From: Prevotella lacticifex
Lineage (GTDB): Bacteria; Bacteroidota; Bacteroidia; Bacteroidales; Bacteroidaceae
Reading direction: 5' to 3'
NCBI RefSeq assembly: GCF_019973375.1
Contig: NZ_BPTV01000002.1
Coordinates: 605,228-669,227 of the forward strand
DNA length: 64,000 nt
Shown piece by piece: positions 1-64,000 of the stretch. Positions within the stretch are counted from its first letter, which is position 1. The number at the start of each line of letters is the position of its first letter. The notes below the pieces were generated by a model. It saw only the letters and a program-made list of their open reading frames with translations, was not told the DNA's origin and did no database searches. The position numbers were made by a program, and so were the translations under genes.

Positions 1-35
1 CCCACTTTTGAACATTTCAACCCATTGCCAACGGG

Positions 36-2246
36 CTACTTCTTTATTCCGCCCACCATATCGTTGTTCTCGATGGTGGTGTCGACCTTCTTCACCGTGG
101 CCTTGAGGGATCCGAAACGGTAGGAGATGCGTATGCCTAACTGCTGACGATTCCTTATGTCGCGCTGCCATCCGAGGAAATCGCCACGGACGGTGCGGCT
201 CTTGTAGACGCTGTGGCGCTCGAAAGGACTGTCGGCGGCGATGAGCACCGTCAGTCTGTCGTCCTTGAGAAATGACCGCTGGATGCCGAAGAAGTGCCAC
301 CAGTAGTTTGAGTTGAGTGAGTAGACTGATGCCGGCGAGTGGCCTGCGTTGCCTCCGAAGCCCGCATTGAGTTGCAGTTTCCACGGCAGCTTTTGGTCGT
401 AGTTAATCCAGTAGTAGACGTTCCATCCGTGGAGGGCGAGGTCGGCGTTAGGGTTTCGGTAGGAGTGGTATGCCGTTCCGCCGTTGAATGTCAGTGTTCC
501 GCCTTTCCACGCGTTTACGGTGGCGTAGATATTCGTGTAGGCATCGCGCTGGCGGTTGATATTGCCGTAGGTGCTGACCGTCTTGTCGTTATCGACGAAC
601 ATCACTGATGCTATCTGCGAGTTGGTGAAGTAGTATCCCGGATTGATGTTCAGCGTGATATTCTTACCTATATACATATATGTCATCTCGAGACTCTGGT
701 TGCGCGCGCTGTTGAGTGCCGGATTGCCATAGCTCACCGTTGTAGGTGTCTCGATGCGTGTTGGGTTAAGATAGCTGATGCCCGGCCGGTTGATATTCGT
801 CGCGTAGTTCAGCCGTAAGCTGTTGGCATCGTTGATTTTATACTGTACGCTTGCCGACGGGCACCAGTCGCTGAGGCTCTTGCTGAAGCCCTGCTGCGAG
901 CCGTCGGGATAGGTGGCCTTCATGTGGCTGTACTCATAGCGCAGTCCGGCTCGCAGACTCCACTTGCCCATGGCGGCGATGCCCTCGACGTAGGCGGCTG
1001 CCACCTGCGTGGTGTGGTTGAAGTCGTTGCCGGTGTTAAGCGATTCGGCGTCGGTGTATTCGACGTGCGTCTTACTCTTGTTCGACCGGTTGATGTATTT
1101 TGCTCCCGTCTCCACCTTCAGCACCTTCCCGAATGGTCTGACGTAGTCGGCCTGTGCCGTATGCTCGAAGAACTTCTCGTTCTGCCGCTGTACGTATCCC
1201 GTATATGCGAAGGGCACCTGTCCGCTGAAGTTGCTGAAGTCGTGGTCGTTGTCGTTGTTCTGCCTCGTTGTCGACCCCATATAGCTCAGGGTGAGCACCT
1301 CGCCGTCGAGATGAGTCTTGTGCTGGTAGTCGAATCGTCCGTTGAAACTGTAGTAGTCGTAGTCGGGCAGGGTGCTGTGGTCGCTGTAGCCGTAGATGAG
1401 CTGTCCGGCGGCATCCTCGCGGCGCATGCTGCTGTTGTAGTTCTGGTGCAGCTTGTAGTAGTATCCTCCGGCGGACAGCGATATGAGGTTGAGTGAGTCG
1501 AGCTCGTAGCTTGCCGAGATGTCGCCGAAGTGGAAATCGACGGGTCCGTGTCCTGACGACTGTGTGATGTCGCGCTCCCCGCTCTTGACGTAGTCGGTGA
1601 GACCGGAGGATTCGCTTTCGCTCTGGCGTTTGCTGACGCGTGCGTAGCCGTAATTGACTGCTACAGTGAGCTTTCCGGTCTGCGTCGTAAGATTGAAGGC
1701 TGGCTGAAAGGATCCTATATGGTTGACACCGAGATTCACCGTACCGGCCACACCCTCGAGTCCGGCATTATCCTTCATGACGATGTTCAGGATGGCCGTT
1801 GTGCCCTCGGCGTCGTATTTGGCTCCGGGGTCGGTGATGACCTCGATTTTCTTTATCGTGTTGGCGGGGATGGACTTCAGAATCTGGCTCACCGTAGCCC
1901 CCTCGAACGACGGGTCGGGGTGTCCATTCTTGTAGATTTTGAACGATGACGAACCTTTAACCTTTATATTGTCCTGTCCGTCGACGGTGACGAGCGGCAC
2001 CTTGCGCAGCATCTCGAGTACGTTTTTCGTTTTTGAGTCCTCATCGTGGGCTATATCGTATGTGAGTTTGTCGATGTCGGCCTTGACATATTTCCGTCGG
2101 GCCACCACCTCCACGCCCTTGAGGTCGTACTCCTTGCCGCCGATAGCGGTGGTGTCGGTGGTCAGGCTGTCGGCAGGTGCCGTTGTCTGTGCCGTAGCTG
2201 GTGTGACGAACAGTGCCGCGGCTATGGGTAGAAAAGTCAGTCTCAT
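36..2246 (-). CDS. Outer-membrane beta-barrel protein, TonB-receptor-like
   Basis: A secreted protein of 736 residues. The start is set at position 2246 because a signal peptide (MRLTFLPIAAALFVTPATAQ) begins there; an upstream in-frame ATG at 2318 lies inside the preceding gene. Residues ~45-170 resemble a TonB-receptor plug (VLEMLRKVPLVTVDGQD, then IKKIEVITDPGAKYDAEGT). The remainder is rich in alternating aromatic beta-strands and ends in an Arg/Phe strand (ISYRFGSL), as in the 'outer membrane beta-barrel family' common in Bacteroidetes. It is the last gene of an ABC-transporter/GntR operon, 7 nt after the regulator. The substrate is unknown. The family call is good; the role is inference. 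Confidence 0.85.
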   Translation of the reverse strand: MRLTFLPIAAALFVTPATAQTTAPADSLTTDTTAIGGKEYDLKGVEVVARRKYVKADIDKLTYDIAHDEDSKTKNVLEMLRKVPLVTVDGQDNIKVKGSSSFKIYKNGHPDPSFEGATVSQILKSIPANTIKKIEVITDPGAKYDAEGTTAILNIVMKDNAGLEGVAGTVNLGVNHIGSFQPAFNLTTQTGKLTVAVNYGYARVSKRQSESESSGLTDYVKSGERDITQSSGHGPVDFHFGDISASYELDSLNLISLSAGGYYYKLHQNYNSSMRREDAAGQLIYGYSDHSTLPDYDYYSFNGRFDYQHKTHLDGEVLTLSYMGSTTRQNNDNDHDFSNFSGQVPFAYTGYVQRQNEKFFEHTAQADYVRPFGKVLKVETGAKYINRSNKSKTHVEYTDAESLNTGNDFNHTTQVAAAYVEGIAAMGKWSLRAGLRYEYSHMKATYPDGSQQGFSKSLSDWCPSASVQYKINDANSLRLNYATNINRPGISYLNPTRIETPTTVSYGNPALNSARNQSLEMTYMYIGKNITLNINPGYYFTNSQIASVMFVDNDKTVSTYGNINRQRDAYTNIYATVNAWKGGTLTFNGGTAYHSYRNPNADLALHGWNVYYWINYDQKLPWKLQLNAGFGGNAGHSPASVYSLNSNYWWHFFGIQRSFLKDDRLTVLIAADSPFERHSVYKSRTVRGDFLGWQRDIRNRQQLGIRISYRFGSLKATVKKVDTTIENNDMVGGIKK

Positions 2247-2253
2247 AATTTTT

Positions 2254-2646
2254 TTACAGTTTGTCGTTGTTTGTTTGTTGTTCTGTTGCGGCAGAGTAGT
2301 CTGCCCAGTGCTTGTCAACCTCGGTGATACTGATGTCGAGGAGACACATCTGGCGGAACACCTCCGGCAGTGCGTCGTGGAAGAAAGCCTTCCGCCGCGA
2401 CTGCCTTATGCGGTCGGCGGCATTCTCTGCGACGAAGTATCCCAGTCCGCGCCGGTTGTAGATGATGCCGTCCTGGGCCAGGCTGTCGTAGGCTTTTACG
2501 GCAGTATTGGCGTTGACACCGAGGCTGACGGCATACTCGCGCACCGACGGTATGCGTTGGTCGGCGAGGAACTCCCCGTTGAGAATGCGGTCGGCGATGC
2601 GGTCGGCCATCTGCAGGTATATTGCTTTGTCGTTGCTGAAACTCAT
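2254..2646 (-). CDS. GntR-family (YtrA-type) transcriptional regulator
   Basis: A small GntR regulator of 130 residues. The winged helix-turn-helix spans residues ~5-75 (QMADRIADRILNGEF, IPSVREYAVSLGVNANTAVKAY). Only a ~50-residue tail follows, the short-effector architecture of the YtrA subfamily that controls neighbouring ABC transporters. The start overlaps the DUF2807 stop by 4 nt (ATGA), so the two are translationally coupled. In many YtrA-type operons the regulator comes first; here it is fourth. A palindrome at the operon promoter (5178-5201) is the likely binding site, giving autoregulation. Confidence 0.9.
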   Translation of the reverse strand: MSFSNDKAIYLQMADRIADRILNGEFLADQRIPSVREYAVSLGVNANTAVKAYDSLAQDGIIYNRRGLGYFVAENAADRIRQSRRKAFFHDALPEVFRQMCLLDISITEVDKHWADYSAATEQQTNNDKL

Positions 2647-3371
2647 AGTCTGTTGGTTGGTTCACTGCTGCGGCCCACGGTGAGGTGGTCGGTATTGATG
2701 TCGCCCATACCCGAAATGCTCTTGTCCAGACTCTCAATGTCGCCCGAGAGATGGATATTGCCCATGCCGGCGATGGAGGTGCTGACCTTCTTGCAGTGGT
2801 GGAAAACGAAGTTGATGTCGCCCTGTCCGGCAATGTCGACATCGGTATTGTCGACGCCGGTGAGGGTAGCACTAAGGTTGCCCTGTCCGGCGATGGAGCT
2901 CTTGAACGTCCTGACACTCAGTTCCTTGAGCTTTACGGTGCCCTGTCCGGCAATATCTATTTCCATGTCGGGGGCCTTAAACGGCTTGTCGCAGGTGAAG
3001 GTCGACGAGCCCGCAATCTCGATTGACGACAGGTATGGGGCCTTGACGTAGACGGTGTAGTGAGGAAGACTGTTGTTGGCGAGGAAGAATCCCTTGCTCG
3101 GTTTCTTGTCGTATAAGCGCAGAATGCCATTATCTACCTCGATGCCGATACGCTCGCGAAGCTTCTCGGGGGCTTTAACGACGACGCTGAACGTGTCGGA
3201 AGGCTGATAATATACCGTTGTAGCCCCTGCGAGGGAGATTCCGCGGAAGTCGTTGACATCAGCTTTCCAACTTGTGGTGTTGCCATAATCAGTGGTGACC
3301 TTCTCGACGCGGCAGGCCGACAGCGTTACGATGGACGCAAGAGCTAAGAGCGCGAACAGAATCTTTTTCAT
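2643..3371 (-). CDS. DUF2807 (head GIN domain) lipoprotein
   Basis: A predicted lipoprotein of 242 residues with lipobox LSAC at residues 17-20. The body matches the DUF2807/'head GIN domain' beta-helix. It has a run of near-repeats (DIAGQGTVKL, SIAGQGNLSA, DIAGQGDINF, SIAGMGNIHL, SISGMGDINT) about 20-25 residues apart, the regular rungs of a parallel beta-helix. It sits between the ABC permease and the GntR gene and overlaps the latter. Its function is not established; a cell-envelope role tied to the transporter is inference. Confidence 0.8.
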   Translation of the reverse strand: MKKILFALLALASIVTLSACRVEKVTTDYGNTTSWKADVNDFRGISLAGATTVYYQPSDTFSVVVKAPEKLRERIGIEVDNGILRLYDKKPSKGFFLANNSLPHYTVYVKAPYLSSIEIAGSSTFTCDKPFKAPDMEIDIAGQGTVKLKELSVRTFKSSIAGQGNLSATLTGVDNTDVDIAGQGDINFVFHHCKKVSTSIAGMGNIHLSGDIESLDKSISGMGDINTDHLTVGRSSEPTNRL

Positions 3372-3438
3372 AATGCAGTGTGTTAAGTGATTATATAATC
3401 TTGAATTTTATTGACTATTTGCCGGTTGATTCCGAACT

Positions 3439-4254
3439 TTAAAGATTGTGCCATTGATTGTTTACGGCCTGCATGCGGCTGTAGATGCGGAACGCTCCCC
3501 AGTAGCTGGCGATGATGCCGGCGACAAGGAAGGCCAAGAAGAGTATTTGGGCGGCAATTTGATAACCGTCGCCGGCGAAGACGACATTGTACTGGTCTGC
3601 ACCAAAAATCTTGTCCAACGACATTGTTATGGTGAAACCGATGAGGGCAATGACCGTCGATACGATGATGGCTACTACGCCTTGCGCGATCATCGTCTTT
3701 ATCCATGCGTGGCGGCGGAAAATTGTTCCGCAGAGGAGCATGAAACTATGGCCTAAGAGGAGGAGTAGGAGCGTAATAACGGTAGCAGCGTAGCCCCCGT
3801 TGCCGCTCATGAACCAATGGCCCTTGAATAGCGACAGGAACACCGAGTCGCAATTTCCGGCCACAATCAACGAGAAGATGGCCTGGATGGCATCGCCGGC
3901 GATAATGCCCAAGAGAGCGGCCAAGGGAATGATGACGACAAGGTGGAGATAGCGCGATAGAAACTTCTCCAACTTTGTGGCTGGCAGGGAGAAGAGGGCT
4001 ATGCGCTGCCGTTTGTTGCCGATGTTTGAGGCTATGAGGGCTCCGCTCGTCATGAAGTAGACGAAGGCGAAGGCACAGATGAATCCCCCTAAATTGTCGG
4101 CATTGAAGGCCGACCGCGTCAGCGAGATGGTGAGCAGGGCCGGAATGATGATCGCGGCAGCACAGCCAGCGACCATGTAGAGGAGCTTCTTCTTCGACCA
4201 GGCAAACTGCCACAGGAGGAGGTTGATGAATCGGGTGGTATTGAAATTCTTCAT
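3439..4254 (-). CDS. ABC transporter membrane subunit
   Basis: An integral membrane protein of 271 residues with about six hydrophobic segments (residues ~28-48, 62-82, 108-130, 160-180, 190-213, 235-256). It has no recognisable ATPase or extracellular domain. It lies 66 nt downstream of the ATPase gene in the same direction, so it should be the permease of that transporter. Similar proteins in Bacteroidetes are usually annotated only as hypothetical. The substrate is unknown. Confidence 0.65.
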   Translation of the reverse strand: MKNFNTTRFINLLLWQFAWSKKKLLYMVAGCAAAIIIPALLTISLTRSAFNADNLGGFICAFAFVYFMTSGALIASNIGNKRQRIALFSLPATKLEKFLSRYLHLVVIIPLAALLGIIAGDAIQAIFSLIVAGNCDSVFLSLFKGHWFMSGNGGYAATVITLLLLLLGHSFMLLCGTIFRRHAWIKTMIAQGVVAIIVSTVIALIGFTITMSLDKIFGADQYNVVFAGDGYQIAAQILFLAFLVAGIIASYWGAFRIYSRMQAVNNQWHNL

Positions 4255-4320
4255 TTTCGTATCGTTATATTATTAATGTGGGACGGAATTGATGTAGAAG
4301 GACAAGTCTTCAGCTAACTG

Positions 4321-5148
4321 TCAGAGTTTCAAGTGGTTGAGCGTTACAGCATCGAAGAGCAGCTCAAGGTTTATCTGCGTCTCGATTTCGTCGTTGTGGC
4401 GACGGAGGATGGCCGATTGTCCCATGGCACTCGGCTCAGCATAAACAACATCTGCCGAGTGGCTGTCGCCTTCGCTGATGGTGCGGAAGACGTAGTTGCG
4501 CGTAATATCGTCGATACCGGCGTTGAGGAGCACCTTGCTGTTGTCGATAATTATAATATGGTCGAGGAGAATCTCAATGTCGTGTACCTGATGCGTCGAG
4601 ATGATAAGTGTGCGGTCATCGGTCATATTACGGGCCACAACGCGGCGGAAGAGGGCCTTCGACGGGATGTCGAGACCGTTGGTGGGCTCGTCCATGAGGA
4701 TGAACCGGGTGCCGGTGGCGAGGGCAAAGCTCATGAACACCTTCTTCTTCTGTCCCATCGAGAGGGCCTTGAGGTTCACGTCGGGGGCTATCTCGAATTC
4801 GTCCAGACAGTTACGGAGAATCTCATCGCTGAACCGTGGATAGAATTTCCTGCTTACGGCGGCATATTCAGGCAGCCGCACATCGGGCATATCGTACTCC
4901 TCGGGAACGAGAAACATCTCCTCGAGCATCTCCGGCGAACGGTCGAAACTGCGGTAGCCGTCGACGTTGACGGTGCCCGCTGTGGGGCGGAGGAGTCCGT
5001 TGATGAGATAGAGCAGCGTCGACTTGCCGGTTCCGTTCTTGCCGAGAAGGCCGTAGATGTGGTTGCCCTCAATTCTCAGGTCGAAGTCGTTGAACACGCG
5101 GTGGCCTGAGCCAGGGTAGTGGTAGCCAAGATTGGTTATTTCAATCAT
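4321..5148 (-). CDS. ABC transporter ATP-binding protein
   Basis: A cytoplasmic ABC ATPase of 275 residues. It shows Walker A (GLLGKNGTGKST), a degenerate signature loop (LSMGQKKKV), Walker B (FILMDEP) and the H-loop (IISTHQ). It resembles the YtrB type found with YtrA-like regulators. The start is placed at 5148 (MIEITNLGYHYPG). A longer reading from 5205 would begin inside the promoter -7 box, so it cannot be right. This is the first gene of the operon that continues through the permease, DUF2807, GntR and barrel genes. Confidence 0.9.
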   Translation of the reverse strand: MIEITNLGYHYPGSGHRVFNDFDLRIEGNHIYGLLGKNGTGKSTLLYLINGLLRPTAGTVNVDGYRSFDRSPEMLEEMFLVPEEYDMPDVRLPEYAAVSRKFYPRFSDEILRNCLDEFEIAPDVNLKALSMGQKKKVFMSFALATGTRFILMDEPTNGLDIPSKALFRRVVARNMTDDRTLIISTHQVHDIEILLDHIIIIDNSKVLLNAGIDDITRNYVFRTISEGDSHSADVVYAEPSAMGQSAILRRHNDEIETQINLELLFDAVTLNHLKL

Positions 5149-5177
5149 AATCTTTTGTCGTTTTAATGATGCGTAAT

Positions 5178-5201
5178 GGTGTACTATTTGAGTAATACAC
5201 C
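5178..5201 (-). promoter_or_regulatory. Probable GntR (YtrA-type) operator
   Basis: Inverted repeat GGTGTA-N12-TACACC, with further symmetry (TA steps) inside the spacer. It begins one base downstream of the -7 element, over the expected transcription start. The GTGTA/TACAC half-sites with a 12-13 bp spacer fit, from memory, the operators described for YtrA regulators. The cognate regulator is the fourth gene of the same operon. Confidence 0.6.
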
Positions 5202-5202
5202 G

Positions 5203-5234
5203 CAAAGGTAGTGGTAAATATTTGAGACTACAAA
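5203..5234 (-). promoter_or_regulatory. Bacteroidetes sigma-ABfr-type promoter of the ABC/GntR operon
   Basis: Read on the minus strand: TTTG, a 20-bp spacer, then TACCTTTG, a close match to the -33/-7 consensus. It lies 55 nt upstream of the ABC ATPase start. Confidence 0.7.
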
Positions 5235-5342
5235 ATATTTGCCGATTATTTAATTTACATTAAGGAATGAACGGTGATAATTTACGTTTATTAAGGTTTT
5301 TGTAATGAAATCAAAGGATTTTTGCGTTTGACAGACAGGAGC

Positions 5343-5450
5343 ATAGAACCGATAGATACCCATAGCTGCTATAGAAACTATAGAATCTATAGCAACTATA
5401 GAATCTAAAGAGACTATAGTAACTATAGAGAACTATGGAAATCTAAAGAA
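5343..5450. repeat. CTATAG tract, 9-bp phase
   Basis: CTATAG hexamers start at 5369, 5378, 5387, 5396, 5414 and 5423, with CTAAAG at 5405. That is an exact 9-bp period with A-rich spacers on the plus strand. The tract lies just 3' of the symporter gene. It belongs to a family also seen at about 25.1, 39.9, 41.6, 43.0 and 63.8 kb. The rest of the 5235-5492 gap is AT-rich with no gene seen. Confidence 0.8.
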
Positions 5451-5492
5451 AGCCACACGCCTCCCAGGCATTTCCGATGCTGCGGACTGCTG

Positions 5493-6744
5493 TCAGCCGT
5501 TGACGTCGTGGTCGGTCATGGCACAGACGCAGGAGTCGGACCATACATTCTCGGCAGTCTCAATCATGTCGAAGATGGTGTAGGCGGGAAGGATGATTCC
5601 CATTATTCCGACCGGTGCCCCGGTGCCCGTCATCAGCGACAAAGTGAGGAAATAGCATCCCATCGGCACTCCGGCATTGCCGACGGCGGCGATGACGGCA
5701 ATGAAAAGCCATAGAATCATCTGTGCGAGGGTGAGCGTGGTGCCCCCGTTCTGCATGACGAAGAGCGACGTAACGAGGATGAACGCCGCACAACCGTTCA
5801 TATTTATTGTCGTACAGATGGGCAGAACGAAGCGCGATACCTTCTGCGACACGCCTAAGCGTTTCTCGGCCGACGCCATCGTCACGGGCAGTGTCGCTGC
5901 CGAACTCTTGGTGAAGAAGGCCATCAGCACCGCCGGCGACATCCTTCCGAAGACGTGCAGCGGGTTCAGACCGCGTATAATGAGGAACAGGGGCAGGACG
6001 ATGACCATCTGGATGAGATTGCCGCCGACGATAACCGCGATATACTTGCCCAACGACTCAGCAGCGATGCCTGCCGACACCTGGGCCGTCAGCTGGGCCG
6101 AGAAGGCCACGATGCCCAAGGGCAGGGCCCAGATGAGGGCGCGGATGAGCAGGAATAGGAGGTCCTGGAGACCGCCGATGACGTTCAGCAGGGCCGTCTT
6201 GCGGTCGCTCTTAGGGAGCTTTGCCAGTGCTATGCCCACGGCGAAGGCAATGATGAGCAACGACAGCACATTGCCGTCGAGGAACGGTTTGACGATATTA
6301 TTGGGTATGACACCGAGGATATGGTCGTAGTAGCTCTCGCTGCCGAGGTCCTTGGGAATGGCACTGTTGCCCTGGGTGACCATTGCCGCAGGCAGGTTGC
6401 CGGGCTGAATGACGTTGAAGAGGATGAGACCGACAGCCGCCGCCACCGTGGTGGTGAGCAGCGTGTAGGTGACGGCATGGGCGAAGATGCGGCCGGTGTC
6501 CTTCTGCTCGCCAAACTTCGCTAATGTCGTTATCACGGCGAGAACGATTGTCGGAACGGCCACAAGCTGGAAAAGCCGCGTGAAAATGGTGGCTATGAAC
6601 GTCATCAGCTCGTCGAGCCACACGACATGGAGGAGTCCTAACGCACAGCCTGCCACCGAGGGCACCTATCCACAGGGCGAGCTGACGCTTCTGCCGTAAT
6701 TTTGCGTTGCTGGTATCGTTGTTTGTCGTTATGTTCTGTGCCAT
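5493..6744 (-). CDS. Dicarboxylate/amino acid:cation symporter (N-terminal frameshift)
   Basis: A DAACS-family Na+/H+-coupled symporter. The main frame (5493-6665) has the serine-rich re-entrant loop (TKSSAATLPVTMAS), the TM7 motif (TTINMNGCAAF) and multiple membrane helices. That frame begins only inside TM1, at a GTG. The expected N-terminus (MAQNITTNNDTSNAKLRQK, then LALWIG) lies in another frame starting at the ATG at 6744. The two frames meet near 6650-6675, so one indel separates them. A -7 box (TACCTTTG, 6780-6787) sits 36 nt upstream of 6744, which supports the longer start. It is either a pseudogene or a sequencing error; the remainder is intact. Confidence 0.75.
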
Positions 6745-6928
6745 TTTTTCAGTATCTGAAACAAATATTTTTCCGCATGCAAAGGTACGAAAATTGTCAG
6801 CATCCACAATACCACCGTCGTGGTATTTTCGTCTGCCGATGATGTGGAATGCCTATCGCGAAAGGTTAATTATTCATAAAAACACAATATTCCGCCGGTT
6901 GTAACGCATCAGGAGAACAAAAAATCAC

Positions 6929-6936
6929 TATCTTTG
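6929..6936 (+). promoter_or_regulatory. Promoter -7 element (TATCTTTG)
   Basis: A consensus -7 box 34 nt upstream of the 102-aa secreted protein. No convincing TTTG at -33. Confidence 0.45.
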
Positions 6937-6970
6937 CATCGAAGCTTCAATTAATTAAAGATATACGTAT

Positions 6971-7279
6971 ATGAGGAAAAAATACATAGCATTATTCTTT
7001 GTCGCAGCACTGTCGATGGGCATGCCGATGGCATCGCGGGCTATGGCCAGCATCGAAATCATCGAGCAGGTCATGCAGTCGGTCGACATTTCGGTATCGG
7101 GCAGTGTGCTCCACGTTACCGGCGCTGCCGGCCTCGACCTTAAAGTATATAATGTGACGGGCGTGCTCGTCAAGAGTCTGCGTGTCGACAGCGACGACAA
7201 GCGTTACGACCTCAATCTGCCGAAAGGATGCTACATCGTGAAGGTGGGAAAAACGGTCAGAAAAATCTCCATAAGATAA
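6971..7279 (+). CDS. Small secreted protein consisting of a T9SS-type sorting domain
   Basis: A protein of 102 residues: a signal peptide (~1-27), then a domain matching the C-terminal type A sorting signal of type IX secretion (LKVYNVTGVLVKSLRV ... LPKGCYIVKVGKTVRK). Sorting domains normally sit at the end of a large passenger; here the domain is essentially the whole mature protein. The GH10-like gene follows after 16 nt and is probably co-transcribed. Function is unknown; it could be a remnant of a larger surface protein or a small exported protein in its own right. Confidence 0.75.
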   Translation: MRKKYIALFFVAALSMGMPMASRAMASIEIIEQVMQSVDISVSGSVLHVTGAAGLDLKVYNVTGVLVKSLRVDSDDKRYDLNLPKGCYIVKVGKTVRKISIR

Positions 7280-7295
7280 ACAATATTCATTCATC

Positions 7296-8798
7296 GTGAG
7301 ACGAACATCAGTAGTGACCGCCTTCGTGGCGGCCATCATGGCTCTGTGCGCCTTATCGGCACAGGCAGCAAAAACGTCCAAGCGGGAGTTCCGTGCCGCT
7401 TGGATTCAGTGTGTCAACGGACAATTCCAGGGACTCTCGAAGGACGATATGCAGCGCACGCTGTCGTATCAGCTCGACGAACTGCAGAAGGACGGTGCCA
7501 ACGCCATCATCTTTCAGGTGAGGGCTGAGTGCGACGCCCTCTACCGCAGCAGCTACGAGCCGTGGAGCAAGTTTCTCACCGGCCGCCAGGGACAGGACCC
7601 GGGGTGGGACCCGTTGGCGTGGATGATTGCCGAGTGCCACAAGCGAGGAATGGAACTGCACGCGTGGATAAACCCCTACCGTGCAAAGACAAAGACGACA
7701 TCGGCGCTGGCACCGAACCATATTGCCGTCGTACACCCCGAGCGCGTCTTCAGCTACGACGGACAGTATATCCTCAATCCGGCGTTGGCCGTGAACCGCG
7801 AATATATATGTAAGGTTGTCGACGATATCGTCAGGCGCTATGATGTCGACGGACTGCACATCGACGACTATTTCTATCCCTATCCCGTGGCGGGCATCGC
7901 CATCCCCGACCGCGACAACTACGCTGCCGACAGCCGCGGAATGACTATCGGCGACTGGCGCCGCGACAATGTGAATAAGTTTATCAAGCAGCTCGGCGAC
8001 TCCATCCACCACACTAAGCCGTGGGTGAAATTCGGTGTGTCGCCCTTCGGCATCTACCGCAATGCGGCCTCGTGGCAGCAGGGCAGCAACACCCGTGGCT
8101 TGCAGAACTACGACGACCTCTATGCCGACGTGCTGAAATGGGTCGACAACGGATGGATAGACTACTGCGTGCCGCAGCTCTACTGGCAGATAGGCCATAA
8201 GGCTGCCGACTACGCCACGCTCATCCGCTGGTGGAACGCTCATGCCGCTAACCGTCCGCTGTTTATCGGTGAGGACGTGGAGCGCACGGTAAAATATGCC
8301 GATGTCGACAATCCTTCAACCAATCAGGTGGCTGCCAAGCACCGCCTGCACGAGGAGTGCACGAATGTCGGAGGCACCGTGCTGTGGTATGCCAAGGCCG
8401 CTGTCGACAACTACGACCGCTACGGCGTATTCCTCCGCAACTACTACTGGAAGTATCCGGCCCTACAGCCACGCATGCCGTTCATCGACGATAAGGCTCC
8501 GGAGAAACCCCGTAAGCTGAAAGCACATAAGAACGATGCCAACGTGCTGCTCACGTGGCAGGCTCCTAAGGGCAGCGGCTGGCAGGACGAGGCCGTGAAA
8601 TATGTCGTCTATCGCTTTGATGCTAAGGAAGATATCGACCTCGACGATGCATCGCATATCGTGGCCGTAACGCCCCATCCGTATCTCGAAACCGCCAAGC
8701 CGCAGGCTAAGGGCAAGTATGTCTATCTCGTCACTGCCCTCGACCGTATGAGCAACGAGAGCCTGGCGGCGAAGAAGAAGGTTAAGGTGAAGCGATAA
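7296..8798 (+). CDS. GH10-like (DUF187/GHL10) glycosyl hydrolase
   Basis: A secreted protein of 500 residues starting at GTG. The signal peptide is residues 1-24 (to LSAQA). The catalytic-like (beta/alpha)8 domain spans ~30-370 and shows family motifs EFRAAWIQCV, NAIIFQVRAECDALYRSSYEPWS, WINPYR and VDGLHIDDYFYPYP. A fibronectin-III-like module follows (~390-495, PRKLKAHKNDANVLLTWQAP). Members of PF02638 are thought to act on envelope or exogenous polysaccharide; the substrate here is not inferable. It is read with the 102-aa gene just upstream. Confidence 0.85.
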   Translation: MRRTSVVTAFVAAIMALCALSAQAAKTSKREFRAAWIQCVNGQFQGLSKDDMQRTLSYQLDELQKDGANAIIFQVRAECDALYRSSYEPWSKFLTGRQGQDPGWDPLAWMIAECHKRGMELHAWINPYRAKTKTTSALAPNHIAVVHPERVFSYDGQYILNPALAVNREYICKVVDDIVRRYDVDGLHIDDYFYPYPVAGIAIPDRDNYAADSRGMTIGDWRRDNVNKFIKQLGDSIHHTKPWVKFGVSPFGIYRNAASWQQGSNTRGLQNYDDLYADVLKWVDNGWIDYCVPQLYWQIGHKAADYATLIRWWNAHAANRPLFIGEDVERTVKYADVDNPSTNQVAAKHRLHEECTNVGGTVLWYAKAAVDNYDRYGVFLRNYYWKYPALQPRMPFIDDKAPEKPRKLKAHKNDANVLLTWQAPKGSGWQDEAVKYVVYRFDAKEDIDLDDASHIVAVTPHPYLETAKPQAKGKYVYLVTALDRMSNESLAAKKKVKVKR

Positions 8799-8819
8799 GG
8801 GCCATTGGCGCCTAATTAC

Positions 8820-10133
8820 GGTTCATCCGACAAATCGTGTGATAAAGTGTGGATGATGTAAAGAAAATAGCTGGAAATCCATTACCTTTGTAAGTGATTA
8901 AAAAAAACAAGACAAATGGACACCAGCTATATCTATTATGCATACGGAATCAGGGACTTCGAATGCACTAAGACTGAGTACAAAGGTAATACTATTATTC
9001 ATCATATCCAAAAAAGAGATGTAAAAACTCGATGTGAATGTTGCCATAGTCACGTTGTCGTACGCAACGGGTTCAAGATTCGTAAAATCCGCAGTGTCAA
9101 CATTGGTACCAAGCAATCAATCTTACATGTAAAGGTGCGTCGTCTAAAGTGTAAGACATGTGGTGCTGATGTCTATGAGGATCTTCATTTCGTTACCGGC
9201 AAGCAGCGCTATACACATCGTTTGGCAAGGCTCGTGATAGAACTGCTTCATAGAATGACGATAAAAGATGTAGCCCACTATCTCGGTCTGAGTTGGGATA
9301 CGGTGAAGGATATCCACAAGAACTATCTCAATCATAAGTTTTCTCATATAGATATCAAGGATGTCAAGCACATTGGTATTGATGAGTTCGCTTTGAGGAA
9401 GGGACACGTCTATCTGACTATTGTGGTCGACATGTTGAGTGGTGCCATTATACATGTCGGAGATGGCAAAGGAATCGATTCTTTGAAGAAGTTCTGGCCC
9501 AAATTGAAGAGAAGCGGCGCGAAGATAGAGTCCGTGTCTTCAGACATGTCCGCTGCGTTCATCTCTGCGATTAAGAAAAACCTACCTGATGCCATTCACG
9601 TTTTCGATCACTTCCATGTGCAGAAACTGGCAGGCGAAGCCTTGGACAAAGTCAGAAGAGAGGTCTATAATCAAGAGAAGGACTTAGAAAAAAGAAAAGT
9701 CATAAAGGGAACGCGCTGGCTGTTGTTGCGCCATGATAAGGATATTTTTACAGAGGATGAAAAGAAGAGATTGGATAACGTAATCAAGATGAACGAACCT
9801 CTGAGCAAAGCCTACATTCTCAATGAATACTTGCAAGAAGTATGGAAGCAGGACTCATATAAAGAAGGAGAAGCTGTGCTGGATGACTGGATAAAACAGG
9901 CTCGGGAATCAAAAGTTCCCACCCTTGAAAAGCTGGGTAATTCCATCGCCGCTTACAGAACTGGAATCCTGGCTTATTACAAATGTAGGACAAGCAATGC
10001 AAAAGTAGAAGGGATCAACAATAAAATAAAAGTCTTGAAGAGAAACGCCTATGGCTACCGGGACATTGACTATTTTAAGTTAAGACTTTTCAATTTGCAT
10101 AATGACAAAATCACACGATTTGTCGGATGAACC
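8820..10133 (+). mobile_element. ISL3-family insertion sequence, intact copy (1314 bp)
   Basis: The ends are perfect 23-bp inverted repeats beginning GGTTCATCCGACAAATC (8820-8842 and 10111-10133). The 8-bp target duplication CTAATTAC flanks the element (8812-8819 and 10134-10141), as expected for ISL3. One complete transposase gene lies inside. The element landed in one copy of a ~40-bp direct repeat whose second copy is at 10187-10225. A second, interrupted copy of the same IS lies at 31264-35905. Confidence 0.95.
8916..10130 (+). CDS. ISL3-family transposase
   Basis: A 404-residue transposase with the N-terminal zinc ribbon (CECC ... CKTC, residues ~37-90), a helix-turn-helix (IKDVAHYLGLSWDTVKDIH) and the DDE domain (HIGIDEFALRKGH; SSDMSAAF; KVEGINNKIK). 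A -7-like TACCTTTG (8883-8890) lies inside the IS upstream of the ATG. The stop codon falls inside the right inverted repeat. It appears fully intact. Confidence 0.95.
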   Translation: MDTSYIYYAYGIRDFECTKTEYKGNTIIHHIQKRDVKTRCECCHSHVVVRNGFKIRKIRSVNIGTKQSILHVKVRRLKCKTCGADVYEDLHFVTGKQRYTHRLARLVIELLHRMTIKDVAHYLGLSWDTVKDIHKNYLNHKFSHIDIKDVKHIGIDEFALRKGHVYLTIVVDMLSGAIIHVGDGKGIDSLKKFWPKLKRSGAKIESVSSDMSAAFISAIKKNLPDAIHVFDHFHVQKLAGEALDKVRREVYNQEKDLEKRKVIKGTRWLLLRHDKDIFTEDEKKRLDNVIKMNEPLSKAYILNEYLQEVWKQDSYKEGEAVLDDWIKQARESKVPTLEKLGNSIAAYRTGILAYYKCRTSNAKVEGINNKIKVLKRNAYGYRDIDYFKLRLFNLHNDKITRFVG

Positions 10134-10965
10134 CTAATTACGTCAATGGCATACACGTGGCTCGCTGCGTTCAAATTTCATCAAAAGGGCCGTTGGCGCC
10201 TAATTTCGTCAATGGCATACACGTGAATGAATTATTTTAGTAAGTCCGCGCAATGTAAATAGGTGCATGCAACACACTGATAATTAACATGTTGCTGCAT
10301 TCATTCAAGTAGGGGTGGGGGTGTCCCCATCCTACTGTCACACTCCGCCAACGAAAAGCCCCGAGGGGGCTTAATTCTCAATAACCCCAGGCTAAGTGAG
10401 CGCAGTGACCGCAGCCTGGGGTGAAACGCGGCCGCAAGATATCCACGACCAGTCTCGAAGAGGTTGAATAGCGGTACGCGCATAATTATCACTCCATCAG
10501 AACTTTGCGCCCTGAGTGCTATTGTGCGTCTTCGAGGCACTGAGTACTTATACCCCGCATTCGTGTTCCCCGGACTGCGCTCGTTATCACTCGCTTAGTC
10601 CGGGGTTATTGACGATTCAGCCCCGCTGGGGCTGGTAGCGGATAGTTTGGGAATTTATATATAATGTGGCCGTCGGCATTCAACGGGTAAATAAATTTAT
10701 TCTGTCGTCAGACCGAATATTTTCATCAGGCTTTCGGCAAACTAATGGCCACATTATTATTTGTTCGCTGGTTGCGGGTCTGGGTTAAGAACCGTCATAA
10801 GAATAAGAAATTCGGTCTGACAACCGAGCGGACGGCCACGAGGGCCACCCCTGCAACCGCACAGTGCAGCACAAGGGCGGCAAGGCGTCACGCAAATCCA
10901 CCGTGGGTGGATATGCGCAACTAATTAGCTGTCAACATATTGTCGGCATGATCATTTCATCATAA
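10134..10965. repeat. Gene-free interval with dispersed palindromic repeats
   Basis: No credible coding region. It holds the second copy of a ~40-bp direct repeat (10187-10225); GC-rich hairpins (CCCCAGGCT...AGCCTGGGG near 10384-10422; CCCCGGACT...AGTCCGGGG near 10569-10606; AGCCCC-gct-GGGGCT at 10619-10633); a ~118-bp segment (10516-10633) that recurs at 46966-47084; and a block near 10810-10865 containing ATTCGGTCTGAC and GGACGGCC that recurs near 46320 and 52230. Confidence 0.7.
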
Positions 10966-11850
10966 CTACTTCTTTATCTCGCTTGTAAACTCCTCAGGCA
11001 ACTTAGGCATCGCGCCGTTCTGCGTACAGACATAGGCACTTACCTTCACGGCGAGCTCGTGGGCCTTCTTCACCGACATGCCGCTGAGGATTGCCGCCGT
11101 GAAAGCACCCGTGAAGCTGTCGCCGGCGCCGACGGTATCGGCAACATTGACCTTCGGGGTCTCCTGGAACGACAGGTCACCGTGGGTGAACACGTAACTG
11201 CCGTTGGTGCCGCAGGTGAGGACAAGCATCTTCAAGTTGTACTTGCCGAGGATAAGCCAGCACTTATTCTCGATGTCGAGACCGGGATACCCAAACATAC
11301 GGCCGATGGTGACAAGCTCTTCGTCGTTGATTTTCAGGACATCGCAGCGTTTCAGACTCTCTTTGATGATATCCTTGGTATAGAAATTCTGTCTGAGGTT
11401 GATGTCAAAGATTTTCAGACAGTCGTCGGGTGTGGCATCGAGGAAACGGTAGATGGTGTTCCGCGACACCTCATTGCGCTGGGCCAGCGATCCGAAGCAT
11501 ACCGCACGGCACTCCTGAGCCACCATCTCCACATCGGTGGTGAAAGGGATATTATCCCAGGCCACACCCTGCTTTATGTCGTAAGTGGGTATTCCCTCCT
11601 CGTCGAGTTCGACAGCCACGGTACCCGTCGGGTAGTCGACACGCGGCATGATATATTCCAGACCTTTCTTGTCAAATTCTTTCAACGTCTCGTCACCGAG
11701 GGCATCGAGGCCTACCGCGCTCACAGCCACGGCATCGAAGCCGAATTGTGCCGCATGGAACGCGAAATTTGCCGGTGCTCCACCGAGTTTTCTGCCCTCC
11801 GGCAGACAGTCCCAAAGAGCCTCGCCGAGGCCTACAATCATTCTATTCAT
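10966..11850 (-). CDS. PfkB-family carbohydrate kinase, probable fructokinase
   Basis: A cytoplasmic sugar kinase of 294 residues. The N-terminal PfkB signature is GGAPANFAFHAAQFG (residues 23-37). The C-terminal signature DTVGAGDSFTGAF contains the catalytic base Asp244. It lies 87 nt downstream of the MFS transporter at the end of a fructan locus, so phosphorylation of imported fructose is the likely role. This is a context-based inference; PfkB kinases vary in sugar specificity. Confidence 0.85.
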   Translation of the reverse strand: MNRMIVGLGEALWDCLPEGRKLGGAPANFAFHAAQFGFDAVAVSAVGLDALGDETLKEFDKKGLEYIMPRVDYPTGTVAVELDEEGIPTYDIKQGVAWDNIPFTTDVEMVAQECRAVCFGSLAQRNEVSRNTIYRFLDATPDDCLKIFDINLRQNFYTKDIIKESLKRCDVLKINDEELVTIGRMFGYPGLDIENKCWLILGKYNLKMLVLTCGTNGSYVFTHGDLSFQETPKVNVADTVGAGDSFTGAFTAAILSGMSVKKAHELAVKVSAYVCTQNGAMPKLPEEFTSEIKK

Positions 11851-11937
11851 AAGTTTATCGAGTTTAGTTATTGTTATTCTTTTTTATTTTTCCACCGACA
11901 CCCGCAGGGCGGTGGTGCGCCGTTCGTCTACGGGTTG

Positions 11938-13116
11938 TCAGTCGCTGATACGACGGATGTATGTTGCGAGGTAGACCACGCCGACAGCCATGACGACGGC
12001 GGCAGCGGCTACGGTTCCGCTCCAGTCGGTGGCAAAGCCCATAACGAGTGGGAAAAGGGTGCCGCCGAAGAGACCCATAATCATCAGTCCGCTAACCTCA
12101 TTCTGCTTCGTGGGAACACTCTTCAGTGCTTGAGCGAAGATCAGCGAGAAAACGTTGCTGTTGCCGTAGCCTACGAGGGCGATACTGATATATAGTATCC
12201 ACTTGTCGTGACCGACGATGAGACCAAGCATCGACAGGGCCATCATTGTAACGGAGATGGCGAAGAACAGGCGGTTGTTGATTTTCCGCAGGATTATCGA
12301 GCCCGTCAGACAGCCTATCGTACGGAAGATGAAGTAGAGCGATGTGGCGAAGGCCGCGTCGTCGAGCGATATCGACAGCCGTTCCATGAGAATCTTCGGT
12401 GCCGTAGTATTCGTGCCTACATCGATGCCCACATGGCACATGATGCCGATGAAGCTCAGCAGCACTATCGGCGTGCCGAGGAGACGAAAGCAGGCGGCAA
12501 ACTGACTGCCCACGCCGGGCAGGTCGCTGTCGGGGTTCGCCTCGTCGATATGTGTGGCGAAGAGGAGCAGCGTAGCCAGGATGCCGATGGTCATATATAT
12601 GGGGAAGAGGACGCGCCAGCCCAATCCGAGGTCGGGGATAACGTGTGTCGATCCCCATGCGGCGATATACGGTGCCATGAACGACGCTATAGCCTTGATA
12701 AATTGTCCGAAGGTGAGTGTCGAGGCCAGATGGCCTCCGTGCATGACGGTGGAGACGAGCGGGTTCAGCGATGTCTGCATAAGGGCGTTGCTGATGCCGA
12801 GGAGTGAGAACGACAGGAGCATAACATAGAAATTCTCGCTGAAGATTGGCAGTGCCAGTGAGACGGCAGTGACGACGAGCGACAGCAGAACGGTGTTCTT
12901 GCGCCCAATCTTGTTCATCATTACGCCCGTAGGCACACTGAAGATGAGGAACCAGAAGAATACGAGTCCCGGCAGTGAGTTGGCCATCGAGTCGGACAGC
13001 CCCAAGTCGTGCTTGACATAGTTCGACGCAATGCCGACGAGGTCGACAAAGCCCATAGCGAAGAAGCAGAGCATCACCGATGACAGTGCCAGTTTGTTTA
13101 CTTTGTTATTTTCCAT
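11938..13116 (-). CDS. MFS sugar transporter (FucP-like)
   Basis: An inner-membrane permease of 392 residues with about 12 helices. It resembles the fucose/glucose-galactose permease group (KLALSSVMLCFFAMGFVDL; GRKNTVLL after TM2; ALMQTSLNPLVS). Members import monosaccharides by H+ symport. Its place between the HTCS regulator and the fructokinase suggests fructose as cargo. A -7-like TAACTTTG (13158-13165) lies 41 nt upstream without a clear -33 box, so it may have its own promoter. Confidence 0.85.
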   Translation of the reverse strand: MENNKVNKLALSSVMLCFFAMGFVDLVGIASNYVKHDLGLSDSMANSLPGLVFFWFLIFSVPTGVMMNKIGRKNTVLLSLVVTAVSLALPIFSENFYVMLLSFSLLGISNALMQTSLNPLVSTVMHGGHLASTLTFGQFIKAIASFMAPYIAAWGSTHVIPDLGLGWRVLFPIYMTIGILATLLLFATHIDEANPDSDLPGVGSQFAACFRLLGTPIVLLSFIGIMCHVGIDVGTNTTAPKILMERLSISLDDAAFATSLYFIFRTIGCLTGSIILRKINNRLFFAISVTMMALSMLGLIVGHDKWILYISIALVGYGNSNVFSLIFAQALKSVPTKQNEVSGLMIMGLFGGTLFPLVMGFATDWSGTVAAAAVVMAVGVVYLATYIRRISD

Positions 13117-13743
13117 TACTTTAGGTTTTACGTATCGTTTTAGAATTGATTCGCTGGCAAAGTTACGCTTTCCCCATTATTCTGTCTGTCATTTTCCGTT
13201 CATTGGGCATAATAATTATTTCATGAAACAAATTTGATATAATATGAACGATTTTTGATAGTTTCCGACAGTTACGACGGATGCGTGCAGCACATTAATT
13301 GTCAACGGATTGTCAACATGACTATGTCATTGTAATCACATTGACAATATGATTCCTTTGCAGGGCGCGGATAAGCAGGTAGCGGGACCAACGGGCGATG
13401 CGTTAATGATCCCTTTGCAGGGGCGGGTAGGCAGGGTTAGGGGCCGTCCCTGCAAAGGAATCATTAATGCACATCACAGCACAATGAATCTACAAAATCT
13501 GTATACGGATTGCCCAAAGGATCTGTGGAATCTGTGAGACCTATTCTCACGGAAATTTTAATTCGCACGGATTGAACAGATTACACGGATTTTTCGCAAT
13601 GATTCTCTTCTGCTTGATTTATCTGTGGAATCGCGAGAGAGAGGACAAACGTGTCGATCCGCGTGAGGATTAAATAGCACGCAGATACCGTAGATTTATT
13701 AGGTAGAGGGCCGGCGGTACAATGCGGCTTTACGTTTCTGCTG
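13117..13743. other. Gene-free interval with short repeats
   Basis: No gene seen. A ~30-bp sequence containing CCTTTGCAGGG is repeated directly at about 13350 and 13410, and again inverted at about 13450 (CCCTGCAAAGGAATCATTAATG). Further on there are AT-rich stretches of the 'ATCTGTGgAATC' kind common between Bacteroidales genes. The block resembles motifs near 10.3, 46.5 and 47.2 kb. Confidence 0.5.
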
Positions 13744-15945
13744 CTACTCCTTATCGGTGGCCTTGACATCGGTGGGATACTTCCCGAACTGTTTCTTGAA
13801 ACACGACGAGAAGTAGCCGGGGGTGGCGAACCCGACCTCGTAGGCCACCTGCGCCACGGTGAGGTCAGTGGTCTGGAGCAGTTTGTGGGCTCTCTGCAGA
13901 CGCACCTCGCGGAGGAGTTCCACCGGTGACAGTCCTGTGAGGGCTTTCACCTTCCGGTACAGCTGCACGCGGCTCATGCCCATGGCAGCGCCGAGGTCGT
14001 CCATCTTCAGATTGCTGTCGGCCATCCGGCTGTCGATGGCTTTCTTCAGTGATGTCATGAAATTGCGGTCGGGGGTGGAGAGCGTTGTCTCCTCCTCCTT
14101 TTCCCGTCCGTCGAAGAGATGCCGCAGTTTCTGCCTTGATATCAGGAGGTTGCTGATGCGCGCCAAGAGCAGCTCAGCGCTGAACGGTTTGGTCATATAG
14201 GCGTCGGCACCCGAGTCGAGTCCCTCCACCTGCTGATGCTCGGTGCTGCGCGCGGTGAGCAGGATGACGGGAATGTGACTCGTGATGTTGTCGTCTTTTA
14301 TCTTCCGGCAGAACTGCAGTCCGTCCATGACGGGCATCATCACGTCGGAGACGATAATATCGGGGACGCTCTCACGGGCCAGTCGCAGTCCACTCTCGCC
14401 GTCGGCGGCCTCTACAACATAGTATTTGTCGGCGAGGATGGTACGCAGATACTGCCGCATATCGTCGTTATCGTCGACGACGAGCACCGACGGCAGCATA
14501 TCGCTGTTCTCCGTCTTGAGCATCTCCACGCGTCCCTTGCGTATCGACGTTCGCGCCATCTCCTTCTCTTTCTCCGTTGCCGCCGAGCTGTCGTCGACGG
14601 TTGCGGCCACCTCGTTGCGGAAGGTGAGTACATCGTTGACGATCCGGCTCAGCTGGCTGACGTTGCGGGCGAGGATGTCGACGAGCCGGCGGTCGTCGTC
14701 GTGGAGCGTCGTCCGTGCGGCAAGTTCGTGGAGCGGTCCCTCGATGAGTGTCAGCGGCGTACGCAGCTGGTGACGCGCATTGGTGTAGAAGAGCGTCTGC
14801 TCCCGGTTCAGACTCCTTATCTTCCTTCCGGCGCGGCGCAGCTGCACCACGGCGCGCCAGATGAGCACGAGGGCTATGCAGAGCATGAGTATGGCCCCGA
14901 TAGCAACGACGAGCACCGTGCGCTGGGCGTGGTAGAGGCCGAAATAGTCGTCGAGTTTCTCCTGTAGTGTCATCAGGTCGTTGCTCTGCCGTTGCAGTTC
15001 GGCACTGCTCTGCATGAGTATCGGTGCGTTATCGGGTGTGACGATGACGCTGTGCATGATATTATTACGCTTGAAGGGCTCACCTTTGAGGACACGCAGG
15101 GCCAGGGCGATGATCTCGTCGCCGTGGGTAGGATAGATATACGTTCCGGCGAGGAGGCCTTTGTCGACGGCATCGATGCCCTCACCCTTCCCCGGCAGTC
15201 CGTCGATACCGAGGAATCGTATGCCGTCGGCGCAGTGGAGATCGGTGGCTGCTCGGCGTGCGCTGAAGGCTGCCAAGTCGCTGTGACAGAAGACAATATC
15301 GGGTGTGGGGTGGGTGGTGAGCCACTGGCGCATGGCTTTATATACCTCCTCTGTCGTCCAGTCGGTGTTGACGAACGAGTAGTCGATGTCGGTGTGACCG
15401 CTAATGACACTGCTGAAACCGCGGTGGCGGTCGATGGCCGGCGACGACGATGTGCCGCCGGTAATCTCCAAGACCCGTGGACGGTGGTCGTAGCTGCGCT
15501 CGCGGAGCAGAGAAAGGGTGTAGTTGCCCATGGCTCGTCCGGCCTCGATATTATCGCCGCCGATATAAGCGGTGTAGTCGGTGCCCGCGGCCTTGCGGTC
15601 GAAGAGTATGACGGGGATGCCGGCTCGCCGCGCTCGCTCGATGGCCGGCGACACCGTCGACTGCTCGTTTGGCGATATCACGAGGAGGTCGACTCCCGCC
15701 GCGACGAGACTGTCGATCTGGCGCACCTGGCGGCGAGAGTCGTTATTGGCCGATACGATGTCGACTTTCACCTCATGATTGGAGAGGTGCTGGGCCGTAA
15801 TCATCTCCTGGTTGGCCTTCTCGCGCCATTTCCCGCCAACGCACTGCGACACGCCGATGTGCCAGCGGTAGCTGTTGTCGGACGAGCAGCCCGCAAGGAG
15901 TATCGCGATGAGAGGAAGGATAATGAGTAGTCTTATCTTGTTCAT
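13744..15945 (-). CDS. Hybrid two-component regulator with sugar-binding sensor, lacking an evident kinase ATPase domain
   Basis: A 733-residue HTCS. Order: lipobox-like signal (LLAGC20); type I periplasmic sugar-binding domain ~28-320 (GVSQCVGGKWREKANQEM, LVISPNEQ, VILFDRK); one TM helix ~343-363; HisKA-like helix with His392 (RHQLRTPLTLIEGPL); receiver domain ~486-600 with phospho-acceptor Asp534; AraC HTH ~635-727. Between the HisKA helices and the receiver there are only ~40 residues, and no N, G1 or G2 boxes. A HATPase_c domain (~110 residues) is therefore missing. The sensor type matches the fructose-sensing HTCS of fructan loci (BT1754 of B. thetaiotaomicron), and it is flanked by GH32/SusCD and the MFS/kinase genes. 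Confidence 0.9.
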   Translation of the reverse strand: MNKIRLLIILPLIAILLAGCSSDNSYRWHIGVSQCVGGKWREKANQEMITAQHLSNHEVKVDIVSANNDSRRQVRQIDSLVAAGVDLLVISPNEQSTVSPAIERARRAGIPVILFDRKAAGTDYTAYIGGDNIEAGRAMGNYTLSLLRERSYDHRPRVLEITGGTSSSPAIDRHRGFSSVISGHTDIDYSFVNTDWTTEEVYKAMRQWLTTHPTPDIVFCHSDLAAFSARRAATDLHCADGIRFLGIDGLPGKGEGIDAVDKGLLAGTYIYPTHGDEIIALALRVLKGEPFKRNNIMHSVIVTPDNAPILMQSSAELQRQSNDLMTLQEKLDDYFGLYHAQRTVLVVAIGAILMLCIALVLIWRAVVQLRRAGRKIRSLNREQTLFYTNARHQLRTPLTLIEGPLHELAARTTLHDDDRRLVDILARNVSQLSRIVNDVLTFRNEVAATVDDSSAATEKEKEMARTSIRKGRVEMLKTENSDMLPSVLVVDDNDDMRQYLRTILADKYYVVEAADGESGLRLARESVPDIIVSDVMMPVMDGLQFCRKIKDDNITSHIPVILLTARSTEHQQVEGLDSGADAYMTKPFSAELLLARISNLLISRQKLRHLFDGREKEEETTLSTPDRNFMTSLKKAIDSRMADSNLKMDDLGAAMGMSRVQLYRKVKALTGLSPVELLREVRLQRAHKLLQTTDLTVAQVAYEVGFATPGYFSSCFKKQFGKYPTDVKATDKE

Positions 15946-16493
15946 GTAAGGTCGTGTTGTTAATATGATTGACAGTCGTGGTGCAAACTTACAACTTTTT
16001 TTCCAAATTATTTAGTTTTTAAGTCGAAAAATCGCTTGCCATTGTTGCTTTTTGGCGGAAAATGGTGCGACGGTTCCACTAATGTGACTGTGGAAGACAA
16101 CCAGGCTGTCAGCGATGCAGATCACACAGAGCGACGGCTCCACTAATGTGACTATGGAAGGGGTATAGATTCGAGAGTTCCACGGGTTCCCCGAGCTCGT
16201 CAATAATACGAATAATATTCACGTGTGAACGGAGGCTGGAAAATTGTATTCATGGGTCCTTCGAGGCAAGCGGAAGGCCACGAGAACTGTCCCTGCAAAG
16301 GAAGAGAGACGGAACATATATTTGATTTTTATTAAGAAACTGAAGAAGTTCGGAGTGGCCATGCGGAATAAAATATGGAGGCCCCGCAACAGCCGCTGCT
16401 GCCACGAGGCCTCCCGTTGATACAATATGACCTATTTAAGTATGGACCCTACTTTATTCCATAGATGACGGGAATCCCTCCTTTCGCTGTCAA
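15946..16493. other. Gene-free interval between HTCS and GH32 genes
   Basis: No coding region supported. A ~30-bp direct repeat (GCGACGG-y-TCCACTAATGTGAC) occurs at about 16066 and 16131, 65 bp apart, each able to fold (TTCCAC...GTGGAA). A GC-rich hairpin GGAGGCC...GGCCTCC (16377-16383/16408-16414) lies downstream of GH32 and may end its transcript. The 3' end of GH32 is duplicated here (see 16449-16537). Confidence 0.5.
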
Positions 16494-16537
16494 CTACTTT
16501 ATTTCATAGATGACGGCCTTTCCTCCTTTCACTGTCA
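16449..16537 (-). repeat. 45-bp tandem duplication of the GH32 gene 3' end
   Basis: Two adjacent copies, 16449-16492 and 16494-16537. The inner copy encodes the real C-terminus (KGGKAVIYEIK-stop). The outer copy, just after the stop, still reads KGGIPVIYGIK-stop in its own frame. Confidence 0.75.
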
Positions 16538-18278
16538 GCTTGTTGTAGGGCTCGGTTGGGAAGACGAGGTTTGTCATGGCCATCTTTCCGTCGGCGTCGA
16601 AGGCCTCAATGCTCGAGGCATCGACGAAGATGCGCAGGGCGTTGATGCGTCCGTGGGTAGGAGCGGTGGTGACACACGGGAAGGCATCGCTGAAGTCGAC
16701 CTTTCCGCTTGTGCGGCGGTCCATAGCGAACGCCTTGTTCTTGGAGCTGTATTTCATGGTGACCTTCTCGCCTTTGCCGTTGCTCAGGACGATGGTGGCC
16801 CCGTCGCGGAGTTTGCTGACGACAATCTCACATTTCGTCGACGGTGATGCCAGACGGCGGCCGCGGGCGGCGGTCATCTCCGGCGACGGCACCACGCTGA
16901 CATAGTCCTCGCCACCGTCGGTGAAGATGCCGAGGTCGCGGGGTATGGAGTTGGCCGAACGGTACTGCTGTGTGGGCACCTGTGTGGCATACTGCCAGTT
17001 GCTCATCCATGCTATCGCCACATGACGGCCGTCGGGGGCGTTGTCGAAGGTCACGGCGGCATAATGGTCCTTGCCGTAGTCCATCCATTTCGTTACTTCC
17101 GGATTGCTCTCGCAGGTGAACTTATGACCGTCGAAATTGCCGACGAAATACTGCGTTGCGCTTCCGCCGAAAGGACCGCCGGGGTTGATGTTGCAGACGA
17201 GCACCCACTTGCCGTTGCTCATCTTCATAAGGTCGGGACACTCCCACACGCCCTCGTGACAGCCGTAGCCCTCGCCGAAAGAGCTCTCGAAGGTCCATGT
17301 CTTGAGGTCGTCGGACGAGTAGATATTCATCTTCTGTCCGCACGACACGATGACGTAGTACTTCTTGAAGTCGGGAGCGTAGAAGAGATGCGGGTCGCGG
17401 AAGTCGGGGGCCTTCGCCGTGATGACGGGGTTGCCGGCGTACTTCGTGAATGTGGTGCCGTTGTCGGTGCTGTAGGCCATGCTCTGGGTCTGTCCCTCTC
17501 TTGCCGAGGTATAGTAGGCCACGACGGCCTCCTTGCCATATCCCGCCACACCGTCGTGGTCGACGATTGACGAACCGCTGAAGATTGTCCCCCAGGCGTC
17601 GGGCTCCACGGGGTCGCCTTCGAACGTCCAGTGTACGAGGTCGCGGCTTGTGGAGTGGCCCCACGACAGGTTGTCCCACAGCGATCCATAGGGATTGTGC
17701 TGATAGTAGAGATGCCACACCCCGTCCTTATAAAACATGCCGTTGGGGTCGTTCATCCATCCCCATGCCGGAGTATGGTGGTATGCAGGACGGTACTTCT
17801 CCTTGTTTGTGACATCGAAAGAGTCCGACTCCTTCATATATTTCCAGCACGTGAAACTCTCGATGTTTCCCGATGAACGCCGGTTGGCCGGGAAGATGAT
17901 GTCGAGCAACACCGGTTCCTTCGTGCCGAGGGCCTGCAGGTCGAGAGGCACTAGATAGTCGGGCTTACCGACGGCGAGTCTCACGCGCAGGCTTTTCAGA
18001 CAGTGGTTGCCGGCGATGACCCTTATCTCGGCAGCGTCCTCCTTCTCCTCTACGGGCAGGAGGAGGTAGCGGTGGGCCGATGCCACGGCTGTGATGGCGT
18101 GGTTGTCGCTGATGAACCGTGTGGCCTTGATGGCATCCTGAGCTGTAGCCACGCCGATATTCACCAGTAAGGCTATGACGATGGTGAGAGCCTTGCGGAG
18201 TCGCGGCGCGAGCGTGCGGCTGCGTTCCGTCTCTGCCATGTCACATACAGATGGAATGTTATTGAAGATTTTTTTCAT
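16494..18278 (-). CDS. Glycoside hydrolase family 32 (fructan hydrolase)
   Basis: A 594-residue secreted GH32 enzyme. The N-terminal signal (hydrophobic ~29-46, ATAQ cleavage) has no lipobox, so a periplasmic location is likely. Catalytic features of the five-bladed propeller are visible: nucleophile Asp177 in WMNDPNG, transition-state stabiliser Asp295 in FRDPH, and acid/base Glu346 in WECPD. The C-terminal beta-sandwich runs ~460-594. GH32 members hydrolyse inulin, levan or sucrose; linkage preference is not clear from sequence. The gene follows susD by 32 nt, in a fructan locus with a sugar-sensing HTCS, MFS and kinase. Confidence 0.93.
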   Translation of the reverse strand: MKKIFNNIPSVCDMAETERSRTLAPRLRKALTIVIALLVNIGVATAQDAIKATRFISDNHAITAVASAHRYLLLPVEEKEDAAEIRVIAGNHCLKSLRVRLAVGKPDYLVPLDLQALGTKEPVLLDIIFPANRRSSGNIESFTCWKYMKESDSFDVTNKEKYRPAYHHTPAWGWMNDPNGMFYKDGVWHLYYQHNPYGSLWDNLSWGHSTSRDLVHWTFEGDPVEPDAWGTIFSGSSIVDHDGVAGYGKEAVVAYYTSAREGQTQSMAYSTDNGTTFTKYAGNPVITAKAPDFRDPHLFYAPDFKKYYVIVSCGQKMNIYSSDDLKTWTFESSFGEGYGCHEGVWECPDLMKMSNGKWVLVCNINPGGPFGGSATQYFVGNFDGHKFTCESNPEVTKWMDYGKDHYAAVTFDNAPDGRHVAIAWMSNWQYATQVPTQQYRSANSIPRDLGIFTDGGEDYVSVVPSPEMTAARGRRLASPSTKCEIVVSKLRDGATIVLSNGKGEKVTMKYSSKNKAFAMDRRTSGKVDFSDAFPCVTTAPTHGRINALRIFVDASSIEAFDADGKMAMTNLVFPTEPYNKLTVKGGKAVIYEIK

Positions 18279-18310
18279 CGTTGGTTCGTTGTTATTGAAG
18301 TTTCCGTTGA

Positions 18311-20059
18311 CTATTCGTATCCCTTGTTCTGCTTGTAGAGTCCGGGGATGTAGTAGAGCTGGTTGTACGGTATGGGCCAGAACTCGTTCTTTCCCGCCGT
18401 GAAGTGTGCGTCCTTATAGTACTGAGCGTAGGACTGTCCGTCGTAGACGTCGTTCTGCTCGTGCTTGAAGAAGTTGTTCAGCGTCTCCGAGGCCACACCC
18501 CAGCGGCGCAGGTCGAAGAATCGTTCGTTCTCCATTCCGAGTTCGAGACGGCGCTCCCAGCGCAGGCACTTGCGTGCTGTCTCCTTATCCTGGAAGTAGC
18601 TTTCGGGGTAGAGTGCAATGTCGCACTGGTCGGCAGCATACTCTATGTGCTTGGCAATGGAGTTCTTGGCTCTCTGCCTGATGTCGTTGATGATGGTGCG
18701 TGCGTCCTCGAGGCGGCCGAGCTCTATGAGTGCTTCGGCCCTCATGAGCATCACGTCGGAATAGCGGAAGACGTAGTCGTTCATATCGAAGGCCTGCCAT
18801 GGGCGGTTGAAAGTCTCACCCTTAGAGCGCTGTGGCACCTCCTTGAGCGATGTGTAGTAGCCGTAGGTATTCGGTGTGCGGCTGTTGGCCTTTGTCATCG
18901 TGTATTCGCTCTCATACTTATATGGGAATGTGGGCATTCCGACGGTGTGGAAGAGCCGCGGGTCCCATTTCTGTGCTGTGGGATGTCCGTTGACGGGATA
19001 GTCGTCGGTCTTGTTGTAGTCGTCGAACTCCGGCAGACCATTGCGGGTCTTGAAGGCGTTGACGAGGTCCTGCGACGGTTTGTGGAAATCCCATCCGCAC
19101 GACCACATTCCCCAGCAGCCGTTGAGTGTGTTCGACCAGTTGGCGCGTCCGTAGTGTGTGTGGTCGGCACTGTAGTCGGAGGACTGGACGGCGAAGATGC
19201 TTTCCTTGCTGTTCTTATACTCGGGGAGGAAGATGTCGCCGTAGTCGGCGAGGTAGCCGTAGTCGGGGTCGCTGATGACCTCATCGGTATAGTCGACTAC
19301 CTTCTGCATATATTCCTTGTTAATGTGGGCCACACCGTCGGTAGCCTCGTAGCCGTCGCCCCAGGCGAGTGTCAGGTAGCACTTGGCGAGATAGCTGGCC
19401 GCCGCCTCCTTGTTGGCGCGTCCGCCGTCCTTCTGCTTCACTGGCAGGTTGTCGTATGCAAACTGGAAGTCGTCGATGACTTTCTGGAAGAGCTGCTCAT
19501 AGGTGAGCTCGGTGTTCGACACCTTCTCTGTGGCCTTGTCGCGGTATGCCTGCTCGTCAATCCATGGCACCTGGCGGAAGACGCTTATAAGCTTGAAGTA
19601 GAAGTGTGCGCGAAGGAAGCGCACCTCGGCCTCGCGCTCCTTGGTCGTCTCGGTGCCGAGGGTGCTCTCGCCGTTGTCCTCGAGGGCTACGAGGGCTACG
19701 AGGGCGCGGTTGCAGCGCGACACGGCACAGTAGAGGCGGTACCAGAGCTCGTCGAGTTCACCGCGTGTGGACGTCAGCGACGACCATATCTCGATGTCGT
19801 GATATCCGGTATCACCGGTGCCGCCACCACCTTTGAGGCAGTCGTCGGACGACAGGTCGCCGTAGGGCCATAGGTTGAACGGATAACTGTACCAGCAGTC
19901 GCCGAGCATGGCGTAGGCGCTGTTGACCATTTTCTCCGGATCGCTGAACGCCTTGTCCTCGTCGACGACAGCCGTGGGCTTATAGTCGAGGAAGTCGTTA
20001 CAGCTCGTGAAGCCCATTGTCATCATGGCTGACAGGGCAAGAATATATATTTTTTTCAT
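18311..20059 (-). CDS. SusD/RagB family glycan-binding lipoprotein
   Basis: A 582-residue surface lipoprotein. The lipobox ends in Cys20 (TSC-NDFLDYKPTA). SusD hallmarks are the N-terminal FLDYKPTAVVDEDKAFSDPE, TPR-like helices (RFLRAHFYFKLI) and C-terminal LRWERRLELGMENERFFDLRRWG. It binds oligosaccharides at the cell surface and caps the SusC channel. It follows susC by 37 nt on the same strand. Confidence 0.95.
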   Translation of the reverse strand: MKKIYILALSAMMTMGFTSCNDFLDYKPTAVVDEDKAFSDPEKMVNSAYAMLGDCWYSYPFNLWPYGDLSSDDCLKGGGGTGDTGYHDIEIWSSLTSTRGELDELWYRLYCAVSRCNRALVALVALEDNGESTLGTETTKEREAEVRFLRAHFYFKLISVFRQVPWIDEQAYRDKATEKVSNTELTYEQLFQKVIDDFQFAYDNLPVKQKDGGRANKEAAASYLAKCYLTLAWGDGYEATDGVAHINKEYMQKVVDYTDEVISDPDYGYLADYGDIFLPEYKNSKESIFAVQSSDYSADHTHYGRANWSNTLNGCWGMWSCGWDFHKPSQDLVNAFKTRNGLPEFDDYNKTDDYPVNGHPTAQKWDPRLFHTVGMPTFPYKYESEYTMTKANSRTPNTYGYYTSLKEVPQRSKGETFNRPWQAFDMNDYVFRYSDVMLMRAEALIELGRLEDARTIINDIRQRAKNSIAKHIEYAADQCDIALYPESYFQDKETARKCLRWERRLELGMENERFFDLRRWGVASETLNNFFKHEQNDVYDGQSYAQYYKDAHFTAGKNEFWPIPYNQLYYIPGLYKQNKGYE

Positions 20060-20096
20060 CGTTGTAGCGTTTATATATAAAATAGGTATAGTCTCG

Positions 20097-23000
20097 TTAG
20101 AAGCCCACCTGAAGGCCGAAAGAGAGTGAAGTAGGTATAGGATAGTTCCAGTTCGGGTTCTCCGGGTCCTGGCATGTGAGGCTGCTGCTCTTGATGGTCA
20201 GCAGATTCTGTCCGGAGACGTAGAAGCGTACTTTGCTGAGACGGATCTTCGAGATGAGGCTCAGCGGCAGACTGTAGCCCAGCTGCAGCGTGCGCAGCTT
20301 GAGATATGAGCCGTTCTCGACGAAGTATGACGATGCGCGTCCCTCGTCGGCACGGTTCTCGGTGCTCAGCCGTGGTATCGTGGAGCCGGTGTTGTTGGTG
20401 TTCCAAGCACCGAGCAGACGGCTGCCCTTGTTCGATCCCGGGTCGGTGATGGCGTAGAAGTCGGTCTGGAATTTCTGGTTGTTGTACACGTCCTGGTCGG
20501 CGACGCCCTGCCAGAACATCGTGAAGTCGAATGACTTATAGTTCAGGGCCACGTTGATGCCGTAGGAGAAAGCCGGTACCGGGTCGTAAATCCACGTCTG
20601 GTCGTCGCTCGTAATCTTGTGGTCGCCGTCGAGGTCGCGGTATTTGAGTCCGCCGACACGTGCGTTGGCCTGTCCTGAGGCATCGACCTCCTCCTGAGTC
20701 TGGAAGAGTCCGTCGCAGACATATCCTACTATCGATCCGTAGCTCTTGCCGCTCTCTACGAGGTTCTGCTTCGATGTGTGGGCATAAGCACCCTTCGTCG
20801 ACGATGGCAGGTAGGTAACCTTATTGCGAAAGAAGTCGAGGTTGCCGCTGACATCGATGCCGAGACCGTTGTCGAGGGTTGTGCGGTAGCCGAGGCTGAA
20901 CTCCATACCGGTGTTGCGCAGCGACGGTCCGTTCTGCCAGCTGTTGCCGCCCTCACCGGTGGCACCGAGGTATGCGGGGCTGATGAGCATGTCCTTGACG
21001 TTCTTCGTGTACCAGTCGATGGTGCCGTAGATGCTGCTGCGGAGGAGCATGAAGTCGAGACCGACATCATACTGTGTGGCTGCCTCCCACTTCAGGTGGT
21101 CGTTGGCGAGCTGTGTGGCACGGTAGCCTGATGGGAAGGTGCCCGAACCGGCGAGGGTGAGGTCGTAGGCTGTCGACGTGACACGGTCGAGGCCGTAGTC
21201 GACGACATAGAGTCCGAACTGCGCGTTGTTGTCGATGGCCTGGTTACCGGTCTTACCCCATGAGAGGCGGAGCTTGGCATCGCTGAGCCATTTGGCCTGC
21301 GGCAGGAGCTGCGAGAAGCGGAATCCGAGTGATGCTGCGGGGAAGGTACCCCAGCGGTTCTTGCGTCCGAAGCGTGATGAACCGTCGCGGCGTACGGTGA
21401 ATGAGGCCAGCAGGAGGTCGCGCCAGTTGTAGTCGGCCTTGCCGAAGAATGATGCTAAGCGGTAGCCGAACTTAGCACCGGCGTTGCTCATAGTGCCCGT
21501 GGCGGCGTTAGGCCACATATAGTTGACATCCTCGAGGGCATAGCCTTCGGAGTAGGCCGAGAAGTCGATGACGCTCTGCTTTGAGAGCTCGCTGCCGAGA
21601 AGGATATTGAAGTGGTGCTGGTCGGCGATGGTGAAATTGTAGTCGGCCGTGTTCGACCATACCCAGTTTGTCTCGTTGTTGTTCGTCAGGGTAGTCTTGG
21701 CGATGGAGTTCTTCACCACGTCCGACTCGTATGTGTGGGTCAGGGCGTTGATGAACGATGTCTTGTAGTCGATACCGAAATTCGACTTCAGGGTGAGACC
21801 CTTGATGGGCTTGAGTTCTACGTATGCATTGCCGAAGACACGCCAGTAGTCGAGGTGGTTGTCGCGGTTGTCATACTGCTCGCGGGCGGGATTCTCGCGG
21901 TCCGACATTGATCCTACAGGACCGGCAAAGGTCTTTCCGTCCTTCTCGTAGACAGGTACTACCGGCGGCATCTTCAGTGCGTCCTCCATAGGATGGCAGT
22001 CGACCTGCGACGAGTAGGTGAGGGTGAGATTCTCGCCGACGGTGACAATTTTATTCAGATTCCACGAAGTATTCAGACGTGCCGAGAGATTCTTGAAGTC
22101 GGTGTATTTAAGGATACCGTTGTTGTCCTTGTATCCCACGGAGAACATTGCGCTGTGCTTGTCGTTGGCATGCGACAGCGAGAGGTCGTAGCCCTGTGAG
22201 AATCCGGTGCGCGAGATGGCATCCACCCAGTCGGTATCGGAGAAGGGCATCGTCTGCTTCTGGTTGATGAATCCGTTGTAAAGGCCGTTGGCCGTGTAGG
22301 TTACGTAATCGTTGGTAGCCGGGTTCCACACCTTGATGGGTGTGCCCGAGGCTGCGTTGAGGTCGATACCGTAGTTCTGGGCGTAGGCCACGGGGTCCTT
22401 ACCGTCGTTGAGGGCGGCCTGGGCCATGGCGGTGATATACTGCTCAGTGTTGCAGAGTTTCATCTTCGACTGCGAGGTATAGAACTGAGCGGTGAGGTTC
22501 GACGAGAAGTCGATGGCGATCTTGTTGCCTTTCTTTCCTTTCTTTGTGGTGATGATGATAACGCCGTTCGACGCACGGCTACCGTAGATTGATGCCGAGG
22601 CAGCGTCCTTGAGCACCTGCATGCTCTCAATATCGTTGGTATTCAGCGAGTTGAGTGCCATCGTCGTCGGTACTCCATCGATGATGAACAGCGGGTCCTG
22701 CGACGAGTTGATGGAGCCGATGCCACGGATGCGAACCGTTCCCGTACCCTGTGGCGAACCGTCGGTGGTGATGGTCATTCCCGGCACGTGACCCTGGAGG
22801 GCACGCATGGGGTCGGTGTCGGCCGTCGTCTTGAGGTCCTTGGTGTTGACCACAGCCACCGAACCGGTGAGGTCGGCCTTGCGCTGGGTGGTGTAACCGG
22901 TGACGACAACCTCGTTGAGCTCCTTGGAGTCCTCCTTGAGCTGAATCTTCATGCCGGAGGCGGCCTTCACCTCTTGTGGGGCATAGCCGACATAAGAGAC

Positions 23001-23216
23001 GACAATGGTGGAGCCTTGTGGGGCCGTGAACGAGAACTGTCCGTCGAGGTCAGTGACGGAACCGTTGGATGTACCTTTCTGTACGACGGAGGCTCCGATA
23101 ATCGGTTCGCCCGAAACGTCGGTGACGGTACCGCTGACAGTGATGTCCTGTGCCAGCGCTGCTGCTGAAATCATGGTTGCCATGATCGCGAGCAAGAGAA
23201 ATCTCAGATGTTTCAT
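20097..23216 (-). CDS. SusC/RagA family TonB-linked outer membrane importer
   Basis: A 1039-residue protein: signal peptide 1-22; carboxypeptidase-like regulatory domain ~23-105 (VSGTVTDVSGEPIIGASV); TonB-box-like ELNEVVVTGY; plug ~120-230 (ITTDGSPQGTGTVRIRGIGS, SMQVLKDAASASIYGSRASNGVIIITTKKG); then a 22-strand-type barrel ending in LSFGLQVGF. It should import fructan oligosaccharides with the adjacent SusD. It is the first gene of the locus. A -7 box (TATCTTTG, 23304-23311) stands ~88 nt upstream. Confidence 0.96.
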   Translation of the reverse strand: MKHLRFLLLAIMATMISAAALAQDITVSGTVTDVSGEPIIGASVVQKGTSNGSVTDLDGQFSFTAPQGSTIVVSYVGYAPQEVKAASGMKIQLKEDSKELNEVVVTGYTTQRKADLTGSVAVVNTKDLKTTADTDPMRALQGHVPGMTITTDGSPQGTGTVRIRGIGSINSSQDPLFIIDGVPTTMALNSLNTNDIESMQVLKDAASASIYGSRASNGVIIITTKKGKKGNKIAIDFSSNLTAQFYTSQSKMKLCNTEQYITAMAQAALNDGKDPVAYAQNYGIDLNAASGTPIKVWNPATNDYVTYTANGLYNGFINQKQTMPFSDTDWVDAISRTGFSQGYDLSLSHANDKHSAMFSVGYKDNNGILKYTDFKNLSARLNTSWNLNKIVTVGENLTLTYSSQVDCHPMEDALKMPPVVPVYEKDGKTFAGPVGSMSDRENPAREQYDNRDNHLDYWRVFGNAYVELKPIKGLTLKSNFGIDYKTSFINALTHTYESDVVKNSIAKTTLTNNNETNWVWSNTADYNFTIADQHHFNILLGSELSKQSVIDFSAYSEGYALEDVNYMWPNAATGTMSNAGAKFGYRLASFFGKADYNWRDLLLASFTVRRDGSSRFGRKNRWGTFPAASLGFRFSQLLPQAKWLSDAKLRLSWGKTGNQAIDNNAQFGLYVVDYGLDRVTSTAYDLTLAGSGTFPSGYRATQLANDHLKWEAATQYDVGLDFMLLRSSIYGTIDWYTKNVKDMLISPAYLGATGEGGNSWQNGPSLRNTGMEFSLGYRTTLDNGLGIDVSGNLDFFRNKVTYLPSSTKGAYAHTSKQNLVESGKSYGSIVGYVCDGLFQTQEEVDASGQANARVGGLKYRDLDGDHKITSDDQTWIYDPVPAFSYGINVALNYKSFDFTMFWQGVADQDVYNNQKFQTDFYAITDPGSNKGSRLLGAWNTNNTGSTIPRLSTENRADEGRASSYFVENGSYLKLRTLQLGYSLPLSLISKIRLSKVRFYVSGQNLLTIKSSSLTCQDPENPNWNYPIPTSLSFGLQVGF

Positions 23217-23303
23217 CTTCTTGCTGAGTTTTTAGTTATACTTGATAAGAATTGTTATAAATTCCAGTTCATAAGATTGAGTGCCAATGTCTTTTCGACG
23301 TTG

Positions 23304-23311
23304 CAAAGATA
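23304..23311 (-). promoter_or_regulatory. Promoter -7 element of the susCD operon
   Basis: TATCTTTG on the minus strand, within TATATATCTTTG. No good TTTG at -33, as is usual for activator-dependent PUL promoters. The rest of the 23217-23499 gap shows nothing else. Confidence 0.5.
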
Positions 23312-23499
23312 TATAAAGGTAGAGGGAACAGTGTCGAAATATCGTTCCAACCTGTCGAAATTTGTTTCATGAACTATATTTTAACTCTTATGTCGCATTT
23401 GTGGAGCACAGGAGCAGCGACCCTGATGATTGTATCAGCAAATGTAAAAAGTAGACCCGTATTTCGTGACGTTCGTGCGGCATAGATGGCATTGGTTTC

Positions 23500-24075
23500 A
23501 TGCACGAACAACACGAAGAATACGATTTTCGGCAGGCCGATAGCACAATTATCGGCAACGTCAAGGAGGGCAACCGCGTGACCTTCACCGTCGACGCTTA
23601 TCCCGACGATACCTTCGAGGGCACCGTCACGCAGGTGCGCCAGGAGGCCACAACAACGAATAATGTTGTCACCTACGAGGTCGTCATCAGTGCCGACAAC
23701 AGCGATCTGAAACTGAAACCGGGCCTCACGGCCAATGTCACCATCTTCACCAGTGAGATTTCGGGCGTGCTGAACGTCCCCGCAAGGGCCCTGCGCTTCA
23801 CACCGACAAAGGAGACGGCACCGGGATACAAGATTGTCGAAACACGGGCAAAGAACAAGGTGTGGATTGTCGACGGCAATACCGTCAGGGCCGTGGCCGT
23901 GAATATTGGTCAGAGCGACGGCACCAATACCGAGATACTGAGTGGACTGAAGGAGGGACAGAAGGTCGTCGTGGCCGTGAAGTCGTCGACACCCGACGGC
24001 GGCGATGCCGACGACGCGGCGCAGGAGAGCAGTCCGTTCGCTCCGGGACCGAAAAACAATAAGAAGAAAGGATAG
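23500..24075 (+). pseudogene. macA-like efflux adaptor, 5'-truncated
   Basis: The open frame gives 191 residues that match only the C-terminal half of a MacA-type periplasmic adaptor: VKEGNRVTFTVDAYPDDTFEGTV, VTYEVVISADNSDLKLKPGLTANVTI, LNVPARALRF. The signal/anchor, coiled-coil hairpin and most of the lipoyl domain are missing, roughly 190-200 residues. The first ~12 codons look random, so the break is near 23540. The downstream ATPase gene is intact and begins 1 nt after the stop. Confidence 0.8.
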
Positions 24076-24076
24076 T

Positions 24077-24826
24077 ATGGACAGAAAGGTTGTCATTCAA
24101 CTCGACGACGTCAGACGCGATTTCGAGGTGGGCGGCAAGACCGTCCACGCTCTCCGCGGGGTGTCGTTCAAGATCTATGAGGGCGAGTTCGTCACCATCA
24201 TGGGAAAATCGGGCTCCGGAAAGTCGACGCTCCTCAACCAGCTCGGATGCCTCGACACGCCGACGAGCGGTGAGTACTACCTCGACGGGGTGTCGGTGCG
24301 GCAGATGTCGAGGAGCGAGCGAGCCGTTCTGCGCAACAGGAAGATTGGGTTCATATTCCAGAACTACAACCTCCTGCCTAAGACGACAAGCATCGAGAAC
24401 GTCGAACTGCCGCTGATGTACAATCCCAATGTCGGCGCACAGGAACGCTTCGACAGGGCCGTGGCCGCACTGAAGGCCGTCGGACTCGGCGAGCGCCTCT
24501 ACCACAAGAGCAACCAGATGTCGGGCGGACAGCAGCAGCGAGTGGCCATAGCCAGAGCCCTCGTCAACGACCCGGCGGTGATTCTCGCCGACGAGGCCAC
24601 GGGAAACCTCGACACGCGCACGTCGTTCGAGATTCTCGTCCTCTTCCAGAAACTCCACGCCGAGGGCCGGACGATAATCTTCGTCACCCATAACCCGAAT
24701 ATTGCACACTACGCCAGCCGGAATATCGAGCTCCGCGACGGTCACATCATCTCCGATGAAGTCAACGACAATATCCTCTCGGCTGAGGAGGGACTGGCCG
24801 CCATTCCGGCCGACACCGACGAATAA
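24077..24826 (+). CDS. MacB-type ABC ATPase (LolD/MacB family)
   Basis: A 249-residue ATPase with Walker A ([11 protein letters not shown]), Q-loop ([13 protein letters not shown]), signature ([15 protein letters not shown]), Walker B ([12 protein letters not shown]) and H-loop (IIFVTHN). It belongs to the MacB/LolD group, which drives mechanotransmission-type efflux with an adaptor and a separate permease in Bacteroidetes. The start at 24077 is chosen from alignment ([12 protein letters not shown]); an earlier ATG at 24005 lies inside the macA fragment. Both partners are broken, so it probably no longer has a function here. Confidence 0.9.
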
Positions 24827-24837
24827 AGGAAAAGGAT

Positions 24838-25026
24838 ATGAACTACACCAACTTATTCAAGATTGCCGTACGCGCCATTGCCGCCAACAAGATGCGGTCG
24901 TTCCTCACGGCCTTGGGCATCATCATGAGTTTCGCCGTATGCTCCTTCACCGGCATCTTCTTCGGATGGTATCCAGCCAAGAAAGCCGCCATGCTCGACC
25001 CCATCGAGGCCATAAGGTATGAGTGA
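24838..25026 (+). pseudogene. macB-like permease with large internal deletion
   Basis: The 62-residue frame joins the first ~30 residues of a MacB/FtsX-type permease (LFKIAVRAIAANKMRSFLTALGII) directly to the last ~30 (CSFTGIFFGWYPAKKAAMLDPIEAIRYE). The ~340 residues between, including the periplasmic domain and two to three helices, are gone while the frame is kept. It lies 11 nt after the ATPase gene. Confidence 0.85.
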
Positions 25027-25121
25027 TGCCCCGCCGAAATCAATGATGCCCCGCAGCTAACTGCAAAACTCCACGAATTCGCGCCGCTAATCAGCCGGTT
25101 CCATTTCCCTTTAGCATTCAT

Positions 25122-25376
25122 AGCTACTATAGCTCCCCTATATTTCCCTATAGGCCTCTATAGTTCCTATGGATGCTAAAGGGAATCCTATATCTCAATA
25201 GCTCCCCATTCTCTCCTATTATCCCTATAGCCTTCTACCATATCCTATCCCCTCCTATTAATCCCTATCCTCTCCTATAAACCCCTATTGTCTCCTATCA
25301 TTCCCTATCCTCTCCTATAATTCCCTATAGCTTCCTATAAAATCCCTATAATGTCCTATCGCCCCCTATAAAGCGC
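25122..25376. repeat. CCTAT/CTATAG tract, 10-11-bp phase
   Basis: More than 20 CCTAT or CTATAG cores; from about 25255 to 25370 they recur every 10 or 11 bp, pyrimidine-rich on the plus strand. It fills most of the 25027-25605 gap, after the broken efflux locus and before the promoter of the 1616-aa gene. Confidence 0.8.
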
Positions 25377-25490
25377 CTCCTGAGCGCCACATTTCCGCTG
25401 TGTGCGCAAACTGCGCAAATCTTGCAAACGTTTGCATTTGGTGAAATGTTAAATCTGAAATTTTTCTAACCAACATAAAGATAAATATCC

Positions 25491-25498
25491 TATCTTTG
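25491..25498 (+). promoter_or_regulatory. Promoter -7 element (TATCTTTG)
   Basis: A consensus -7 box giving a ~100-nt leader before the 1616-aa gene. The -33 region is weak. Confidence 0.45.
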
Positions 25499-25605
25499 CC
25501 ACAATGATTGGAATCTAAGAATCTGATGTCCACATTTGCGACAAACGCGGGCCTCAGCGATCCTAACTAAATAAATTCAAATAATAAATAACTTATATAT
25601 ATAAT

Positions 25606-28600
25606 ATGCAACCAAATATCTTTTCCATGCATGTGCGACTGCGCATTGTTTGCATGACTCTTGCACTGATGATGGTGACACCGGTTCTGAGGGCCACCGA
25701 CTATTATCTTGTCGGCGACTTCAACAAGTGGACCCCCGGCGACACTTACAAGTTCTCGGTCAACGAAACAGGAACAACAGCCACGCTCTCGCTCACGGGG
25801 GCGCAGATAAACCTGGCCTCTACCAAGTTCCTCATCCAGGCTGTCGAGAGCTCATCAAATTCCTGGTATCTCAAGAACAGCACCGCTACGACGGTAATCG
25901 TCAACGGCGACGCTGTCACGGCCCCATCATCGAACAACAAAAAGGACGCCGACTACACCGTCAGCGGACTTTCTACATTATCGTCGACAACCTACACCTT
26001 CACGCTTACAGCCAACTCTAACGATATCAACGACAGCAAGCTGAAGATTACCAGTTCCTCCACTGGGGGGGGCACGTCATCGTCGGTTAACCAGCCGGGC
26101 ATCTATCTCTTAGGAGAGAACTTCGGAGCCACCGACCCGGCGAAGCACCTTACTTATAAGTTCATCCGTAAGAACGACAGCGAGTATCACTTTGCCCTCT
26201 ACGCAGGTTCCATGCCCATGAGCGTGGAGCAGCATGGCGCAAACAAGACCGACATTACGCCGTCGTGGAACGGCTATACATTCCGTATAGAGTATGTCGA
26301 TGCCGAAGGCAATACAACCGTTTACAGTCCGTCGGCCAGCGACGGCTACACCCTCACCGGCACTGACACCAATTCCGGCAAGGAGAAAGACCTCGGCAAT
26401 GGTTCTAATACCTGGAAAATTGAAGACAACGGTGGAATTTACGACCTTGTCGTAACCGTCGACAACGACGGCAAGCCTGAAAAGTGGTACTACAGCAGCG
26501 ACCCAAACAGAATCGTGGCCTACAAGGCCAGCTCGTCGAGCAACTGGACTACAGAGGGATTCCTCTACTGCGTGAAAGACAAGAACAGCGAAGCCACGGC
26601 TTACTGTAAGAATTTCTTCGGCACCATCCCTATGGTCAAGGACGAGGAGTTTAAGTTCATCCTTGGCAACTACTGGTTCGGCAAAAAGGAAGACAGCGAA
26701 ATCTACGACCAGAACGTCAGCATCAACGGCGCCACCGAAGCACCGAACCTCAAGAATTACTACGACGGTATCTATCCCGTGGAGTTCAACCCCGACCGCA
26801 CCGACTACCAGCTCAGCGGCAAGGACACCACGCCCCTGCGCATATTCATGATAGGCTCGGCGCTGAACAGCAGTCTCAGCAACACCTTCACCGACTGGAA
26901 TCCGGCCGGTGCCACCGAGCTCGTCTACGACGATGACGAGCAGTGCTACAAGGGTACCGTGGCCCTGAACAAAAACGGCCACTTCCGCTTCCTGCGCGAC
27001 AAGAACGCATCGGGACCCGCCACATCGCTCGAACTCAACTTTGGCGAGGATGCCAACGTGCCCGGCAAGGGCGGCGATACCGACGCCAACAACCACGTGG
27101 CCTACAACTCAAAGACAAGCGGCACCGATGTAGTCTTCAACCCCGACAACAATATATATAATGTGAGATTCTACATCGAGGCAGGAACGGCTATGGATGG
27201 ATTCAACTGGGACAACGGCAAATACCGCTACACCATAGAGCTGCCGACACGCCTCAACGCCACAATCACCCCGACGACGGCCACCGTCGACTACGCAGCA
27301 TCGCTGACGCCGAAGGTCAGCGTGGTGGGCACTACCAGCGACGAACAACGCACATACGCCTTCACCATCGACGGCACCAACCCGACCATCGACCCGGCAA
27401 CGGGCAAGGCCACCGGCACGACGGTCGTGAGGCCCTACAAGTACGATAAGGTCGTACCGACCGATGACGTGTACACATTCTTCATGTCGTCAGACAACAA
27501 ACTCACATATATCGGCACCGACAAAAAGGAGCACACCCTCGACGGCAACACCGTCACCGTGAAGGCGCAGGCCGTGCAGACCGTCACGAAGGGAAGCAAA
27601 TACCGCCTCGAAGGAGACATTGCCACAGGAACTTACGTCTTCAAGACCGCAGGCACTGCGCCGGCGGCAAGCTACACCATCAGTGTCGTCAACGACAACA
27701 AAACCGACCTGGCGTCGATAAACAAGGCTACGGCTACCGTCACCGTGCTCAACAAGGCGACAAACAGCGACGATGGTGTCGATGTCTACTACACCACCAA
27801 CGGCTCAGACCCCGTGGCAGCGGAAAATCCGAACTCACGCCTCGTGCGCGACCGGAAGATTACGGTATATTCCATCGGCAATCCTGACGACATAAACCGA
27901 ATCCGCGTGGCCATAGCCGGCTCGAAGGAATCAGATGAGGATGACGGTACCACTCATGCATCGTGCACATACGATGTGACATGCAGTACATCGGAGGGAG
28001 GATACATCAACTACCGCGACGGATACAGCGATGGAAAGACCCTCGGCGGCGACGGACACATCGTCGTATACGTGCAGCCATGGTCATCGGACGACAAGGT
28101 GAGCGTTGCGACTGGGGACAACCCCGGAGAGGGCCGCGTACCATACATCTACGCTTACGAGAATATCGACAAGGACGGTGTGGAGGTATCGAAGAGCCTC
28201 ACCAACGGCCACCACATCATTGACGTAACAAAGGATTTTGCACTTGTTCAGACCGTTAACCCCGACGAGCAGTGGTATTATGTCGACCTCGTCCCCGACA
28301 AGGGCTATAAGGAGGTGAACGTCTGTATGGGGTATTGCGACCAAGACAATAGCAATACCTATACGCTCACGGCCGCTACCGTGGCCAACGCCCGCAACGA
28401 TATGTTCCTGAAATACGATGTGGCCACAGGAAAGATAGAGGATGTCACCCACGCCTACACCGGCGACCACTTCTACACCACCGGCGCGGGAGGCACGAAG
28501 AGCGAGAATGCCAACCCGGGAATCGGCGAGCACTTCTTCTTAGCTCAGGTGCCGGTGGCATGGGTCATCAACGGCAACGAGGTGAAGGTGGAGAAAGACA

Positions 28601-30456
28601 ATACCGTCTATAGCGATGCCACGGTCGTAACGCAGGGCGCCGCCGAGACATCCGACCTCTCGAGGGTCTGCAAGATTACCGTCCCGACAACGCTGCCCGA
28701 GAACACCCCACTCACCATCCGCCCGTATAACGGCAGCGAGGCCAGCAATGTGGGCTTCGAGGTCAACTACAAAAACGGAGGATACTATTTCTATGAGTCG
28801 GCAACACACAATACAAAGGACGCTATGCTCGTCTTCGCTGCCGATACCAAAGACGACAGCGACAAACGCGAATACGGTCATCGTGATGTCAACCACGTCC
28901 TTGATACGTATTACGGAGACGTCACACAATATCTTACTCCGAACTGGACCTACAGCCCCGACACAAAGACAAAGGAGATAACTGTCAACAACAACTGGAA
29001 CGGCAAGACGGCAACGGTAAACACCATCGATGCCGGTACTACCATCTCGCAGGACGTCGAGGGACTTGACCCTGGTGTCTACACCGTACAGATGATCGTC
29101 AGGGGCAAGAGCAACGCCATTGGAACTCTTCAACTCCAGGGCAGTGAGTATACTGATGAGAAAGGCAAAATTGTGGGCAGCACGACAGGCTCCGACAGCA
29201 AGACCTTCGCAGGATACGACGCACAGGGTACCATAACTACCGACGGACGTGTGGAGCGGCTCCTGAAGACGGAGACGGAGAAAAAGAACGGATGGCAGAA
29301 ACTCGAGACGACAGCGACTGTGGGCGACGAGGGAAAGCTGACGGTAAGTCTGAAAGCCGAGGGCGAAGAATTGCAGCTCTCCGACGTGACACTACTCTGT
29401 AATGCCAACAATCCTTCTGAATTCCCGACAGTATGGACAAAGGCACCGACGAGCAGCACCGTCACGGAATATAACCTCACCGACCGGAAAAATGCCAACG
29501 ACTTCAGCTTCTTCGACCGCGGCGACAACAGTAATGCTGTCATCTACGCCGACAAGAACACCGTGCTCGGAATGAGCCCGAATACGTACAATGTGGCAGT
29601 GCCGACTGAATATAGATCAGCGAAAGGCGGAATAGTTTTCCATTCGGTAGGTAAAGGTACTCCTAATGCCAAAGATTTCGATAATGCAACAGGCCACAAA
29701 TTGGCATTCGACGACAATCCTGGTACGGACAACTGGACCAACGATAACACATGGGGTACATCTAAAGGAATATCGTGGAGCAGTTTCTCATGGAACAGAC
29801 AATTCACCGGTACAGCCTCAGGCTCAGGCGAAAGAAACACTATCTTTCTGCCGTTCAAGATGAGCGCTGAACAGATCAAAGGTATCTTCGGCGAAAACGC
29901 AAAGGTATACAAAATCAAGTCGGTCAACACGGATAAACTCACCGTAGAGGGAACAGAGGTGACCGAGACTAATCCGAACACCCCGTACATCCTCGAACTG
30001 CCGGAGGCAAAGGATGGCGTATCGTACGATGGCACGCTGAATACCTGGATTTCGAATGTTGAATCCATTCCGACAGAGATAGAAGGCACTCAGGACTATT
30101 TCGTGGGAGTGTATAAGTACACCAAATTCACGTCAAAGAGTGACGGAACTTACGATTACTATGGCTATGATGCCGAGCGCAACGGCATATTTAACTTCTT
30201 CAGTGATGATGGCGCCGATTTCAAACCATGGCGGGCTTATCTGAGAATCAAAACGAGTGCCGGGTCGAAACCATACTACTACTTCGTTATCGACGAAGGA
30301 GGCACGACGGCCATCGACAGTGTTAGTGCCGCTGCACTCACCGACGACGCCCCGGTCTACAATCTCCAGGGTCAGCTCGTAAGGAGAGCCGGACAGCACA
30401 CTCAGCTGCCGAAAGGCCTTTATATTCAGAAAGGTAGAAAATTCGTTCAGCAGTAA
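25606..30456 (+). CDS. Very large secreted surface protein with T9SS-type C-terminal sorting domain
   Basis: 1616 residues. A signal peptide ends about residue 30 (VTPVLRA). The next ~90 residues (YYLVGDFNKWTPG) resemble SusE/F or CBM-like starch-binding modules, and a second module of this kind appears around residue 410 (FMIGSALNSSLSNTFTDWNPAG). A chitobiase-like segment (VYYTTNGSDPVAAENP) lies near residue 725. The C-terminal part has the NTIFLPFKMSAEQIKGIFG motif shared with the 971-aa protein at 48243-51158, then a sorting domain (PVYNLQGQLVRR ... LPKGLYIQKGRKFV). Function is unknown; adhesion or glycan binding at the surface is inference. A small peptide gene follows after 12 nt. Confidence 0.85.
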   Translation: MQPNIFSMHVRLRIVCMTLALMMVTPVLRATDYYLVGDFNKWTPGDTYKFSVNETGTTATLSLTGAQINLASTKFLIQAVESSSNSWYLKNSTATTVIVNGDAVTAPSSNNKKDADYTVSGLSTLSSTTYTFTLTANSNDINDSKLKITSSSTGGGTSSSVNQPGIYLLGENFGATDPAKHLTYKFIRKNDSEYHFALYAGSMPMSVEQHGANKTDITPSWNGYTFRIEYVDAEGNTTVYSPSASDGYTLTGTDTNSGKEKDLGNGSNTWKIEDNGGIYDLVVTVDNDGKPEKWYYSSDPNRIVAYKASSSSNWTTEGFLYCVKDKNSEATAYCKNFFGTIPMVKDEEFKFILGNYWFGKKEDSEIYDQNVSINGATEAPNLKNYYDGIYPVEFNPDRTDYQLSGKDTTPLRIFMIGSALNSSLSNTFTDWNPAGATELVYDDDEQCYKGTVALNKNGHFRFLRDKNASGPATSLELNFGEDANVPGKGGDTDANNHVAYNSKTSGTDVVFNPDNNIYNVRFYIEAGTAMDGFNWDNGKYRYTIELPTRLNATITPTTATVDYAASLTPKVSVVGTTSDEQRTYAFTIDGTNPTIDPATGKATGTTVVRPYKYDKVVPTDDVYTFFMSSDNKLTYIGTDKKEHTLDGNTVTVKAQAVQTVTKGSKYRLEGDIATGTYVFKTAGTAPAASYTISVVNDNKTDLASINKATATVTVLNKATNSDDGVDVYYTTNGSDPVAAENPNSRLVRDRKITVYSIGNPDDINRIRVAIAGSKESDEDDGTTHASCTYDVTCSTSEGGYINYRDGYSDGKTLGGDGHIVVYVQPWSSDDKVSVATGDNPGEGRVPYIYAYENIDKDGVEVSKSLTNGHHIIDVTKDFALVQTVNPDEQWYYVDLVPDKGYKEVNVCMGYCDQDNSNTYTLTAATVANARNDMFLKYDVATGKIEDVTHAYTGDHFYTTGAGGTKSENANPGIGEHFFLAQVPVAWVINGNEVKVEKDNTVYSDATVVTQGAAETSDLSRVCKITVPTTLPENTPLTIRPYNGSEASNVGFEVNYKNGGYYFYESATHNTKDAMLVFAADTKDDSDKREYGHRDVNHVLDTYYGDVTQYLTPNWTYSPDTKTKEITVNNNWNGKTATVNTIDAGTTISQDVEGLDPGVYTVQMIVRGKSNAIGTLQLQGSEYTDEKGKIVGSTTGSDSKTFAGYDAQGTITTDGRVERLLKTETEKKNGWQKLETTATVGDEGKLTVSLKAEGEELQLSDVTLLCNANNPSEFPTVWTKAPTSSTVTEYNLTDRKNANDFSFFDRGDNSNAVIYADKNTVLGMSPNTYNVAVPTEYRSAKGGIVFHSVGKGTPNAKDFDNATGHKLAFDDNPGTDNWTNDNTWGTSKGISWSSFSWNRQFTGTASGSGERNTIFLPFKMSAEQIKGIFGENAKVYKIKSVNTDKLTVEGTEVTETNPNTPYILELPEAKDGVSYDGTLNTWISNVESIPTEIEGTQDYFVGVYKYTKFTSKSDGTYDYYGYDAERNGIFNFFSDDGADFKPWRAYLRIKTSAGSKPYYYFVIDEGGTTAIDSVSAAALTDDAPVYNLQGQLVRRAGQHTQLPKGLYIQKGRKFVQQ

Positions 30457-30468
30457 AGGAGGATAGTC

Positions 30469-30669
30469 ATGAAGAAGAAGAAATATATTAAGCCTGTAAC
30501 GGAGGTTATAGTGACAAGCGCAGGACATCTGTTGGCAGGGTCAGATCCCGGAATGCGTCATGGCAATTCCAAGGAGAACACATCCTTTGGCGATGAGTCC
30601 GACGATACCGAGAGTGCGCCCACCACGGGATGGGCGAAGGTCGGCACTGCCTGGGACGATGAACTCTAA
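30469..30669 (+). CDS. Small peptide of the KKxYIKPVTEV family
   Basis: 66 residues with a good ribosome-binding site (GGAGGATAGTC before the ATG), 12 nt after the 1616-aa gene. The N-terminus KKKKYIKPVTEVIVTSAGHLLAGS is basic then amphipathic and matches the two small peptides at 47854-48120 and 48138-48233. The middle is polar and acidic (Asp/Ser/Glu-rich), and the end is GTAWDDEL, like STWDE in the 88-aa paralogue. No typical signal peptide, no membrane segment, no cysteine. Function is unknown; see findings. Confidence 0.75.
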   Translation: MKKKKYIKPVTEVIVTSAGHLLAGSDPGMRHGNSKENTSFGDESDDTESAPTTGWAKVGTAWDDEL

Positions 30670-31213
30670 AGCTGATAATGAATGCGGTGAGCCTCGCCAC
30701 CGTGTTGATAATACATTGATTATGAATGCGCTGCACTTGCCACCGTATTGATAACACATTGAATATGAATGCGCTGCACATCGCCACCGTAGGGGCGGGG
30801 TTCATCCCCGCCCTACCAACTGCGCGGTAATAACACAGTGGAAATCTGTGGCATCATGTTGCGAATCATAATATTACACCGCTGCTGCGAGGGCGGGGAT
30901 AAACCCCGCCCCTACGGCGGGTGGGTGCCGCGAATTGCTGCTATGATGCCGAACTACGTTGATTGCTCTATATCTGCACGCTGCTGCGAGGGCGGATGCG
31001 TGCCGCACATCGTTACCAACGATGCCGCAAGGCCTCCACGGCGACCCGTCCATACGGCGGATGCGCGCTGCACATCACTGGTCAGCGGGCTGCACGAATG
31101 TAAAAACATTTCGCACCACGCTAATCATTGCGTCACACCGGTATATTATTGATTTACAGGAGGTTGCTGATATGTATCTTTTGGCTTTATAAAACGGTAC
31201 TTTTTAGAACGCA
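30670..31213. repeat. Gene-free interval with degenerate repeats
   Basis: Nothing coding. Three copies of a ~45-bp repeat (GAATGCGCTGCAC..CGCCACCGT) run from 30675 to 30795. GTAGGGGCGGGGTTCATCCC-type palindromes at about 30790 and 30893 match copies near 46.5, 47.1 and 47.6 kb. Confidence 0.55.
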
Positions 31214-31248
31214 AAACGGTCCATTTCATGAGCTGAAATGGACCGTTT
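31214..31248. terminator. Perfect 15-bp hairpin
   Basis: AAACGGTCCATTTCA, loop of 5, TGAAATGGACCGTTT. There is no following T-run, so it may be a processed 3' end or a repeat. The ISL3 copy inserted 15 bp further on. Confidence 0.4.
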
Positions 31249-32243
31249 CGCAATGCGAAATGAGGTTCATCCGACAAATCGTGTGATTTTGTCATTATGC
31301 AAATTGAAAAGTCTTAACTTAAAATAGTCAATGTCCCGGTAGCCATAGGCGTTTCTCTTCAAGACTTTTATTTTATTGTTGATCCCTTCTACTTTTGCAT
31401 TGCTTGTCCTACATTTGTAATAAGCCAGGATTCCAGTTCTGTAAGCGGCGATGGAATTACCCAGCTTTTCAAGGGTGGGAACTTTTGATTCCCGAGCCTG
31501 TTTTATCCAGTCATCCAGCACAGCTTCTCCTTCTTTATATGAGTCCTGCTTCCATACTTCTTGCAAGTATTCATTGAGAATGTAGGCTTTGCTCAGAGGT
31601 TCGTTCATCTTGATTACGTTATCCAATCTCTTCTTTTCATCCTCTGTAAAAATATCCTTATCATGGCGCAACAACAGCCAGCGCGTTCCCTTTATGACTT
31701 TTCTTTTTTCTAAGTCCTTCTCTTGATTATAGACCTCTCTTCTGACTTTGTCCAAGGCTTCGCCTGCCAGTTTCTGCACATGGAAGTGATCGAAAACGTG
31801 AATGGCATCAGGTAGGTTTTTCTTAATCGCAGAGATGAACGCAGCGGACATGTCTGAAGACACGGACTCTATCTTCGCGCCGCTTCTCTTCAATTTGGGC
31901 CAGAACTTCTTCAAAGAATCGATTCCTTTGCCATCTCCGACATGTATAATGGCACCACTCAACATGTCGACCACAATAGTCAGATAGACGTGTCCCTTCC
32001 TCAAAGCGAACTCATCAATACCAATGTGCTTGACATCCTTGATATCTATATGAGAAAACTTATGATTGAGATACGGTTCTTTCATTTAAATTTAGACTGA
32101 CATGGCATGATTGTTGCTCAGTCTCCGCTTTACCGCAGAAATGCTATTTGTAGTAAAGGTCTGATGACCAATGGATAAAGTATCCCCTACCCAAGCTGGA
32201 TGTAGCTTAGGGCTTATTATATATCCCTCAAAATTAACGACCT

Positions 32244-33425
32244 CTACAGACTGAGAAGAGAAATAGCATAGGCCAAGCTGTTCTTGGCGTAAGATGCAAT
32301 GGCTGAGAACTTGACTTTAAAGAGTTCTTTCCTCTTTCTGATGGTCTCTGGCAGGTGCTTTTTGGAGGCTATGGTGTAGATGATATAAACAAGCTTCTGG
32401 ATCGAGTCCAAGTTTCTGGCCGACTTTGTTTCTTTTCTCTTTGTGCGGTCCTGGCGCATTCTTGCATCCAGCGTCCAATGGAGATTGTTCTCGATTCCCC
32501 AGTGCATGCGGCTGATTCGATCCAAAGTCTGTGCCCTTTCTTCCAAACTGGTTATATAGTACCTCGTCTGTTTTTGTTCCGTTCCGCTTTTCTTTTCAAT
32601 CGTATGCGTGTCTATGGCAATCACAGCCTTGACATTGAGGAATTTTTCAAGCGCCTTGATACCGGATATGTCTGAATATACACGGCATCGGCGTTGGTAC
32701 AGCCTCCCGTGGGCAAGTTCCCACTCCGTCTTCCATTCGTCGTTAGGATGCAGCGTAGGCACAGCGTCCTCTACCGACCATCTTGCTGCTTTCTGGTTGG
32801 CTTTCAGCGCAATAAGATAGTCAGCTCCCTTCCCGACGATGCCTTTGATGATAGAACTTTGGCACGACATGGCATCCGCAGTTATAACGCATCCATTCAT
32901 GTAGTCAGCCCGCTCTATGATTTTGGGCACAGCCTTTATCTCATTGCTTTTCACCTCACACATTTCAGTGTCAAGCGGCAACCGGTCGGTCACGCTGAAA
33001 GCAGTCACAACATCAGGAGAGCGTCCGTCGCCAATTTTCGTACCCAGCATGAACTTGCCGTCAATTGCAATGTGCCGTCTGTTTGCTCCATCATGCTCCG
33101 ACACGTATTTTCGTGATAATGTCGAAACCAAAGAGGCCAAAGTAATGTCGTCGATTCCACCTTCCATCCTGCAAAGTGTGGGCTCGGACGGACATCCCTT
33201 AGCAAGAATGCCGAGGTGGTCTTGCAAGTAGCTCAAATGGATCGTTCCAAAGGCCACAATGTCCTTGCGAGTCTCGCAGCCGCATGCCCTGGCCAAAATA
33301 ACCAGCAGAAGCATGTCGGACAACTTGTGTTTACAGTTGCCTTTGTTCATCCTACGATAATCTGGTACTGAGTGGATAAAATTTAACAAATCTCGGCTCA
33401 GCAAATGCGGTTTTTCAACCGCCAA
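32244..33425 (-). CDS. ISAs1-family transposase
   Basis: A 393-residue DDE transposase. The N-terminal domain (LLNFIHSVPDYRRMNKGNCKH, LSDMLLLVILARACG) is the ISAs1/H-repeat-associated type; the catalytic core shows IAIDGK, ITADAMSCQ and WGIENNLHW. The frame opens with TTG inside a small hairpin (GCGGTT-GAAA-AACCGC), which may restrict translation; an in-frame stop lies just upstream. It is identical in translation to the gene at 34331-35512. Confidence 0.92.
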   Translation of the reverse strand: MAVEKPHLLSRDLLNFIHSVPDYRRMNKGNCKHKLSDMLLLVILARACGCETRKDIVAFGTIHLSYLQDHLGILAKGCPSEPTLCRMEGGIDDITLASLVSTLSRKYVSEHDGANRRHIAIDGKFMLGTKIGDGRSPDVVTAFSVTDRLPLDTEMCEVKSNEIKAVPKIIERADYMNGCVITADAMSCQSSIIKGIVGKGADYLIALKANQKAARWSVEDAVPTLHPNDEWKTEWELAHGRLYQRRCRVYSDISGIKALEKFLNVKAVIAIDTHTIEKKSGTEQKQTRYYITSLEERAQTLDRISRMHWGIENNLHWTLDARMRQDRTKRKETKSARNLDSIQKLVYIIYTIASKKHLPETIRKRKELFKVKFSAIASYAKNSLAYAISLLSL

Positions 33426-33485
33426 ACTCTTAATCCCTTATAGGGAAGAAAAAGTTGCATCCGAGATGATAAAAGTGCGTAATTG

Positions 33486-33517
33486 TTTGGTTATTAGCTA
33501 ATTATTTTGTATCTTTG
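33486..33517 (+). promoter_or_regulatory. Outward promoter inside ISAs1 copy 1
   Basis: TTTG-N20-TATCTTTG, a full consensus match, pointing away from the transposase toward the IS left end. It is followed by a 38-codon frame (33596-33712) whose start KGIKSLAVEKP repeats the first residues around the transposase start. Confidence 0.6.
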
Positions 33518-33528
33518 CAGTGTAAAAA

Positions 33529-33581
33529 GAAGAGGGGGCACAAAGTGCACTAATCGCACAAATACCATAAACCCCCTCTTC
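33529..33581 (-). terminator. Rho-independent-type hairpin guarding the IS transposase (copy 1)
   Basis: A 10-bp stem GAAGAGGGGG/CCCCCTCTTC. Read in the transposase direction it is followed by TTTTT, so it would stop transcription entering from outside the element. Confidence 0.5.
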
Positions 33582-34174
33582 AAAAATAAAAATATATGAC
33601 AAAAGGTATTAAGAGCCTGGCGGTTGAGAAACCGCCTTCGGGCGTTTGTGCCTATCGTCACATTCATTTAAACGGATTACATTGTGACATATTGTCTTCT
33701 ATGTCGGCTTAAATGAAAGAGCCCTTTGATTGAGATAGTTCTTGTGGATATCCTTCACCGTATCCCAACTCAGACCGAGATAGTGGGCTACATCTTTTAT
33801 CGTCATTCTATGAAGCAGTTCTATCACGAGCCTTGCCAAACGATGTGTATAGCGCTGCTTGCCGGTAACGAAATGAAGATCCTCATAGACATCAGCACCA
33901 CATGTCTTACACTTTAGACGACGCACCTTTACATGTAAGATTGATTGCTTGGTACCAATGTTGACACTGCGGATTTTACGAATCTTGAACCCGTTGCGTA
34001 CGACAACGTGACTATGGCAACATTCACATAAGGGCTCTTTCATTTAAGCCGACATAGAAGACAATATGTCACAATGTAATCCGTTTAAATGAATGTGACG
34101 ATAGGCACAAACGCCCGAAGGCGGTTTCTCAACCGCCAGGCTCTTAATACCTTTTGTCATATATTTTTATTTTT

Positions 34175-34227
34175 GAAGAGGGGGTTTATGGTATTTGTGC
34201 GATTAGTGCACTTTGTGCCCCCTCTTC
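34175..34227 (+). terminator. Rho-independent-type hairpin guarding the IS transposase (copy 2)
   Basis: Same GAAGAGGGGG/CCCCCTCTTC stem as in copy 1, followed by TTTTT toward the transposase. Confidence 0.5.
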
Positions 34228-34238
34228 TTTTTACACTG

Positions 34239-34270
34239 CAAAGATACAAAATAATTAGCTAATAACCAAA
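34239..34270 (-). promoter_or_regulatory. Outward promoter inside ISAs1 copy 2
   Basis: TTTG-N20-TATCTTTG on the minus strand; mirror image of the promoter in copy 1. The two promoters converge on the ISL3 fragment between the elements. Confidence 0.6.
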
Positions 34271-34330
34271 CAATTACGCACTTTTATCATCTCGGATGCA
34301 ACTTTTTCTTCCCTATAAGGGATTAAGAGT

Positions 34331-35512
34331 TTGGCGGTTGAAAAACCGCATTTGCTGAGCCGAGATTTGTTAAATTTTATCCACTCAGTACCAGATTATC
34401 GTAGGATGAACAAAGGCAACTGTAAACACAAGTTGTCCGACATGCTTCTGCTGGTTATTTTGGCCAGGGCATGCGGCTGCGAGACTCGCAAGGACATTGT
34501 GGCCTTTGGAACGATCCATTTGAGCTACTTGCAAGACCACCTCGGCATTCTTGCTAAGGGATGTCCGTCCGAGCCCACACTTTGCAGGATGGAAGGTGGA
34601 ATCGACGACATTACTTTGGCCTCTTTGGTTTCGACATTATCACGAAAATACGTGTCGGAGCATGATGGAGCAAACAGACGGCACATTGCAATTGACGGCA
34701 AGTTCATGCTGGGTACGAAAATTGGCGACGGACGCTCTCCTGATGTTGTGACTGCTTTCAGCGTGACCGACCGGTTGCCGCTTGACACTGAAATGTGTGA
34801 GGTGAAAAGCAATGAGATAAAGGCTGTGCCCAAAATCATAGAGCGGGCTGACTACATGAATGGATGCGTTATAACTGCGGATGCCATGTCGTGCCAAAGT
34901 TCTATCATCAAAGGCATCGTCGGGAAGGGAGCTGACTATCTTATTGCGCTGAAAGCCAACCAGAAAGCAGCAAGATGGTCGGTAGAGGACGCTGTGCCTA
35001 CGCTGCATCCTAACGACGAATGGAAGACGGAGTGGGAACTTGCCCACGGGAGGCTGTACCAACGCCGATGCCGTGTATATTCAGACATATCCGGTATCAA
35101 GGCGCTTGAAAAATTCCTCAATGTCAAGGCTGTGATTGCCATAGACACGCATACGATTGAAAAGAAAAGCGGAACGGAACAAAAACAGACGAGGTACTAT
35201 ATAACCAGTTTGGAAGAAAGGGCACAGACTTTGGATCGAATCAGCCGCATGCACTGGGGAATCGAGAACAATCTCCATTGGACGCTGGATGCAAGAATGC
35301 GCCAGGACCGCACAAAGAGAAAAGAAACAAAGTCGGCCAGAAACTTGGACTCGATCCAGAAGCTTGTTTATATCATCTACACCATAGCCTCCAAAAAGCA
35401 CCTGCCAGAGACCATCAGAAAGAGGAAAGAACTCTTTAAAGTCAAGTTCTCAGCCATTGCATCTTACGCCAAGAACAGCTTGGCCTATGCTATTTCTCTT
35501 CTCAGTCTGTAG
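34331..35512 (+). CDS. ISAs1-family transposase
   Basis: 393 residues, identical to the product of 32244-33425 and with the same TTG start inside a hairpin. It is intact and presumably active, since the element has inserted twice in the same ISL3 copy. Confidence 0.92.
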   Translation: MAVEKPHLLSRDLLNFIHSVPDYRRMNKGNCKHKLSDMLLLVILARACGCETRKDIVAFGTIHLSYLQDHLGILAKGCPSEPTLCRMEGGIDDITLASLVSTLSRKYVSEHDGANRRHIAIDGKFMLGTKIGDGRSPDVVTAFSVTDRLPLDTEMCEVKSNEIKAVPKIIERADYMNGCVITADAMSCQSSIIKGIVGKGADYLIALKANQKAARWSVEDAVPTLHPNDEWKTEWELAHGRLYQRRCRVYSDISGIKALEKFLNVKAVIAIDTHTIEKKSGTEQKQTRYYITSLEERAQTLDRISRMHWGIENNLHWTLDARMRQDRTKRKETKSARNLDSIQKLVYIIYTIASKKHLPETIRKRKELFKVKFSAIASYAKNSLAYAISLLSL

Positions 35513-35985
35513 AGGTCGTTAATTTTGAGGGATATATAATAAGCCCTAAGCTACATCCAGCTTGGGTAGGGGATACTTTATCCATTGGTCATCAGACCTT
35601 TACTACAAATAGCATTTCTGCGGTAAAGCGGAGACTGAGCAACAATCATGCCATGTCAGTCTAAATTTAAATGAAAGAACCGTACATTCACATCGAGTTT
35701 TTACATCTCTTTTTTGGATATGATGAATAATAGTATTACCTTTGTACTCAGTCTTAGTGCATTCGAAGTCCCTGATTCCGTATGCATAATAGATATAGCT
35801 GGTGTCCATTTGTCTTGTTTTTTTTAATCACTTACAAAGGTAATGGATTTCCAGCTATTTTCTTTACATCATCCACACTTTATCACACGATTTGTCGGAT
35901 GAACCCGAAATGATACGTATCAAGATGATGTAAATATATTTCAATGCCAATCGCCGATGCATTGGACTTTCTGCCACCTCAGGAA

Positions 35986-36842
35986 ATCACCCTTTTATCT
36001 TCCTCAGCCACATCATAAGTAAGACCCAAGACCGGATTATTCCAAGAGGGAATCACGGCACAGTGGATATTTTCCGTGGGTTGGATATGAGGCTTCTTCG
36101 CTGTATCGATTACATTTAGAGAGATGGAAAATAGTCCTGAACAGTCTTTAGCTCCTCATGGAGCTATGGGTCTGACGTGAAGGGGCAGCCCTTACGAGCA
36201 AGCTCGTGGGCTGCCCCTTCACGTCAGACCCGCACCTTCGGTGCCAAGCCTGTCCCGGACGAAAATCGCTGACGCGTAAAATTGCGCATGGGCGCATAAA
36301 ATCATGCAACCGATAGCTTAAATGACGACTTTCTGAATCGTTTGTGGACGGAATAGTGAGGTGCTGATATTTTATGCACCGTTAAGGTGCAATTTTACGC
36401 GTCAGCGATTTTCGTCATGGACAGGCTTTTACCCCGTAGGGGTGAGTCTCAGCCTATGGGATAGACTGCGAGCTTGCTCGCAAAGGCTATCCCATAGGCT
36501 GAGACTCATAGCTCCATGAGGAGCTATGGGCCTGTTCAGGACTATTTTCCTTTCCTTCGTGGTGATGGATGACTACACATCGGAGAAGTCTGTACAACAT
36601 ACAGAATTACTCTTACGTTTCAAACAGTTTATAGAAAATTTCTGCTTCCTCTCACCATCATTCCACGGAGAATATCCACTGTGCCGAAATCACCCTTTTA
36701 TCTTCCTCAGCCATAATATCAGGAAGACCTACGACCGCATTATTTCAAGAGGGAATCGCCCTTTTATCTTTCTCAGCCACATCATAAGGAAGACCCAAGA
36801 CCGGATTATTCCAATAGGGAATCACCCTTTTATCTTCCTCAG
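35986..36842 (-). repeat. 66-bp tandem repeat derived from the 3' end of the Crp-type gene
   Basis: Units start at 35986, (element inserted), 36689, 36755 and 36821, an exact 66-bp period. Each begins with the last ~22 bp of the Crp-type gene on the complement (encoding LRKIKG-stop) and continues with ~44 bp of spacer. The array was split between its first and second units by the element at 36056-36687. Confidence 0.8.
36056..36687. mobile_element. 632-bp gene-less inserted element (MITE-like) with nested palindromes
   Basis: Terminal inverted repeats of 24 bp (CGGCACAGTGGATATT-y-TCCGTGG; 36056-36079 and 36663-36686, one mismatch). It is flanked by AATCA at 36051-36055 and 36688-36692, an apparent 5-bp target duplication inside a 66-bp tandem array. 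Inside: AAAATAGTCCTGAACAG inverted at ~36129 and ~36531; a perfect 24-bp stem (36168-36191/36208-36231); a perfect 21-bp stem (36444-36464/36487-36507); and an inverted block with AAAATCGCTGACGCGTAAAATT. No ORF on either strand looks real. A related partial copy lies at 51717-51923. Confidence 0.7.
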
Positions 36843-37502
36843 TCCCTCGCTGTCGACGATGGTGATGGACTTGCCGTTGGTGGCGATGAGACCATCATCG
36901 GTGAACTCGCGGATGACGCGCTGGAGCGAGAACTTCTGGATGGCGAAGGTATCGGCAATCTCCTGGCGCGACATCGTCAGCGTGAACGTCTTACCGTCAT
37001 GGCGGGCGGCCTCGTCGAGGAGGAATGCCGCCACCTTCTCGCGTACGGTGCTCAGGGTGAGCATCTGCGTCTTCCGGGCCAGAAACTCACTCGTCGACGA
37101 CAGCTGGCGGATGAAGTTCATGCCGACCCTGTCGTCGCCCTTCATCAGCTGGTACAGTCCGGCAGGCGTCATCCTGAACACCACCGTAGGCGCTGTCGTC
37201 TCAACGCTCACCGGCAGGCGGTTGTCCTTGGCAAAGATATACGCCGGGGCCACAAGCGTGCCTACCCCGATGGTGGCCATCTGCACGAATTTCCCCGACG
37301 GACCGACCATCCGCGCCGTCATCTCGCCCTCGACGACGATGTCGGCATAGCGGCAGGGGGTACCGGCAAGGGCATAGACATCATCCTTGTCGAAACGTAC
37401 CAGACGGTGCTTAACCGCGGCAGTAGCAAAATCTATATCCTCAGCGCTCAGACCCTCGAAGAGCTGACAGCGCATAAGGGCTTCGGTAACTTTCTTTTCC
37501 AT
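36822..37502 (-). CDS. Crp/Fnr-family transcriptional regulator
   Basis: 226 residues: a cyclic-nucleotide-binding-type beta-roll (~20-130, VVEGEMTARMVGPSGKFVQMATIGVGTLVAP) and a C-terminal winged helix (~150-220, LTMSRQEIADTFAIQKFSLQRVIREF). It lacks the cysteine cluster of Fnr, so oxygen sensing by Fe-S is unlikely; the ligand is unknown. It is divergent from the flavodoxin gene across 168 bp, with a -7 box TACCTTTG (37523-37530). Control of the neighbouring flavodoxin is inference. Its 3' end is the source of a 66-bp tandem array. Confidence 0.88.
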   Translation of the reverse strand: MEKKVTEALMRCQLFEGLSAEDIDFATAAVKHRLVRFDKDDVYALAGTPCRYADIVVEGEMTARMVGPSGKFVQMATIGVGTLVAPAYIFAKDNRLPVSVETTAPTVVFRMTPAGLYQLMKGDDRVGMNFIRQLSSTSEFLARKTQMLTLSTVREKVAAFLLDEAARHDGKTFTLTMSRQEIADTFAIQKFSLQRVIREFTDDGLIATNGKSITIVDSEGLRKIKG

Positions 37503-37670
37503 TCCGTATGACTTGTTTCATGCAAAGGTACACATTTTATATCCATTTCCCGACACCGCCGACCGAAAAACGGACCCGTCCGGCCACAATTGTGGCTTTC
37601 TCGACCATCGGCACGCCTTTTGCCGTAGTATTATTGAAGGAAATAATAACAAACAAAAAACGATAAGACA

Positions 37671-38168
37671 ATGAAAAAGACAATTGTAGTTTACGGATCC
37701 ACCACCGGCACATGCCAGGAGGTTGCCGAGCAGATAGCTCAGAAGTTAGGTGTCAGCGACGTAAAGAATATCTCGGATGTCGATGCCGACATGCTTGCCG
37801 ACTACGACAACCTCATCCTCGGTACTTCCACATGGGGTTCGGGCGAGCTTCAGGACGACTGGTACGACGGTGTGGAGATGCTCAAGGCGGCCGACCTCAG
37901 CGGCAAGACCATCGCCCTCTTCGGTGTCGGCGACGCCGAGGGCTACAGCGACACGTTCTGCGGTGGTATGGCATCACTCTATGAGGCCGTGAAGGACAGC
38001 GGTGCACGCCTCATCGGGCAGGTCGACGCCAGCACCTACACCTACGACGATTCGGAGTCGGTGGTCGACGGGAAATTCGTCGGTCTGGCCATCGACAGCT
38101 CAGAGAGCGAGGGTAAGACCGAGAACCGCGTCGACGAATGGATCGACGGCATCAAGGGAGAGCTGTAA
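37671..38168 (+). CDS. fldA: Flavodoxin
   Basis: 165 residues, the long-chain flavodoxin type. The FMN phosphate loop is GSTTGTCQ (residues 9-16); the isoalloxazine loops are TSTWGSGELQDDW and GVGDAEGYSDTFCGG. It carries low-potential electrons in the cytoplasm, for example to radical-SAM or pyruvate-oxidising enzymes; a radical-SAM sulfatase maturase lies 0.5 kb away. A cupin gene follows 51 nt downstream. Confidence 0.93.
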   Translation: MKKTIVVYGSTTGTCQEVAEQIAQKLGVSDVKNISDVDADMLADYDNLILGTSTWGSGELQDDWYDGVEMLKAADLSGKTIALFGVGDAEGYSDTFCGGMASLYEAVKDSGARLIGQVDASTYTYDDSESVVDGKFVGLAIDSSESEGKTENRVDEWIDGIKGEL

Positions 38169-38219
38169 GCGGCTCACCAACAGACCATTAACACGTATAA
38201 CTCTTAAAACCTTACGACT

Positions 38220-38543
38220 ATGGCAAAGATATTAAAAGCACAGGTGTTCAACCCAAATGAAGTTATCGATTATGCCGACGGCGGCGTCATCTCGAAGGAG
38301 TTTATCCATACCGCCAATGGCAGCGTGACACTCTTCTCGTTCGACGAGGGACAGAAGCTGTCGGAACATTCGGCACCTTTCGATGCTGTCGTCAGCGTCA
38401 TCGACGGTGAGCCGGAGATTGTCATCGACGGCAAAGCCCATCATCCTAAGGCGGGTGAGGCTATCATCATTCCCGCCGGCCATCCCCATTCCGTCAACGC
38501 ACCCAAGCGTTTTAAGATGATGCTCACAATGGTCAGAGGATAA
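38220..38543 (+). CDS. Small cupin-domain protein
   Basis: 107 residues forming a single cupin barrel: motif 1 HSAPFDAVVSVIDGEPEIVIDG and motif 2 KAGEAIIIPAGHPHSVNAP, with His residues able to bind a metal. Single-domain cupins of this type have no fixed reaction. It probably shares the flavodoxin transcript. Confidence 0.85.
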   Translation: MAKILKAQVFNPNEVIDYADGGVISKEFIHTANGSVTLFSFDEGQKLSEHSAPFDAVVSVIDGEPEIVIDGKAHHPKAGEAIIIPAGHPHSVNAPKRFKMMLTMVRG

Positions 38544-38562
38544 CCCTTTATATATAATGTTG

Positions 38563-38608
38563 TCCGCGCGGAAGGCAATGGATAACCCCTCACTGCCGTT
38601 CGCGCGGA
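38563..38608. terminator. Possible bidirectional hairpin between convergent genes
   Basis: TCCGCGCG...CGCGCGGA stem between the cupin and maturase 3' ends; also a short direct repeat (CAATGGATAACC) on its right side. Weak evidence as a terminator. Confidence 0.35.
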
Positions 38609-38624
38609 GACAATGGATAACCTC

Positions 38625-39872
38625 TCACACATTATCTTCCGTGCCTATCCATCCCCGCCGTATTGCCTCCATGACATTCGCCGGGGCGCGGTCGTGGCGC
38701 AACTCGTTGGCCATAAAATCCATGTACGGCGCCACATGGTGGAAGAACTTCTTGTAACCGCGACAGAGATAGTTAAGACCACTATCGCCGTCGGCGGTGA
38801 CGGAGAACCGGTTCTTAGGACACTCTCCATTACATGCAAAGAGATACTCACACTCCCGGCACTGCCGTGGCAGGGTCTCGCGCTTCGCGGCACCGAAGGC
38901 CCGCTGGCGATCACTGTGCATCAGTGCGTAGAGCGACTCGTCGCGGATATTGCCCAACCGGTATTCGGGAAACACGAAATGGTCGCAACTGTACACATCA
39001 CCATTATATTCCATCACTCCCACCTGCCCGCATGTCGGTGCCATCGAGCAGATGCCCGGTGCCACACCCACCCAGTTGGCTAAGGTAGCATCGAAGAGCT
39101 GGACGAAATAGTCGCCGACATCCGTCCTCACCCACTCGTCGAAGACAGCACAGAGGAAATCGCCCCACTGCTCGGCACCCACCGAGAACGCCGTTACTGC
39201 CATGCTCTCCTCGTCGGGGGCGGCGAGACTGCGCCCGTCGGCATGACCGAGAGCACGCTCCACAACGGGCGTGAACTGAAGGTAGTGACAGCCTATTGAC
39301 TTGAAAAAACGGTAAAACTCCAAAGGCCGGCTGCCGTTGTCGTTGTTGACGACGGCCATAGCGTTCCACTGCACACCATACCTGTTGAGGATCTCTATGC
39401 CTTGCATAACCCTCGCAAACGACCCCTCGCCCTGCCGCGACCGCCGGTATTCGTCATGAAACTCCTCCGGACCGTCGATGGACACGCCGACGAGCCATCC
39501 GTTGTCGGCGAAGAACCGCGCCCACCGTTCGTCGATGAGTGTGCCGTTGGTCTGGATGGCATTGTCGATATTCCGGCCGCGGCCGTAGCGCCGTTGCAGG
39601 GCGATGGCTTTCTCGTAGAACGCTATCGGCCGCAGAAGGGTCTCACCGCCGTGCCATGTGAAGAGGATATCGCTCGTCGCCTGTGCCTCGATATATTCCT
39701 TTGTGAACCGCTCGAGCATCTCGTCGCTCATTATGTGGCGGCTGTCGTCGCCATAGAGCCGCGACTTCTCGAGATAGTAGCAGTAGCGGCAGGCGAGGTT
39801 GCAGGCCGCTCCCGCCGGCTTTGCCATAATATAAAATGGTCGCGCGAAGGGCGATATCGTTCTCTCTTGCAT
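38625..39872 (-). CDS. Anaerobic sulfatase-maturating enzyme (radical SAM/SPASM)
   Basis: 415 residues. The radical-SAM 4Fe-4S motif is CNLACRYC (Cys24, 28, 31), preceded by the family N-terminus SPFARPFYIMAKPAGA, which fixes the start at 39872. Later Cys clusters (CSMAPTCGQ, SCDHFVFPEYRLGN, CRECEYLFACNGECPKNRF) bind two auxiliary clusters. The enzyme oxidises an active-site Ser or Cys of sulfatases to formylglycine in the cytoplasm. A Ser-type sulfatase gene lies just upstream in the same direction, an obvious substrate. The upstream gap holds a CTATAG tract. Confidence 0.92.
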   Translation of the reverse strand: MQERTISPFARPFYIMAKPAGAACNLACRYCYYLEKSRLYGDDSRHIMSDEMLERFTKEYIEAQATSDILFTWHGGETLLRPIAFYEKAIALQRRYGRGRNIDNAIQTNGTLIDERWARFFADNGWLVGVSIDGPEEFHDEYRRSRQGEGSFARVMQGIEILNRYGVQWNAMAVVNNDNGSRPLEFYRFFKSIGCHYLQFTPVVERALGHADGRSLAAPDEESMAVTAFSVGAEQWGDFLCAVFDEWVRTDVGDYFVQLFDATLANWVGVAPGICSMAPTCGQVGVMEYNGDVYSCDHFVFPEYRLGNIRDESLYALMHSDRQRAFGAAKRETLPRQCRECEYLFACNGECPKNRFSVTADGDSGLNYLCRGYKKFFHHVAPYMDFMANELRHDRAPANVMEAIRRGWIGTEDNV

Positions 39873-39893
39873 TGGATAATTTCTTTTTAAGGG

Positions 39894-39990
39894 CTATAGA
39901 AGCTATAGAAACTATAGAGGCTATAGCAGCTATAGGCTCAGCCTCCTATCGAAGCCCATGCCCCCTATGCCGGTCTATGCCGGCCTATCG
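39894..39990. repeat. CTATAG tract, 9-bp phase, switching to CCTAT
   Basis: CTATAG starts at 39894, 39903, 39912, 39921 and 39930 (exactly 9 bp apart). The strand bias then flips to CCTATCG/CCTATGCC units, so the two halves are partly self-complementary. It lies directly 3' of the sulfatase gene. Confidence 0.8.
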
Positions 39991-39994
39991 CTGT

Positions 39995-41419
39995 CTATTT
40001 CTTCTTGGGATAGTATTTCTCTCCCGGCAGGGGCCAGTTCTCCGAGGGGAAATGTGCCTTGCGCATGGCCTTGTCGAACTTCTTAACCATCTCGGGGTAT
40101 TTGTCGGCGAGATTCGTCGTCTCGTTAGGATCCTCCTTGATATTATACAGTTCGAGGGGGCGGTTCGGCTTAACGGTCACACACTTCCAGTCGCCCTGGC
40201 GCGCGGCCCTCTGCTTTCCCGTGAACTCCCAGTAGAGCATGCGGTGGTCGGTGTCGACCTGACGACCGTAGAAGAGCGGGAGGATATTCATTCCGTCGAT
40301 GCCGTGGGGCAGGAAACGCTCACTGCCGGTGAGGGCCGCGAGGGTAGGCATGAAATCGGGGAAGTAGACGATGTTGTCGACGGTACCCACGGGCACCTTT
40401 CCCGGCTGGTTGACAATCAGCGGCACCTTGATACCGCCCTCGTAGAGCTGTCCCTTCGTTCCGCGCAGGTTTCCGCCGCAGTGGAGGGTGGCCCTCGGCG
40501 ACATCACGGCGGCACCGTTGTCGCTGGCGAAGATTATCAGGGTATTGTCGGCGAGTCCGAGAGCATGGACGGCTCCGAGCAGTCTACCTATATTATAGTC
40601 CATGTGGGTGACGAGGGCCGCATAGCGTTTCGTGTTCGCGTCCCAGTTCTCGTCGTCATACCACGACGTGTCGTCGATATGGTACGGTTCGTGAGGCGCG
40701 TCGTAGGCGAGGTAGAGGAAGAAAGGATGGTCCTTCTCTCTGTTGATGAACGCGATGGCGTCGTCGGTCGAAATCTCTGTATTATGTCGCACATGGGCAT
40801 CGTGCTCGTTGGCACTGATGGTGATGAGACTGTCGCCGTGGAACCGGTAGTTGGGATAGTAGAAGTAGTCGCCATTGCTGCGTGTCGTCGATATCGTCCA
40901 TCCGTAGAACTCGTCGAAACCGCGGTGGTTCGGCGATGCCGTCGGGTCGTAGCCGTCGAGATGCCATTTGTTCACGAGACAGGTGCGGTAGCCGCCGGCA
41001 CTGAGCACCGTAGCGATGGTCGTATCCTGTGGCAACAGGTTCGCCCGGTGGTTATAGGTGGTGTCGCCGCGGAGGTTGATCTTCACTCCCCGCAGTCCGC
41101 CGACGGGACACTGGTTGTCGCGGATGCGCGTCTTTCCCGTGTTCTTGCCCGTCATCAGCGAACAGCGCGACGGCGACGAGATGCCGCTGCCGGCATAACT
41201 CTCGGTGAACCGCAGGCCGGTGGCGGCAAGGCGGTCGATATTCGGGGTCTGGATATATTTGTTGCCGTAGCAGTGGAGGTCCTCGTAGCCGAGGTCGTCG
41301 GCGAGGATGAAGATGATATTCGGATGGTCGGGGGTAGCCTTCCCTTGTGCTGTCTGTTGTGCACATACCGGTGTTACGGCTGTGAAGGCCATACCGTAGA
41401 GAATGAGTTTTTGTCGCAT
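39995..41419 (-). CDS. Sulfatase (alkaline-phosphatase superfamily, Ser-type)
   Basis: A 474-residue secreted sulfatase. The start is at 41419, where the signal peptide MRQKLILYGMAFTAVTPVCA begins; the longer frame from 41497 would start within the -7 box (TACCTTTG, 41495-41502). The metal ligands Asp41/Asp42 (ILADDLGYED) and the modification motif S81-S-P-S-R-C-S-L-M-T-G are clear. Ser rather than Cys at position 81 requires the anaerobic radical-SAM maturase, whose gene is adjacent. It likely removes sulfate from host or algal glycans in the periplasm. Confidence 0.92.
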   Translation of the reverse strand: MRQKLILYGMAFTAVTPVCAQQTAQGKATPDHPNIIFILADDLGYEDLHCYGNKYIQTPNIDRLAATGLRFTESYAGSGISSPSRCSLMTGKNTGKTRIRDNQCPVGGLRGVKINLRGDTTYNHRANLLPQDTTIATVLSAGGYRTCLVNKWHLDGYDPTASPNHRGFDEFYGWTISTTRSNGDYFYYPNYRFHGDSLITISANEHDAHVRHNTEISTDDAIAFINREKDHPFFLYLAYDAPHEPYHIDDTSWYDDENWDANTKRYAALVTHMDYNIGRLLGAVHALGLADNTLIIFASDNGAAVMSPRATLHCGGNLRGTKGQLYEGGIKVPLIVNQPGKVPVGTVDNIVYFPDFMPTLAALTGSERFLPHGIDGMNILPLFYGRQVDTDHRMLYWEFTGKQRAARQGDWKCVTVKPNRPLELYNIKEDPNETTNLADKYPEMVKKFDKAMRKAHFPSENWPLPGEKYYPKKK

Positions 41420-41574
41420 AATAGATATTAGTTCGATCTGTCTTAGATTGTTTCCACGGCTCTCGCTTTCAGCACCGATTGCCGTATTGTAGTGCAAAGG
41501 TAATAAATTTTAAAGGCAAATGCAAGTTTTTTAACACTTTTCTTTTGGCCGAAGCCAAAATTTTTATAAGGAGC

Positions 41575-41757
41575 ATAGACCCTCATAGGCCTTAATAGGC
41601 TGGTATAGGAGGGAATAGGAGCCATAGCTACTATAGTGGCTATAGAGGCTATAGAGGCTATAGAAACTATAGAAGCTATAGCCCCCTCCCTGAAAAGCCT
41701 ATGAACGCCTATGAAGGCCTATTCCTCCCTAAAAAGCCTATGCGCGCCTATGAGCTC
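41575..41757. repeat. CTATAG tract, 9-bp phase, switching to CCTAT
   Basis: CTATAG starts at 41631, 41640, 41649, 41658, 41667 and 41676, exactly 9 bp apart, after looser ATAGG units. From ~41690 the units become GCCTATGA/GCCTATGC. It abuts the stop codon of the CobW-type gene. Confidence 0.8.
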
Positions 41758-42906
41758 CTACTCCTCGCTCACACACTTCTCCAGCCCCTCGACGATGGCC
41801 TTGCGGTCCATATTCCTGCCGATGAAGACGAGCTTCTGCATGCGGTCGCCGTAGGTATCGTCCCAGTCGGCGGCGACAGCCTTGTTCTTGCTGAGGAAGT
41901 CGCGGAGCTCATCCTCCGGCATCGTGGCATACCACTGACCGGCGTTGCGGAGACCAATCTGACGGCCGGCCTGCTCGAAGACATAGCATGTCTGCTTCTC
42001 GTCGGCGAAATAGCAGATACCCTTACAGCGGATGACCGACTGCGGCCAACTCTCTGACACCCACTCGTCGAAGGCCGCAAGGTCGAGAGGACGGCGCTCC
42101 TTCCATACGAAGGTCTCGATGCCATACTCCAGTGCCTCACCCGACTCCTCGTTCTCGAGGTCGTCATCATCGCCCTCCATGGCTGCTATCCACGCTGCCG
42201 AGGTGGCCACCTTGTCGAAATCGAATTTCCCCGTGTTGAGTAGTCGGTCGAGGTCGACATCACCGTAGTTGCACTCGATAATCTCGGCCTGGGGCTGCAG
42301 ATGGCGCAGGATGTCCTTTACCTCGGCGAGGTCGTCGGCACTAACCTCCGAGGCTTTGTTCAGGAGGATGGTATTACAGAACTCCACCTGCTGGATGACA
42401 AGACTCTCGAGGTCGTCCTCACCGATATTCTCCTTCATCAGGGCGTTACCCTTACTGAACTCGTCGCGCATGCGCAGGGCATCGACGACGGTGACGATAT
42501 TGTCGAGACGGGCACGGGCCGTACGCGCCAACTCGGGATAGAGCTGGGCATAGGCCGAAATCGTCTGCGCTATCGGTGCCGGCTCACAGATACCGCTGGC
42601 CTCGATGACGATATAATCGAATTTGCCGGCCTGGGCGATATCGCTGAGCTGTTTGACAAGGTCCATCTTCAGCGTACAGCAGATGCAACCGTTAGAGAGC
42701 GGCACAAGACTGTCGTCGCCCTGACCGACGATGCCGTCCTCGGCGATAAGGCTCTCGTCAATATTCACCTCACCGATGTCGTTGACGATGACGGCGAAAC
42801 GTATGCCGCGCTCGTTGCGCAGGATGCGGTTGACGAGCGTTGTCTTGCCACTGCCAAGATAACCGGTGAGCAGCAGTACCGGGATTTCTTTCACTTTATT
42901 GTCCAT
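41758..42906 (-). CDS. CobW/COG0523-family GTPase metallochaperone
   Basis: 382 residues. G1 motif GYLGSGKTT (15-23), the CxCC metal motif GCICCTL (Cys74, 76, 77), switch region VIEASGICEP, and a C-terminal CobW_C domain (~270-380, FVWKERRPLDLAAFDEW ... GICYFADEKQTCYVFEQAG). Family members deliver Zn or other metals to client enzymes. The acidic loop DDDDLENEE lies between the domains. The start at 42906 is chosen because the longer frame from 42972 would cross the promoter. The metal and client are not inferable. Confidence 0.88.
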   Translation of the reverse strand: MDNKVKEIPVLLLTGYLGSGKTTLVNRILRNERGIRFAVIVNDIGEVNIDESLIAEDGIVGQGDDSLVPLSNGCICCTLKMDLVKQLSDIAQAGKFDYIVIEASGICEPAPIAQTISAYAQLYPELARTARARLDNIVTVVDALRMRDEFSKGNALMKENIGEDDLESLVIQQVEFCNTILLNKASEVSADDLAEVKDILRHLQPQAEIIECNYGDVDLDRLLNTGKFDFDKVATSAAWIAAMEGDDDDLENEESGEALEYGIETFVWKERRPLDLAAFDEWVSESWPQSVIRCKGICYFADEKQTCYVFEQAGRQIGLRNAGQWYATMPEDELRDFLSKNKAVAADWDDTYGDRMQKLVFIGRNMDRKAIVEGLEKCVSEE

Positions 42907-42935
42907 TGTTTCTTTTCTTTTGATTTTTCCGCCTG

Positions 42936-42968
42936 CAAAGGTACAAATATTATGCCAAACACCACAAA
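42936..42968 (-). promoter_or_regulatory. Promoter of the CobW-type gene
   Basis: TTTG-N21-TACCTTTG on the minus strand, 30 nt upstream of the start codon. Confidence 0.65.
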
Positions 42969-43029
42969 ACAATAGAAAAGGTTTCGAGCCAGAGGAATAG
43001 GTGGACGCGGGGGCGGAGGATGCGGCCGG

Positions 43030-43208
43030 GGCGATATAGCCCCTATAACTTCCATAGCCTCTACAGCTACTATTTCTTCCTATAAATCACTATAGTTTCC
43101 TATAAATTCCTATAGCTTCCTATAAATCCCTATTGCTTCCTATAGCCCCTATAGAAACCTATCGCCCCTAAAAAATCCCTATAGCATCCTATCGCCCATA
43201 TAGAAATG
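43030..43208. repeat. CCTAT/CTATAG tract, ~10-bp phase
   Basis: CCTATAAATn/CCTATAGCTT-type decamers repeat about 13 times, pyrimidine-rich on the plus strand. Unlike most tracts of this family it does not directly abut a gene end; the nearest gene end is 0.5 kb away. Confidence 0.8.
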
Positions 43209-43212
43209 GAAA

Positions 43213-43239
43213 AAGGAGTTCCTCACGGAACCCCTCCTT
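43213..43239 (-). terminator. Rho-independent-type terminator
   Basis: On the minus strand: AAGGA...GTTCC-gtga-GGAAC-TCCTTTTT, a strong stem followed by T5. The nearest upstream gene on that strand ends at 43745, so the transcript would carry a ~500-nt 3' region, or another RNA ends here. Confidence 0.55.
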
Positions 43240-43370
43240 CGTTTTCTTACCTGTTAGCTCCCATCTTTATACTCTTGGGAGAGAGTATTTTATTTATCCG
43301 TTATGAAGAAAATGAATGTTGCCAATAACCTTCGGATGCAAAACTTATCATTCACATATATTATCTTTCT

Positions 43371-43533
43371 GTTTCCATCAGCGATAATCGTTGGAATATC
43401 GTTTCCATCGGGCGACAACCGTCCGAATGTCGTTTCCATCGGCGATAACCGCCAAGTATATCATTTTCACCGAGCCATGATACCCGATTGTCGTTTCCAT
43501 CAGGCCTTAACCGCCACGTATATCATTTTAACC
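43371..43533. repeat. Degenerate ~30-31-bp tandem repeat
   Basis: Five to six units, each with GTTTCCATC (or TCATTTTCACC) followed by GGCGATAACCG-like sequence, at about 43371, 43401, 43432, 43461, 43492 and 43522. Units differ throughout, so this is not a CRISPR array. A frame runs through it (43303-43686) but looks non-coding. Nothing else seen between 43240 and 43744. Confidence 0.55.
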
Positions 43534-43744
43534 TTCACCCTCGCCCGCCCTATCCAAAGTCGTCAGCAGGAAGATTCTATCCCAAGCCGAAAGGGAAGCG
43601 CCGCGGGCTTCTATGAAAATCCCTACCTCCTAAGAGATAGCCAGCTCCCACTTTCACAAGGGGAGCTGCTACTGGTAAGAAATTGAGATTGAGGTTATGA
43701 TGATTACTATTTTTCTTATTTTTCGTGCTTAATCGATTGCGCAA

Positions 43745-45298
43745 TCAGAGCCGAGTAGAAAAGATACCCGTTTTCATAACTATCGTCAGCATACCGTCGC
43801 TGTAGAAAGCTCCGTTGAACTGAGTGTTGAAGTGAGCGGTGATATTACCGTCGTTGGCGATAATAAGGTTGCTCGGGTTCTCCTCGTCGATCTCACCCTT
43901 CTTGTTGCGGCTCATGCAGGTGTAGATACCATTCTCGCCCTTGTCGTAGAGCTGGTTCTCTGCAACCTCCTTGACAACCTTTCCGGTGTTGCCGTCGAAG
44001 AGGCGGGAAACGCCGTCCTTGCCGTTGAGCACCACCTCGTTGCCGTTGCAGTAGAAGTTCATCAGCTTATCGCCGTCGGCAGCGTATTTCTCGTGATGGC
44101 TGAGCTCGTTCGACTTACCGATGACATCCTTGCCGTAGAGGTTGACCTGCTGGTTCTGGAAGTCGCTGACGACGTTCAGACCTGCACTGGTCATATAGAA
44201 AGCCTTGTCCTTGCCGAGGTAAGCATCGAGAATCTTACCGTCAATCTTCAGGTAGTTGAGGAAGTACTGCTGACCAGTGGCGAGGTCGTACTGAGCTACG
44301 AACGGCTTGCCGACTTCGTAAGAGCAGCCCTCGAGATAAGCCAGACCGGTGGAGAGCAGTGTGATGCGGTCACCGTCAATATTGATGTGCATCGCTGAGG
44401 TCTTGTCCTTAGGCAGCTGTGTGAACCACTTCACGTTAAGGTCGTAATCCATGCAGTAGAGGTCCTCACCGTCAGCGAGGTAGATGAGATTATCCTTGAA
44501 GGCGATATTCGACTTGATACCTGTCCAGTAGCCGCGGTCGACATAAGGAGTGAAGGCGTAGTCGGCATCGGAGTTGTGGTTGGTGCTGTGGTCTTTCTTG
44601 CTCAGACCCACCGGAACACCGTAGCGGCCGGTATTGACGTTCATGCGCTTTACGACACCTGTCTGCGGGTCGATGAGCATCAGCTGGTCAGCCCAAACGA
44701 GGTAGTTGCCGGTCTCAGGAAGATACTGAACCTTGTTCCATCCCCAACGGGTGTAGTGGCTGATGGTGTCGCTCCAGAGTTCCTCACCATCGGAGAGGCG
44801 GTAAGCGTAGAGGACGTTCTTATTATGGAATTCGAGGTCACCGTTGAAGCTGTTCCACTTTGCGCGGTAGCCGAGGACAACGTTTGCTGAGTCGTCAACG
44901 TATACCGGAAGGATGTTTCGGGTCCATACGTGGTTGCCCATGAGGTTGTCCAGTGTGGTGAAGAATCCGGTGTTACCTTTTACATTACGGTCGGTATTGT
45001 TGGAGTTCAGCAGACCCATGCGGGTGACCTGGAAGATACCTCCCTGGTTGTCCTTCTTCCAACGGAAGCCCTGCTCAACACTTGAGTAGAGCATTGCCTC
45101 AGAGTTACGCTGCTGATATAAGAGGAGCATCTCGCCACCATGGCACTGGTCGACGAGCATTGTGTTAGCATTTAAGTCAATGTAGTCGCCGTTGATGTTT
45201 GAACCTCCAATAAGGTTCTTCAACGTCATTGCGCGGTTGTCGGCATTTGCGATGATTGCAATCGCGAGGAGCAGTATGGTAAGAAAATTGCGTTTCAT
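43745..45298 (-). CDS. Secreted protein, PQQ-like beta-propeller
   Basis: 517 residues with signal peptide 1-19 (ends IIANA). The body has repeated short strand motifs typical of PQQ-type propeller blades (VLYAYRLSDGEELWSD, LYCMDYDLNVKWFTQL, PFVAQYDLATGQQYF, VSRLFDGNTGKVVKEV). No catalytic residues recognised and no sorting domain. It is a monocistronic gene with its own consensus promoter. Function is unknown. Confidence 0.75.
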   Translation of the reverse strand: MKRNFLTILLLAIAIIANADNRAMTLKNLIGGSNINGDYIDLNANTMLVDQCHGGEMLLLYQQRNSEAMLYSSVEQGFRWKKDNQGGIFQVTRMGLLNSNNTDRNVKGNTGFFTTLDNLMGNHVWTRNILPVYVDDSANVVLGYRAKWNSFNGDLEFHNKNVLYAYRLSDGEELWSDTISHYTRWGWNKVQYLPETGNYLVWADQLMLIDPQTGVVKRMNVNTGRYGVPVGLSKKDHSTNHNSDADYAFTPYVDRGYWTGIKSNIAFKDNLIYLADGEDLYCMDYDLNVKWFTQLPKDKTSAMHINIDGDRITLLSTGLAYLEGCSYEVGKPFVAQYDLATGQQYFLNYLKIDGKILDAYLGKDKAFYMTSAGLNVVSDFQNQQVNLYGKDVIGKSNELSHHEKYAADGDKLMNFYCNGNEVVLNGKDGVSRLFDGNTGKVVKEVAENQLYDKGENGIYTCMSRNKKGEIDEENPSNLIIANDGNITAHFNTQFNGAFYSDGMLTIVMKTGIFSTRL

Positions 45299-45340
45299 AA
45301 GCCGTTACGTTTAGTTGTCTGTAGTTCTTGTTTTCTTTTG

Positions 45341-45372
45341 CAAAGATATTTACTATTCTCACTACTTCCAAA
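45341..45372 (-). promoter_or_regulatory. Promoter of the propeller protein gene
   Basis: TTTG-N20-TATCTTTG on the minus strand, 43 nt upstream of the ATG; full consensus. Confidence 0.7.
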
Positions 45373-46220
45373 CATTTCGGAGATTATTTTTTTGTTGTGC
45401 GCACACAATTAGGTTTATTAACATTTCATACCGCAATATGTGTAACGTTTAGAGCGTTTAGTGTAATAGAGAATGCAGTTTTTTGTGTTCTACAGCATAA
45501 TAATTTTATGCTCTAAAGCTGTTTATATGTTTCAGTAATATGTATTATATGTTCCGTGTAGGTGTATATTTTGTTGCCTGAGGCTTGAAAAGGTATATAT
45601 TTCGTTATTATAAGGGGTATATTCTGTTTACTTTGTAATTTATCTAAATCTTGAATAATAGCAATTGTGCACGCACACCGCGTTAACAACCATTCACAAG
45701 TGGATGGTTTGGGTTCTGACGGGGAAAATATGCTGTAGGTCACGTTTTCATCGCTGTTTTGTTGCCGCACAGTGCATAAAATGTTGCCGTTGTGTTATCG
45801 CACACAGTCGACAAGAATGCGAATTATCCTTACATTGAATCACACAGTCGTAAAACAATTCAACCATAATGGCGAAACATATAAGTATGTCGGGAATAGG
45901 GCAAGAAGTCCGTGGTAGTCGGCATTGCAGGAGTCAGAGGAAAATTATAGGGAACAATAAATGTTCAAATTTCGACAATGATTTTCGGTTTTTCCTTTGG
46001 CGAAATAAACGTCGGGAGTTGTACGGGAGTATGGCTCGGCGATTATTCCCCCACCGATGGTTCCCGCCGACAACGGTACGAGGACCATGCCGCTCTCGTG
46101 CATACACATTATTATATATAGGTGGTGTCCTGCCGCCAACAGCCATTGGGGTGCGGAATAATGGCCCACAGCGTGGCCAATGCAGGGCGAGGGAAACGGC
46201 CTAAAGGCCAAAGGAATCCC
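45373..46220. other. Gene-free interval
   Basis: AT-rich to ~45870, then mixed composition. Open frames here are short and have no family resemblance or ribosome-binding site. Nothing supported. Confidence 0.5.
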
Positions 46221-46302
46221 CTCGCAAAGCCGCAAAGACCGCAAAGGACACGCCAAGATAATAACCTTCGCGGAATCTTTGCGGTCTTTGCGGCTTTGCG
46301 AG
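46221..46302. repeat. 26-bp perfect inverted repeat (GCAAAGnCC type)
   Basis: CTCGCAAAGCCGCAAAGACC... at 46221-46246 and its exact complement at 46277-46302, with a 30-nt loop. Single arms recur at ~52347-52372 and, degenerate, at ~53812-53838. The unit is itself a CGCAAAG-type micro-repeat common in Bacteroidetes. Confidence 0.7.
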
Positions 46303-46434
46303 AAACTGCACCTACCCACTTGCAGGGGCGGCCCTCGTGGCCGTCCGGTCGGTCGTCAGACCGAATCTCTGCATTTATTTCCGACGTTTGACAAGTCGTA
46401 ATATTCTGCGTAAACCACTGATACTAAGCCGCTT

Positions 46435-46560
46435 GCAGCACTCCACCGCCGTGGTGGGGTTTATCCCCACCCTCGAAGCTGCGGGGTGTTACCTTGATTC
46501 TTGTCCGACGCTGGTAGGACGGGGATAAACCCCGCCCCTACGGTGGATGTGTGCAACACA
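46435..46560. repeat. GC-rich palindromic repeat, copy 1
   Basis: Begins GCAGCACTC, contains GTGGGG..TATCCCCAC and ACGGGGATAAACCCCG palindromes and TCTTGTCCG..GGTAGGACGGGG. Other copies: part at 47120-47206, and two units 148 bp apart at 47515-47775. Confidence 0.65.
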
Positions 46561-46626
46561 TTAGTTATCAACGGATTACAAACATAATGCCCTTGCAGAG
46601 AAGTCAGGTTATGGCCGGACTGTCGC

Positions 46627-46880
46627 GTTGAATAGACAAATGAATATGCGTATTCGGTCGTAAGCCCGAATCTCTATGGCGGCAGCCTGTTTTGATGGTT
46701 TTCCTTTGTGTCAGCGCCAAGATCCGACGGAGGAGGATCTGCCATTTGGGATTTGAGGGCGGTGAGAGGCCCAGCCTCTCACAAGCACTCAAAGCCCAAA
46801 TGGCAAAGGGCGAAAGCCCTTGGCGCTGACGCAAAGGGTTTTTATGGTTTTGGTCTGAAATTATGATTGTCTATTCAACT
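46627..46880. repeat. 254-bp nested-palindrome element
   Basis: The outer arms GTTGAATAGACAA (46627-46639) and TTGTCTATTCAAC (46868-46880) are perfect inverted repeats. Inside, 46703-46837 folds as a branched cruciform: GTCAGCGCCAAG/CTTGGCGCTGAC, GCCATTTGGG/CCCAAATGGC and GAGAGGC/GCCTCTC, with side hairpins AGATCC/GGATCT and GGGC-gaaa-GCCC. No target duplication seen. Confidence 0.65.
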
Positions 46881-46965
46881 CTCTAAAACTAAGGTTAGTA
46901 TTGATTTTGGTCTTAAATTATTTCGTTCAAGGTGCTTAGACTGCCAATGCGTAGATGCGCACAAC

Positions 46966-47084
46966 GTGCTATTGTGCGTCTTCGAGGCACTGAATATATA
47001 GCTGCCTGCTTCTTTCTTCCCCGGACTGCACTCGCTATCGCTCGCTTAGTCCGGGGTTACTGATGATTAAGCCCCGTCGGGGCT
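46966..47084. repeat. ~118-bp dispersed repeat, second copy of 10516-10633
   Basis: Both copies start GTGCTATTGTGCGTCTTCG, contain the CCCCGGACT...AGTCCGGGG hairpin and end with AGCCCCG-n-CGGGGCT. Confidence 0.7.
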
Positions 47085-47514
47085 TTCTTATGGCAGAGAA
47101 GAATTGCCATCTTACTAACTGCGGGGTAGCTACCTTAGATCTTGTCCGACGCTGGTAGGACGGGGATAAACCCCGCCCCTACGGTGGACGCGTGCAACAC
47201 ATTAGTTATCAATGGATTACCAAGCCAACGTCTTCGAAAGGCGGGCAGGTAGGCAGGGTTAGGGATTATTTAATCGTTAATTTCGTGTTTTTCGTGCAGA
47301 CGAAACGGGCTGGGCCGTTGACCCGTGTTGTCCGTGTAAGAAGAGGGGGACGGCCCAACGACTTGGTACCGCCCCCCTTAACACAAGTATAAAAAAATTG
47401 AGAATCTATTATTTCCGTTCTATTTCAGCAACATACGGCCGCGTAACGTGTACGTAGCAGGAGGCATCATTGGACGACATTCAACCGCCGAATCGCGGCA
47501 ATTTACATCATTGT

Positions 47515-47775
47515 GCAGCACTCTACCGCTGTAGGGGCGAGGTTTATCCCCACCCTCGCTGCTGCGGGGTATTTGCTTTGTATCTTGTCCGCTGTTGGTA
47601 GGACGGGGATAAACCCCATCCCTACAGCGGATGTGTGCTATACCACTGATACTAAGGCGCTTGCAGCACTCGGTAACGTAGGGGTGGGGGTTATCCCCAC
47701 CCTCGCTGCTGCGGGGTATTTGCTTTGTATCTTGTCCGTTGTTGGTAGGACGGGGATAGCCCCCGCGCCAACGGA
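47515..47775. repeat. GC-rich palindromic repeat, two tandem units
   Basis: Units start at 47515 and 47663 (148-bp period), nearly identical over ~110 bp including TTGCTTTGTATCTTGTCCG. The rest of 47207-47853 has no supported gene. Confidence 0.7.
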
Positions 47776-47853
47776 TAGGTGCAGCGCAACCGGCGGAGAG
47801 GTGCAACGACACGGTGGGCGCCAGGTCACCCATGGACCACCGTACAGGCGGCG

Positions 47854-48120
47854 TTACTCGTCCCAGGTACTCCAGGGGTCGTACTTACCACGGTTACCAC
47901 TACCGTTGGCACTCTGACCGTGGGTAAACTCCGTGCCGGCATAAGCATTGACGATACCCCACTCCTGCTTCGTTGTGGGGCATTCACCCTCCCAATAGCG
48001 GTAGGTGGAGGCAATCTTTCCATAACGGTTTGACGCCGCCATCATTGCCTCGGAATGCATGACGATAACCTCTGTTACCGGCTTGATATATGTTTTCTTC
48101 TTTTCCATTGTAGTAATCAT
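47854..48120 (-). CDS. Small peptide of the KKxYIKPVTEV family
   Basis: 88 residues, or 84 from the second Met (MEKKKTYIKP). The N-terminus EKKKTYIKPVTEVIVMHSEAMMAAS is shared with the 30469-30669 and 48138-48233 products. The middle is Tyr/Gly/Asn-rich with a single Cys, and the end is PWSTWDE, like TAWDDEL in the 66-aa peptide. It is the third gene of a minus-strand unit after the 971-aa secreted protein and a shorter paralogue. Function is unknown. Confidence 0.72.
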   Translation of the reverse strand: MITTMEKKKTYIKPVTEVIVMHSEAMMAASNRYGKIASTYRYWEGECPTTKQEWGIVNAYAGTEFTHGQSANGSGNRGKYDPWSTWDE

Positions 48121-48137
48121 CTTTTCGTTAACCTCAC

Positions 48138-48233
48138 TTACTTTCTACCTGCCATCATCACCTCAGCATGCACGGCGACGACCTTTGTCACCGGCTTGAT
48201 ATATCTTTTCTTCTTTTCCATAGTCGTAATCAT
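48138..48233 (-). CDS. Very short KKxYIKPVT family peptide (paralogue, possibly truncated)
   Basis: 31 codons (27 from the second Met at 48221). MEKKKRYIKPVTKVVAVHAE is close to the 88-aa paralogue 17 nt downstream, and the DNA upstream of both starts is also alike (MITTMEKKK), which shows a tandem gene duplication. It stops right after the conserved MMAG segment, so it has the leader-like part only. It begins 9 nt after the stop of the 971-aa gene. Confidence 0.6.
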   Translation of the reverse strand: MITTMEKKKRYIKPVTKVVAVHAEVMMAGRK

Positions 48234-48242
48234 CGTTTTCGT

Positions 48243-51158
48243 TTACTTCACTACATACTTCTTACCAGCGGCGATATAGATGCCCTTTGGCAGTCCATCG
48301 AGGCTGTCGCCGACATACTGTCCGTTGAGATTGTAGACCTTTCCGTGGAAAATATCTATTGTTCTGTCGCCAAAGTGCACCTTCGTTATTCCGTCGGCGG
48401 TGTTGCCCGCAGCCTCTATCGACACGTTCTCAGGACCGTTGGCCTTGGCGCTGCCGGTGGTGGTGAAGGAGTCGTCGCCGAAGACGCTCTGCCCGTTTGC
48501 ATTATCATTATTATGACGTGTGTACCAGTGAACATTACCAAATTTACCTTGTGGTACATATATCTTATCATCACCTTCCTTCCATTCGTAGCCGATGATT
48601 GCCGTGTAAGCATTCCAGTTCAATTTCTGATCAGGGAATTCTTCCTGCCAGAAGAATGTTGCGACTTGCTCCTTATCATACCATGCGAGGAAGTAAGCAT
48701 AGCGAGGCATCTCGGTCTGCCAGTAATTGCCAATGAATTTGTAATATTTACCTGTTCCTTTACCATCCTTATCGGTTGCCTCAACAGTTACTACACCATC
48801 CTTTACGCCCTTACGGAGTTCTACCTGCGAAACGGCCCTGCATCTTTCGTCTATTAGAACCTGCTGTGCGGGGTAGAATTCTAATGATCCATCAGATTTC
48901 TTCTTGAAATCGGGCTGGAGGAGGTAAGGCACACCGGCCTTGATGACAACATCGTCATCCTGCCTATCGCCAGTTTTTTTACCACTATCGTCGTATACAT
49001 AATTATATACGTCACGGTCGAATTTCAGGACGATTTTACCTACAAGGTCAGTCTTGGTGTTACCGGTATATGTAGCATCGCGCAGCACACCAGTAAACTC
49101 GCAGACATGCGGTTTGCCCGGTTCCTCTCCATCTGGACGATTTCCGAAAATCTTTCTTACCTCAGCCCTCGTCATATTAAACGGCACGCAGATTGTCCAC
49201 CAGCCATTATCGTTGATATAACTGAAGTTATGAGAAGGCACATCCGGTTCCTCATAATTGAACGAGGTTGCAAGGACAAACTGATGCCATCCACGGTAGT
49301 CGTTGTCGTAGAGTTGTTCATTTGTTCCTTTATAAACCGTTTTCTGCCAGTCGCCATTGTCAACGTCGCTCTTACCATCGGCACTTGTATGGTAGAAAAT
49401 TGCCGACTTATCCTTCTTAGCACTATTGTTAAAGAGTGTATTGGCAATTTCCTGGCTCATCTGATAGCCATATGAGCCACTACTAGTCTCGCCATTCTTC
49501 AAATTTATGTCAAAAGTTCCCAAATTTGACCATGCAGTTCTCGGTGCATCCCATGCATTCCAAAGATATCCGTTTGTAGCCTGCTGATAAGAGCGGATAA
49601 ATTCTGACTGGTTAGGCCATTTGATTACATTTCCTTTACCATCAGCATTTCCATCAGCATCGGTGATGGTATAATCACGGGTAACGTCGGTGTAGAGTTT
49701 TTCCTCGTCCATACCTTGAATACTGCTGGGGTAGTGGAGCACTGCTATCCAACCATGATTCTGGAAATCGGCGCGGGTAATACCTCCGTTAGGCGAGAAT
49801 CCATTATTACCTGTACATGGGTTTGTGCCAAAGGCATTAACCTGACACACAGGCGCTTTCGTGGAAAGATTATACACGTCTTTCACCTTAATCATTGAGG
49901 CAAAAGCCCAGGTATCTATTTCTTTTAAATTTGTCGAAAATACGGCAGATCCAGCCGTTGAATCAACCTCATCAATGACTACTTGGTCGCTGAATTTCGT
50001 CCCATCTTTAGCAGTGAATTCTTTTAATTCCGTCTTTTTACCATAGCCCTTATCAATAAGATTTCCATCCTTGTCAGTTGTTGTAATGTGGTTTAGGTTG
50101 TTGAGACCATAAAACGCACGATAACCAATCTTAGTAATATTATAAGGTATATGTATACTCTTGATATTGTTGGCACCATTGACATGTAAGAAGTCAGCTG
50201 GCAACTCATCTACCGATGAAGGAATGACAACAGTTACTGAGCTTGCACCGATAAGTTTCGTTTCACTAAGAGTCAAATCATTGATGTTTGAGAATATGGC
50301 ATCTTTAAGATCCAGTTTCTTAACGCCATTACTACCATCGAAAGCCACGCCATTACGGTCTCCTTTGGCATTTTTATCCATCTCCCTGTAATTGTCTGCA
50401 CTTGATACATTATAATTATCCGTGAACGCAAAGTGACCATTCTCATCATAATAAACATCTGTATTTGTATTGGCCGAGATATCCTTAGCGTTGAGATTAC
50501 CGGAGATTTTCAAGTAATCAATATCGAGGTTAGAATTACCCTGACCATTAACTTTTGTCACATCCTCCGTCATCTCGGTGAGGATATGGACATCGCCTTC
50601 ATTGGAAGAATAGCATGTGTATGACTTTCCTTCCTTATAATAATATGCCACGCCCTTGAGTTGCGGGTTGTTTTTGCTATTGCGCAGGTCTGTGAAAAGC
50701 TGGTCGTCGTGCTTGGTCAGTTCCGCACCGGCGTCAGGCAGAGCTAAGTATTTAGCATTTTCGTTTAACTTGATTTTGTTGATGGCTTCAATTTTCTTCT
50801 CCGGACTGTCGAGGTCAACTAAGACGAGCTTCGAGAGATTAATCCGCTCGTTCGTCAACTTGCTCAGAGCGGCCAGGTCGGCGGAGTTAGCATTTCCATC
50901 GTAGATGAATGTCGTTGTTGATCCGTAAGTTGTGAGAAGTTCGCAGTTGTCATTATTAAGATGATCGGCAAACTCCCCGGCGTTTTCTACCGTTACGGTG
51001 ACGAACGTAGTGCCACGCCAAGTTTGGCCAGCCGTCACCTTCACCCCACCCACGGCATTCTGTACACTCCCGAACACCGCGAGGAGGATGGTGATGAGAG
51101 CCGTCATCACCATGTGTGGTTGTTGTTTAATTTGTTTAGTAATCATCGTTGTTCTCAA
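48243..51158 (-). CDS. BspA-like secreted surface protein with T9SS-type sorting domain
   Basis: 971 residues; signal/anchor-like hydrophobic segment ~16-36. Treponema/BspA-type leucine-rich repeats around residues 270-400 (SVTVVIPSSVDELPADFL, SIHIPYNITKIGYRAFYGL, LKEIDTWAFASM). A WWTICVPFNMTRAEVRKIFG module near residue 660 is shared with the 1616-aa protein. The C-terminus KVYNLNGQYVGDS...LPKGIYIAAGKKYVVK is sorting-domain-like. A surface-adhesion role is inferred from BspA. Two small peptide genes follow within 9 and 17 nt. Codon and base use in the middle is more AT-rich than neighbours. Confidence 0.85.
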   Translation of the reverse strand: MRTTMITKQIKQQPHMVMTALITILLAVFGSVQNAVGGVKVTAGQTWRGTTFVTVTVENAGEFADHLNNDNCELLTTYGSTTTFIYDGNANSADLAALSKLTNERINLSKLVLVDLDSPEKKIEAINKIKLNENAKYLALPDAGAELTKHDDQLFTDLRNSKNNPQLKGVAYYYKEGKSYTCYSSNEGDVHILTEMTEDVTKVNGQGNSNLDIDYLKISGNLNAKDISANTNTDVYYDENGHFAFTDNYNVSSADNYREMDKNAKGDRNGVAFDGSNGVKKLDLKDAIFSNINDLTLSETKLIGASSVTVVIPSSVDELPADFLHVNGANNIKSIHIPYNITKIGYRAFYGLNNLNHITTTDKDGNLIDKGYGKKTELKEFTAKDGTKFSDQVVIDEVDSTAGSAVFSTNLKEIDTWAFASMIKVKDVYNLSTKAPVCQVNAFGTNPCTGNNGFSPNGGITRADFQNHGWIAVLHYPSSIQGMDEEKLYTDVTRDYTITDADGNADGKGNVIKWPNQSEFIRSYQQATNGYLWNAWDAPRTAWSNLGTFDINLKNGETSSGSYGYQMSQEIANTLFNNSAKKDKSAIFYHTSADGKSDVDNGDWQKTVYKGTNEQLYDNDYRGWHQFVLATSFNYEEPDVPSHNFSYINDNGWWTICVPFNMTRAEVRKIFGNRPDGEEPGKPHVCEFTGVLRDATYTGNTKTDLVGKIVLKFDRDVYNYVYDDSGKKTGDRQDDDVVIKAGVPYLLQPDFKKKSDGSLEFYPAQQVLIDERCRAVSQVELRKGVKDGVVTVEATDKDGKGTGKYYKFIGNYWQTEMPRYAYFLAWYDKEQVATFFWQEEFPDQKLNWNAYTAIIGYEWKEGDDKIYVPQGKFGNVHWYTRHNNDNANGQSVFGDDSFTTTGSAKANGPENVSIEAAGNTADGITKVHFGDRTIDIFHGKVYNLNGQYVGDSLDGLPKGIYIAAGKKYVVK

Positions 51159-51716
51159 TTTATTATTTGTTCTTGTTTGTTGTTATCTTTATTCAATCTA
51201 TTTCATGGGTCGGATTGTTATCCTTGCCACGATATATATATTGTCGGATGTTCCGGCGGTCGTTCATACTTCGGCAGTCGTTGTGACTTTTTCCGTTCCC
51301 CGGCGGCAACATTTGTTGCGTCGAGGGTTAATTAATGTTGTAAGGTTAGAAATAATAGGTAAGACACCAAAACTTATCGTTCGGTGATGCAAAATTATAT
51401 GAAATTCGGATAACGTGAATGTTTTTTCGTTTCCGATGAATGTATAAAATGTTGCCATGGTACAATTTTATGGTATAAAAACAGTTTTTCCACCTCATCT
51501 GTTATGATTTGTTCCGAGAGAAGTGTATGATTTGTTAACGCACACAGAGGAGAAGTGGGAGGCGAGATGATGAGGCAGATGGAATGGGCGTCAACGATGT
51601 TCTGCACCTGGCCGTATGCAGGGGCGACCACATGCCACGAATCGACAAAAGAATACGGTTATTCGGTCTAACGACCGGGCGGATCTCTGTATCTTCAAAC
51701 GGGGGAAAAGGGAAAA
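51159..51716. other. Gene-free interval upstream of the BspA-like gene
   Basis: A -7-like TAATTTTG (minus, 51390-51397) is the best promoter candidate, giving a ~225-nt leader. Otherwise AT-rich; no gene seen. Confidence 0.4.
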
Positions 51717-51923
51717 GAAAATCATGGGCAGGCTTATTCTCCCCATGGAGCAATGGGTCTAAAGCTATGGGACAGACTGCGAGCTTGCTCGCAAAGGCTG
51801 TCCCATCACTTCCACACCATGGCTCCATCGGGAGCCTAAGCCTGCCTATGACTATTTTCCTTGAGTTATGAACCTCTCTAACCAATTATGAATAATCGGT
51901 CCACGAGAAATATCCAGTGCACC
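51717..51923. repeat. Palindromic element related to 36056-36687 (partial copy)
   Basis: 51717-51861 folds end to end: GGCAGGCTTA..CTCCC-ATGGAGC arms around ATGGGACAG/CTGTCCCAT and TGCGAGC-tt-GCTCGCA. The core GACTGCGAGCTTGCTCGCAA and the flank GACTATTTTCCTT are the same as in 36056-36687. At 51901-51923 a degenerate copy of its terminal repeat (CCACGAGAAATATCCA) occurs; the left terminus is not found. Confidence 0.6.
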
Positions 51924-51974
51924 AAATAAAGGGCTGGGATTCGGACTCTCTTGTGACAAAAACCGAATATAACC

Positions 51975-52097
51975 ACTTGCGTTTGCAAGGGCTTCGCCCA
52001 TTGTTTCTTCTCCGTCGCAGGCTTGCTCCGAAGCAAGCTTCGGCAAGCCGGCGACGGAGAAGAAACAGCCTTCGTGCCTCAGGCTTGCAACCGCAAG
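51975..52097. repeat. Nested hairpin, 15-bp perfect stem
   Basis: TTTCTTCTCCGTCGC (52004-52018) pairs with 52051-52065. The loop folds further (GGCTTGC/GCAAGCC and GAAGC-aa-GCTTC), and outer arms CTTGCGTTTGCAAG/CTTGCAACCGCAAG extend it. The rest of 51924-52391 holds fragments of the ATTCGGTC/GGACGGCC and CGCAAAG repeats. Confidence 0.6.
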
Positions 52098-52391
52098 AAA
52101 AACCTTCAAAACCGCTGATGCCGCAGAATACGACCATGCGATTAGGTTTAGTTTGTAGTCGTCCGAGCGCAAGAATAAACGATGGTCGTTTGCATGGGGC
52201 GAGTAGAAAGGTTGTTACCGCTTAATAAATAAAGGATTCGGTCTTACGACCGACCGGACGGCCATAAAGGCCGCCCCTGCAACCGCACTGTGCAGCTAAT
52301 CTGTAACTATAAGGGCCATAAATATCTCAAAAACTAAAGGACACCCTCGCAAAGCCGCAAAGACCGCAAAGGAGTTTTTTCGGGGGAATTC

Positions 52392-52510
52392 GGGGGCGGA
52401 GGGGCATATATATAATAATGTATACATTATATAAGGCACAGACTGGGGAGGGGGCGGAGGGGCATATATATAATAATGTATACATTATATATAGGGCACG
52501 GGCGGGGGAG
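52392..52510. repeat. 58-bp direct repeat with AT-rich palindrome
   Basis: Two units (starts 52392 and 52450) of a GGGGGCGGA block followed by a stretch with the perfect palindrome ATAATGTATACATTAT. It lies just upstream of the promoter at 52547. Confidence 0.7.
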
Positions 52511-52546
52511 GAAACGGGGCGGGGAAAGAAAATGACGGTGAAATAT

Positions 52547-52577
52547 TTTGCTATCTCACTGGATTGCACTATCTTTG
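52547..52577 (+). promoter_or_regulatory. Promoter of the 158-aa secreted protein
   Basis: TTTG-N19-TATCTTTG, about 90 nt upstream of the chosen ATG. Confidence 0.65.
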
Positions 52578-52666
52578 CAGAGATTCCTGCGAGGGCCGCC
52601 GGGAGGAAGACGAGGCGGACGGAGACGGGAAGAGAGCTACAACGACAAATCAATGACAAACAAGAT

Positions 52667-53143
52667 ATGTTTATGAGACGGATTATAGCACTAATGATGA
52701 TGGTCGGACTGACACTGATAGCTTCGGCGCAGACCGACGTGATGAGTGTCGACGACGCTATCGCAATCTTTAAATCGGGAAAGAAGGCCACCGCCGACGC
52801 CACTCTCTCGAAGCAGGGCTACCGCTATAAGGGTGTGTCGACACTGCTGCACAAGGACTACTGCTGGGCCAAGAATGTGGAACTGTCGAAGGACTTCCTG
52901 CCTGAGAGCTACGGCAAGGGCAACTCGAGTGTGTTCATGATGGCCACTGACGGCAAGAGCGCGTTCCTCTATGTCTACAACCAGCGGGCCTTCGCCGGTC
53001 TGCAGGCTCAGGTGAAGAAGAAGGGCTACGAGGTTCAGAAACAGAAGGACGGGTCGCTGCTCTGCACCCACGATGCCCTTCCGACGCTGACATTCATGCA
53101 GTTGCAGATGCCCTACCCGTTCTGTATGGTCGTCACACCATAG
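52667..53143 (+). CDS. Small secreted protein of unknown function
   Basis: 158 residues with a signal peptide (RRIIALMMMVGLTLIASA, cleavage before Gln). The mature part (~135 residues) reads SVDDAIAIFKSGKKATADATLSK... and ends FMQLQMPYPFCMVVTP; no family recognised. The start is put at 52667 because the longer frame (from 52418) begins upstream of the promoter; Met at 52673 is an alternative. It is monocistronic. Confidence 0.7.
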   Translation: MFMRRIIALMMMVGLTLIASAQTDVMSVDDAIAIFKSGKKATADATLSKQGYRYKGVSTLLHKDYCWAKNVELSKDFLPESYGKGNSSVFMMATDGKSAFLYVYNQRAFAGLQAQVKKKGYEVQKQKDGSLLCTHDALPTLTFMQLQMPYPFCMVVTP

Positions 53144-53266
53144 GAAACGCGAGGCCGAGCTGAGGCCGCGGCGAGGACGAGAGGCAGCCGGGGCAAGGCT
53201 GAGCGGAGGCCGCGGCGAGGTTGAGCGGCGGGTTGTAACCCGCCGAACACGACAGCACAGACAAGA
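53144..53266. other. G/C-rich low-complexity segment
   Basis: Repeats of GAGGCCGCGGCGAGG plus a short hairpin GGCGGGTT-GT-AACCCGCC right after the secreted protein gene; the hairpin may be its terminator. Confidence 0.4.
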
Positions 53267-53526
53267 GAGAAGCCGAAAAACGGGCGCCCACGGAAAAAGG
53301 CGGGGCACGGAAAGACAGGCACGACGCACGGGAGAGGCCGAAAAACGGGCGCACGCAGATAAAGGAGGGACACTTAAAGGCAGGCCCAGCGCACGGGAGA
53401 GGCCGAAAAACGCACGCCCACGGAAAAAGGCGGGGCACGGAAAGACAGGCACGACGCACGGGAGAGGCCGACGAAGGGCACACACGTAGATAAAGGATAG
53501 GCACGAAAAGCGGAGCACTGAACGGT
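53267..53526. repeat. 65-bp minisatellite, four units
   Basis: Units start at 53267, 53332, 53397 and 53462, exactly 65 bp each. Units 1 and 3 differ at only a few positions, while 2 and 4 are more diverged, so the array may have grown as a 130-bp doublet. It contains no gene and lies 3' of tRNA-Val. Confidence 0.8.
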
Positions 53527-53587
53527 GCTGCGAATCTCTATGCAATGTAAAAAACGGGGAGGAAAATGGAGGAAGATGAAATAGAAG

Positions 53588-53662
53588 TAGGGACGATCGG
53601 GTTCGAACCGATGACCTCTGCAATGTGACTGCAGCGCTCTAAACCAGCTGGGCTACGCCCCT
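53588..53662 (-). tRNA. tRNA-Val (anticodon CAC)
   Basis: A 75-nt cloverleaf on the minus strand: acceptor AGGGGCG/CGTCCCT (one G-U), anticodon stem CTGCA/TGCAG with loop GTCACAT (anticodon CAC, reads GUG), T arm ATCGG-TTCGAAC-CCGAT, discriminator A. The D stem has one C-A mismatch. The 3' CCA is not encoded, as usual in Bacteroidetes. Confidence 0.9.
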
Positions 53663-53681
53663 GTCGTTCTATTTGCGGATG

Positions 53682-53713
53682 CAAAGGTAATAATAATATG
53701 TGTAAATGCCAAA
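53682..53713 (-). promoter_or_regulatory. Promoter of tRNA-Val
   Basis: TTTG-N20-TACCTTTG on the minus strand, 20 nt before the tRNA 5' end. Its -33 box touches the adjacent terminator. Confidence 0.7.
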
Positions 53714-53717
53714 GAAA

Positions 53718-53757
53718 AAAGGCGCGTTTTTTCGTTTAGGACAAAAAACGCGCCTTT
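53718..53757 (-). terminator. Strong terminator after the AraC-type gene
   Basis: A perfect 15-bp stem AAAGGCGCGTTTTTT/AAAAAACGCGCCTTT with built-in T-runs on both strands. It separates the long operon from the tRNA promoter. The 53758-53946 gap holds only a degenerate CGCAAAG repeat. Confidence 0.7.
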
Positions 53758-53946
53758 GATATTGTTATACGGCCACCGAGAATACGGATTCCACGATGAA
53801 AGAATCTCATTTGCGATATTTGCGACTTTGCGAGGTGTTCATCTCAGACAATACCAGCCCCTGCAAGTGGATAGGTGCAGCACATGTAATCATGATGGAG
53901 AACAGAAGGCTGCGAGGGAGCGAGCCAGGGGGCGGAAGGTGCTGGA

Positions 53947-54822
53947 TCAGTCCTTCTTGCCTATCGTCTGGGCACGGTATTTCATCGGTGTGAGGCCGAG
54001 GTGCTCCTTGACATAGTGGCTGAAATAGGAGCGGGTCTTGAACTTCATGATTTCGCCTACCGACTTTATCGACAGCGTAGGATTGCGCAGGAGCCGCGTT
54101 ATCTCGGCCATGGTGAACTTGTTTATCCAGAAGGAGGCCGTGTGGCCGCTGGTATCCAAGCTTATCTCGGAGAGGTATTTGGCCGTGATACCGAGTTTGT
54201 CGGCATACCACCTCACCTCGCGTTCCGACTTGTAGCTGCCGTTCTCGAGCATCGTGATGAAGTCGTGGAAGTAGCGCATCGACTGCCGACCGCTGTAGAC
54301 GATGCTGTTGCCCGCCTGGTTCTGCCGGCTGTGGATGTCGTAGAAGTCGTACATCATTATATGCACGAGATTATGCAGAACTGGGCGGTAGAACATGTGG
54401 TCGTGGATTGGCAGCCGCTCGCGTATGCACTCTATCGTCTCGAGGAAGAACGCCAGGTCGCGGTCGGTCATCTTCACGACGGGACTCTCTATCAGCGCCG
54501 ACATCCGGAAGTTGTACGACATGATATCCGGCTCATCGACGGTGAGATAGATTCCGTGGATGAAAATCGCCTTCATGGTGAAATCGGGGCTCACCTCCAG
54601 CCACGTCAGGACGTTGTTGTTCATGACGAACAGTCCGGTGTGGTCGGAGATGAAATACTCCCGGTCGGCGATTTTTATCTTAGCGTAACCCCCTGAGCAG
54701 TAGACGAATAACTGGAAATCGTGATATTCGTCGCTCGTCGTCTCCCGATAGTCGTCGGTGATGTGGAAGAGCGCGCTGTCGTCGTAGAGCTGCCGATTCT
54801 GTGTTTGTGTGCCTTCAGCCAT
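53947..54822 (-). CDS. AraC-family transcriptional regulator
   Basis: 291 residues. The N-terminal cupin-like sensing region spans ~15-110 (DYHDFQLFVYCSGGYAKIKIADREYFISDHTG). The C-terminal double HTH spans ~190-288 (WYADKLGITAKYLSEISLDTSGHTASFWINKF, IKSVGEIMKFKTRSYFSHYVKEHLGLTPMKYR). The ligand and targets are unknown. It begins 12 nt after the DUF4923 gene, so it may be the last gene of that transcript. Confidence 0.9.
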   Translation of the reverse strand: MAEGTQTQNRQLYDDSALFHITDDYRETTSDEYHDFQLFVYCSGGYAKIKIADREYFISDHTGLFVMNNNVLTWLEVSPDFTMKAIFIHGIYLTVDEPDIMSYNFRMSALIESPVVKMTDRDLAFFLETIECIRERLPIHDHMFYRPVLHNLVHIMMYDFYDIHSRQNQAGNSIVYSGRQSMRYFHDFITMLENGSYKSEREVRWYADKLGITAKYLSEISLDTSGHTASFWINKFTMAEITRLLRNPTLSIKSVGEIMKFKTRSYFSHYVKEHLGLTPMKYRAQTIGKKD

Positions 54823-54834
54823 AGATTCCCGTCA

Positions 54835-55587
54835 TTACTTAGCGAAGCGCAGTCCCACCTGCATGCCGTCGTAGCTGCCGAGGATGGAGCTGAGGGTAGA
54901 GAGTGTGGCGTTGCCGGTGAGCTTACCTAACGATCCGGCATACTTCATGAATTTCGACGCATCCATGACGATGAGGAGGTTGTTGCCGTCGAGCTCAGTT
55001 TTTCCTACGAGCTGCTGGAGTCCGCTGGCGTAGGTGAGTACGACATTCTTTCCGCTGAGCTTGTATGTTCCGCTGACGGTCTTTGTTCCCACGGTCTGGG
55101 TGAAATTGCCGTCCTTATCGAAAGTCATCTTGAATTTGCCCTTTGTGATGCCGAATTTCTGCAGTTCGGTCTGGAGTTTCTTCTCCACGGCAGCGCTGGC
55201 GAGCTTTCCGCCGAGGTTCTTCAGTGCATCCGACGACTCGAAGACTACTGCCGGACGGGTGTATTTCCATGTTCCGGCGAGCGTCTCGGTGCTTGCCGAC
55301 GAACCCCCGAGGAGTGACGAGACAGCCGAGAGGAGACCTCCAGCAGCCGACGAGGTGTTGTCGGTGGTGGCAGTAGTTTCGGTTGTTGTCGTGGTTTTTG
55401 TCGATTTTGTCGACTTTGTTGACTTTGTAGAGGTCTTCTTTGTCGACTTCTTGGTCGATTTCTTGGCGGTTTTCTTCTTCACCGGCATCGAGGTAGATGC
55501 TGACTCAGAGGAAGTTGCGAATGCTGAAGCCGGTGCTGCGATGAGAAGCGCTACGGCTGCTGCTAAAGATAATAATGCTTTTTTCAT
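54835..55587 (-). CDS. DUF4923-type secreted protein
   Basis: 250 residues; the start is at 55587, where the signal peptide MKKALLSLAAAVALLIAAPA begins. It is followed by a Lys/Thr/Ser-rich low-complexity linker (~30-80, repeated TKSTK/KKSTK). The C-terminal ~170 residues look like a lipocalin-type beta-barrel (LAGTWKYTRPAVVFESSDALKNLGG, ... VSGTYKLSGKNVVLTYASGL) and match the Bacteroidales DUF4923 family. Function is unknown. Confidence 0.8.
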   Translation of the reverse strand: MKKALLSLAAAVALLIAAPASAFATSSESASTSMPVKKKTAKKSTKKSTKKTSTKSTKSTKSTKTTTTTETTATTDNTSSAAGGLLSAVSSLLGGSSASTETLAGTWKYTRPAVVFESSDALKNLGGKLASAAVEKKLQTELQKFGITKGKFKMTFDKDGNFTQTVGTKTVSGTYKLSGKNVVLTYASGLQQLVGKTELDGNNLLIVMDASKFMKYAGSLGKLTGNATLSTLSSILGSYDGMQVGLRFAK

Positions 55588-55666
55588 TTGAGTTGAATTT
55601 TTGATGGGGTTAATGGGGTGAATGGGGTGAATGAGAGAGGTGGGGCTGCCAGCTACGGCGGGGCTA

Positions 55667-56515
55667 TCAGCAGGCTTTGAAGCTGAGGTCGAGGCCCTTG
55701 ACGGAATGGGTGAGGGCACCGACGCTGATGAAATCGACACCCTGCTCGGCGTAGTCGCGGATAGTGTCGTAGGTTATGCCTCCCGACGACTCCACCTCAT
55801 AGCGGTGGTTGATGATTGTCACGGCCTTGCGCGTGTCGGCGGGGGTGAAATTGTCGAGCATGATGCGGTCTACCCCTCCCTCGTCGAGGACCTGCTGGAG
55901 CTCGTCGAAGTCGCGGACCTCAATCTCAATCTTCAGGTCGAGGCCCTTAGCCTTGAGATACTCGTGGCAGCGGCGGATGGCGTTGACGATGCCTCCGGCG
56001 AAGTCGATGTGGTTGTCCTTGAGGAGAATCATGTCGAAGAGGCCTATACGGTGGTTCATTCCGCCCCCAATCTTCACGGCCTGCTTCTCGAGGATTCGCA
56101 TTCCCGGAGTCGTCTTTCGGGTGTCGAGGATATGGCATCCCGTTCCGGCTACGCGCTCTACGTAGCGGTGTGTCATCGTAGCTATTCCGCTCATACGCTG
56201 CATGATATTCAGCATCAGCCGTTCCGTCTGTAGCAGCGAGCGCACCTTTCCGGTGACGACAAAGGCAATGTCGCCCGGTTTGACGTGAGCGCCGTCGTGG
56301 ATCATCACGTCCATCTTCATTGTCGGGTCGAACTTGTTGAACACTTTCCTTGCCATCTCGACACCGGCGAGGATTCCCTCCTCCTTGACGAGGAGATGGC
56401 TCTTGCCCATGGCATCGGCCGGGATGCAGCAGAGCGTTGTGTGGTCGCCGTCGCCGATGTCCTCGGCGAAAGCCAGTTCGAGGAGCTTGTCCTCTAATTC
56501 GTCAACTGTGAGCAT
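55667..56515 (-). CDS. nadC: Nicotinate-nucleotide pyrophosphorylase (carboxylating)
   Basis: 282 residues. It converts quinolinate and PRPP to nicotinate mononucleotide in NAD synthesis. It shows the quinolinate-binding motif DTRKTTPGMR, the preceding RMSGIATMT, IEIEVRDFDELQQVLDEG, IMLDNF and the C-terminal SSGGITYDTIRDYAEQGVDFISVGALTHS. Length is normal. It follows the 71-aa gene by 23 nt and precedes DUF4923 by 79 nt; that gap has a short GGGGTTAAT/GGGGTGAAT repeat. Confidence 0.95.
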   Translation of the reverse strand: MLTVDELEDKLLELAFAEDIGDGDHTTLCCIPADAMGKSHLLVKEEGILAGVEMARKVFNKFDPTMKMDVMIHDGAHVKPGDIAFVVTGKVRSLLQTERLMLNIMQRMSGIATMTHRYVERVAGTGCHILDTRKTTPGMRILEKQAVKIGGGMNHRIGLFDMILLKDNHIDFAGGIVNAIRRCHEYLKAKGLDLKIEIEVRDFDELQQVLDEGGVDRIMLDNFTPADTRKAVTIINHRYEVESSGGITYDTIRDYAEQGVDFISVGALTHSVKGLDLSFKAC

Positions 56516-56538
56516 TTTGTATTGTTTTTTCGTTTGTT

Positions 56539-56754
56539 TTATTCGTTGTCACTGATGATGGTCTCGTCGCGGTAGGCTCGGAGTATGCCGTCGTCGTCGC
56601 GTTCCACGACGATTGTACCGCCGAGCCACTCCGTCATCGGCAGCTCGTCGCGGAACTCGTAGTAGTTGACCACGCGTCCGTCGCTGATTTCGACCACAGC
56701 CTGCGAGAGCGTCGCCGCGGGCGTTATGACCTTATGAGCACCGACACGTCGCAT
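56539..56754 (-). CDS. Small conserved-context protein, 71 aa
   Basis: 71 residues, no signal or membrane segment. Its start overlaps the DUF4296 stop by 1 nt, so translation is coupled. The sequence (HKVITPAATLSQAVVEISDG, EWLGGTIVVERDD) suggests a small beta-rich domain. A similar small gene next to nadC or DUF4296 is often annotated as hypothetical; no function known. Confidence 0.7.
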   Translation of the reverse strand: MRRVGAHKVITPAATLSQAVVEISDGRVVNYYEFRDELPMTEWLGGTIVVERDDDGILRAYRDETIISDNE

Positions 56755-57701
56755 CAGCGTCCCTCCCTCAAAGTCTGCGGAGCCATCTGCACAGCACCAC
56801 CGGCGGGTGCCGGTGCACTGCCACCGCCGCTAACGGGCATTCCCGACGGTGATGGTCCCTGCGGTGCAGGTGCCGCCGACGTTCCCGGGCCCTGTGCTCC
56901 CTGCTCCGGCTGCTGCTTAGGAGCGTGCATGCGCAGGAAGTGTATGTTGGTGATACAGAGGATTTTCAGCGTTGTCGACGGGATTACCCCATTGTCGGGC
57001 GGGAAGAGGATGTACCCCCGTATGGCCTTTATGCGGTTGGCGGTGAACCCGCCGAAGAATGTCGACTGATGGCTGTCGGAGCTGATACGCATCACCTGGC
57101 TGACGACGGAGTCGTTGTCGAGGGTCAACGCAATGACAGCCACGGCATTACGCGTACCGTCCTGGATGATGTAAGCGGCATCGAACTGCATCGAGAACGT
57201 GTCGCCGACATGATATGCCGTATCGCAGCGCATGGCGAAGGAGTAGCTGTTCTGTCCCGCCTCGGGCATGAGGACGACGGCCTGCGGTCCTTTCCACACG
57301 TCGGCGGTGTCGCCATTCTGCTTGTAAGTCTTAGCCATGCCCATGCCGGAGCCGTTGGCACCCAGGTCCTTAGCCTCGTTGTCGAGTCGCTCGGCGAGCT
57401 TATCGTAGATGTCGTGGAACTGGTCGGTGTGCCTCATATAATAGCGCATGGAGGCATCCATCTGCTTGTCGGTGTAGCCATACTTGCGCAGAACGGCCTC
57501 CTTATACTCCACTATGCGCTCGTCGCGGTGGGCCTCATCGCCCTGCTGCGCCATAGCCATGGCCACATGGTAGTCGTAGAGGATGTCCTCCATCTCGCCT
57601 GGCTGTATGTAGTCGTCGGGAACACCGGGCTTGCAGGCCACGACGATCGCGGCCAAAGCGGTGAGACACAGCATGTTGATGATGATCCTGAGCTTACTCA
57701 T
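56754..57701 (-). CDS. DUF4296 lipoprotein
   Basis: 315 residues. Lipobox AIVVAC ends at Cys23. The DUF4296 domain spans ~28-115 (YIQPGEMEDILYDYHVAMAMAQ, VLRKYGYTDKQMDASMRYYMRHTDQ). A second beta-rich region (~150-260) and a Pro/Ala/Gly-rich tail (~265-315) follow. Start and stop each overlap the neighbouring genes by 1 nt. Function is unknown; the family is restricted to Bacteroidetes. Confidence 0.85.
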   Translation of the reverse strand: MSKLRIIINMLCLTALAAIVVACKPGVPDDYIQPGEMEDILYDYHVAMAMAQQGDEAHRDERIVEYKEAVLRKYGYTDKQMDASMRYYMRHTDQFHDIYDKLAERLDNEAKDLGANGSGMGMAKTYKQNGDTADVWKGPQAVVLMPEAGQNSYSFAMRCDTAYHVGDTFSMQFDAAYIIQDGTRNAVAVIALTLDNDSVVSQVMRISSDSHQSTFFGGFTANRIKAIRGYILFPPDNGVIPSTTLKILCITNIHFLRMHAPKQQPEQGAQGPGTSAAPAPQGPSPSGMPVSGGGSAPAPAGGAVQMAPQTLREGR

Positions 57702-58498
57702 TACTTATTTTCAGTTATCGTATCGGTGGTGGCGGCGACATCAGAGGCCGCTGCCGTGGCAGCGTCGGCATCGGCCGAACTGCTTGCTTGTGAAGCCTCA
57801 ACCTCCTCAGTATCAGAAGTTTCGTCGTCGGGAGCGTCGTTCTCTGATCCGTCGTCACCGCTCCTGCCTTTCCTTTTGTCCCTGTCGAGGTCGGTGCTGA
57901 GCGTCTTGTTATAGAAGATGAGCAGACAGATGACCCCCACGGTGATGCAGGCATCGGCGAAATTGAATATGGCGTTGAAGAACGTAAATTCCCGTCCGCC
58001 ACCTATGGGCATCCAGTCGGGCAGGGTGCCGTGCCAGAGTGGGAAATAGAACATATCGACGACGCTGCCGCTGAGCAGCTGCGTGTTGTAGCCTTGTCCC
58101 CAGGGCACGAGCTGCGCCACGTCGAACGGTGTCGAGGCGGTGAAAATCTGACCGTAGACCACCGAGTCGAAGATGTTTCCAGCTGCTCCGGCGCAGATGA
58201 GACAGATCATCGTGAGGTATCCCCATTTGACGTTCCGGCGTATGAGCGAGACGATATACCAGATGATGAATCCCACGGCGACGATACGGAAGAGCGACAG
58301 GAAGAGCTTCGATCCGAGTTCCATTCCCCATGCCATTCCGCGGTTCTCGATGAACTGGATGCGGAACCAGGGCGCGATGACGATTTGCTCGCCGAGCGTC
58401 ATGTGGGTTTTAACCCATATTTTTATTATCTGGTCGATGACGAGCAGTGCCACGATGAGCACTGCCGCCACGACGGTTTTCTTTTGTTTTACAGTCAT
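57701..58498 (-). CDS. lspA: Lipoprotein signal peptidase with acidic C-terminal extension
   Basis: 265 residues; type II signal peptidase of the inner membrane. Four helices, conserved ENRGMAWGM, and the catalytic aspartates Asp111 (GNIFDSVVYG) and Asp182 (FNFADACITVG). After the last helix (~196) comes a ~65-residue Asp/Ser/Ala-rich, probably cytoplasmic tail not present in standard LspA (~160-210 residues). It is encoded next to the DksA-like gene and DUF4296 lipoprotein. Confidence 0.93.
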   Translation of the reverse strand: MTVKQKKTVVAAVLIVALLVIDQIIKIWVKTHMTLGEQIVIAPWFRIQFIENRGMAWGMELGSKLFLSLFRIVAVGFIIWYIVSLIRRNVKWGYLTMICLICAGAAGNIFDSVVYGQIFTASTPFDVAQLVPWGQGYNTQLLSGSVVDMFYFPLWHGTLPDWMPIGGGREFTFFNAIFNFADACITVGVICLLIFYNKTLSTDLDRDKRKGRSGDDGSENDAPDDETSDTEEVEASQASSSADADAATAAASDVAATTDTITENK

Positions 58499-58882
58499 TT
58501 AGTGATTCTTGTGCGCATTTTTCGACTCTACGCTGAGTGTGGCGTGCGGTACGGCGCGCAGGCGTTCCTTAGGTATGAGCTCCCCGGTGATGCGGTCGAT
58601 GCCGTAGGTCTTGTTCTGTATGCGCAGCAGAGCGGCCTCGAGGGCGTTGATGAATTTCTGCTGACGCTGCGCCATTCCCACGAGCTCCTCCTTTGTCTGG
58701 GTGAGCGATCCCTCCTCGAGGGCCTTGTAGGTTGGCGATGTGTCGTCGACATCGTTGGTATTCTTGTTCATCAGCTGGTCCATAGTTTCCTTATAGTCCT
58801 GCCGCGTCTTAGCTAATTTCTCGTTTATTATCTGCCTGAACTCCTCGAGTTCGGCATCGCTGTAGCGTTTTTTCTCAGCCAT
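58499..58882 (-). CDS. TraR/DksA-type protein without zinc-finger cysteines
   Basis: 127 residues. The N-terminal coiled-coil (~10-80, FRQIINEKLAKTRQDYKETMDQL) and the C-terminal YGIDRITGELIPKERLRAVPHATL match the DksA/TraR fold, but cysteine is absent throughout. The position that is Cys in YGICxxTG relatives is Asp. Such proteins bind the RNA polymerase secondary channel; whether this one does is open. It lies in the ileS-dksA-lspA order usual in Bacteroidetes. Confidence 0.85.
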   Translation of the reverse strand: MAEKKRYSDAELEEFRQIINEKLAKTRQDYKETMDQLMNKNTNDVDDTSPTYKALEEGSLTQTKEELVGMAQRQQKFINALEAALLRIQNKTYGIDRITGELIPKERLRAVPHATLSVESKNAHKNH

Positions 58883-59005
58883 AGTATATTAACTTTGTGC
58901 CCCGCCGTCGCCCCGTTTCCCGTTTGGGTGACGTGGTGGCGGCGGTGCTGTGATGGTTGTTTCTGCTAATGATTTCAGGTCGACAGCGCTGTAGTGCGAG
59001 CGCTC

Positions 59006-62000
59006 TCAGGCCTTCACAATCTTGATATTCAGCTTGAAGTCGTCGAAGTCGACCTCCTGTCCGTCGTTTGGCGCGATGTCGATGCTGTTGGCGAGGACCT
59101 GCGCCTTGACGAGGTCGCCGTAGCTCTCGATAGCGGCGTCGGTGTCGGCGTTCGGCGACAGCGTGACGGCAATGCGGTCGGTAATCTCCAGTCCGGAGTC
59201 CTTACGGAGGTTCTGGATGCGGTTGACGAGCTCGCGGGCCATGCCCTCGCGTTTGAGGTCGTCGGTGAGCTCCACCTCGAGGGCCACGGTGAGGTTGCCC
59301 TCGTTGGCCACGAGCCATCCGGGGATGTCCTCGCTGATGATTTCGACGTCGTCGGCGAGCACCTCAAGGCTGTTTCCGTCGACGGTGATAGCGAGTTTTC
59401 CGTCGGTCTCGAGGCGTGCGATATCGTCCTGCGAGAGGGCACTCATCTGTGCGGCGACACCCTTCATAAGCTTGCCGTACTTCTTTCCCATGACGCGGAA
59501 ATTACATTTTACCTTCTTGACGAGCATGCCCTGACCCTCGATGAAGTTCAGTTCCTTGACGTCGGTCTCGGTCTTGATGAGGTTGGCGACGGCCTCGATA
59601 TGGCGTTTCTGCTCGTCGTCGACGGCCGGAATCATGATCTGCGACAGTGGCTGGCGCACCTTGATATTCACTTTGCGGCGCAGGGCGAGTACCATACTCG
59701 TGATCTTCTGTGCCATCTCCATACGTGCCTCGAGGTCGGTGTCGATAGCCGACTCGTCGACAGCGGGCCACGTGTCGAGGTGGACGCTCTCGAGCTTGCC
59801 GCCGAGGTCGTGGTAGAGGGCATCGGCATAGAACGGCGCGAACGGTGCGAGGAGCTTGTCGACGACCATCAGACAGGTGTAGAGGGTGTCGTAGGCCGAC
59901 TGCTTGTCGGCGCTCATCTCCTTGCCCCAGAAGCGCTTACGGTTCAGACGGACGTACCAGTTGGACAGGTCGTCGTTGACGAAGGCGTCGATGAGTCGTC
60001 CGGCGCGGGTAGGATCGTAGTTGTCGAGCTGTTCCTGGACGCCCTTGACGAGGCTGTTGAGCTTCGAGATTATCCACCGGTCGATCTCGGGAGCGTCGGC
60101 AGCGGGCTTCACGGCATGGTCGGGGGCCTCGTAGCCGTCGACATTGGCGTAGAGGGCGAAGAACGAGTAGGTATTATATAATGTGCCGAAGAACTTGCGG
60201 CGGCACTCGTCGACACCGTTCTGGTCGAATTTCAGGTTGTCCCACGGCTCCGAGTTCGTCATCATATAGAAGCGGACGGGGTCGGCGCCGTACTTATGTA
60301 TCATCTCGAAGGGGTCGGTGACGTTGCCGACGTGTTTCGACATCTTATTGCCCTTGGCGTCGAGGACGAGACCTGAGGAGATGACGTTCTTGAAGGCTAC
60401 GCTGTCGAAGACCATCGTAGCGATGGCGTGGAGGGTGAAGAACCATCCGCGTGTCTGGTCGACACCCTCGTTGATGAAGTCGGCAGGATAGAAAGCCGGC
60501 GGCACGGGGGTACCCTCATAGTTCGAGGTGATGAGCATCCGGCGGTATTCGGCCTCGCTCTTGCCTGTGGCCTTGAGTTTCTCGGCGTTCATCTCACCCT
60601 CGAATGGATAGTGGAGCTGGGCGTAAGGCATTGAGCCAGAGTCGAACCACACATCGATGAGGTCGGACTCGCGGCGCATGGGCTCGCCGTTGTCATTGAC
60701 GAGGATGATGTCGTCGATATACGGACGGTGGAGGTCGATGCGGTCGTAGTTGGCCTGACTGTAGTCGCCGGGCACGAAGCCACGGGCTTTCAGCGGGTTC
60801 TCCTTCATCACTCCGGCCTTGACACTCTTCTCAATCTCCGCATAGAGTTCCTCCACCGACCCGATGCACTTCTCGCCGCGGTGCTCATCGCGCCAGATGG
60901 GCAGCGGGGTGCCCCAGAAACGGGAGCGCGAGAGGTTCCAGTCGTTGAGGTTCTCGAGCCAGTTGCCGAAGCGTCCTGTGCCCGTCGACTCGGGGTGCCA
61001 GTTGATGGTCTTGTTGAGTTCGACCATGCGTTCCTTCTTCGCCGTATCGCGGATGAACCACGAATCGAGGGGATAATAGAGGATTGGCTTGTCGGTGCGC
61101 CAGGAGTGGGGATAGGTGTGGACGTGCTTCTCAATCTTGAAAGCCGTTCCCTCCTGCTTCATCTCCATGCAGATGACGATGTTGAGGTCCTCCTCCTTCT
61201 CGGAGCGCTTGCGGTCCCAGACACCGTTCTCGTTGTATTTCGGGTCGTAGGCGTTCTTCACGTAGTCGCCGGCATGATGGCTGTAGAGAGCCTTGTCGAC
61301 GCAGCGGTCGGTGAAGTTGCCGTCGAGTTCGTCGAGGGTATAGTATTTCCCCTGGAGGTCGACCATCGGGCGCGTCTCACCTTTCTTATTAATAAGGTAT
61401 AGTCCCGGTATGGCGGCATCCTTCGACACCTTGGCATCGTCGGCACCGAAAGTCGGGGCGATATGCACGATACCGGTACCGTCCTCAGTGGTGACATAGT
61501 CGCCGAGGATAACGCGAAAGGCCTGGTCGGCCATCTCGACGAAAGTATCGACACCGTCCTCACCCTTGAAAACCTTCTCGGGGTGGGCGGCAGCATAGTC
61601 GGAGACGAATTTCTCGCTGTACTCGTCGACTTTCTCGCAGGGCTTCACCCACGGCATGAGCTGGCGGTAGCGCAGGCCTTCGAGGTCGGTACCCTTGAAA
61701 TGGGCCACAACCTTATAAGGCACATATTTGTCACCATGCTGATACTCAGGCAGTTCGCCGTCGTCGGTGATAGGACCGCCGGGGTTGAGGTATGCGGGCA
61801 CACGGGCCTCAGCCATGATGAGGGTCATCGGCTTGGCGTTGTAGGGGTTATAGGTCTCGCAGACGACATAGTCGATCTTCGGACCCACACAGAGTGCCAC
61901 GTTCGAAGGCAGTGTCCACGGCGTTGTCGTCCATGCCACAAAATACGGGTCGCCCCAGTTCGACTTCTTCAAGCGCTGCGACTTGGTCTTGAGCTGTGCC

Positions 62001-62677
62001 CAGCTGTCGTCGTCGATGCGGAACTGTGCCGTGACGGTGGTATCCTTGACGTCGCGGTAGCATCCCGGCTGTGCGAGCTCGTGGCTCGACAGTCCTGTGC
62101 CGTCCGACGGGCTGTAGGGCTGGATGGTGTAGCCCTTGTAGAGTAACCCCTTGTTGTAGAGCTGCTTAAGGAGCCACCACAGGGTCTCAATATATTTGTT
62201 GTCGTAGGTGATATAAGGATGGTCGAGGTCGACGAAGTATCCCATCTCCTCGGTCACCTGGCGCCACTCCTTGGTGAATTTCATCACGTTCTCGCGGCAC
62301 TTGTGGTTGTAGTCCTCGGTAGAGATGTATTTCGGCGACTTCTTGTTGTTGATGTCCTTCTTCGTGATGCCTAACTCCTTCTCCACACCGAGCTCCACGG
62401 GCAGTCCGTGGGTGTCCCAGCCGGCCTTGCGGTGCACCTGGAAGCCGCGCATCGTCTTATAGCGGTTGAAAGTGTCCTTGATGGAACGCGCAAGGACGTG
62501 GTGGATGCCGGGGTGTCCGTTGGCCGAGGGTGGTCCCTCGAAGAAAATAAACTGAGGATGCCCCTCACGTTGGTCTATACTCTTGTGGAAGATGTCTTTC
62601 TCCTTCCACTCCTCAAGAACGTCTCGGTTCACCTGTGTAAGGTCGAGCCCTTTGTGTTCGGCGAATTTCTTAGCCAT
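59006..62677 (-). CDS. ileS: Isoleucine--tRNA ligase
   Basis: 1223 residues. The class I signature is seen as PSANGHPGIHHVLAR (HIGH-equivalent ~57-60) and GNKMSKHVGN (KMSKS-equivalent, with His for the last Ser). The editing domain lies between (e.g. GTGIVHIAPTFGADD), followed by the anticodon-binding domain (DRWIISKLNSLVKGVQ). Length and the GIHH form fit the eukaryote-like type 2 IleRS. It is the first gene of a minus-strand series running to the AraC gene, 123 nt before the DksA-like gene. Confidence 0.97.
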   Translation of the reverse strand: MAKKFAEHKGLDLTQVNRDVLEEWKEKDIFHKSIDQREGHPQFIFFEGPPSANGHPGIHHVLARSIKDTFNRYKTMRGFQVHRKAGWDTHGLPVELGVEKELGITKKDINNKKSPKYISTEDYNHKCRENVMKFTKEWRQVTEEMGYFVDLDHPYITYDNKYIETLWWLLKQLYNKGLLYKGYTIQPYSPSDGTGLSSHELAQPGCYRDVKDTTVTAQFRIDDDSWAQLKTKSQRLKKSNWGDPYFVAWTTTPWTLPSNVALCVGPKIDYVVCETYNPYNAKPMTLIMAEARVPAYLNPGGPITDDGELPEYQHGDKYVPYKVVAHFKGTDLEGLRYRQLMPWVKPCEKVDEYSEKFVSDYAAAHPEKVFKGEDGVDTFVEMADQAFRVILGDYVTTEDGTGIVHIAPTFGADDAKVSKDAAIPGLYLINKKGETRPMVDLQGKYYTLDELDGNFTDRCVDKALYSHHAGDYVKNAYDPKYNENGVWDRKRSEKEEDLNIVICMEMKQEGTAFKIEKHVHTYPHSWRTDKPILYYPLDSWFIRDTAKKERMVELNKTINWHPESTGTGRFGNWLENLNDWNLSRSRFWGTPLPIWRDEHRGEKCIGSVEELYAEIEKSVKAGVMKENPLKARGFVPGDYSQANYDRIDLHRPYIDDIILVNDNGEPMRRESDLIDVWFDSGSMPYAQLHYPFEGEMNAEKLKATGKSEAEYRRMLITSNYEGTPVPPAFYPADFINEGVDQTRGWFFTLHAIATMVFDSVAFKNVISSGLVLDAKGNKMSKHVGNVTDPFEMIHKYGADPVRFYMMTNSEPWDNLKFDQNGVDECRRKFFGTLYNTYSFFALYANVDGYEAPDHAVKPAADAPEIDRWIISKLNSLVKGVQEQLDNYDPTRAGRLIDAFVNDDLSNWYVRLNRKRFWGKEMSADKQSAYDTLYTCLMVVDKLLAPFAPFYADALYHDLGGKLESVHLDTWPAVDESAIDTDLEARMEMAQKITSMVLALRRKVNIKVRQPLSQIMIPAVDDEQKRHIEAVANLIKTETDVKELNFIEGQGMLVKKVKCNFRVMGKKYGKLMKGVAAQMSALSQDDIARLETDGKLAITVDGNSLEVLADDVEIISEDIPGWLVANEGNLTVALEVELTDDLKREGMARELVNRIQNLRKDSGLEITDRIAVTLSPNADTDAAIESYGDLVKAQVLANSIDIAPNDGQEVDFDDFKLNIKIVKA

Positions 62678-62731
62678 AGATATATTTATTTGTCTGTTTT
62701 CTCTTTTCTATACTATATTTTTATAAGGTTG

Positions 62732-62763
62732 CAAAATTACCAAAAAAAAATGTTTCCGCCAAA
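62732..62763 (-). promoter_or_regulatory. Promoter of ileS
   Basis: TTTG-N20-TAATTTTG on the minus strand, 54 nt before the ATG. Confidence 0.65.
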
Positions 62764-62776
62764 AAATCACGTTAAA

Positions 62777-62808
62777 TTTGGTTCGTCGGCGAGAATATGT
62801 TATTTTTG
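62777..62808 (+). promoter_or_regulatory. Promoter of the nuclease gene
   Basis: TTTG-N20-TATTTTTG; divergent from the ileS promoter, with 13 bp between the two -33 boxes. Confidence 0.65.
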
Positions 62809-62895
62809 CAGCACCAAAGGACAGCGGCGACGCTGAATGGCAGCCGCAGTCCGGGGCGATTATGGCTCTGCAAACCAATAATTTACAATAATATA

Positions 62896-63792
62896 ATGTT
62901 ACGAAAGATTTCGAATCACATCTATGTCGTCCTCGCGGCCTGCCTGCTCATGGCCTGCCAGCTGCCCGGACACAGCAACAAAGCACAGGACCTGCCTGAG
63001 CTCTCCGCCGACACGGCAGCCATCGACGGCAACGATGCCGTGAGTGCCGAATCCGATGCCGACAACGCCACCGACGACGGCGCGGAGGGCTCCGTGGCCG
63101 ATGCCGACGGCAAGTCGTCGCCGGCGAATCCTGTCTGCGGACTGCCACGGGTGGCGAAGGGCACACCGGAGGTCGTCCTGCGGCGCGTGGGATACACCGT
63201 ATCCTACAACCCCGACAACCGCATACCGAACTGGGTGGCATGGGAGCTCACCGCCGACCATACCGACGGTCCGTACAAGCGCGGCGGAATAAAATTTCAG
63301 GAAGACGAGGGCGTGACAACCTACGACTACCAGCGGTCGGGCTACGACCGGGGCCACATGTGTCCGTCGGGCGACAACAAGTGGAGCGAGGAGGCGCAGC
63401 AGCAGAGTTTCCTCATGACGAATATGTGTCCGCAGAGCCACGGCCTCAACGCCGGCGACTGGAACGAGATGGAGATGCAGTGCCGACGGTGGGCCGAGGA
63501 GTTCGGATCCCTCGACATCATAGCCGGACCAATCCTCTTCCGCGGACGGCATAAGACCATCGGCAGCGGTGTCGTAGTGCCAGAGGCGTTCTTCAAGGTG
63601 GTATACTGCCCCTCGCGCCACATGGCCATTGGCTTCATCTACCGCAACGAACCCGGCAACCGACCCAAAGGCGACTATGTCAACTCGGTGGCCGAAATCG
63701 AACGCATCACGGGTTTCACCTTCCTCACCGCACTTCCACCGAAGCTCGCGGCAAAGGTAAAGAAGGAGGCCGACCTCTCGCAGTGGTATTAG
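62896..63792 (+). CDS. DNA/RNA non-specific endonuclease, lipoprotein
   Basis: 298 residues. Lipobox LLMAC ends at Cys21; an acidic Asp/Ala/Ser-rich linker (~30-80) precedes the NucA/EndoG-type betabetaalpha-metal domain. The catalytic motif DRGHMCPSGD has His154; a second motif is TNMCPQSHGLNAGDWNEME. It degrades extracellular or periplasmic nucleic acid. The start at 62896 is used because the longer frame from 62797 begins before the transcription start. Confidence 0.92.
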   Translation: MLRKISNHIYVVLAACLLMACQLPGHSNKAQDLPELSADTAAIDGNDAVSAESDADNATDDGAEGSVADADGKSSPANPVCGLPRVAKGTPEVVLRRVGYTVSYNPDNRIPNWVAWELTADHTDGPYKRGGIKFQEDEGVTTYDYQRSGYDRGHMCPSGDNKWSEEAQQQSFLMTNMCPQSHGLNAGDWNEMEMQCRRWAEEFGSLDIIAGPILFRGRHKTIGSGVVVPEAFFKVVYCPSRHMAIGFIYRNEPGNRPKGDYVNSVAEIERITGFTFLTALPPKLAAKVKKEADLSQWY

Positions 63793-63837
63793 CACCGGGG
63801 CCGTGGGGCCATAGCCCCATGGCTCCCCGCCGTCGTT

Positions 63838-64000
63838 CCGCCCCCCCTGTCATCGCCTATCCTTCCTATCATCGCCTATTCTTCCCTCTTCCCTATCATC
63901 GCCTATCCTCCCCTATGCTTGCCTATCGCGCCATCCTCCTGTAAATATATTTCATTTCCCCTCTCATTTTTATCTCCTCTTATAACCGCCTATCCCTCAG
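63838..64000. repeat. CCTAT tract
   Basis: GCCTATCcTTCCTATCATC-type units, pyrimidine-rich on the plus strand, directly 3' of the nuclease gene and running off the window end. Confidence 0.7.

Follow-up and report, generated by a model that had tools for sequence, protein, structure and literature searches.

Which enzyme placed a gene-less element inside a tandem array of Prevotella lacticifex, and what does that element carry? To answer this question we analysed a stretch of 64,000 nucleotides, referred to here as the window, together with the genome it comes from (the host genome, G000) and collections of related genomes.

A gene-less insertion inside a tandem array

Inverted-repeat detection, combined with the phase of the array, placed the gene-less element at positions 36057-36685, that is, 629 bp with no assigned strand. 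It is annotated as a non-autonomous, MITE-type element on the basis of its inverted ends, the array phase, the multiple copies of its ends and the 8-bp target duplications (TSDs) found in its relatives. The ends are inverted over 24 nt with 96% complementarity (36056-36079 and 36663-36686), and within them we set terminal inverted repeats (TIRs) of 23 positions starting from GGC, namely, GGCACAGTGGATATTTTCCGTGG on the left (36057-36079, + strand), which by eye is identical at 18 of 23 positions to the ISAon1-type end GGCGCAGGGGGATTTTTCCGTGG, and its near complement on the right (36663-36685, - strand). The insertion separates a unit of the 66-bp array on its left (35981-36056, repeat family D1) from the continuation of the array on its right (36684-36842, families D1 and D2), as seen in copy spacings of 703, 66 and 66. 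A previous reading of this DNA, made from the sequence only, had described an insertion that splits the 66-bp array, with 24-bp inverted ends and no transposase. All of this was borne out, the element being present in several copies and devoid of a transposase gene, but the span of 632 bp given then (36051-36692) is now narrowed, and the ends start with GGC rather than CGGC.

The same reading proposed a 5-bp target duplication, AATCA. The array sum alone cannot choose between the two options: 703-66 gives 637, which equals 629 + 8 as well as 632 + 5. The longer duplication is preferred because 6 of the 19 elements with both ends, the one in the window included, have an exact duplication at 8 bp (L024, L080, L090, L093, L100 and L102), and none is exact at 4-7 or 9-11 bp. 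Most likely, then, the target duplication of the window element is 8 bp long, with GGAATCAC as its left copy (36049-36056) and GAAATCAC as its right copy (36686-36693), matching at 7/8 positions, and AATCA is set aside. Duplications of 8 bp with at least 7/8 matches occur in 8/19 elements versus 7/342 mismatched pairs, leaving 11 of the 19 paired elements with no such duplication. Two elements, L074 and L091, have identical flanks outside both ends and may thus have been copied as part of a larger repeat.

Elsewhere in the window, two inverted arms of 1655 bp, 100% identical (32072-33726 and 34030-35684), each hold an ISAs1-family transposase gene, and an ISL3-like N-terminal fragment lies between them (33699-34043). 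The host genome is rich in insertion sequences (IS): if fragments and split matches are counted, the IS1634 model matches it 80 times and the ISL3 transposase domain 43 times.

ISAon1-type insertion sequences share the layout of the ends

A candidate for the mobilising enzyme came from L017, a core of the host genome into which an IS with an 8-bp TSD, GCAATTTT, has inserted; this IS has GGCGCAGGGGGATTTTTCCGTGG as its ends and two ORFs, which match PF01610 as well as the upstream and downstream models of ISAon1. From the 43 PF01610 matches of the host genome, a number that includes fragments and counts four genes twice, we counted three ISAon1-type IS types with 12, 8 and 4 copies (~24 in total), whose ends are GGCGCAGGGGGATTTTTCCGTGG, GGCCCAAGGGGGATTGTCCGTGG and GGCGCAGTTTAATTCTTCCGTGT. 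By eye, the window end is identical to those of types b, c and 3 at 18/23, 17/23 and 16/23 positions, respectively. One copy of each type scored 325, 319 and 305 bits with the ISAon1 model, whose cut-off is 250, while the same three copies fell below the NCBIfam ISL3 cut-off (138-150 bits versus 180). Since the latter is unmet, the label 'ISL3 family' rests on Pfam DDE_Tnp_ISL3, whose cut-off these transposases pass. Exact 8-bp TSDs, read by eye, were found in 13 of the 16 type-b and type-c copies, and in none of L166, L179 and L180.

Because these IS types (NF049916/NF049917, Pfam DDE_Tnp_ISL3) have in common with the element both the end layout, GGC.CA...TCCGTG, and, most likely, the 8-bp duplication, its vehicle is assigned, on sequence grounds, to the ISAon1 group. 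This lends support to the earlier idea that the element is a MITE mobilised by an enzyme encoded elsewhere, and the class of that enzyme can be named as the ISAon1-type transposases, which the same genome encodes. Element-like ends beside a transposase, as anticipated then, do exist in related form (18/23), but the exact same ends were not recovered: no IS with precisely the ends of the MITE was found, and because the nearest differ at 5/23 positions, today's transposases might fail to move the element. Apart from these ends, the element differs from ISAon1-type IS in lacking a transposase gene and in its cargo, a cloverleaf pair described below. In mechanistic terms, a DDE transposase of the ISAon1 group (ISL3-like) would move the element in trans, making the 8-bp target duplication.

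A search with the element returned 51 matching pieces in the host genome, itself included, and its 16-base end, with up to three mismatches, matched 63 times versus 22 for the reversed control. Other copies with the same ends, on whose existence the sequence-only reading had staked its claim, were also found more widely: across the genome collection the end pattern matches 50 stretches, of which 49 are titled Prevotella, Prevotellaceae, Bacteroidales or Hallella and one Neomarinimicrobiota. Within the family of the host the distribution is patchy, because the whole element matches in 0/150 other genomes, with at most three candidates scored per genome, and the TIR pattern, when at most one mismatch is allowed, gives one single match in 398 other genomes. 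The plasmid and phage collections held no match to the element, and in viral contigs the TIR pattern retrieved five stretches, apparently unrelated over the 130 bases inspected. Like the element, bacterial MITEs such as BrickBuilt of Porphyromonas gingivalis (PMC4596501) are described as multi-copy, intergenic and bounded by small inverted ends; BrickBuilt, however, holds 23-nt tandem repeats, whereas our element holds four-way palindromes that link it to a nuclease cassette.

The core is an inverted pair of four-way palindromes

The core between the ends is an inverted pair of ~140-bp four-way palindromes, or cloverleafs. The left module (36127-36265, + strand), with a closing stem P1, a short P2, a long P3 and a short P4, scored 145.3 bits, and the inverted right module (36409-36549, - strand) scored 138.6 bits, with a covariance model, R1, built from 25 modules that include these two. 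The long P3 hairpins had been read as perfect stems of 24 and 21 bp. The first, with tip ACGAGCAAGCTCGT, is indeed perfect (36168-36231, + strand; repeat I3, arms of 24 nt at 100%), but the second, with tip TGCGAGCAAGCTCGCA on the - strand, has one mismatch (36443-36508; repeat I4, arms of 25 nt at 96%). The larger inverted repeat reported around both hairpins was recovered as nested arms. These are the outer core border, GGAAAATAGTC... (36126-36144, inverted partner 36532-36550; repeat I6, 19 nt, 100%), which by eye is alike in the two vehicle types discussed here, and the inner arm, AAGCCTGTCC..GACGAAAATCGC..TAAAATTGC (36246-36285, inverted partner 36389-36428; repeat I2, 95%).

When modelled as single-stranded DNA, the core (36126-36550) folds at -173.8 kcal/mol versus a mean of -57.8 for 100 shuffles, and since this amounts to a z of -26.6, the predicted fold is far beyond chance. 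The predicted fold of 25 aligned modules of this kind, which we call type-1 (alignment A1, which leaves out 18 of 43 modules, many near-identical and some with no clear inner side), is a four-way junction with CGAGCAAG[CT]TCG at the P3 tip, and 23 of its 43 base pairs show double compensatory changes. Base pairing is retained in 96.0% of the cells versus 83.5% in shuffled alignments, and 134 cells are double-changed versus 41.9 when shuffled and 24 or fewer when slid. The value observed for further pair types was reached by 8/500 shuffles, where related rows make the cells non-independent; this structure, like that of the second cloverleaf type, was derived from the same alignment it was counted on. 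An apical AGCAAGCT, or its complement, is present in 41/43 type-1 modules.

In the host genome, a scan that scored 150 of 928 candidates gave 58 cloverleaf matches, which were merged by hand into at least 33 distinct places; some of these hold shortened modules. Within the window, a further type-1 cloverleaf was found at 51714-51859 (no assigned strand; 100.9 bits with the covariance model), with one ISAon1-type end near 51920-51943 by eye.

Relatives carry a GxxExxY nuclease gene between the arms

The origin of this cargo is suggested by L100 (RUG753, contig ONYL01000011.1), an element of 1091 bp with the same ends, both arms and the duplication GTATGAAT. Between its arms lies a 149-aa ORF that encodes a member of the GxxExxY family (TIGR04256/PF13366, PDDEXK_3; 87.4 and 86.6 bits), passing the Pfam and NCBIfam cut-offs, and D83, E96 and K98 (D...ExK) are invariant in 30 proteins, so that the PD-(D/E)XK motif is present. 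Six full or near-full copies of this ORF, 83-100% identical, were found in a search of seven genomes (in RUG753, RUG318 and Hallella mizrahii), one of them with an in-frame stop, along with more distant relatives and with remnants that for the most part cover the final 20-35 codons. Inverted type-1 arms flank both sides of five of the six copies (L188, L189, L190, L195 and L199), and the sixth, L196, has a type-1 arm on one side; the organisms with arm-flanked ORFs are rumen Prevotella and H. mizrahii. Type-1 arms were found at none of nine other GxxExxY loci, namely, eight distant ones and L108 of the host genome; one of the nine, L202, has arms of the second type described below.

Traces of the gene were also sought in gene-less copies. 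By eye, the start of the ORF survives in decayed form in L010 of the host genome, and its last codons survive in L009, for which an alignment was also made. In the window element, positions 36327-36369 (+ strand) resemble the 3' end and trailer of a GxxExxY gene: the anchored global score against five relatives, with anchors chosen by hand and relatives that are not independent, was above 2000/2000 shuffles in 5/5 comparisons. Free local scores in the coding sense were reached by 2, 12, 31, 35, 103 and 236 of 300 shuffles and are mostly non-significant. To judge from the anchored alignment, the centre of the window element may keep a scar of the gene.

We consider it probable that the element is an ISAon1-group MITE, moved in trans, whose cargo is the arm pair of a GxxExxY cassette that is missing its gene. 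At the level of sequence this reading is supported by the ends and the other copies, by transposases of this group in the host genome, by a four-way fold that is conserved and by the nuclease-flanking arms in relatives. The window copy would descend from a gene-bearing copy, and its cargo would be the cloverleaf DNA arm pair of a GxxExxY (PD-(D/E)XK) nuclease cassette whose gene was lost, probably by internal deletion. The nuclease, in turn, would act on four-way or hairpin-tip DNA, maintaining the core or spreading it between vehicles.

A four-way junction is a plausible substrate for the nuclease as modelled. The best of five structures predicted from a two-sequence alignment had a pLDDT of 70 and a pTM of 0.69, the others ranging from 37 to 53. 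With this weak model, the first rows of a Foldseek search were archaeal Holliday-junction resolvases (2wiw, E 1.7e-3, none reaching 1e-3). The likeness to the resolvase Hjc is one of fold only, Hjc being also a small PD-(D/E)XK enzyme and the arms drawing as a four-way junction; against it, restriction enzymes and SSO0001 score higher in a second structural comparison (SSO0001, Z 8.9; BamHI, 8.2; Hjc, 6.9), in which a Z below 8 may mean a common arrangement only. At E 0.1, the GxxExxY profile had no match among solved structures. In viral contigs we found no relative of the L100 protein, with two GxxExxY alignments giving 0 and 1 matches and a degenerate codon pattern none.

GxxExxY proteins are common: of 251 genomes sampled from the family of the host, 100 have them. 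In the host genome, the only PF13366 match (L108; G000:C2:708020-708370) lies amid long low-complexity palindromic repeats of another kind. At L197 (G400:C35), a distant GxxExxY gene without type-1 arms is spanned by a 170-bit inverted repeat, with a 182-bit hairpin downstream.

A second lineage of arms and the role of the core

Do the arms matter, or are they mere filler? That this is a plain ISAon1-type MITE, with palindromic filler that is selfish junk and a GxxExxY gene that is a captured passenger between arms without a role, is a serious contender, if one that we would sooner doubt than accept. It would account for the bare end-only copies, of 91 bp (L084/L056) and 134 bp (L079), and for the many core places of the host genome that consist of single or shortened modules. 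Three observations argue against it, as follows.

First, a GxxExxY protein of H. mizrahii (L202), 36% identical to that of L100, lies between 196-bp inverted repeats of 96.4% identity, and the arms at this one locus can be drawn with four stems in a comparable layout, with CGAAGCAAGCTTCG at the tip, although they are sequence-unrelated to type-1. We refer to these arms as type-2, of which 16 distinct copies were present among the collected loci, with AGCAAGCT in 13 of them. The consensus arms of both types share the 8-mers AGCAAGCT and GAGCAAGC, plus their complements, and no 9-mer, where 0.33 shared 8-mers are expected by chance in a calculation that ignores the palindromic nature of the arms. 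Second, the stems stay paired through double changes in both cloverleaf types. In an alignment of 14 type-2 copies with a hand-drawn structure (A3, from which L163 and L015 were left out), 94.8% of the cells pair and 13 pairs are double-changed versus 4.9 when shuffled; the value for further pair types was reached by 2/500 shuffles, again with related rows and non-independent cells. Third, inverted repeats of at least 30 bits span 20/31 GxxExxY genes versus 2/31 mismatched controls within 900-bp flanks, the 31 loci being the gene of the host genome and the 30 best-scoring genes, one per genome, among which L119 and L122 resemble each other. Restricted to 350 bp, the count becomes 16/30, given here with no mismatched control, and most of the spanning repeats are simple repeats, not cloverleafs.

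A solo type-2 cloverleaf, with tip CGAAGCAAGCTTCG, was also found in the window (51976-52103, + strand). It adjoins the type-1 cloverleaf noted above, the one beside a single ISAon1-type end, and the two families meet within 400 bp, at 51714-52103. In RUG318 and RUG137, ISAon1-type ends surround other palindromic fillers at L058, L064, L096 and L102, which are type-2 cloverleafs at the first three loci and, by eye, a shortened form at L102; repeats of the GGACGGCCACAAGGGCCGC type occur in L058 and L096.

Taken together, cloverleaf arms and the GxxExxY gene suggest an undescribed kind of mobile nuclease cassette. The open-licence literature that we searched held no description of an arm-plus-nuclease unit; it named GxxExxY only in passing, with nothing on flanking palindromes, mobility or function, and mentioned neither PDDEXK_3 nor ISAon1. 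For this common protein family, covarying four-way arms in two sequence-unrelated forms offer a concrete substrate to test.

It is tempting to go further, and to speculate that the cloverleaf pair and the GxxExxY gene form a class of selfish DNA unit, in which a resolvase-like nuclease recognises arms with apical AGCAAGCT, cuts them and spreads the core, gene-less copies parasitising the parasite; we hold this tentatively and think it rather unlikely as a whole. Cutting at the tip, on a displaced strand or an extruded cruciform, would copy or transfer the core between unrelated vehicles, one making 8-bp and the other 15-123-bp target duplications. The layout would be maintained in at least two lineages whose arms have hardly any sequence in common, and gene-less copies such as that of the window would be the parasites of the parasite.

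Similar core borders occur in a second vehicle

Like core borders are also found between ends CCTGACTTCRTCA. Ends of this second vehicle, CTGACTTCRTCA, have 26 matches each in the host genome and in H. mizrahii, versus 1 and 0 for the reversed control. Abutting direct repeats (within 5 bp), from 15 to ~123 bp long, were detected in 10 of 17 two-ended elements (L003, L004, L022, L187, L190, L204, L206, L227, L238 and L239) versus 0/272 mismatched flank pairs. The repeats of L206 and L238 are gapped and 77-79% alike; L235 has a perfect 111-bp repeat located 50 bp off one end; and L151, L195, L223, L231, L250 and L255 showed no direct repeat that passed. In this count, one element under two locus ids was counted once, 101/102-bp 'pairs', which reflect an end-like stretch inside the same elements, were set aside, and the 231-bp pair in L151 was kept in the 17. 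The base C precedes the A end in 18/20 cases, and the end consensus of the IS1634/IS1549 family, C-----YT, as given in a 2008 paper (PMC2266710), fits CCTGACTT.

The core may have started out in an IS1634/IS1549-like element and come to lie between ISAon1-type ends at a later stage, for example when palindromic arms recombined, an origin that we find doubtful. It would explain the like core borders between CCTGACTTCRTCA ends with their long duplications, and the hybrid elements, L016 and L039, which by eye have one end of each vehicle type. It would also fit the 80 IS1634-model matches of the host genome, fragments included, and the target duplications of 8-514 bp that the same 2008 paper reports for IS1549 and IS1634 (PMC2266710). 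But long variable duplications are what this family shares with the second vehicle, not with the window copy, which bears ISAon1-type ends, and no IS1634-type IS with second-vehicle ends, nor a partner transposase, was found among the 23 loci examined of the 80 matches.

IS1634 copies were rejected as carriers of CTGACTTC ends: a 677-aa type, present at 17 of these loci, has TTAACCCAA[CG]TTTGAC ends, and the six other loci are without CTGACTTC. In the test used, none of the 17 copies of this type had a target duplication longer than 3 bp. The 2008 paper states that no mechanistic model had yet been proposed for long variable duplications (PMC2266710); the occurrence of the same core in two transposon vehicles bears on the origin of such duplications, here of up to ~123 bp.

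RNA and REP-like alternatives

The strong conserved fold raises the possibility that the cloverleafs are an RNA made from a cassette that the vehicle moves, as in the structured-RNA cassette of the sequence-only reading. We regard this as improbable, given the following results. G.U cells are about as frequent as A.C cells (13 versus 16 in the type-1 alignment, 17 versus 16 in type-2), which gives no sign of selection on single-stranded RNA, although the test is blurred if the whole element is transcribed, its two arms being then read on opposite strands. In the element, every Rfam family stays below its gathering score, the 11 sub-threshold matches there (best E 1.9e-6) being mostly to microRNA models; in the window as a whole, just one tRNA passes.

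A REP/BIME element mobilised by a RAYT (Y1 transposase), suggested by the dispersed palindromes and by two Y1_Tnp matches in the host genome, is very improbable, as the ends of our element are long inverted repeats with target duplications, which the RAYT pattern does not comprise, and there is no linkage of cloverleafs to Y1 genes, the nearest of the 33 listed places being ~118 kb (C1) and ~225 kb (C2) away. Size differs as well, REPs being 20-40 bp according to a published account (PMC3733652) versus arms of ~140 bp. At L037 (G000:C1:735865-736230), a Y1_Tnp domain forms part of an open frame that, at 516 aa, is unusually long.
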